Below are positions 1-20,037 of a stretch of DNA of 20,037 nt, piece after piece. The first letter of the stretch is position 1. The number at the start of each line of letters is the position of its first letter. The notes under the pieces were generated by a model. The model worked only from the letters and a program-made list of their open reading frames with translations. It was not told the DNA's origin and made no database searches. Source of the stretch: a virus. The stretch is taken from IMG/VR virus record IMGVR_UViG_3300042691_032571, positions 1 through 20,037 of that record; one strand, given 5' to 3'. Position numbers and translations under genes: made by a program.

Positions 1-181
1 ATGGGAGTTGATATCTCTCTGGATTTCTTCTTGGAGCTAAATGCCCTTTCATCCGCATGCGATGTATGCGACCGGCGATAGAATTCTTGGTCATGCCAAG
101 CATTTCGCCTATTTCTGTCGTCGTCTTATCTTTCAGCCAAAGTTCCAAAATCTTTTTTGACAGCTTATCAAGATCTTCCAT
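1..181 (-). CDS. GcrA-like cell-cycle transcription regulator, 3' end outside window
   Basis: Sixty codons are visible with no stop, so the C-terminus lies beyond the left edge. The N-terminus matches the DNA-binding helix-turn-helix of the GcrA family: a tryptophan in ILELWLKDKTT, then TEIGEMLGMTKNSIAGRIHRMR, which lines up with the GcrA pattern of ASQIA..LG.VTRNAVIGKVHRL (from memory). In Caulobacter, GcrA works with sigma-70 RNA polymerase at promoters carrying CcrM-methylated GANTC. The start ATG follows a GAGAGGG ribosome-binding site, and the upstream gene's TAA lies one base before it, so it is probably translationally coupled as the last gene of the leftward operon. It could instead be a different GcrA-like phage HTH protein, since the domain that contacts sigma is not visible. 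Confidence 0.72.
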   Translation of the reverse strand, partial: MEDLDKLSKKILELWLKDKTTTEIGEMLGMTKNSIAGRIHRMRMKGHLAPRRNPERYQLP

Positions 182-182
182 T

Positions 183-308
183 TTACCCTCTCACAAGCTC
201 CAAGATAGTGCGGGCCATACTCACCGTCACGGCGAACAAAAACAGCGCCGCCGGAACGGAGCCAATCGTCGCCATGACACAGATTAGAAAGAGAAGATAA
301 TCTACCAT
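183..308 (-). CDS. 41-residue hydrophobic peptide, possible holin-like protein
   Basis: A 41-codon reading frame has an ATG that overlaps the TAG stop of the lytic transglycosylase and a TAA that almost touches the start of the GcrA-like gene. The peptide is almost entirely hydrophobic from residue 4 to 31 (YLLFLICVMATIG, then VPAALFLFAVTVSMA), with two charged residues, R33 and R40, near the C-terminus. That predicts one long or two short membrane segments. A small membrane protein directly beside an exported muralytic enzyme fits a holin or pinholin, but no family is recognised and the function is inferred from position and hydrophobicity only. The tight packing between two genes supports it being real. 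Confidence 0.5.
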   Translation of the reverse strand: MVDYLLFLICVMATIGSVPAALFLFAVTVSMARTILELVRG

Positions 309-928
309 GTGTGTAGTTTCCCTGCCCAAGCCGGCACTTGTGTTGTGGCGGCCATGCGAACGTATTTCTGTTTGTACGCTTCAGCGCGACGCGAAAGCCT
401 TTTATTCCATCCCTGCCAACCGGCGACATGGCACGCCGCCAATTGATTGTAAGAACGCGCACCTGCTTCTATGCACTTCTCCATGTGCCGCAGCCCGGCT
501 TCAATTTGAGCCTTGCAGTCGGTATGAAGATCGTGCGCAGAAATCCCAAGCGCCTCTGCGCTCTTAGGCAGCACTTGCAGCGGCCCGACAGCGCGCCCGT
601 GTTTGGTTTTAGGACCAAGCACATGGCAGCGATATCCCGACTCCAAACGCGTCAGTCTGAGCGTGTCAGAAACGCGTTCTTGCCCAAGCTTTTCACGCGC
701 CGCATAGGCGACCATCTTTGCGACGGTTTCCTTATCAGGCGTGCGAGATGAGACGGGAGACAAGCTCCCGGCCCATGAAAGCTTTGAAGGAGCGGCGATG
801 CCTTTGCTCCAATAGAGACGGTCCTTGTAGAAGAACTCGGCGGCGCTTTCGGGTTCAGCCCCCAGAGGGTGTATCAGGGCGGCCGTTGTCACTGCCGCTG
901 CCGTTACTGCCGCTATTGTCTTCCGCAT
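302..928 (-). CDS. Exported lytic transglycosylase (SLT domain), candidate endolysin
   Basis: This 208-residue protein begins with a classic Sec signal peptide: MRK, then a run of A, V, T and L to about residue 22, with likely cleavage near PLGA/EP. The mature part has the SLT (soluble lytic transglycosylase, lysozyme-like) signature: the catalytic glutamate is E96 in RLESGYR, followed by the GPLQV motif at 115-119. Such enzymes cleave the MurNAc-GlcNAc bond of peptidoglycan to form 1,6-anhydro ends. Four cysteines (102, 138, 152, 165) could form disulfides in the periplasm. The start has AAGGAA upstream with about 8 nt spacing. It overlaps the end of the DUF6378-like gene and is followed by a small membrane protein, which suggests a lysis cassette. 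A virion-associated entry enzyme is the main alternative. Confidence 0.85.
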   Translation of the reverse strand: MRKTIAAVTAAAVTTAALIHPLGAEPESAAEFFYKDRLYWSKGIAAPSKLSWAGSLSPVSSRTPDKETVAKMVAYAAREKLGQERVSDTLRLTRLESGYRCHVLGPKTKHGRAVGPLQVLPKSAEALGISAHDLHTDCKAQIEAGLRHMEKCIEAGARSYNQLAACHVAGWQGWNKRLSRRAEAYKQKYVRMAATTQVPAWAGKLHTW

Positions 929-1259
929 ATCGCTGTTCCTTTTTTGGAGCCAACCGCCGTGCCATGGCGGCTATATCGTCCTCTATGTTTTCAATTGGCT
1001 GCGCTGTAGAAAGTTGTGCGCCGAAAGCAAGATAGTTGATGCCATCGACGTAGTTCTCTGGATTAGACCTATTGTTCTCCAGCCTTGCAAGCTTAACAGC
1101 GTGCATGACGAGAGCCACGTCATACGCGGTGATCCACTTCGACGTGATGATTGATGAGATTTTCGCCGCCCGTTCTAAACAAAGCTCCATCGCGCCATAT
1201 TGCGCGTGTCTTTCATTTAGAATTGATGCGGCTGTTGTGAGTACATCTCTATGGTTCAT
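855..1259 (-). CDS. DUF6378-like phage protein
   Basis: This is a 134-residue protein. Its N-terminal two thirds resemble the DUF6378 family of phage proteins: an ERHAQYG motif at about 16-22, a helical middle, then KLARLENN and NPENYVDGINYLAF, which recalls the family's KIARI...PNYADSWHDIAGYA ending. The biochemical role of the family is not known to me. The last 20 or so residues are a low-complexity tail rich in G, S, N and D. The start ATG is preceded by GGAAGGA. The 3' end overlaps the lytic transglycosylase start by 74 bp in another frame, which suggests coupled expression. It is the first gene downstream of the long pentanucleotide repeat. Confidence 0.65.
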   Translation of the reverse strand: MNHRDVLTTAASILNERHAQYGAMELCLERAAKISSIITSKWITAYDVALVMHAVKLARLENNRSNPENYVDGINYLAFGAQLSTAQPIENIEDDIAAMARRLAPKKEQRYAEDNSGSNGSGSDNGRPDTPSGG

Positions 1260-1287
1260 TTTCTATCCTTCCAGTTAAGAGTTAAAT

Positions 1288-1980
1288 GCCTTGCCTGCTA
1301 CGCCTTGCCTCTCCGATCCGTGCCTGACCTAGCGAAGCCTGCCTCGCCTTGCGGGGCCTTGACCCGCCGTCACTTGCCTCGCCTGCCTAGCCTCGCCCGG
1401 CCTCGCCTCGCATTGCCAGCCCTCGCCTGCCTCGCCCATCGATGCGATGCCCGGCCGCTCCGCGCCTAGCGTCTCCTCGCCTGCGTTGCCTTGCCCAGCC
1501 GTCCCAGCGACTCCATTCCGTGCGTCGCCCAGCCGTGCCTGCCTTGCAATTCCTAGCCTCGCCTAGCGTCGCCACGCCGCACCTAGCCTGCTTTGCCATG
1601 CCCTGCGGGGCCTCGGCTTGCCCTGTCACGCGTTGCCTGCGTTGCCTCCCCAAGCCCCGCCAAGCGTTGCCTTTCGATGCCTGCGTTGCCGAGCCGCACC
1701 TCGCCTCGCCTCGCGATGCCCAGCGCTGCCTGCGTTGCAATGCCCTACGGTTCCTCAACTTGCCGCGCCATTCGATGCCTGCGCTGCCTACGGAGCCCAG
1801 CCGGGCCAATCCGTGCGACGGATCGCCTTGCCTGCCATGCCATGCCTTACGAAGCCAAACCAAGCCTCGCCATACCTGCCATGCCCAGCCCTGCCTGACC
1901 TCGCCTCGCGATGCCGGGCCCAGCCTGCGTTGCCGATCCGAGCGTAACCCGGCCGCGCCTAGCGATGCCTGCCTTGCAGC
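1288..1980. repeat. Degenerate 5-bp-period repeat tract (GCCNN / GGCNN), about 690 bp, no convincing gene
   Basis: The tract is built from degenerate pentamers of the form GCCNN or GCNNN on the + strand (for example CTTGCCTGCC, CCTCGCCTCGCC, TGCCTGCGTTGCC), with phase slips of one base. On the - strand this reads as G-rich GGCAA/GGCAG/GGCGA units. Because 5 is not a multiple of 3, every frame is nearly free of stops, so long open frames appear on both strands. Their predicted products are low-complexity A, R, P, C (+) or G, R, W, Q (-) and are not believable proteins. No ribosome-binding site and start pair stands out. The tract separates two leftward genes and would be transcribed as G-rich RNA. 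Confidence 0.85.
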
Positions 1981-1981
1981 G

Positions 1982-2425
1982 TTATGCGACTTCGCGCTTC
2001 TGGGATATCCCCAGACGGACAGCCTCAACATGCTCAACCAATTCATCCAGCTCTGGAGCCGCAAGATTGGTCAGCATAGTCGATACCTGCGCCAGCGTGA
2101 TCAGGATGGCCGAATAGTGATCGGGCTTATTGACCGTCACCACCTGTGTTTCCTGATATCCGCCGTTCGAACGGATGAAGCTTGGAACACGCACAACTTC
2201 TTCATCTGTCCTGACAACATCGACCTTCACCCTCTTGATGAGAGCGCGCGCCTCTTGCAGCCGGTAAGCCGCAGCCGCCTCGCTGTCATCCCAAGTGAAG
2301 TAAGAGTGCAACGCGGAGTTCGGGTTCCGCGCCGCATCGACAACGTCCTCGGGGCGCAAGCGCCCCTCAGACATCAGGCTATGCAATTCCTCACGAATTG
2401 CACGCATGCGCTCCCTTGAGATCAT
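1982..2425 (-). CDS. Conserved phage protein of unknown function
   Basis: This is a 147-residue protein. Its first third has a pattern I recognise from many phage hypothetical proteins: LRPEDVVDAARNPNSALHS followed by YFTWDDSEAAAAYRLQEARALI, that is, 'deposit x to y, W-D-D, then a helix ending in ARxLI'. The rest is a beta-rich segment (KVDVVRTDEEVVRVPSFI) and a C-terminal helical part. No catalytic motif is visible. The start ATG overlaps the stop of the upstream RAMP-like gene (ATGA) and has GGAGAGG upstream, so the two are coupled. The stop abuts the pentanucleotide repeat tract. Confidence 0.7.
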   Translation of the reverse strand: MISRERMRAIREELHSLMSEGRLRPEDVVDAARNPNSALHSYFTWDDSEAAAAYRLQEARALIKRVKVDVVRTDEEVVRVPSFIRSNGGYQETQVVTVNKPDHYSAILITLAQVSTMLTNLAAPELDELVEHVEAVRLGISQKREVA

Positions 2426-3057
2426 TCGGCCTCTCCAATTCTAAAGCAGCCAAACCCAAGGCCCGTGCTCGACTTACTGTCGTGACGGCCTTCACCAATC
2501 CCAACCTGCACACCTGCACGCATCAGCAAGTTGGAAACGTCAGTCAGAGTAAACTGATCTTCGTCGAACTTCACGCGAAGATCGATCCACCACTCGCGCC
2601 ACATAGGGCGCACGCGGATATCGACGACGCCCGTCGCATTGCGCGTATGCATATCAAGACGCTCCCAGTCGCCGTGTACATGCACCAGAGGCACGCCATC
2701 GACGGCGTCAAACGTATCGGCCTCGACAAAGACCGACAGTTTCGCAAGCGTCATCTTGAACCCGACGAGACGGCAGGCGGAGATCATCGCGTTGCGGAAC
2801 GCGCCAGCCGGCACGCCAGCCTTGCCATCAACGCCGATATGCATGGCGTCCCGGCAGTCCTGATCAAAGTCACGCGCCTCGCGGACCTTCTTACCCTTGC
2901 TGGTGCTGCCCGCAGCCATTTTCGCCATCATCGCCTGTTTCGCTTTGGCGGAGAAGCGAGCCTGAACGAACGGCGACGTGCCAATCAGGCGGAACGTCGC
3001 AGTCTGAATTTTGGGCGCAGATATAGCGACAACGCTCGTAGTCTTTTGCATAGCCAT
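2422..3057 (-). CDS. Conserved phage protein with RAMP-like (RRM-fold) features
   Basis: The frame is open from 3072, but ATG at 3057 is chosen because GGAG lies 7 nt upstream; it gives 211 residues. The layout resembles a widespread phage family of unknown function: an opening strand TFRLIGTSPFV, a basic segment with KAKQAMMAKM, then GVPAGAFRNAMISACRLVG, a beta-rich middle, and a glycine-rich end GVQVGIGEGR...GLGFGCFRI. The 'IPxxxxRNAL' step and terminal glycine loop recall RAMP proteins (Cas5/6/7, Cmr, Csm), which bind nucleic acid through an RRM fold; this is my inference from pattern. It sits in the operon with an ssDNA-binding-like protein and a RecB/Cas4-like nuclease, so a role in recombination or replication is likely. 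Confidence 0.65.
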   Translation of the reverse strand: MAMQKTTSVVAISAPKIQTATFRLIGTSPFVQARFSAKAKQAMMAKMAAGSTSKGKKVREARDFDQDCRDAMHIGVDGKAGVPAGAFRNAMISACRLVGFKMTLAKLSVFVEADTFDAVDGVPLVHVHGDWERLDMHTRNATGVVDIRVRPMWREWWIDLRVKFDEDQFTLTDVSNLLMRAGVQVGIGEGRHDSKSSTGLGFGCFRIGEAE

Positions 3058-3096
3058 TTCTAACTCCATCAACAGATCATAAGTCCGAAACTATTA

Positions 3097-3432
3097 TCAG
3101 ACCTTTCTTCTAACGGGCCTTGGCGCTTCATATGCAGCCACCCCGTATTCACCTTTTGAGAACCCAAACGTCTGTTCAGGCGCATTGGCGAATTCTATGA
3201 ACTCTTGCACTTTGCCTATGTGGGCGCTGTTGAGAATGATCTTACCGCGATCTTCCCAATGGACATCACCTCGCGGATCTTTCTTGCGATACAACTGTGT
3301 CGCAAAAACAAAATCCGTTTCGTGGAGTTCCTTATAGAACTCGTCGATAGTCTGCGCAGGGTGCTCCACAGTCACCTGATGGACCAGATATCCCTGCGCA
3401 GACGGCATGTTCATTGTGATGAGTAAGATCAC
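3097..3432 (-). CDS. Small hypothetical protein
   Basis: This is a 111-residue protein I do not recognise. The GTG start at 3432 is preferred because AAGGTG lies just upstream; the next ATG, seven codons in, has no ribosome-binding site. The N-terminus is a hydrophobic strand (ILLITMNMP), followed by an alternating beta pattern GYLVHQVTVEHPA, a helix with IDEFYKELHETDFVFATQLYR, a strand GKIILNSAHI, and a basic C-terminus ending RPVRRKV. The order suggests a small mixed alpha/beta fold. It lies in the leftward operon, ten bases after the GapR-like gene. Confidence 0.6.
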   Translation of the reverse strand: MILLITMNMPSAQGYLVHQVTVEHPAQTIDEFYKELHETDFVFATQLYRKKDPRGDVHWEDRGKIILNSAHIGKVQEFIEFANAPEQTFGFSKGEYGVAAYEAPRPVRRKV

Positions 3433-3441
3433 TTCTTCACC

Positions 3442-3729
3442 TTAAATCTTCTCAATCGCCGCACGCCCGAGAGGAGTGTCGGCCAGATCGCCCAGCGCAT
3501 TCATATAGAGATCGATCATAGCCTGACGTTCGTCGCGCTTTTCTTTATCTTCAGCACGCATCTTAATCACGGCTCGAACGATCTTCACGTCATACCCCGC
3601 AGATTTGACCTCAAGATAGATGTCCTTGATGTCTTCTGCGATTTGGCTCTTGTCGCTTTCGAGCGCCTCGATCCTATCAATGAACGAGGCGAGATGCGAC
3701 GGGTTCAAATTGTGTCCTGCTTTAGCCAT
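3442..3729 (-). CDS. gapR: GapR/DUF2312 family DNA-binding protein
   Basis: This 95-residue protein closely follows the GapR family: FIDRIEALESDKSQIAEDIK, then IYLEVKSAGYDVKIVRAVIKMR and a final helix MIDLYMNALGDLAD. GapR of Caulobacter is a helical clamp that binds overtwisted, AT-rich DNA ahead of replication and transcription and helps topoisomerases. The start used here is the fifth codon of the open frame, because a perfect GGAGG sits 5 nt before that ATG. The protein has the expected long coiled-coil helix, basic residues and length. A strong hairpin lies in the leader just upstream. A role in phage DNA topology during replication is likely; competition with the host GapR is an alternative. 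Confidence 0.88.
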   Translation of the reverse strand: MAKAGHNLNPSHLASFIDRIEALESDKSQIAEDIKDIYLEVKSAGYDVKIVRAVIKMRAEDKEKRDERQAMIDLYMNALGDLADTPLGRAAIEKI

Positions 3730-3747
3730 TGAAGCCTCCATAAATAA

Positions 3748-3771
3748 CCTTGGGGGATTGCTCCCCCAAGG
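3748..3771 (-). terminator. Strong hairpin between ssDNA-binding-like gene and gapR; terminator or attenuator
   Basis: Read on the - strand, arms CCTTGGGGGA and TCCCCCAAGG pair perfectly over 10 bp around a GCAA (GNRA-type) tetraloop and are followed by TTATTT. It lies 12-35 bases downstream of the upstream gene's stop and immediately before the gapR ribosome-binding site. The following T-tract is short, so partial termination or transcript-end protection is more likely than full termination. Confidence 0.6.
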
Positions 3772-3782
3772 CTACCCCCTCT

Positions 3783-4445
3783 TCAGCCGAAATCCTCGTC
3801 GTCAGCGGCGGCCATTGCCGGCGCTTTCTGCGGAGCTTCGACCCTTTGTGACCCCGTGGAAGGCGGCGCAGACGGGCGAGACGGCGCAGCCTTTCCGCGA
3901 GGTGACGGCTTCAAATCCTTAGGCCGCGGCACCCAAGACACGATCTTGAATTGCGGCTGGTAGTTCGTGCTCTTGTTGTTCCCGCCGCCGGACTCGACGG
4001 CGATAGTGTCATCAAGAACAACAACAGGCAGCTTGCCGGGGTTCTTCGCGGAGCCGGCGATATAATCGTCGTGCAGCGCGTTGAACCCATCGAGGAACGC
4101 GCCGGCCGTCGAGGCCATCTCGCGACAGTCGCCGCCGCACTCGGCGCTCAACTTAATCACGAAACGCGTGCCCGGTTTGTGGTTCGGTGTCGGCTCTTCT
4201 TCAGGGACTTCCTCGCCAAGAGGAACAAGCTGGAAGTCGGGCGCAGCTCCCTTAGGAAACGCAATCCAACCCACCTCGATGTTCTCCATGTCGAACACCG
4301 CCTTAAAGTTGCGCGTGATATCGACCGGATTGTTTTGACCGTCTTCACGATCTACACGAAACGCACGACCAGCGCGGGCGTCGTACTTGCAGACCGGCAG
4401 AAAGTCGCCGCCGCCAGAGCGGCGGTAATTAAGACCAAGACCCAT
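3783..4445 (-). CDS. Phage ssDNA-binding-protein-like protein with acidic C-terminal tail
   Basis: This 220-residue protein belongs to a family I recognise from alphaproteobacterial phages and prophages: PVCKYDARAGRAFRVDRED, PVDITRNFKAVFDMENIEVG, WIAFPKGAAPDFQLVPLG, then KLPVVVLDDTIAVESGGG and STNYQPQFKIVSWVPRP. The C-terminus is a flexible P, S, A-rich linker ending DDEDFG, similar in style to the acidic tip of single-stranded DNA-binding proteins that recruits partner proteins. The assignment as an SSB is inferred from that tail, the beta-rich body and the neighbouring nuclease. The ATG at 4445 is chosen because GGAG lies 6-7 nt upstream; the open frame extends four codons further with a TTG. 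Confidence 0.65.
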   Translation of the reverse strand: MGLGLNYRRSGGGDFLPVCKYDARAGRAFRVDREDGQNNPVDITRNFKAVFDMENIEVGWIAFPKGAAPDFQLVPLGEEVPEEEPTPNHKPGTRFVIKLSAECGGDCREMASTAGAFLDGFNALHDDYIAGSAKNPGKLPVVVLDDTIAVESGGGNNKSTNYQPQFKIVSWVPRPKDLKPSPRGKAAPSRPSAPPSTGSQRVEAPQKAPAMAAADDEDFG

Positions 4446-4502
4446 GACACACTCCAAAGCGGTGATTTAGCCCACCGCACGCTCCCGCTCACTTGAGCAA
4501 GC

Positions 4503-5255
4503 TCAGATGCCAAACACCTCAAACGCGTTCTTGCGCGCTAGAGGATCGGCGAAATAGAAACTGTCCACGTCAGGCATCACAATCGACGCAAGCTCTTGCG
4601 GATCGTTAGTGACCGACAGAAAGCGCTGAATGGCGAAGGCGATCTTCTCAAGAGCCTTCACATGCTCGTCGCTGTTCTCCAAACGATAAACGGCCGTCTT
4701 CGATGGCGTCGTATAACAAACGCGCGTGTCGAGATTGTTGCCTCGCGCGGCGTTATAGAGCGCGACTTGACGCGCGTGGTTAGTGCTGATCTTCGACGGC
4801 AACTTATGCGTCGTTTTTAAATCCACGAGAATGCCGTGATCGGCCCACTCGAAATCGTAGAACCCAATGACGGGAACAAAGAGGCCCTCGACCTTCCACT
4901 CGATCTTACCTTGCGCCGACGATGGCTTGCCATAGGGCTTCAATTCTTGCAACCCGGCTTTCACCATTGCGGGGATGGCCGTGATCTCTTTCTCTTTGCG
5001 CGGGTCGCCAGATAAAGCGGCGAGACCTGAGAAAACCTTGCGAGCCTCGGACACGCAATCTTCCAAAGGCGCATCATCAAACAAGCCCTTTGCGATGCCA
5101 GCCTCAACAGCGTTGCCGCGATGAGCCGCAGCGCCTACGGGCGCTTTGCGCTTTAGGATGCGCTCCATCACATACATCGCCGGGGATGCAACGAAGAGGT
5201 TGCAAGCAGACGGTGACAGATGATCGATTTCGTATCGTTCAAAACAATTCGTCAT
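4503..5255 (-). CDS. PD-(D/E)XK nuclease, RecB/Cas4-like exonuclease
   Basis: This 250-residue protein carries the full active-site order of the RecB/Cas4-like PD-(D/E)XK superfamily: AHRGNAVEAG with H45 and E51, GFYDFEW with D134, ILVDLKTT with D145 and K147, and the QxxxY helix RQVALY (Q163, Y167). The N-terminal YEIDHLSPSACNLFVASP is the typical opening. There is no clear four-cysteine iron-sulfur site as in true Cas4 (cysteines at 4, 18, 67 and 180 are not clustered). The expected role is 5' end resection for phage recombination with the ssDNA-binding-like protein next to it. The ATG at 5255 has no ribosome-binding site but sits exactly at the predicted transcription start, implying a leaderless mRNA. 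The open frame upstream of this ATG crosses the promoter and is not used. Confidence 0.85.
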   Translation of the reverse strand: MTNCFERYEIDHLSPSACNLFVASPAMYVMERILKRKAPVGAAAHRGNAVEAGIAKGLFDDAPLEDCVSEARKVFSGLAALSGDPRKEKEITAIPAMVKAGLQELKPYGKPSSAQGKIEWKVEGLFVPVIGFYDFEWADHGILVDLKTTHKLPSKISTNHARQVALYNAARGNNLDTRVCYTTPSKTAVYRLENSDEHVKALEKIAFAIQRFLSVTNDPQELASIVMPDVDSFYFADPLARKNAFEVFGI

Positions 5256-5261
5256 GCAGCG

Positions 5262-5290
5262 AATATGAGCGCGATGCGTTTGGCTGTCAA
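5262..5290 (-). promoter_or_regulatory. Leftward early promoter
   Basis: On the - strand there is a perfect -35 TTGACA (5290-5285), a 17-bp spacer and a -10 CATATT (5267-5262, four of six matches). Six bases later comes the ATG of the nuclease at 5255, so the expected first transcribed base is the A of that ATG. Confidence 0.7.
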
Positions 5291-5298
5291 CCGAGGCC

Positions 5299-5313
5299 GG
5301 GACAGTTTGTCCC
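5299..5313. promoter_or_regulatory. Operator copy 1 (inverted repeat)
   Basis: GGGACAGTTTGTCCC has perfect 6-bp arms GGGACA/TGTCCC. It lies just upstream of the leftward -35 box, and its start is 34 bp from that of a near-identical copy at 5333, about three helical turns. It is a likely binding site for the small HTH protein encoded at 5360. Confidence 0.65.
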
Positions 5314-5323
5314 CAGCCCCGAT

Positions 5324-5353
5324 TTGACAAAGGGGACAATTTGTCCCTACCTT
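5324..5353 (+). promoter_or_regulatory. Rightward early promoter
   Basis: A perfect -35 TTGACA (5324-5329) is followed 18 bp later by a weak -10 TACCTT (5348-5353). The second operator fills the spacer, so a bound repressor would block polymerase. Six bases after the -10 comes the ATG at 5360, mirroring the leftward side. Confidence 0.6.
5333..5347. promoter_or_regulatory. Operator copy 2 (inverted repeat)
   Basis: GGGACAATTTGTCCC has perfect 7-bp arms GGGACAA/TTGTCCC around one central base. It differs from the copy at 5299 at one position and lies between the -35 and -10 of the rightward promoter. Confidence 0.7.
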
Positions 5354-5359
5354 CGCCAG

Positions 5360-5557
5360 ATGAGCAAATCACCACTCGATTGGATGCTGATTGACCGCGC
5401 CGCGGAAGCTATTGGCGTCTCTAGGGAAAGTCGCAAGAAATGGCGGCAGCGCAACCATGTCCCATATCGCTGGCGGCTTCCCCTAATCACGCAAACAGGC
5501 GGCCTTCTGTCCGTTAACGATTTCGTTAATCACGACAAAAAAAGGAAAAAACAATGA
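5360..5557 (+). CDS. Small Cro-like HTH regulator (carph-isopro-like)
   Basis: This is a 65-residue protein with a helix-turn-helix: AAEAIGVSRESRKKWRQR followed by NHVPYRWRLPLI. The pattern (short first helix, 'xALGVsxxxVxxWrxRgxIP') matches Cro-like and carph-isopro-type phage regulators. ATG 5360 is chosen because it lies at the predicted start of transcription and the protein begins MSKSPLDW; the frame is open far upstream but there it overlaps the promoter and the divergent gene. There is no ribosome-binding site, consistent with a leaderless mRNA. It probably binds the two GGGACA-N3-TGTCCC operators next to its own promoter and controls both divergent operons. The tail is lysine-rich (HDKKRKKQ). 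Its stop overlaps the resolvase start. Confidence 0.75.
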   Translation: MSKSPLDWMLIDRAAEAIGVSRESRKKWRQRNHVPYRWRLPLITQTGGLLSVNDFVNHDKKRKKQ

Positions 5558-6009
5558 TCAGATGCATCATGGGAGTGGACCCGGGGGCGAGCGGAGCCGT
5601 CGCTTTTTACTTCTTTGAATTTCCTGAAAGGATCGCCGTTTATGACGTGCCCACGGTCGATGGCGAGATCGACTGCGCGGCGCTGGCTGACCTTGTGAAA
5701 AAATTTCAGCCTGACTATGCCGTCATAGAGCGGGTCGGGGCTATGCCTAAGCAGGGTTTGTCGAGCACTTTTAAATTCGGCACCGCATACGGAATGGCCC
5801 GCGGCGTGATTGCTGCAATGAAGACGCCCTACACCTTAGTCGTTCCCGGCGTATGGAAACGGCATTTCCGGCTGCCTCCTGACAAGGAAGCCGCGCGCGC
5901 GTTGGCTATTAGGTTGTGGCCCTCGTCAGAAGGCTTCCGCCGCAAGAAAGACCACGGCCGCGCGGAAGCGGCCCTGATCGCGAAGTTTGGCGCAGACACG
6001 TTGTTCTGA
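5554..6009 (+). CDS. RuvC-like Holliday junction resolvase
   Basis: This is a 151-residue protein with the RNase H-fold layout of phage RuvC-like resolvases: GVDPGASGAVAFY (catalytic D9), a central AVIERVGAMPKQGLSSTFKF (E59, the usual second acid) and a C-terminal KKDHGRAEAALIA with the last acidic cluster. It would resolve branched DNA made during recombination or concatemer processing before packaging. The start overlaps the previous stop (ATGA), with AAGGA upstream, and the stop overlaps the primase-helicase start (TGATG), so the genes are translationally coupled. Confidence 0.85.
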   Translation: MIRCIMGVDPGASGAVAFYFFEFPERIAVYDVPTVDGEIDCAALADLVKKFQPDYAVIERVGAMPKQGLSSTFKFGTAYGMARGVIAAMKTPYTLVVPGVWKRHFRLPPDKEAARALAIRLWPSSEGFRRKKDHGRAEAALIAKFGADTLF

Positions 6010-8123
6010 TGAGTGAGCTGATGCAATTTGATCCTGAGTTTGCTGCGCCGCCAGACTGGGCGCAGGCATACAGAGATTTGGGCTTGCAGGTCGTCCCGGC
6101 CCATACGCCACGGGATGGCGGCAAGTCATGGAAGAGGCCCGCGCTGCCGCAGTGGCGCGCTCTCGAACACGAACTCGCGCCCGATCTGACGTTCCAACGC
6201 TGGTACGGTTCAGACGGCGAGCATGTCCGCCGTCAGAATATGGGCATCATCACCGGAGCCTGCTCAAGCGGCGTCTTCGTGGTCGATGTCGATCTTCAAA
6301 AACAGGACAGCGCACGCATCTGGTGGGAGGGCATCCTATCTCTGCACAACATGGGCGGGGATCTTGAGACGCCGTCCCAGACCACTGGCGGCGGCGGGAA
6401 ACAGTATTTGTTTCGCGCGCCAAGTGGTTGGAATTCGCCGACTTTCAAGACTAGCGTGGGAGTTGATGTTCGAGGCGCAGGCGGGTTCGCCATGTTGCCC
6501 CCGTCGCAGCATGAAAGCGGCGCGTACTACAAGTGGGATGAAGGATTTTCACCTTGGGAAACTGATATCCTCGAAGCGCCTTCGTGGCTCTGCGACGAGA
6601 TCGACCGGCTTGCGGAAGAGCACGGCGGCCGCTCTGTCTCGGTGACGGGCGAGAAGACGCCGACGCCGCCGCATTCGATGACGCCTTTCGGGCGCGTGAT
6701 CGACGGCCGCGAGGATTATGCGACGAGGCTCGTCTGGGCGCGTGTCGTTGAAGAATACCGAGCCGCGCCAATTCCGCTGGTGCAAAGCGAGATCGACCGC
6801 ATCGCCGCCGAAATCTTCGCCACCTACGAGCGCAACGTCGAAAGCCGCCTTAAAATCCCGGGCGTGTCCCGTGCGGATCTTCTTGAGCGAGAAGGCCGCG
6901 GCTATTCGATGGTCCTCTCGAAAACATATGCCGCCTTTAAACAGTGGGACGGCAAGGTCCGAGAACACGCGCAGCAAGAGCCGCCGGGCGGGCGGCGAGA
7001 AAACCCTACAAGCGATAAATATGAAGAGGCGACGACGCTCAAGTTCGACGCCTCGACAGGCGAGATCACGCGCGAGGCCGCGTCTGACACTTATGAGATG
7101 CTCAACATTGTGGGCATCAAGGCGCTGCCGGAACCAAAGTACCTGATCGACAAGCTCATCATCGAGCGCGCGATGGGGTTCATTTACGGCGCTCCCGGCT
7201 GCGGCAAGACGTTCATCGCCCTAGACATTGCTTTGTCAGTCGCAGGCGCAATCAAGTCATGGTGGGACCGCAAGATCCACAAGACCGGCCCTGTCCTCTA
7301 CATATCTTCAGAAGGCGTCGGCGATCTCAAGAACCGCATCAGCGCATGGGAAGTCGAGCAGCAAACAGTCTCCGACGCATTTCCTTTTTTCCTGATCAGG
7401 CAGAACATCAACTTCATGGCGGAGCCTGATGTCGAGCGACTGCTCAGAACCGTCGCAAAGCTCACCGTCGAGAACGGCCAGCCCGTCGCGGTCTTTGTGG
7501 ACACTGTCAGCCGCGTGCTCCCGGGTGCTGACGAGAACCTGCAAAAAGATATGACCTTGTTCATCCGCGCGTGCGACGCGGTGCGTGAGGCGTTCGACAC
7601 GGCCGTGATCGGCGTCCACCACACCAGCCGCGCCGGCAATCTGCGCGGTAGCACTGTCTTCGACGGCGCAGGCGATTTCTTGTTGCAGGTTGAGCGCGAG
7701 GAAGGCGAATGGACTGGCGAGATCATCGCCCGCAAGATCAAGAGCGCGCAGGATGGCTGGAGACTGCCGTTCGAACTGGTCAGGAAACCGATACCAAACA
7801 CTATTGGCGGCGAGTCCCTAATCGCTCGCCCGCTGTCTGAAGACAAAAAGCCAAAGAACAAACTGCCTGAGAAGGAAACTCTTAGGAGAATTCTTGACGA
7901 GATGCGTCAGGCGTGGATTGATAAAAACCCTTGGACGCTTTCAACGCATGGGCGAGCCAAGGCGCGCAGCGCGATTGTTATGATGCAAGTTCGATATAGC
8001 GTGCCTGAAAAGATCGCTCAGTTCCTCATCGATCAATGGATAACGAATGAGGTCATCAAGGAGGGCTTGTGCGATACGCATTCAAAGAGGATGGGCATAC
8101 AGGTCATAGGAGGTATTGACTGA
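6009..8123 (+). CDS. Bifunctional primase/polymerase-helicase (prim-pol plus RepA-like ATPase)
   Basis: This is a 704-residue two-domain protein. The N-terminal prim-pol (AEP) domain, about residues 12-200, has VFVVDVDLQ with metal-binding D93 and D95, TGGGGKQYLFRAP at 126-138 and SVGVDVRGAGGFAMLPPS. The third catalytic position, normally a histidine in the GGxH step, is glutamine Q132 here. The C-terminal RecA-like RepA/AAA_25-type ATPase, about 375-630, has Walker A GAPGCGKT from residue 394, VLYISSEG, Walker B VAVFVDTVSRVLPG and GVHHTSRAGNLRGSTVFDG. It should unwind the phage origin and prime synthesis. ATG 6009 overlaps the resolvase stop; longer open frame upstream overlaps the resolvase gene and is rejected. 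The AT-rich iteron block at 10283 is the likely site of action. Confidence 0.9.
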   Translation: MSELMQFDPEFAAPPDWAQAYRDLGLQVVPAHTPRDGGKSWKRPALPQWRALEHELAPDLTFQRWYGSDGEHVRRQNMGIITGACSSGVFVVDVDLQKQDSARIWWEGILSLHNMGGDLETPSQTTGGGGKQYLFRAPSGWNSPTFKTSVGVDVRGAGGFAMLPPSQHESGAYYKWDEGFSPWETDILEAPSWLCDEIDRLAEEHGGRSVSVTGEKTPTPPHSMTPFGRVIDGREDYATRLVWARVVEEYRAAPIPLVQSEIDRIAAEIFATYERNVESRLKIPGVSRADLLEREGRGYSMVLSKTYAAFKQWDGKVREHAQQEPPGGRRENPTSDKYEEATTLKFDASTGEITREAASDTYEMLNIVGIKALPEPKYLIDKLIIERAMGFIYGAPGCGKTFIALDIALSVAGAIKSWWDRKIHKTGPVLYISSEGVGDLKNRISAWEVEQQTVSDAFPFFLIRQNINFMAEPDVERLLRTVAKLTVENGQPVAVFVDTVSRVLPGADENLQKDMTLFIRACDAVREAFDTAVIGVHHTSRAGNLRGSTVFDGAGDFLLQVEREEGEWTGEIIARKIKSAQDGWRLPFELVRKPIPNTIGGESLIARPLSEDKKPKNKLPEKETLRRILDEMRQAWIDKNPWTLSTHGRAKARSAIVMMQVRYSVPEKIAQFLIDQWITNEVIKEGLCDTHSKRMGIQVIGGID

Positions 8124-8362
8124 TGAGCCACATGTCAGAATTAGCTGCATCTGTTGAAATAGCGAAAGGAATGATGGGAATGGATGACATGAATAAAAAA
8201 TACGCCGCAGCAATGAAGCGCGCAGAAACGCTTGAAGAAATCCTTGAAGAGGTTTGCTCTTATCTCGAAGGCAGGGCCGACATGATCGCTGATAAGGACG
8301 GTGACGCGCCAAACGCTGAACTGTTTTTGTTGTCTTGGATTAGATCGGAGTTGAGCAAATGA
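8123..8362 (+). CDS. Small helical hypothetical protein
   Basis: This is a 79-residue, mainly helical protein with a likely coiled coil at residues 25-50 (KKYAAAMKRAETLEEILEEV). The start overlaps the primase-helicase stop, with AGGAGG nine bases upstream. No family is recognised; the length and position match the small accessory proteins common in phage early operons. Confidence 0.6.
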   Translation: MSHMSELAASVEIAKGMMGMDDMNKKYAAAMKRAETLEEILEEVCSYLEGRADMIADKDGDAPNAELFLLSWIRSELSK

Positions 8363-8559
8363 GCGACGATCTGGTGAAATGGCTGCGCGAAGTAGCTGTT
8401 GAAATGCGTGTCGTTGGAATGGCGAGGTGCGACGAAGCCGCCGACCGCATAGAGGCGCTTCAAGACGCACTGCGGTTTTATGCCGAATACACGCCTGTGT
8501 TTTCTCAACAGGATTTCCGTGCTGTCGCCCGCGCTGCGCTGGAGGGGAAAGATGATTGA
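8359..8559 (+). CDS. Small phage protein with CDEAADRIEAL motif
   Basis: This is a 66-residue protein containing DLVKWLREV and ARCDEAADRIEALQDALRF, a motif seen in many short phage proteins of unknown role. ATG overlaps the preceding stop (ATGA). Helix predominates. The 98-residue protein at 9742 carries a related ASEAADHIEALHRL stretch, so the two may share a domain. Confidence 0.65.
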   Translation: MSDDLVKWLREVAVEMRVVGMARCDEAADRIEALQDALRFYAEYTPVFSQQDFRAVARAALEGKDD

Positions 8560-8794
8560 CGAAGTGACCGGAGAAGAGAAGGCAATCCAAGCGCAGGAAG
8601 CTGCGGATTGCATTGGCAAGGCTCTCGCCACCCATTCAAGTGGCGCTGTGTTCTTTGGTCTCGCTCTATATCTGGCGAGTTATCTGTACCACAAGGTGAA
8701 AAAAGAAGATCAGGATGAACAGTTGGATGCTTTTGCGAATGTTGCGCGGGCGTTACTGAACCATGCTCACACAAGCGGTCAAAATATGAATTAA
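8552..8794 (+). CDS. Small hypothetical protein with hydrophobic helix
   Basis: This is an 80-residue protein starting MIDEVTGEEKA; ATG 8552 is chosen for its strong GGAGGGG site five or so bases upstream, and it overlaps the previous gene by 8 bp. Residues about 29-46 (SSGAVFFGLALYLASYLY) are hydrophobic and may be a buried or membrane helix, followed by a charged KVKKEDQDEQ stretch. The function is not recognised. Confidence 0.6.
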   Translation: MIDEVTGEEKAIQAQEAADCIGKALATHSSGAVFFGLALYLASYLYHKVKKEDQDEQLDAFANVARALLNHAHTSGQNMN

Positions 8795-8819
8795 AAATGT
8801 ACATAGATGGAGTGAGGAT

Positions 8820-9059
8820 ATGAGCCACGTTAACTGGCAATACGATGCGCTGAAAAGTAATCTGAAATCTCTAATCGAAGATGAGAACGCGCCGAATAAG
8901 GACGTGCTCAACCAATGCTTATATCACTTCGAACGATATGAGAAATGGATGGCGCGGCTACAGGAGGCATATCACTTCTTGGAGCACGACAATAAGCACT
9001 ACAAACGCAAGCTAGAAAAAATCGAACGTCTGATAGATCGGGTGACTTCAAATGATTGA
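8820..9059 (+). CDS. Small helical hypothetical protein
   Basis: This is a 79-residue protein rich in charged and aromatic residues (YHFERYEKWMARLQEAYHFL), probably a helical hairpin or coiled coil. A GGAG/GAGG stretch precedes the ATG. The end overlaps the oxygenase gene by 8 bp. No family is recognised. Confidence 0.6.
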   Translation: MSHVNWQYDALKSNLKSLIEDENAPNKDVLNQCLYHFERYEKWMARLQEAYHFLEHDNKHYKRKLEKIERLIDRVTSND

Positions 9060-9732
9060 GCACGCGCTGTTCCCTACGCTTGTTCTCGAAACCTTCAACG
9101 AGGATCACGCCACGACGAAGCAGGCATTCGAGGACGAGATCCTGAACCATCTAAGCGACAAGGGCTTCTCAAACGAACTGACTGGCCATTTCACGATGCA
9201 CCATGTCCCGGCCTTTCGTCCTGTCTTCGAACTGGCGACGAAGACTGCGAAAGCTTACATGGAGACGCTCAAGGTTGATCCCGGCCTTTATCAGTTCAAC
9301 GTCGTGAAGAGTTGGATGAACATGGTCCGCGAGCGGGCGACGCCCATGCACGCTCACAGGGACGCCCACCTGTCCTTCGTCTACTACGTCAACATCCCTG
9401 AAGACGCGGACATGGCGCTGGTGTTCGAGCAGGACGACTACAGGCACGAGCCGTTCGCCGGCTGCATCAAAAACGCGCCGCCGTCAGAGTGGACGTGGCT
9501 GAACTCCTACACATGGTCCTTTGGCCCTAAGGAGGGCGTCATGTTCGTCTTCCCGGCCAGCATGATCCACGGCACGCCATCGAGGACGGGAGAGAGCGAC
9601 ACGGGCATTTCCTCCATCGAGGACTTCCGCAAGCACCGTGTCGCCATCGCCGGCGACTTCGTGCTCACATACAGGGACAAGCAGGCCAAATCGCTCGGCA
9701 TCCAGCCGGTCGAGAACTGGCGCACTTTCTAG
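9052..9732 (+). CDS. 2OG-Fe(II) oxygenase superfamily protein
   Basis: This is a 226-residue protein with the double-stranded beta-helix pattern of putative phage 2-oxoglutarate/iron oxygenases (PF13759-like): SWMNMVRERATPMHAHRDAH then LSFVYYVNIP, GPKEGVMFVFPASMIHGTPSR and a late KHRVAIAGDF. Likely iron ligands are H100 and H102 (or D104) with the distal H173; R196 is positioned to bind the 2-oxoglutarate carboxylate. Such enzymes hydroxylate or demethylate proteins, nucleotides or small molecules; the substrate here is unknown. It sits inside the replication operon, so a nucleic-acid or host-protein target is possible. The start overlaps the previous gene and has a weak ribosome-binding site. 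Confidence 0.75.
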   Translation: MIEHALFPTLVLETFNEDHATTKQAFEDEILNHLSDKGFSNELTGHFTMHHVPAFRPVFELATKTAKAYMETLKVDPGLYQFNVVKSWMNMVRERATPMHAHRDAHLSFVYYVNIPEDADMALVFEQDDYRHEPFAGCIKNAPPSEWTWLNSYTWSFGPKEGVMFVFPASMIHGTPSRTGESDTGISSIEDFRKHRVAIAGDFVLTYRDKQAKSLGIQPVENWRTF

Positions 9733-9741
9733 GGGGCGACC

Positions 9742-10038
9742 ATGGAAGACATAATCGAACGCCTGCGCGCAGAAGACCCAGAAACGGGTTTACGCCATAG
9801 CATCGCATCAGAGGCCGCCGATCATATCGAGGCGCTCCACAGGCTCGTCACGAGCTATGAACAGCTCACAAGAACGGTCACGCAGGAATTCAAAGACACC
9901 ATCAAATCTGTGAAAGAATTGCAGTCCGAAAACACGCGCCTCCGCAAGTTACTGACGCGCGCGGAGGCCGTCATGCACAAGCAGGATGAGGAAATCGCCG
10001 CGCTGTTAAACCGCGCGCCGAAAGAAAAGACCCACTAA
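9742..10038 (+). CDS. Coiled-coil phage protein
   Basis: This is a 98-residue protein. Residues about 25-35 carry ASEAADHIEALHRL, a motif like that in the 66-residue protein at 8359. Residues 45-88 form a long heptad-rich coiled coil (KSVKELQSENTRLRKLL, then AEAVMHKQDEEIAALL). A GGGGGCG stretch precedes the ATG. It probably oligomerises; nothing indicates an enzyme. Confidence 0.65.
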   Translation: MEDIIERLRAEDPETGLRHSIASEAADHIEALHRLVTSYEQLTRTVTQEFKDTIKSVKELQSENTRLRKLLTRAEAVMHKQDEEIAALLNRAPKEKTH

Positions 10039-10054
10039 CCAACAGGAGCGAACA

Positions 10055-10267
10055 ATGCAGGACAACGCACACACCCGCACGAGCTTAACATTCGAAGAGA
10101 AGATCATCGTGGCGTGGTCGTATCACGTCCGCGGCATCGCGCAGCAAGATCTCGCCTCCATCTTCAACATCAATCAAGGGCGCATCAGCGAGGCGTGCAC
10201 GGCCGTGGAGCGCGCCCTCAAACAGAACGACAAACCCGTCGTCTGGCGCGAGGAAACAGGCAATTAA
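10055..10267 (+). CDS. Small helix-turn-helix DNA-binding protein
   Basis: This is a 70-residue protein of a phage HTH family: LTFEEKIIVAWSYHVRGIAQ then QDLASIFNINQGRISEACTAV, where the second stretch is a clear homeodomain-like or sigma-region-4-like helix-turn-helix. AGGAG lies 6 nt before the ATG. It is the last gene of the rightward early operon and lies directly beside the TGCGGA iteron cluster, so it may bind those repeats as an origin-binding or regulatory protein. That link is inferred from proximity only. Confidence 0.7.
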   Translation: MQDNAHTRTSLTFEEKIIVAWSYHVRGIAQQDLASIFNINQGRISEACTAVERALKQNDKPVVWREETGN

Positions 10268-10282
10268 CGCTCTAGCCAAAGG

Positions 10283-10444
10283 TGCGGATAAATGCGGAAT
10301 AACTGCGGATAAAATCGTCGATTTGCGGATAAAATAGCATAAGTCATTGAAAACACTTGCGGAATAGGATTTGCGGAGAATTGCGGATAAATGCGGATAA
10401 ATTAGCGTAAGTCATTGAAATCATTGGTGCGGAGAATTTGCGGA
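10283..10444. repeat. Iteron cluster: ten TGCGGA repeats, candidate replication origin
   Basis: TGCGGA occurs, all in the same orientation, at 10283, 10293, 10304, 10324, 10358, 10372, 10382, 10392, 10428 and 10439, mostly extended to TGCGGATAAA, TGCGGAATA or TGCGGAGAAT. Many steps are 10, 11 or 20 bp, so most copies share one helical face. The block is AT-rich compared with its surroundings and holds no gene. Iterons next to an HTH gene and downstream of a primase-helicase suggest an origin; an operator array is the alternative. Confidence 0.7.
10324..10420. repeat. 29-bp direct repeat inside the iteron block (two copies, 68 bp apart)
   Basis: Copies at 10324-10352 and 10392-10420 begin with TGCGGATAAA, continue through TAGC and end with TAAGTCATTGAAA; 27 of 29 positions agree. 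The conserved part outside the hexamer suggests a second protein site or a duplicated origin half. Confidence 0.75.
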
Positions 10445-10451
10445 ATTAAGC

Positions 10452-10471
10452 GGTACCCCATTAGGGGTACC
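10452..10471. repeat. Perfect 20-bp palindrome
   Basis: Arms GGTACCCC and GGGGTACC flank a 4-base ATTA centre. It lies between the iterons and the terminator and touches the terminator stem. It may be a dimer-binding operator or an extra hairpin that folds ahead of the terminator. Confidence 0.7.
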
Positions 10472-10504
10472 ACCGCGGGGTCGCTTGAACTCCCCCGCGG
10501 TTTT
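10472..10504 (+). terminator. Rho-independent terminator of the rightward early operon
   Basis: Stem arms ACCGCGGGG (10472-10480) and CCCCGCGGT (10493-10501) pair perfectly over 9 bp around a 12-base loop, and the transcript runs into TTTTC. It closes the unit that starts at 5360. Confidence 0.8.
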
Positions 10505-10542
10505 CACAGTGACGGACGGACGAACAAACATACGAGGGCGAG

Positions 10543-10890
10543 ATGCAGACTGAGATGAAAACAGACGCGGAGGCGGGCGACGGCGTGAGGCAGTCGGCGC
10601 TCGACATTGCGCCGATTGGCAAGCGGTCACCGCCACGGCATGACGAGATCCTGATCGCGCAGACAGGCGACTGGGTGCTGACGCTGGTCGGGGAGTGGAG
10701 CAACGAGCGGTGGGTCTCGTGCAAGCTCTACTACGTCGGCGAGGAGACACGGCGGCGCACGCTGTTCTATGTCGGCGTGAGCGAAGGCCGGCATTCTCGA
10801 AACCGGGATGTCGCCTATCTGCAAAAACATCATGCGGAGATTTTGGAGTGGATCGTCGCGCAGGCGATGGCGACGCGGAGGACGGCATGA
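10543..10890 (+). CDS. Hypothetical protein
   Basis: This 115-residue protein is not recognised. The first 30 residues are polar and probably disordered (TDAEAGDGVRQSA). The middle is beta-rich with several tryptophans (GDWVLTLVGEWSNERWVSC, then KLYYVGEETRRRTLFYVGV), and the C-terminal 35 residues are helical (VAYLQKHHAEILEWIVAQAM). GAGGGCGAG precedes the ATG. It is the first gene after the terminator, so it needs its own promoter or readthrough; no convincing promoter is visible in 10505-10542. Its stop overlaps the next start. Confidence 0.65.
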   Translation: MQTEMKTDAEAGDGVRQSALDIAPIGKRSPPRHDEILIAQTGDWVLTLVGEWSNERWVSCKLYYVGEETRRRTLFYVGVSEGRHSRNRDVAYLQKHHAEILEWIVAQAMATRRTA

Positions 10891-11513
10891 GCGGGCAAGG
10901 GAAGGCGCGGGGGCGCGCACAGGCGTCCACGCCTGAGGCTGGCCCCGACAGGCCCGTGGCGCCGTGGATGGAGACGGTGGGGACATACATCGCCGGGCAG
11001 GCGGAGGTGGACGAGACCGACGCCGTCGCCATCGAGATGGAGCGCAAATGGGGCGTTGATAGGCTGCGGATGCTCGTCAGCGTCGAGATGCGCGAGAAGT
11101 TCGATAGGCAGCGATATCTATTCAACCGCGCCATTCACTACGGCGAATATTCGGAACTGATCAAAGAAGCGCGGCGCATGGCTACGGCGTGGAGGGCCCT
11201 CGACAAGGCGGCGGAGGCGGCTCACAGGCCGCCGCAGCCGCCCGACGTGTGGGAGGCGGTCACCAGCGAGGGGGTGGTGCTCTCCATCGTCCGCACGAAC
11301 GAGGACGCCCGCAGAGTGCTGGCGGACGGCCGGGCGGTGCAGGTGTACACGCTCGACGAGATCGCGCACCTGATCGAAGCCTATCCGGCAATAGTGAAGG
11401 CAAAGGCGACGTTCCCCGGGGCGACCGTCACCGCATCCCGCAGGGAGATCCGCGACCCGCTCGACGGCGTGGCGGATAGCCGCGGGCTGCTGAATGACCC
11501 TATTCCGTTCTGA
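10887..11513 (+). CDS. Hypothetical phage protein
   Basis: This is a 208-residue protein starting MSGQGKARGRAQAS; ATG 10887 overlaps the preceding stop (ATGA), and the longer open frame upstream overlaps that gene and is rejected. After a disordered, basic start, the body is helical: VDETDAVAIEMERKWGVDRL, REKFDRQRYLFNRAIHYG and ARRMATAWRALDKAAEAA, then a mixed segment WEAVTSEGVVLSIVRTNEDA and VQVYTLDEIAHLIEAY. The second half suggests a small beta-alpha domain. I do not recognise the family. It converges on the leftward anti-restriction island. Confidence 0.65.
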   Translation: MSGQGKARGRAQASTPEAGPDRPVAPWMETVGTYIAGQAEVDETDAVAIEMERKWGVDRLRMLVSVEMREKFDRQRYLFNRAIHYGEYSELIKEARRMATAWRALDKAAEAAHRPPQPPDVWEAVTSEGVVLSIVRTNEDARRVLADGRAVQVYTLDEIAHLIEAYPAIVKAKATFPGATVTASRREIRDPLDGVADSRGLLNDPIPF

Positions 11514-11561
11514 TGGCCGCTGGAGGCTATTAGGAGGCCGCTGGAGGCGGGCGAATAGAAA

Positions 11562-11590
11562 AAGGGGCCTCTGGATACCAGAGACCCCTT
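11562..11590 (-). terminator. Terminator at the convergent junction
   Basis: A 13-bp stem with one mismatch (left arm AAGGGGCCTCTGG, right arm CCAGAGACCCCTT) has an ATA loop. On the - strand it is followed by TTTTTCTATTC, the expected T-tract, so it ends the leftward island. On the + strand only TT follows, so it may act weakly in both directions. Confidence 0.8.
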
Positions 11591-11619
11591 GGATGGCTGC
11601 CAGCGGGCTCCTGAGAGGC

Positions 11620-11817
11620 TCAGAGAGCCTGTCCCGAGAGCTGGACCTTCAGGCGGAGGAGCTCGACCACCGCCCGGGGCGTTTTTACGCGGCCGGAGAG
11701 CCAGTAGTAGACGGTGCGCTCGGACACGCCGACTAGCTCGGCCAGTTCGCGGTTCAGCATGTTCGCCTGCCAAAGCAAAGCCTTGAGCTCGTCAGGGGTT
11801 GGGGGCGTGGCGGTCAT
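11620..11817 (-). CDS. Small XRE-like HTH regulator at the end of the ArdC island
   Basis: This is a 65-residue protein with one helix-turn-helix domain: TPDELKALLWQANMLNRELA, then ELVGVSERTVYYWLSGRV and a C-terminal helix VVELLRLKVQL. ATG 11817 overlaps the upstream stop (TGATG). It is the last gene before the terminator. Small HTH genes at the tail of phage anti-defence operons, such as Aca proteins of anti-CRISPR operons, repress their own operon promoter; a similar role here is an inference from position and size. Confidence 0.75.
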   Translation of the reverse strand: MTATPPTPDELKALLWQANMLNRELAELVGVSERTVYYWLSGRVKTPRAVVELLRLKVQLSGQAL

Positions 11818-12107
11818 CAGTGATAGACCTCCAGCAGCCAGTCCCGCGCCATCCGCTCGGACCAGCATAGGCGCACGTCGCCGTGAACCGAGACGGCGCG
11901 AAATGCGTTCCCGTCGCGCCGATCCAATTTCGTCGGATTGGCCCAGCCCACGACCTGATCGAACATGGTCAGTGTCAAAGTTCCGTCACCCTCCTGTTTC
12001 CATTGGATTGGGTTGTCATATTTTTGACGCTCCTGCGGCCGCGCAGCGGCGACCGCGTCGAGCATCACGCCGCACAGGTCGGCGATGGATTTCGGCAATT
12101 CGTTCAT
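11817..12107 (-). CDS. Small hypothetical protein of the ArdC island
   Basis: This is a 96-residue protein starting MNELPKSIADL; ATG 12107 is chosen for a strong GAGGAGGG about seven bases upstream, and the longer frame is rejected. It has a helical N-terminus (IADLCGVMLDAVAAA), a beta-rich middle (NPIQWKQEGDGTLTLTMFDQ, VGWANPTKLDRRDGNAF) and an end WSERMARDWLLEVYH. No family is recognised. Its stop overlaps the HTH gene start. Confidence 0.65.
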   Translation of the reverse strand: MNELPKSIADLCGVMLDAVAAARPQERQKYDNPIQWKQEGDGTLTLTMFDQVVGWANPTKLDRRDGNAFRAVSVHGDVRLCWSERMARDWLLEVYH

Positions 12108-12117
12108 CGTTCCCTCC

Positions 12118-12345
12118 TCAATCGATGATTTCCTCGGCGCGGTGGCCCATGAAGTGCGAAATGTCGTCGAGCGCCCGTTGGGCTGTGTAGAGATCGCCGG
12201 CGGACCAGCCGACGATTTCAAAGCCCCGGCGGCGCACCTCGCGCAGGAACCGCTGCGCCTCCTCACGGTCGCCAAACACAAATGTCTCCTCGCCCCATGT
12301 CAGGTTGGGGCGAGGGAACTTCACGACGTAACGATAGAAATTCAT
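12118..12345 (-). CDS. Small hypothetical protein of the ArdC island
   Basis: This is a 75-residue protein. It opens with a strand (MNFYRYVVKFPRP), then ETFVFGDREEAQRFLREVRR, strand RGFEIVGWSAG and a helix ALDDISHFMGHRAEE: a small beta-alpha-beta layout like that of the other mini-proteins in this island. GAGGAGG lies 6 nt before the ATG. The function is unknown. Confidence 0.65.
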   Translation of the reverse strand: MNFYRYVVKFPRPNLTWGEETFVFGDREEAQRFLREVRRRGFEIVGWSAGDLYTAQRALDDISHFMGHRAEEIID

Positions 12346-12355
12346 TCCAGCCTCC

Positions 12356-12703
12356 TCAGATCGACTTGATCACGATGCGCTTCGAACGCTCAAACGTGGC
12401 GCACGCGGCGAACGCGTCCGCGCTCAAAACTTTGCGGGCGGCCTCGACCTTGATCGAGGCGAGCGCCATAAACACGCTCGGCGTCGTCACGCGACGCACG
12501 GCGGCGGGGTCCAGCGCGGCGCGCTCGACCTCGCTCACCTGCAAGCGGTGTTCGAAGCCGGGGGCGCTGGCCTCGCCGCTTTTGAGCAGCGCGTCGGCGA
12601 GTTCGGCCTTCTCGGCCTCCAGCGCCTTGATTTCTTTCGTGATGGCGACGTAGCGCTCGACCTGCTCGGCGGTGAGGGCGGGGATCAGGGACACGTTCAG
12701 CAT
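12356..12703 (-). CDS. Coiled-coil hypothetical protein of the ArdC island
   Basis: This is a 115-residue protein starting MLNVSLIPAL; ATG 12703 has GGAGG five bases upstream. Residues 10-40 form a coiled coil (EQVERYVAITKEIKALEAEK), followed by a segment FEHRLQVSEVERAALDPAAV and a C-terminal helical part. The order (coiled coil, then a short beta segment) is loosely like Gam-type or RecF-associated phage proteins, but I cannot name it. It is the first gene after promoter copy 1. Confidence 0.65.
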   Translation of the reverse strand: MLNVSLIPALTAEQVERYVAITKEIKALEAEKAELADALLKSGEASAPGFEHRLQVSEVERAALDPAAVRRVTTPSVFMALASIKVEAARKVLSADAFAACATFERSKRIVIKSI

Positions 12704-12748
12704 GGGAACCTCCAGTTCATCTACAGTTAAGCTAACCACTACTCAATC

Positions 12749-12778
12749 AGGATAGCATGAAGAAATTGCAGCCGTCAA
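12749..12778 (-). promoter_or_regulatory. Island promoter copy 1
   Basis: On the - strand, -35 TTGACG (12778-12773), 18-bp spacer, -10 TATCCT (12754-12749). The -35 box overlaps the end of ardC. About 23 of 30 positions agree with promoter copies 2 and 3, and the downstream region shares CTGTAGATG with copy 2. Confidence 0.65.
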
Positions 12779-13629
12779 GCGGCTGCAAGCTCCTCTTGCG
12801 AACCCTGCTTGCGCAGGAACTCCACGGCTTGGCTCGCCTTGCTGGCGGCGGTCATAAACGCCTGCGGGTCGTTTTTCACCAGCTCAATCCAGTGTTGGAT
12901 ATAGGCGGCGTGCTGGGTGACGGCGTCGAGCCCCAGCTCGGCGCAGAGAAACGCTGCGCCCAGCTCGGCGACCAGTTCCTCGGCCGCATATGCGTTGTCG
13001 CCAAAGCGCTTGCCAAACTGGCGGTTGCAGCGGCTCTCGTGCCCGGTCCAATGCACCAGCTCGTGCAGGGCCGTTGCGTAATAGCTCGCGCGGCTATCGA
13101 ACCGCTCGAACGCCGGCAGGCGGATCTCGTCGCCTGAGGGGCGATAAAAGGCGCGGTCGCCGCCATGGTGGATCACGGCGCCCGTGGCGGCGATGAACGC
13201 GTCACAGACCGCGTCGCGCTCGTCGGGGTTGATCGCCAGCGGCGCAGGCGCGTCGAGATCGAGACCGTCGCACTGCTCGACGTTGAACACGGTGAATGAT
13301 TTCAAAAACGGGATAGACGCCACATTGCCCGCGTCGTCGGATTTCTCGAACCGCGAGACGAACGTCACGGTCGTCCCCTTCTCGCCCTTGCGCACGGACC
13401 CGCCCAGCTCCTGCGCCTGCTTGAACGTCAGCCATTGGTTCGAGGAATAGCCATGTTCCTGTTGCGTGATCCAGAGCAGGATGACGTTCGCGCCCGAATA
13501 AGCGCGCCCGGTGCGGGCGTTCTTGGGCAGGCCCGCGTTCGTGCTGCTCCACGGCTTCACCCACGGGAGCACGCCCGTCTCCATGGCGGCGAGGATGCGG
13601 TCGGCGATTTCTTTCTGAAGGTTGCGCAT
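12775..13629 (-). CDS. ardC: ArdC-like anti-restriction protein (ssDNA-binding plus zincin domain)
   Basis: This is a 284-residue protein matching ArdC. The N-terminal domain (about 1-125; KEIADRILAAMETGVLPWVK, NARTGRAYSGANVILLW) is the ssDNA-binding DUF1738 domain. The C-terminal domain is a zincin-type metallopeptidase fold with the zinc motif HELVHWTGH (about 187-195) and the downstream EELVAELGAAFLC helix that supplies the third ligand. ArdC proteins are known from conjugative plasmids and phages and protect incoming DNA from type I and some type II restriction. ATG 13629 is chosen because GGAG lies seven bases upstream. It has its own promoter (copy 2). Confidence 0.9.
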   Translation of the reverse strand: MRNLQKEIADRILAAMETGVLPWVKPWSSTNAGLPKNARTGRAYSGANVILLWITQQEHGYSSNQWLTFKQAQELGGSVRKGEKGTTVTFVSRFEKSDDAGNVASIPFLKSFTVFNVEQCDGLDLDAPAPLAINPDERDAVCDAFIAATGAVIHHGGDRAFYRPSGDEIRLPAFERFDSRASYYATALHELVHWTGHESRCNRQFGKRFGDNAYAAEELVAELGAAFLCAELGLDAVTQHAAYIQHWIELVKNDPQAFMTAASKASQAVEFLRKQGSQEELAAA

Positions 13630-13669
13630 GGGTAACTCCATCTACAGCTAAGGTTGCGATTACCAGATC

Positions 13670-13699
13670 AGAATAGCATGAAATATTTTCACCTGTCAA
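13670..13699 (-). promoter_or_regulatory. Island promoter copy 2 (upstream of ardC)
   Basis: On the - strand, -35 TTGACA (13699-13694), 18-bp spacer, -10 TATTCT (13675-13670). The 30 bp at 13676-13705 match promoter copy 3 at 29 positions. The spacer contains TGAAATATTTTCA (13679-13691), a 5-bp inverted repeat around ATA, a possible operator. Confidence 0.75.
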
Positions 13700-13703
13700 A
13701 CGC

Positions 13704-13868
13704 CTATTTCACCTCCCTGTGGGCCACGAAATAATAAAACGGGTTGTGCGCCTTGCTGTTGAGCGCGAGCGCATGGGCCGCAGCCTCATCGCGCGAATAG
13801 AAAACAGCGACGACCGTGGCGCTGCCGGACACGGTGGGGATGATGCGTTGCGCGAGAACCTCAAACAT
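13704..13868 (-). CDS. Mini-protein of the ArdC island
   Basis: This is a 54-residue protein; ATG 13868 is chosen because AGGAG lies about seven bases upstream. The layout is strand (MFEVLAQRIIPTV), strand TVVAVFYS, helix RDEAAAHALALN and strand FYYFVAHREV. The AHALAL helix and following aromatic strand resemble those in the protein at 14397, so the two are probably paralogues. It overlaps the previous gene by 8 bp. The function is unknown. Confidence 0.6.
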   Translation of the reverse strand: MFEVLAQRIIPTVSGSATVVAVFYSRDEAAAHALALNSKAHNPFYYFVAHREVK

Positions 13869-14076
13869 GGCCTGCTCCTTTGGCGAAAGCTTCAATCTTG
13901 TTACCTAACTCAGAGCGGCAGGTGCTGAAGGTCTCATCTTCCCAGCCTGTGCCGATCAGCCAATAGCCCCAGCCCATATCGTCGCGCTCGCATTTGATAG
14001 TTAGCCCCAACTCAGCCGCGCGCTTGCGCAATTCCTTCAAGCTCTTCGCTTTGCGGTAATGTTTTTGGAATGTCAT
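13861..14076 (-). CDS. Small hypothetical protein of the ArdC island
   Basis: This is a 71-residue protein: helix KSLKELRKRAAELGLTIKC, then DDMGWGYWLIGTGWEDE and a C-terminal helix. ATG 14076 has GGAG six bases upstream inside a leader that is repeated before the next gene. No family is recognised. Confidence 0.6.
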   Translation of the reverse strand: MTFQKHYRKAKSLKELRKRAAELGLTIKCERDDMGWGYWLIGTGWEDETFSTCRSELGNKIEAFAKGAGHV

Positions 14077-14082
14077 ATCGAT

Positions 14083-14102
14083 CTCCATCAGGTGAGAGGG
14101 TG
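14083..14102 (-). repeat. Duplicated gene leader (copies at 14083, 14356 and, diverged, 14616)
   Basis: The 20 bases CTCCATCAGGTGAGAGGGTG (+ strand) at 14083-14102 recur exactly at 14356-14375, in each case just upstream of an island gene; they contain that gene's GGAG ribosome-binding site on the - strand. A diverged copy starts at about 14616 before a third gene. Confidence 0.8.
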
Positions 14103-14114
14103 AGAGTTGAAACG

Positions 14115-14348
14115 TCAGGCGCGACCCGCCTGTTTATTCAGCCACGTTATCGTCGCATCGAGCCATTCGTCGTAGCTCATGTCGCAGCCATATGCGTTTG
14201 CGGCCGCGTCATGCACGCTGCAACGCGCTTGCCACAGTTTTTCTCGATCAATGTCATCAATTAGTTCGTCGAACAAATCGCGCCCGTTATTCGTCCAGAT
14301 CGCCAGTGCTTGTGCGACGATTTTTTCGAGGCGTGTTTCATATTCCAT
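14115..14348 (-). CDS. Small acidic hypothetical protein of the ArdC island
   Basis: This is a 77-residue, helical, acidic protein (LFDELIDDIDREKLWQARCS, YDEWLDATITWLNKQ). GGAG about eight bases upstream belongs to the duplicated leader. Small acidic proteins in phage anti-defence regions are sometimes DNA mimics; the acidic centre (DELIDDID) makes that thinkable but unproven. Confidence 0.6.
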   Translation of the reverse strand: MEYETRLEKIVAQALAIWTNNGRDLFDELIDDIDREKLWQARCSVHDAAANAYGCDMSYDEWLDATITWLNKQAGRA

Positions 14349-14374
14349 CTGATTTCTCCATCAGGTGAGAGGGT

Positions 14375-14390
14375 GGGGGCCGGAGCCCCC
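14375..14390 (-). other. Intercistronic hairpin, copy A
   Basis: GGGGGC and GCCCCC arms surround a 4-base loop. It is attached to the second exact copy of the duplicated leader. No T-tract follows on either strand, so an RNA-processing or stability role is more likely than termination. Confidence 0.6.
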
Positions 14391-14396
14391 AATTTG

Positions 14397-14606
14397 TCAG
14401 TCGCGCCTGATATGCGGGATGTCGAGCGAGAGCATATGTGCCTCGTCGAGCGTCTGCGTGGTCCAGACACGCTGCTGGTGGATGATGTCGTAATTGTCGC
14501 CGGTCTGCTCTTTCAGAGCCAGCGCGTGCGCCTTGGCGGCGGACAGTTCTTCAAACGCGGCGAGGTTTTTGATGATGCTGCGGTCCTTGGGGACAACGTA
14601 AAACAT
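14397..14606 (-). CDS. Small hypothetical protein, probable paralogue of the 54-residue protein
   Basis: This is a 69-residue protein starting MFYVVPKDRSII; ATG 14606 has GAGGAG seven bases upstream. After the first strand comes FEELSAAKAHALALKEQTG, then strand YDIIHQQRVW and the C-terminal LDEAHMLSLDIPHIRRD. The AHALAL helix followed by an aromatic strand ending in H and RxV is shared with the protein at 13704, so a duplication is likely. The function is unknown. Confidence 0.62.
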   Translation of the reverse strand: MFYVVPKDRSIIKNLAAFEELSAAKAHALALKEQTGDNYDIIHQQRVWTTQTLDEAHMLSLDIPHIRRD

Positions 14607-14632
14607 GGCGTACTCCTCATCAGGTGGAAGGT

Positions 14633-14648
14633 GGGGGCCTAAGCCCCC
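14633..14648 (-). other. Intercistronic hairpin, copy B
   Basis: GGGGGC and GCCCCC arms surround a CTAA loop. It lies in the leader of the 14397-14606 gene, in the same relative place as copy A before its neighbour. Confidence 0.6.
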
Positions 14649-14655
14649 GCTTGTT

Positions 14656-14976
14656 TCAGAAATTGTAATCGTGGAACCGGCGCGGGCGCGTCGAGAGCGA
14701 ATAGCGGCTGCCGTATTTGTCCTTCCAGCCCTTCTTGCCAAGGCGGATGCGGAACGTCGGGCGCGTCGGGTCGCTCAGGATAACCCAGCGCTGTTCGTCT
14801 TGATTGGTGCAGTGGCCGACGAAGCCGCCGGGGACAACCTCAGGCGTCCACGTCGTGTCGCGGTTCGCGATCATGCCGCGGATCTCCACGGTCTTGTCGC
14901 TCACGACGCGCACGATCTCGAATGGCGTCACGTCGCTGTAGTCGATCCGGTTCGCGAAAGAGAAGGTCGAGGTCAT
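14656..14976 (-). CDS. Conserved small protein, first gene of the ArdC island
   Basis: This is a 106-residue, beta-rich protein whose pattern I have seen in phage and plasmid proteins of unknown function: YSDVTPFEIVRVVSDKTVEI, then PGGFVGHCTNQDEQRWVI, a basic FRIRLGKKGWKDKYG and a terminal SLSTRPRRFHDYNF. The many strands and the basic patch near residues 78-85 would suit nucleic-acid binding, but no catalytic residues are evident. AGGAG lies about eight bases before the ATG. Promoter copy 3 is upstream. Confidence 0.68.
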   Translation of the reverse strand: MTSTFSFANRIDYSDVTPFEIVRVVSDKTVEIRGMIANRDTTWTPEVVPGGFVGHCTNQDEQRWVILSDPTRPTFRIRLGKKGWKDKYGSRYSLSTRPRRFHDYNF

Positions 14977-15020
14977 ATTCAGCTCCTATGGTCAAGCTAC
15001 AGTAAACATCATTCACAAAC

Positions 15021-15051
15021 ATATAGGGCATGAAATATTTTCACCTGTCAA
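15021..15051 (-). promoter_or_regulatory. Island promoter copy 3
   Basis: On the - strand, -35 TTGACA (15051-15046) with a -10 CTATAT (15026-15021), spacer 19 bp. The 30 bp at 15028-15057 match copy 2 at 29 positions, including the TGAAATATTTTCA inverted repeat (15031-15043). The longer spacer would make it weaker than copy 2. It faces away from the terminase genes. Confidence 0.65.
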
Positions 15052-15100
15052 GCGCCTTTAAAAACCCTTATATTCTAGTGGGTTATGAGGGAGCTTAACC

Positions 15101-15577
15101 ATGGCGAAATCCAAAATCGAGCCTGCGCCTAAGGGGCAGGGCGAGCCGCTTAAACGCGGGCGGCCGTCTATGTATCGCCCCGAGCATTGCCAGCGCGTGA
15201 TTGAGATGGGCGAGCAAGGGAAATCCCTCACGCAAATGGCTGCGCGTCTCGGCGTGGACAAGGCGAGCGTGATTAGGTGGCGCGAAGAGCACGAAGAATT
15301 CCGCACTGCTCTCGCACGCGCGCTGACGTTGTCGCAGGATTGGTGGGAAGAGCAGGGACAGCGCGGAGTGAACGACAGAAATTTCAACGCGACGTTGTAC
15401 AACAAAATCGTCGCGTCACGTTTCCGCGAAGACTACAGCGAGCGGCACGAGATTACGGGCGCAAACGGCGGCGCGATCAAGATCGAAGCAAAGCGCGTTG
15501 ATGTTGAGAACATGGAAGAAGAGCAGATCGAGGCGCTGGAGAACGCGTTGTCGCGATTGAAGGTCGTGAACGGATGA
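15101..15577 (+). CDS. terS: Terminase small subunit
   Basis: This is a 158-residue protein. After a basic, disordered start (KGQGEPLKRGRPSMYRPEHC) comes a helix-turn-helix (GKSLTQMAARLGVDKASVIR) and then a helical segment WEEQGQRGVNDRNFNATLYN leading to SRFREDYSERHEITGANG, a pattern typical of phage small terminases that recognise pac or cos DNA. The C-terminal helix (MEEEQIEALENALSRLK) is the expected oligomerisation or large-subunit contact. GGGAG lies eight bases before the ATG, and the stop overlaps the large terminase start. Confidence 0.85.
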   Translation: MAKSKIEPAPKGQGEPLKRGRPSMYRPEHCQRVIEMGEQGKSLTQMAARLGVDKASVIRWREEHEEFRTALARALTLSQDWWEEQGQRGVNDRNFNATLYNKIVASRFREDYSERHEITGANGGAIKIEAKRVDVENMEEEQIEALENALSRLKVVNG

Positions 15578-17265
15578 ACGTCGTTCTCTACAAAGGCGAG
15601 TACATCGATGTTGATGCGACGCTGCTTGCGATCAGCAAACGCAAATGCGAGTTGTCGCTCGCAGAGTTCATCAGACAGTCGTGGCATGTCGTCGAGCCGG
15701 GGCAGCCGTATGTGCATGGCTGGCATATCGATGCGATCTGCGAGCATCTTGAAGCGATCACTGACGGCGTCGAGTTCGAAGACGGATCTCTCTACAATCG
15801 CCTGTTGATCAACATTCCGCCGGGCACGATGAAGTCGCTGACGGTCGGCGTGTTCTGGCCTGCGTGGGAATGGGGTCCGCGCAACATGCCGCATATGCGA
15901 TACGTCTGCGCATCACACACGCAAGATCTCGCTGTGCGCGACGGGCTGCGCATGCGCCGCCTGATCGAGAGCGAGTGGTATCAGGCGCGCTGGGGCGACC
16001 GCGTCTCGCTCACGAAAGATCAGAACCAGAAAACGAAATTCGAAAACACTGCGACAGGCTTTCGACAAGCAGCGGCCGCAGGCTCGATCACCGGCTCGCG
16101 TGGCGATCGCGTGATCATCGACGATCCGCATAGCGTCGAAGGCGCAAACAGCGATCAAATGCGCGCATCTACGCTGGAGTGGTTTCTCGAAGCGGTGCCA
16201 ACGCGTCTCAACAATCCCGTCGAGTCCGCGATCATCGTCGTCATGCAGCGCCTGCACGAAGAGGACGTGAGCGGCGTCATCCTCGACAAACAGCTCGGCT
16301 ACGATCATCTCGTGCTGCCCATGCGATACGCCAATTGGCGCGATGGTCACACGACGATGATCGGCTTCCAAGATCCGCGCACAGAAGAAGGCGAGCTTCT
16401 ATTCCCTTCGCGCTTCCCTCTCGAAGTCGTCGAGCGCGAAGAGCGCACGATGGGCCCATACGCGACCGCTGGTCAGTTCCAGCAAGAGCCCACGCCACGC
16501 GGCGGCGGCGTCATTAAGCGCGCGTGGTGGAAGACGTGGGAGCATAGCGACGGCATCTACCCGCCCATGGATTACGTCATCGCGTGTCTCGACACTGCGT
16601 ACACGACGAAGACAGAGAACGACTATTCGGCGATGACTGTCTGGGGCGTGTTCACTGGCACGTCGGTCGAGACCTACAACAAATACGTTTCACGCAATGG
16701 TGATCTTTCTGATCTCGACGCGCGCTCGAACATGTTTGACGATGCTGCGCGCGTGAAATATGCGGCGAGAGATCCGCAGACAGTTGGCGCGCGCGTCATG
16801 CTGATGCATGCATGGGCCGAGCGCCTTGAGATCAACGAGCTCATTCAGAAGGTCGTGAAGACGTTCAGCTCGATGCGCATCAACGTCGATAAGTTGCTCA
16901 TCGAGAACAAAGCCGCCGGGCATAGCGTCGCGCAGGAGATCAGGCGCGTCTACCAGCACCGCAACTTCATGGTGCAGATGTACGATCCCAAAGGCTTCGA
17001 CAAGCTATCGCGCGTCTACAGCATCCAGCACCTGTTCGCCGAGGGGCTGGTGTATGCGCCAGACCGTGCGTGGGCTGACAAGGTGATCCACGAGTGCGAG
17101 ATTTTCCCTAAGGGCAAGCACGACGACCTCGTCGATACGGTGAGCATGGCTCTGCGCCACCTGCGCGACATTGGCTTGCTGATGCGCGGCGAGGAGTTCG
17201 CGGCGGACCTTAGGGACAGCATGATGCACAAGGGCTCGCCGCCGCCCCCGCTTTATTCCGTCTGA
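15574..17265 (+). CDS. terL: Terminase large subunit (ATPase and nuclease)
   Basis: This is a 563-residue packaging motor. ATPase domain: Walker A-like PPGTMKS at 82-88, Walker B RVIIDDPH at 179-186 with acids D183 and D184, and the coupling motif region IIVVMQRLHEEDVSG. RNase H-like nuclease domain: first acid D340 in IACLDTAYT, second E444 in LLIENKAAG, third pair D517/D518 in KHDDLVDTVS. It translocates DNA into the prohead and cuts concatemers. The start overlaps the small subunit stop (ATGA). The family resembles the Terminase_6C group of tailed phages. Confidence 0.93.
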   Translation: MNVVLYKGEYIDVDATLLAISKRKCELSLAEFIRQSWHVVEPGQPYVHGWHIDAICEHLEAITDGVEFEDGSLYNRLLINIPPGTMKSLTVGVFWPAWEWGPRNMPHMRYVCASHTQDLAVRDGLRMRRLIESEWYQARWGDRVSLTKDQNQKTKFENTATGFRQAAAAGSITGSRGDRVIIDDPHSVEGANSDQMRASTLEWFLEAVPTRLNNPVESAIIVVMQRLHEEDVSGVILDKQLGYDHLVLPMRYANWRDGHTTMIGFQDPRTEEGELLFPSRFPLEVVEREERTMGPYATAGQFQQEPTPRGGGVIKRAWWKTWEHSDGIYPPMDYVIACLDTAYTTKTENDYSAMTVWGVFTGTSVETYNKYVSRNGDLSDLDARSNMFDDAARVKYAARDPQTVGARVMLMHAWAERLEINELIQKVVKTFSSMRINVDKLLIENKAAGHSVAQEIRRVYQHRNFMVQMYDPKGFDKLSRVYSIQHLFAEGLVYAPDRAWADKVIHECEIFPKGKHDDLVDTVSMALRHLRDIGLLMRGEEFAADLRDSMMHKGSPPPPLYSV

Positions 17266-17272
17266 GGGTGAC

Positions 17273-17485
17273 ATGAAAAGAATTCTTGCGAACGCTGTGG
17301 TTGACGTGAAACGCGAACCAACGCCTAAGGTGCTTGGCCAATTCCGCGTGGAGGTCTGGGGGCAGGAGCCGCACGACTTTGTGCGTCACTATGAAATACA
17401 GGCCAAATCCGATACAATAGCCGCACAAGAAGGATTACGCCGCTTCGTGGAAGAGATGGAGCACGCGGGTTCGAAAGAGGATTGA
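17273..17485 (+). CDS. Small hypothetical protein between terminase and portal
   Basis: This is a 70-residue protein with strands (VVDVKREPTPKVLGQFRVEV, HYEIQAKSDTI) and a C-terminal helix AAQEGLRRFVEEMEH: a small alpha/beta fold. GAGGG lies just before the ATG. Unrecognised; it may be a packaging or head accessory protein by position. Confidence 0.65.
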   Translation: MKRILANAVVDVKREPTPKVLGQFRVEVWGQEPHDFVRHYEIQAKSDTIAAQEGLRRFVEEMEHAGSKED

Positions 17486-17487
17486 CC

Positions 17488-19815
17488 ATGGCTACACCCG
17501 GCCTGATGCCCAACCTGCGGCAGATCCAGCCTGAGCAGGAACCTATGTTCAGCGAAGGCTCTGAGATCATCATCGAAGCCGCGGACGAAGGCAGCGACCG
17601 GCCGGGCATGGACGACAAGGGCAACATCCTGACCATCGAGCATCCTGACGGCTCGATCAGCGTGACGCTGGACGGCTCGCCGATTGAACGCAGCGGTGCG
17701 TCGTCGTCTGAAGGATGGTTCGACAACCTTGTCGAGAAGATCGACGAAGGTGAGCTTTCGCGCATCAGCGATGACTTGCTGCGCGGCATTGAGGCGGACC
17801 TTGAGAGCCGGCGTGATTGGATCGAGGATCGCACGCAGGGCATCAAGCTTCTTGGCCTGAAGATTGAGATCCCGGGCGTGCAGGGCGCGAGCGATGGCGC
17901 GCCTGTCGATGGCATGAGCAAAGTGCGGCATCCGTTGCTGTTGGAGGCGGTGCTGCGCTTTCAGGCGAACGCGCGCAGCGAGTTGCTGCCGACTGACGGG
18001 CCTGTGAAGGTTCGCAATGATGATAACTTTTCTTATGCGCAAGAAGATCTGCTCGCTAATTATCTTGAGCGCGATCTTAATCATTATCTGACGAGCACTG
18101 CGACTGAGTATTACCCCGACACTGACCGCATGCTTTTCATGCTGGGGTTTGGCGGGTGTTCGTTCAAGAAGGTTTACTACTGCCCGCTGCGCAACCGGCC
18201 TGTGAGCGAGAGCGTTGATGCCGACGATTTGATCGTGAACAACAGCGCGACTGATCTGCGCAATGCGAAGCGCGTGACGCATCGCACATACATGCGCCCG
18301 AGCCTTGTGAAAAGATTGCAGATCTTGGGCGTCTATCGCGACGTTGATCTTGGCGCGCCGAAAGAAGTTGAGCTTGATAGCGTGCAGCGTGCGAAGCGCG
18401 AGCAGCAAGGCATCAAGCAGGAAGCGACTAAGGCGGAAGACCGCGACCGCGAGATTTACGAGTGCTACTGCGAGCTGAACATCCGCGGCTTCGAGCACAA
18501 GTTGAAGGGCAAAGAGACGGGCCTTGAGATCCCGTATCGCGTGACGATTGATGAGTCGTCGAAGAAGATCCTTTCGATTGTCCGCAATTACGACGAAGAC
18601 ACGAAAGACCTGCCTGAGCCGCGCGCGAACTTCGTGCAATATACGTTTGTGCCGGGCATGGGCTTCTACGGCATTGGCTTGCTGCACATTCTCGGCAACA
18701 CCACGAACGCCGTGACGGCTGCGTGGCGCGAGATGCTCGATGCGGGCATGTACGCGAACTTCCCCGGCTTCCTTTATTCGGATGCGGGCGGTCGTCAGAA
18801 CACCAACATCTTCCGCATTCCTCCGGGCGGCGGTCAGTTGATCAAGACTGGTGGTGCGGCGATCCGCGACGCCATCATGCCGCTGCCGTACAAGGAGCCG
18901 GGCGGCGCGCTGATGAGCCTTGTGCAGAACATGGCGGAGACCGGCCAGCGCCTTGGCGGAACGAGCGAGCAGCAAGTTGGCGAAGGCCGTCCTGACGCGC
19001 CTGTGGGCACGACGCTGGCGATGATCGAGCAGGCGACGAAGATCCTCAACGCCGTTCACAAGCGCATGCATGCGGCGCAGGCGGAGGAATTCCAGCTTCT
19101 GGTGCGTGAGTTCAAGGAACATCCCGATAGCTTCTGGAAGCAGAACAAGCGGCCGGCGTACCCGTGGGACGAGCAGACGTTTATGAACGCGCTTGATGAT
19201 GCGGATCTTGTGCCGCACGCCGATCCGAACACGGCGAGCCATGCGCAGCGCCTGATGAAGGTCGCGGCGCTGAAGCAGATGCAAGCGCAGAACCCGAACC
19301 TGTTTAACGACGTTGCTGTCGATACTGCGGCATTGCAGGCAATTGGCTGGAGCAACCCAGAGCAGTTCTACAAGCCCGAGTTCGCGCGCAACAAGCCTCC
19401 GCCGGAGCTGCTTGAGAAGTATTCGAAGGCGCAGAACGACAGCATGCGCGCGCAGGCTGCGATGATGGATGCGCAGACGCGTGCGCAGGCGGCGCAGGCT
19501 AAATTGCAGATTGACGGCATGAAGGCGCAAGTGGGCGACAACATCGCCTACATGAAGGCGCAGGCTGACATGATGCGCGCCCAAACTGAGATGGCGAAGG
19601 CGCAGGCCGACATGCAATATGCGCAGCAAGAGCTTGCGAACAAGGCGGCGGATCGCACGTCGAAGGAGCGCATCCAGTTGCTTGATCTCGCGCAGAACAT
19701 CGCAGTGCATCCGTATAGCGCGGAGCTTGTTGAGCCGCTGATACAGCCTGCGCTGGAAAATCTTGATCAGTCTCAAATCGTTCAGCCGGGTCTTCGCCGG
19801 CCGGGAGGCATGTGA
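17488..19815 (+). CDS. Portal protein
   Basis: This is a 775-residue protein of the large phage portal type: MSKVRHPLLLEAVLRFQANA then RSELLPTDGPVKV near residue 150, ANYLERDLNHYLT, GFGGCSFKKVYY, YEFVQYTFVPG-like FVQYTFVPGMGFYGIGLLH, AVTAAWREMLDAGMY and LMSLVQNMAETGQRLGGTSE. The C-terminal part (about 655-740) is a long alanine- and glutamine-rich coiled coil (AQAAMMDAQTRAQAAQAK onward), like the barrel of P22-type portals. It forms the dodecameric ring for DNA entry and exit. ATG 17488 is chosen because GAGG lies eight bases upstream; a TTG two codons earlier is open. The opposite strand has a long open frame that is a shadow of codon bias. Confidence 0.9.
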   Translation: MATPGLMPNLRQIQPEQEPMFSEGSEIIIEAADEGSDRPGMDDKGNILTIEHPDGSISVTLDGSPIERSGASSSEGWFDNLVEKIDEGELSRISDDLLRGIEADLESRRDWIEDRTQGIKLLGLKIEIPGVQGASDGAPVDGMSKVRHPLLLEAVLRFQANARSELLPTDGPVKVRNDDNFSYAQEDLLANYLERDLNHYLTSTATEYYPDTDRMLFMLGFGGCSFKKVYYCPLRNRPVSESVDADDLIVNNSATDLRNAKRVTHRTYMRPSLVKRLQILGVYRDVDLGAPKEVELDSVQRAKREQQGIKQEATKAEDRDREIYECYCELNIRGFEHKLKGKETGLEIPYRVTIDESSKKILSIVRNYDEDTKDLPEPRANFVQYTFVPGMGFYGIGLLHILGNTTNAVTAAWREMLDAGMYANFPGFLYSDAGGRQNTNIFRIPPGGGQLIKTGGAAIRDAIMPLPYKEPGGALMSLVQNMAETGQRLGGTSEQQVGEGRPDAPVGTTLAMIEQATKILNAVHKRMHAAQAEEFQLLVREFKEHPDSFWKQNKRPAYPWDEQTFMNALDDADLVPHADPNTASHAQRLMKVAALKQMQAQNPNLFNDVAVDTAALQAIGWSNPEQFYKPEFARNKPPPELLEKYSKAQNDSMRAQAAMMDAQTRAQAAQAKLQIDGMKAQVGDNIAYMKAQADMMRAQTEMAKAQADMQYAQQELANKAADRTSKERIQLLDLAQNIAVHPYSAELVEPLIQPALENLDQSQIVQPGLRRPGGM

Positions 19816-20037
19816 TGGCGCAGTTACCTAGAGGCAATCCGCTTGTTGAAGAAGCGAAGCAGATCATTGCGTCTGCGCGCGGGCCTGAGGCGTCGTTTGG
19901 CGCTTGGGAGCAGGCTTACAACAAGCTTCGTCGCGATTTCATGTCGCCTGTGCCGGGCTCGCGTGTGAGCTACAATCTTGCGCCGAATGCGCCGAACCGC
20001 GTCGTTCAGATGCCTGACGGCAAGATCATTAAGGTGC
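19815..20037 (+). CDS. Start of a morphogenesis gene, truncated by window end
   Basis: The first 74 codons are visible: MAQLPRGNPLVEEAKQIIAS, then a helical GAWEQAYNKLRRDFMSPVPG and NRVVQMPDGKIIKV. ATG overlaps the portal stop (TGATG), with GGAGG seven or so bases upstream. Position suggests a head protein, scaffold or protease, but the visible part is too short to tell. Confidence 0.65.
   Translation, partial: MAQLPRGNPLVEEAKQIIASARGPEASFGAWEQAYNKLRRDFMSPVPGSRVSYNLAPNAPNRVVQMPDGKIIKV

Follow-up and report, generated by a model that had tools for sequence, protein, structure and literature searches.

A leftward block of small genes carrying ArdC in a virus contig as a probable early, autorepressed accessory regulon

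Layout and gene content of the leftward block

The window analyzed here is a whole virus contig of 20,037 bp, for which we found no match among annotated phages at the DNA level. Besides genes for a RuvC-like resolvase, a primase–helicase, a 2OG-Fe(II) oxygenase, the terminase subunits and the portal, it contains a block of exactly ten leftward genes (11620–14976), delimited by a gene caller that uses codon usage and RBS and for which the long genes of this contig served as the training set. This caller returns the same count as the initial annotation, i.e. nine genes of 54–115 residues plus ArdC, and both flanking genes, f10887 (10887–11513) and TerS (starting at 15101), are indeed on the plus strand. 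From left to right, the minus-strand genes are g1 (11620–11817, 65 aa), an HTH protein that we propose to be the Aca-like autorepressor of the block; g2 (11817–12107, 96 aa), which overlaps the g1 start; g3 (12118–12345, 75 aa), found only in the window phage and its sister L002; g4 (12356–12703, 115 aa); ArdC (12775–13629, 284 aa); g6 (13704–13868, 54 aa); g7 (13861–14076, 71 aa); g8 (14115–14348, 77 aa); g9 (14397–14606, 69 aa) and g10 (14656–14976, 106 aa). The small HTH gene annotated at the end of the block is thus g1. The block closes with an intrinsic terminator on the minus strand (11562–11590; a 13-bp stem with 8 G-C, then TTTCT), which separates the stop codon of g1 from that of f10887 (11513), the two genes being convergent.

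Most of these genes lack recognizable families, as initially described: once ArdC and g1 are set aside, a clear PHROG match remains for g10 alone (phrog_19789, E 3e-8; function not annotated), and comparison of the window proteins with Pfam and PHROGs placed none of them in a family named anti-CRISPR. The g8 protein, noted as acidic, has a pI of 4.4 and found no match among annotated phages. The g10 protein, noted as basic and beta-rich, has a pI of 9.7 and is modeled with confidence as a small all-beta protein (pLDDT 92), for which a fold search returned viral relatives and no significant solved relative; weak likenesses to Lockin, an anti-Thoeris protein, and to MazF/Tudor-like barrels were at noise level, and both candidates were discarded. 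Relatives of g10 are encoded in early clusters of Itty13 (58%), CRP-901, fHe-Yen8-01, Pavpe01 and Bacillus phages; the Pseudomonas, Roseobacter and Yersinia phages that carry the domain in such clusters are unrelated. The same domain forms the C-terminal part of larger early proteins (~155–185 aa) in L145 (4773–5303), L146 (4755–5309) and L148 (1291–1755). The model of g2 is modest (pLDDT 82), and a fold search against the PDB gave no significant match for it.

Ahead of g9 and g8, respectively, near-identical intergenic hairpins (GGGGGCTNNGGCCCCC) lie at 14614–14648 and 14355–14390, each with a CACCTGATG leader after it; the same leader, devoid of a hairpin, precedes g7. These units may be cassette joints.

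ArdC and the other recognized cargo

The ArdC protein comprises an N-terminal ssDNA-binding domain and a zincin metalloprotease domain, and matches PF08401 (E 2.5e-40, 137.9 bits) and PF18818 (E 2.4e-50, 170.3 bits), both above the cut-offs. It is homologous over residues 4–276, i.e. across both domains, to the ArdC proteins of plasmids R388/pSa (PDB codes: 6sna and 6i89; E 9e-71), and its HELVH and EELVAELG segments align in 6i89 with the metal-binding HExxH motif and the glutamate helix, as defined in PMC7213743. R388 ArdC is a demonstrated anti-restriction protein, whose protease activity is not needed for anti-restriction (PMC7213743); unlike its R388/pSa counterparts, the window ArdC is phage-borne and its anti-restriction activity is predicted.

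The initial annotation treated ArdC as the center of the island. Among the 59 blocks compared below, ArdC is present only in the window phage and L002, which makes it a rare passenger rather than the gene that defines the block. C5 DNA methyltransferases occupy the same slot in two other phages (L062 and L304). Of 122 representatives of the protein clusters found in the relatives' blocks, the methyltransferases alone matched a family with an anti-defence reading, and almost nothing else had a named function; the recognized counter-defence cargo is limited to ArdC and two methyltransferases. Note that L003, L004 and L057, whose phage type is quite different, have ArdC genes 65–78% identical to that of the window, and that small genes are found next to these as well; ArdC thus moves between phage groups. 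Sliding-clamp-like leftward genes (DNA polymerase III beta domain) lie in or beside the block in L341 (6855–7502), L367 (4951–5604) and L244 (3228–3821).

A constant slot with a changing content

Relatives were gathered by scans with TerL and f10887, which yielded more than 100 further loci. The more distant TerL relatives, found in genomes, point to Alphaproteobacteria as possible hosts. The slot is constant: the terminase genes are separated from the f10887 homologue by leftward runs of 2–14 genes, in 63 of 64 cases the g1 and f10887 homologues are transcribed towards each other, and g1 is the last of the same-strand genes in the relatives as it is of the ten in the window. The 59 blocks encode 432 proteins with a median length of 82 aa, which fall into 150 clusters, 83 of them singletons. 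One cluster of ~100-aa proteins is present in 55 of the 59 blocks; g4 is a diverged member of this core family, scoring 28.8 bits against the core-cluster HMM, compared with 3.4 for the next best window protein. The g2 family is kept in 31 of the 59 blocks and g9 belongs to a small family found at 12 block loci. Neither the core protein nor the HTH representatives found a match in 50,697 annotated phage records. The blocks also share a leader, TGGAGAT[CT][GA]A[CT]ATG, found at 26% of block gene starts versus 1% of other genes (e.g. in L084, L085 and L072).

Comparison with L002, which comes from a 39,305-bp contig, gives the closest view of how the content changes. TerL is 99%, the portal 99.7% and ArdC 97% identical between the two phages, the packaging genes as a whole ranging from 95 to 99.7%. 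L002 retains g1–g4, ArdC and g8 (90% identical), and these six common genes are genuine, since they are under purifying selection (dN/dS 0.06–0.22; 0.06 for g1 and 0.09 for g3). In L002, the first promoter is the same but is followed by an unrelated 82-aa gene that replaces g10 and g9; g6 and g7 are missing, the first codons of g7 persisting as a scar fused to the ArdC promoter region. These differences are direct evidence of cassette-wise gene gain and loss, i.e. of the turnover that the initial annotation expected a comparison across relatives to reveal. The hypervariability that it ascribed to the small genes holds in part: genes do turn over, to a moderate extent, close pairs of blocks sharing about half to most of their genes. 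Nor is every small gene a hypervariable anti-defence candidate, as g4 belongs to the core family and g10 is a wide-ranging phage domain. A second difference between the sisters lies in the small rightward genes at 8359–9059, where L002 lacks f8820 and where f8480 and f8359 are 35% and 68% identical, respectively.

Promoters with a palindrome between the −35 and −10 boxes

The block has promoters of its own, as proposed from the outset, namely P2 (13670–13699, minus strand; TTGACA - GG TGAAAATATTTCA TGC - TATTCT), the ArdC promoter, whose spacer contains a palindrome, and P3 (12749–12778, minus strand; TTGACG - GC TGCAATTTCTTCA TGC - TATCCT), which overlaps both the end of the ArdC gene, at its stop, and a hairpin resembling a terminator (12766–12788) and in which the palindrome is degenerate, so that P3 is not a good palindrome. 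A third element, P1 (15022–15051, minus strand; TTGACA - GG TGAAAATATTTCA TG...), lies first in the block and was recognized as a 30-nt repeat of P2 (97% identical); it is devoid of a clear −10 box, matches the shared pattern exactly, and the same element precedes the leftward gene of L061. The pattern TTGAC(A/G)-NN-TG(A/C)AA-N4-T-N-CATG is found three times in the island, in the window and in L002 alike, and nowhere else on either contig. ArdC and several promoters of the block thus share one operator motif (P1–P3, with P2 ahead of ArdC).

In the relatives, the palindrome has a GAA-N5-TTC core, again between the −35 and −10 boxes, and an inverted repeat inside a core promoter, as in P1 and P2 of the window, is found at 92 sites over all blocks. 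These 92 operators lie in 246 kb of block sense strand, compared with 20 in 1,647 kb of other sequence, where they are 31-fold rarer; shuffled blocks contain 2.25 ± 1.4. The center of the palindrome is 13–15 nt from the start of the −35 box at all 92 sites, and 91 of them are intergenic and at most 110 nt from a gene start. The outer bases vary between phages (C:G, T:A, G:C or A:T) and are mostly uniform within one phage, the variable positions being 75% identical within and 41% between phages; L084, for instance, is C-type, the window and L085 are T-type and L082 is G-type. When one site is taken per locus, the outer pair is complementary in 38 of 41 loci, versus 19.9 expected. The GAA-N5-TTC pattern was chosen after the sites had been seen, so that the placement, the complementarity of the outer pair and the count elsewhere are the more independent checks. 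An initial palindrome statistic, based on loosely defined promoters and few control promoters, was weak (mean arm 4.3 versus 3.2 in shuffled sequence). No strict operator was found in 19 of 60 g1-anchored regions, among which L002 is counted because its copies are degenerate.

The nearly fixed placement of the palindromes and their phage-specific half-sites would also be expected if they had nothing to do with a repressor and marked a phage promoter class recognized by a sigma factor or activator that the phage encodes. Such a promoter class is, however, quite improbable, since the spacers are mostly 16–18 nt long and the boxes near consensus, so that no activator is needed, and since the sites bound by Aca repressors are inverted repeats located inside core promoters (PMC9410906). 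These features suggest that the promoters would work unaided and that a protein bound to the palindrome would block them.

The HTH protein g1, candidate repressor of the block

The g1 protein matches HTH_3 at the Pfam cut-off and has no match above the cut-off in NCBIfam. When the profile of its family was compared with all PDB sequences, Aca2 came first (E 9e-6), followed by the 434 repressor, nearly as good, and HigA, with Aca3 and Aca1 lower. The alignment with Aca2 is restricted to the HTH and does not include the C-terminal dimerization domain, which g1, unlike Aca2, lacks. At the sequence level, a relation of g1 to the Aca2 HTH is thus indicated, and g1 would be the protein that binds the operators and represses them.

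The g1 column best associated with the operator outer base lies in the recognition helix, Q/E/D being found with C, Y/I/F/M with T, N/R with G and H with A. This association is chemically sensible and confounded by phylogeny; it is suggestive only, because columns of the core protein g4, for which DNA binding is not predicted, reach equal or higher scores and show that relatedness alone gives such scores. As here, the promoter that precedes the aca2 operon in phage ZF40 has CGAA half-sites (GTTCGCGATTGCGAAC) filling its spacer; these half-sites (TTCG-N6-CGAA) have the same letters as the C-type operators of the blocks but the opposite orientation. The prediction that Aca2, which has Gln at the helix position, would use CGAA-N5-TTCG was rejected, as this strict motif is absent in ZF40.

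Two other roles were considered for g1. The first is that of an Xre-type antitoxin forming an autoregulated pair with a toxin, g2, the genes upstream being unrelated. There are weak matches of g1 to MqsA, HigA and other antitoxin HTHs, and the gene overlap and the palindromic operator are typical of such pairs; yet about half of the blocks have g1 and no g2, the g2 model has no significant match to a toxin fold and operators are also found ahead of genes far from g2–g1, which makes this pair very improbable. The second is that of a lysogeny (immunity) repressor, with the block as the immunity region. The resemblance of the g1 family to the N-terminal domain of the 434 repressor points in that direction, but g1 is devoid of a C-terminal oligomerization domain and would control an operon in which its own gene comes last, and the operators are located inside the block and not at the rightward early promoters; we thus regard an immunity repressor as extremely improbable.

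A probable autorepressed accessory regulon

The island is probably an accessory regulon that is expressed early from several promoters, represses itself and receives counter-defence cassettes, and would represent the window phage's version of a leftward regulon present at the same slot in dozens of related uncultured phages. Its regulatory architecture is well supported; the slot, the gene content and its turnover, the operators with their placement, the relation to the Aca2 HTH and the identity of ArdC can all be read from sequence. Each block is a chain of small cassettes, many of which begin with the same leader (TGGAGATYRAYATG) and several of which have a sigma-70-type promoter ahead of them, with a palindromic operator filling the −35/−10 spacer. 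Upon infection, the unrepressed promoters would produce an early burst of all cassettes, including ArdC, which would protect the incoming DNA from restriction. As g1 builds up, it would bind the operators between the −35 and −10 boxes and block RNA polymerase, so that the whole block, g1 included, would be turned off. Varied counter-host or counter-defence genes would come and go between these fixed elements.

On the best-supported reading, the block would work like two known kinds of systems. The first is the acr–aca operon (Aca1–Aca10; e.g. acrIF8–aca2 of phage ZF40), in which small variable genes are followed by a small HTH gene in the same operon and an inverted repeat lies within the core promoter (PMC9410906, PMC8434428). 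The block shares these features, and Aca2 is the solved structure closest in sequence to the g1 HTH. It differs from acr–aca operons in having several operator-promoters per block instead of one and in containing no recognized Acr, its known cargo countering restriction and not CRISPR. We do not class the island as an Acr–Aca operon, since it contains no known anti-CRISPR gene and g1 has no firm Aca family. The second is the regulon of plasmid p576, in which ArdC and establishment genes are distributed over several small operons whose promoters are bound by the self-repressing Reg protein, giving transient expression after DNA entry that is then turned off by the regulon's own repressor (PMC8708921). 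There too, ardC and several promoters share one operator, as do P1–P3 here. However, p576 is a Bacillus conjugative plasmid whereas the block is phage-borne, and Reg is a ribbon-helix-helix protein that recognizes paired TTATCCC heptamers beside the promoter whereas the block has a palindromic operator and, in g1, a helix-turn-helix protein.

The anti-defence module that the initial annotation proposed stands as an accessory module with its own control and an anti-restriction content (ArdC, and the C5 methyltransferases of L062 and L304); an anti-defence role of the other small genes is plausible in view of their company, size, turnover and regulation. The sliding-clamp-like gene and the near-universal core gene argue against a purely anti-defence role. 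An autorepressed early block could instead serve mainly host takeover (replication, transcription, division inhibition), with ArdC and the methyltransferases as occasional passengers, and three observations are consistent with this: the core gene is conserved beyond what an arms race would lead one to expect, g10 occurs in early clusters of unrelated phages and most block proteins match nothing. Nevertheless, ArdC and C5 methyltransferases are found in the same slot of different phages and Aca proteins are among the solved regulators closest to g1, so that we consider host takeover as the main role rather unlikely, and retain the accessory regulon loaded with counter-defence cassettes.

A bolder form of the regulon reading can be put forward tentatively, as less likely than not: the clade would carry a standardized cassette platform, in which the counter-defence genes are interchangeable. 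Many of them would have the shared leader, often together with a promoter-operator of their own, and a single HTH protein related to Aca2 would turn all of them off, its recognition helix and its operator half-site co-varying from phage to phage. If this were true, the operator would be a sequence tag for unknown counter-defence genes across the clade. There is a precedent in archaeal viruses, where anti-defence genes were found via a shared early promoter motif (PMC11065993); the idea in both cases is that small anti-defence genes can be recognized as a set by a common regulatory sequence, but the archaeal one is an archaeal promoter motif whereas the blocks combine a bacterial sigma-70-type promoter with a palindromic operator and also encode a candidate repressor. 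A palindrome between the −35 and −10 boxes combined with a g1-like HTH is in any case a checkable tag for the ~430 small proteins of the 59 blocks, most of which have no family, and the slot so tagged also takes ArdC and DNA methyltransferases. The block is therefore a promising place to look for new counter-defence genes. If g1 represses and part of the cassettes counter defences, the clade would supply new anti-restriction or anti-CRISPR proteins, and the half-site and the recognition helix, which both vary, would provide a natural series on how a repressor reads DNA.

Other features of the contig

Two further features of the window lie outside the block. Between f10055 and f10543, positions 10283–10440 contain an iteron-like array, with five exact copies of TGCGGATAAA and several variants, followed by a strong hairpin; the array, which is nearly identical in L002, is a candidate replication origin or operator array. 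At 1286–1985, between two leftward genes, lies a GC-rich stretch of ~700 bp that is not obviously coding and that displays a strong 5-nt period (GCCTN-GC units, on one strand only).

Follow-up and report, generated by a model that had tools for sequence, protein, structure and literature searches.

Probable spacer operators in the ardC block of an uncultivated phage and their candidate Aca-like autorepressor

The window analyzed here is a 20,037-base IMG/VR contig and constitutes the whole record. It carries a leftward block of genes, including ardC, in which three promoter-like elements resemble one another. The first-pass annotation had read them as one promoter used three times, under one regulator. 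This raises the question of what the three elements have in common and which protein would act on it. We favor, at a probability of about 0.78, a reading in which they are operator-promoters of one leftward regulon, ardC included, under a proposed Aca-like autorepressor.

Promoter elements and the dyad in their spacers

A pooled 24-base pattern finds exactly these three sites in the window (Table 1) and none in 100 dinucleotide shuffles; the three minus-strand elements are thus present where they had been placed, beyond chance. A search of the rest of the record, which had been proposed as a check, found the perfect 24-mer in copies 2 and 3 only, and no exact or near-exact copy of this 24-base element turned up elsewhere in IMG/VR. 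The match of 29 of 30 bases claimed for copies 2 and 3 holds for 13676-13705 against 15028-15057, a frame shifted upstream that covers the -35, spacer, and upstream flank and excludes the -10; in register from the -35 through the -10, the two agree at 25 of 30. The figure of about 23 of 30 given for copy 1 is correct against copy 2 (23/30) and not against copy 3 (19/30). Under a sigma-70 rule (hexamers and a 16- to 18-base spacer), copies 1 and 2 pass and copy 3 fails. Copies 1 and 2 also have a 5' leader in common (73% over 67 bases). Each copy precedes genes unrelated to those behind the others, which rules out a recent segmental duplication including the genes. The cassette-like growth suggested for the block remains plausible, in that the promoter-leader unit repeats and the genes behind it differ both within the window and between phages.

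Table 1. Features of the block and other elements discussed in the text
Feature	Position	Strand	Remarks
HTH-like protein, 64 aa	about 5363-5557	+	Recognized by eye only; no Pfam family
HTH-like protein, 70 aa	about 10055-10267	+	Weak HTH matches
Small HTH protein, 65 aa, proposed autorepressor	11620..11817	-	Last gene of the block; Arg34 and Tyr37 in recognition helix
Conserved protein, "NPIQW/SPIQL" family	11817..12107	-	Just upstream of HTH gene
Small protein	12118..12345	-	No confident family
Coiled-coil-like protein	12356..12703	-	Behind promoter copy 1
Promoter copy 1	12749..12778	-	TTGACG from 12778, 18 bases, TATCCT; -35 overlaps ardC stop codon
Degenerate operator TGCAATTTCTTCA, copy 1	12758..12770	-	9/13 to dyad
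Terminator-like hairpin TTGCAGCCGCTTGACGGCTGCAA, then TTTCTTC	12766..12788	-	-15.2 kcal/mol, z -4.3; at ardC end, overlaps promoter copy 1
ArdC-type antirestriction protein	12775..13629	-	ArdcN PF08401 2.5e-40; zincin-like peptidase domain PF18818 2.4e-50
Promoter copy 2	13670..13699	-	TTGACA from 13699, 18 bases, TATTCT; precedes ardC
Operator dyad TGAAAATATTTCA, copy 2 spacer	13679..13691	-	Pattern and palindrome tests
Two small proteins	13704..14076	-	Behind promoter copy 3
Small protein	14115..14348	-	
Small protein	14397..14606	-	Family of 7, MYYVVPKDRS...; similar proteins in other operator regulons
First gene behind promoter copy 3	14656..14976	-	phrog_19789 (annotated unknown)
Promoter copy 3	15020..15051	-	TTGACA from 15051; no -10 at 18 bases, displaced CTATAT at 19 or TATATG at 20; in divergent gap before terS
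Operator dyad TGAAAATATTTCA, copy 3 spacer	15031..15043	-	Pattern and palindrome tests
Possible rightward promoter	15045..15074	+	CTGTCA, 18 bases, TATATT; toward terS; consensus match only

What the elements conserve is the -35 and, within the spacer, a 13-bp dyad, TGAAAATATTTCA. The inverted repeat noticed earlier in two copies, TGAAATATTTTCA, reads TGAAAATATTTCA on the promoter strand, and its five-base arms are indeed perfect in copies 2 and 3. The copy 1 dyad ranks third among the 25 TTGAC sites of the window, the next best of which reaches 6/13. The operator, and not the promoter match itself, is the key feature. The coordinated, strong early expression proposed in the first-pass annotation is at most a conjecture here: the -10 of copy 3 is badly placed, and a dyad that fills the space between the -35 and the -10 suggests repression, not activation. 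The dyad is very probably the landing site predicted for the small HTH protein, the product of the block's last gene.

Operators and the HTH gene in related phages

We surveyed 80 TerL-related loci plus the window for TTGAC-N3..6-GAA-N5-TTC. All 36 matches pointed leftward, and ten control patterns in the same loci gave 1 to 6 matches each. In 24 whole records, the pattern matched 28 times and its reverse not at all. A free palindrome test was positive at 32 of 988 minus-strand TTGAC sites versus 8 of 911 on the plus strand. The arrangement recurs across many uncultivated phages, several of which have two to four separate operator-promoters each. In these relatives the dyad persists and its outer bases vary symmetrically. 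Stems of at least 6 lie upstream of 13 of the 107 distinct sites (relatives plus window), versus 0 to 2 in shuffles, so that terminators upstream of promoters belong to some sites and are not the rule.

Next to the operators stands the HTH gene. In 24 loci the sequence extends 5 kb or more upstream of terL; all 11 of those with operators have the gene, and none of the 13 without operators does. Further loci were gathered by the DNA architecture pattern and three class patterns. An HMM from the TerL set found the HTH in 45 of 63 loci fetched by DNA pattern alone, and 44 of these 45 genes lie on the operator's strand, 99 to 3,724 bases downstream. In a bacterial genome collection, the operator pattern matched 15 times and only once with the HTH (on a 58.6-kb contig); with 14 of 15 matches lacking it, we set aside a prophage origin. 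The 65-residue protein has an HTH_3 domain (24.0 bits against a Pfam cutoff of 23.0) and is a divergent member of its family (65 to 78 aa), on a long branch and without the C-terminal part of its relatives. It reaches no NCBIfam cutoff, and PADLOC returned nothing for it but a weak mad1 match.

The protein and its putative site also change together. One residue of the recognition helix (position 16, Tyr37 in the window protein) agrees with the outer base of the dyad in 22 of 22 protein clusters of the first set and in 33 of 33 when the further loci are included: Q/E/D goes with C, R/N/T/S/H with A/G, and I/F/M/Y with T, the Tyr-T pair being that of the window protein only. No other HTH column ranks as high (z 6.9, against 4.3 for the runner-up). 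Written down as a rule, the code was right for 13 of 19 additional distinct proteins; the remaining six have residues outside the written rule (Arg in five, His in one), all with purine operators. Independent contrasts are few, three on all branches and one on well-supported branches, and the sign test is not significant. Since the dyad-in-spacer promoter is nearly always followed, on the same strand, by the HTH gene where there is enough sequence, and since the recognition helix covaries with the dyad, the earlier proposal of one regulator, the 65-residue HTH protein, is well supported by these comparisons.

A proposed self-limiting switch and its alternatives

Which known regulators does this protein resemble? 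The best full-domain PDB match of the HTH profile is Aca2 (5e-5). BurrH holds the top-scoring rows of the same search, which are repeat artifacts, with no stretch passing alone. Among PDB entries, the window protein by itself best matches Aca1 of Pseudomonas phage JBD30 and relatives (7.6e-4), and 94 of the 97 phage records that it matches are Pseudomonas phages; in MP29, the gene lies beside the protease/scaffold. The similarity to Aca proteins is weak and partly common to the 434 repressor and HigA antitoxins, with HigA-2 nearby. VIA-align Z scores are 10.0 for SO3848, 9.8 for Aca2 over the HTH, 9.5 for Aca10, and 9.0 for Aca1. We regard this fold match as supportive, not decisive, because unrelated POU and MqsA chains reach 8.0 to 8.3 and other Aca2 and Aca7 entries only 7.1 to 7.8.

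In the alignment, Arg34 and Tyr37 correspond to R30 and Q33 of Aca2, both listed as important to promoter recognition in the passages cited (PMC9410881). Like the locus described here, acrIF8-aca2 of Pectobacterium phage ZF40 is described, in the excerpt cited, with a small HTH gene downstream in its own operon and, within the core promoter, an inverted repeat (PMC8434428), the two traits that we find in this putative operon. However, Aca2, at about 120 aa, carries an additional C-terminal domain and is reported there for a single acr-aca promoter, whereas the proteins here are smaller, would in several phages serve two to four promoters, and accompany no recognized acr gene. The Aca1 similarity spans no more than about 40 residues (tblastn E 0.01), and Aca1 has another operator and one promoter. 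Aca10, as excerpted, is a dimeric HTH protein with a palindrome over a TTGCAA-N16-TATTCT promoter (PMC9410881), but the palindrome is 19 to 21 bp long and belongs to one acr operon.

We propose, from sequence comparison, a self-limiting switch resembling the regulators of anti-CRISPR genes. On entry of the phage DNA, housekeeping sigma RNA polymerase would start leftward transcripts at the three sites. The HTH protein, as the product of the last gene, would then build up and bind the dyad as a dimer with the half-site N-G-A-A; Arg34, at helix position 13, would read the G that never varies, and Tyr37, at position 16, the outer base that does. The general background here is how Cro-type helices contact bases. 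Judging from the anatomy of the sites and from Aca proteins, a dimer bound between the -35 and the -10 would block polymerase and would shut down all promoter copies together with its own gene. Copies 2 and 3, with their perfect dyads, would be expected to shut off first, and copy 1, whose dyad is weakened and which lies closest to the regulator, would be expected to remain active for longer. The copy 3 operator, which the possible rightward terS promoter directly adjoins, may act on the divergent terS side too.

Would plain housekeeping promoters, copied as a strong early promoter with an incidental dyad, account for the same elements? Perfect or nearly perfect -35 hexamers, acceptable -10 hexamers in two copies, and the leader common to copies 1 and 2 would fit. 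However, conservation is highest in the spacer, whose sequence sigma-70 does not need; copies 2 and 3 have no conserved -10 in common, and relatives keep the dyad while its outer bases change symmetrically. We therefore hold this reading to be unlikely. Improbable to the same degree is that the dyad serves a host repressor or one of the phage's two other small HTH-like proteins. Both of these resemble small DNA-binding proteins, and a phage could in principle exploit a host regulator, but the 64-residue protein is directly preceded by its own, different dyad promoter (GGGACAATTTGTCCC, 5324, plus strand), and the outer base of the dyad tracks the module's HTH helix over 33 clusters, which would be unexpected for a host protein.

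MerR-type activators bind over-long spacers, and the 19- to 20-base spacer of copy 3 would suit an HTH protein that activates from a dyad inside such a spacer. Yet 78 of the 107 sites have spacers of 17 or 18 bases, needing no such help; spacers of 19 to 20 occur at 6 of 107 sites, and in the window at copy 3 only, so that they are not the rule. Moreover, the fold is that of a Cro/Aca-type HTH, and characterized Aca relatives act as repressors in the text cited (PMC9410906). Activation is very unlikely on these grounds. Aca2 also binds RNA. A hairpin formed by the dyad in RNA was rejected: transcripts from its own promoter would begin downstream of the dyad, and the copy 2 stretch showed no folding advantage over shuffles; the window's own leaders contain no hairpin that folds better than shuffles.

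Regulon cargo and scope

Aca proteins are known, from the sources as excerpted, as single-operon autorepressors of anti-CRISPR genes. Here an Aca-like logic would extend to two to four promoters in several phages, with ardC under control; among the genes of the block, Pfam, PHROGs, and PADLOC, none of which is an acr gene library, matched ardC and no acr. We give even odds to the broader view of a large, unnamed Aca-like repressor family in uncultivated tailed phages, with multipromoter accessory regulons, a readable code, and repeated retuning of protein and operator. If so, position 16 of the helix would set the outer base of an NGAA-N5-TTCN operator, and the regulons would carry ardC, DNA methyltransferases, a helicase, clamp-like proteins, and dozens of small proteins. 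Two things thereby become testable: whether natural repressors of one family follow a one-residue/one-base recognition code, and whether the operator can serve as bait for new anti-defense genes in uncultured phages. Searches of the open-licence PMC literature found no description of this operator-promoter/HTH regulon. Conserved early-gene regulatory sequences of archaeal viruses (PMC11065993) likewise place a shared element before many scattered early genes and serve as anti-defense bait, but their promoters are archaeal and the passages cited do not mention the recognition code of a cognate regulator.

The cargo behind the operators differs between phages, falling into 128 clusters. Its commonest first gene encodes likely relatives of the window's coiled-coil-like protein, a weak similarity (15 to 23% identity) in the same place.

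Promoter elements in the window

The pooled 24-base pattern of the three leftward promoter-like elements (see table) matched copies 1 to 3 only across the window, which is the entire 20,037-base IMG/VR record, and gave no match in 100 shuffles. The first-pass annotation had described copies 2 and 3 as identical at 29 of 30 positions; this holds for a frame running from the spacer end across the -35 into the upstream flank and falls to 25 of 30 over the -35 to -10. Its value of about 23 of 30 for copy 1 was borne out against copy 2 (23/30 over -35 to -10) and not against copy 3 (19/30). The common part is therefore the -35 and spacer, and the -10 differs between copies 2 and 3. The spacers of copies 2 and 3 carry a perfect 13-bp dyad, TGAAAATATTTCA (the putative operator). 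That of copy 1 agrees with it at 9 of 13 positions, the next best among 25 TTGAC sites being 6 of 13. The -35 of copy 1 overlaps the stop codon of ardC and is located where a strong terminator-like hairpin, which has a T-rich tail, forms its loop; this double use may have damaged the dyad of copy 1. A look-alike matching the operator dyad at 12 of 13 positions, TGAAAAAATTTCA at 5696-5708, lies within the gene at 5554-6009 without a -35 and is perhaps due to chance.

Promoter elements, associated reading frame and leader hairpins
Feature	Position	Strand	Remarks
Promoter-like element, copy 1	12749-12778	leftward	
Promoter-like element, copy 2	13670-13699	leftward	
Promoter-like element, copy 3	about 15020-15051	leftward	
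Second dyad promoter	5324-5353	+	TTGACA, 18-base spacer with dyad GGGACAATTTGTCCC, TACCTT
64-aa Cro-like reading frame	about 5363-5557	+	identified by eye; directly behind the second dyad promoter
Leader hairpin, locus L026	2908	-	
Leader hairpin, locus L029	130	-	
Leader hairpin, locus L096	2885	+	

Operator and HTH gene in related loci

In 80 IMG/VR loci recruited via the large terminase, together with the window, TTGAC-N3..6-GAA-N5-TTC had 36 matches in 20 of the 81 loci, all on the strand pointing away from terS/terL, versus 1 to 6 matches for each of ten control patterns. Within 24 whole records, the operator pattern was found 28 times and the reversed pattern never. When any 13-bp palindrome after TTGAC was counted, the minus strand had 32 in 988 sites versus 8 in 911 for the plus strand, and displaced controls yielded 1 to 8. 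The outer bases of the dyad vary by phage (C..G, G..C, T..A or A..T) and mostly remain symmetric, a pattern that a DNA operator would be expected to show.

In the window, and likewise in the related loci L004, L024, L026 and L078, the leftward block ends in a gene for a small helix-turn-helix (HTH) protein; an HMM built from these proteins was used to extend the set. Where at least 5 kb lies upstream of terL (24 loci), operator and HTH gene occurred together in 11 and were both missing from 13, with no locus having one alone; across all 81 loci, the counts were 11 with both, 9 with the operator only, 2 with the HTH gene only and 59 with neither. Scanning IMG/VR by DNA architecture alone fetched 63 stretches, and the HMM detected the HTH protein in 45, in 44 on the same strand and 99 to 3,724 bases downstream. 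Most of the other 18 stop shortly past the operator; L093, L105 and L143 have no HTH gene although 2.4 to 8.7 kb of sequence remains after it. The operator pattern matched 15 times in bacterial genomes, with an HTH gene in 1. That one is L160, a contig of 58.6 kb assigned to an Opitutae bin; it has both and is probably a misbinned phage.

The HTH protein and its recognition helix

Pfam assigns the HTH protein to the generic HTH_3, PHROGs matches it to generic regulators, and NCBIfam returned no family above cut-off. The best full-domain match of the family profile in the PDB was Aca2, an anti-CRISPR-associated (Aca) regulator (5e-5), followed by 434 repressor, a probable regulator, HigA-2 and Aca3; the window protein, as a single query against the PDB, retrieved Aca1. 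VIA-align on its AlphaFold2 model (pLDDT 87.5, pTM 0.68) placed it closest to SO3848, Aca2, Aca10 and Aca1 (Z 8.7 to 10.0 among the top nine), and Foldseek put HigA2 level with Aca1, both at weak E-values. R30 and Q33 of Aca2, among the residues named for promoter recognition, align in sequence with Arg34 and Tyr37 of the window protein. According to PMC9410906, known Aca operators sit within the core promoter, and repression was lost in most cases once they were scrambled. Given this similarity and the published operator position, we read the HTH protein as a putative Aca-like autorepressor, "Aca-like" meaning mode of action rather than a named family. Such a protein would bind the operator and repress, with a predicted early timing and order of shut-off. 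In Pseudomonas phage MP29 (locus L163, 1501-1695), the HTH match begins 90 bases ahead of ORF32 as annotated, so this gene may be annotated too short.

Helix position 16 (Tyr37 in the window) was associated with the operator outer base with no exceptions in 22 protein clusters (55 loci): Q, E or D with C (14), T, N or G with A or G (5), and I or Y with T (3). This column ranked top of all HTH columns (z 6.9; runner-up 4.3), and the 22 clusters gave a permutation p of 5e-5, such values overstating the evidence for covariation. Three extra scans, for the T, G and A operator classes, returned 96 loci and 25 HTH proteins, all with the operator on the same strand and none with Q, E or D at position 16. 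At this position F, I or M occurred in 9/9 T-class proteins and N, R or T in 13/13 G-class proteins; A-class proteins had H, S and T. A rule fixed beforehand predicted correctly for 13 of 19 distinct further proteins; the other six carry Arg or His, residues outside the rule, and all of their operators were purine-class. The pooled set of 33 clusters also has no exceptions. A tree of these clusters, built with the position 16 column left out, has six label changes and three independent contrasts, one of them on well-supported branches, so few that a sign test is unable to reach significance.

Regulon content, leaders and repeats

The first start codon lies 22 to 66 bases (median 50) downstream of the 134 operator sites, and the genes behind them form 128 clusters. 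The commonest is a coiled-coil-like protein, whose gene comes first in 55 of 62 cases. It is followed in L004, L008 and L026 by a SPIQL-type protein and then the HTH gene, and the window has this order behind copy 1, plus one inserted small gene. Among the cargo of relatives are a UvrD-type helicase, a beta-clamp-like protein and C5 methyltransferases; that of the window is ArdC. Anti-defence is suggested by ArdC and perhaps the methyltransferases only, and "anti-defence regulon" is our hypothetical label. A GapR-like DNA-binding protein (PF10073, 2e-27) is encoded at 3442-3729, and relatives have similar-looking genes immediately beyond the divergent gap that separates them from the first operator (L004:5968-6267, L008:5725-6021 and L024:3274-3567).

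The stretch separating the promoter from the ribosome site holds a hairpin in many relatives (L026, L029 and L096 are examples): CGGTC-loop-GACCG or a variant (GGTT/AACC, CCGC/GCGG, GGCT/AGCC). A leader stem of at least 5 occurs in 46 of 107 sites (shuffles, 1 to 4); the hairpin is absent from the window. It could be an mRNA stabiliser or a second control point. At 14082-14400 and 14616-14650 the window repeats a leader, CACCTGATG..GGAG, together with GGGGGC..GCCCCC hairpins, in front of successive small genes; this is a second repeated cassette joint. The second dyad promoter, built like copies 1 to 3 and divergent from a PD-(D/E)XK nuclease gene, looks like a separate autoregulated switch together with the 64-aa frame. 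The intergenic gap at 10304-10423 holds two AT-rich, iteron-like 52-base repeats (TGCGGATAAA...TAGCRTAAGTCATTGAAA, 77%). About 700 bases at 1290-1980 consist of degenerate short GCC-rich repeats, with 15 copies of a 42-mer at 62 to 76% of the reference and long open frames on both strands.
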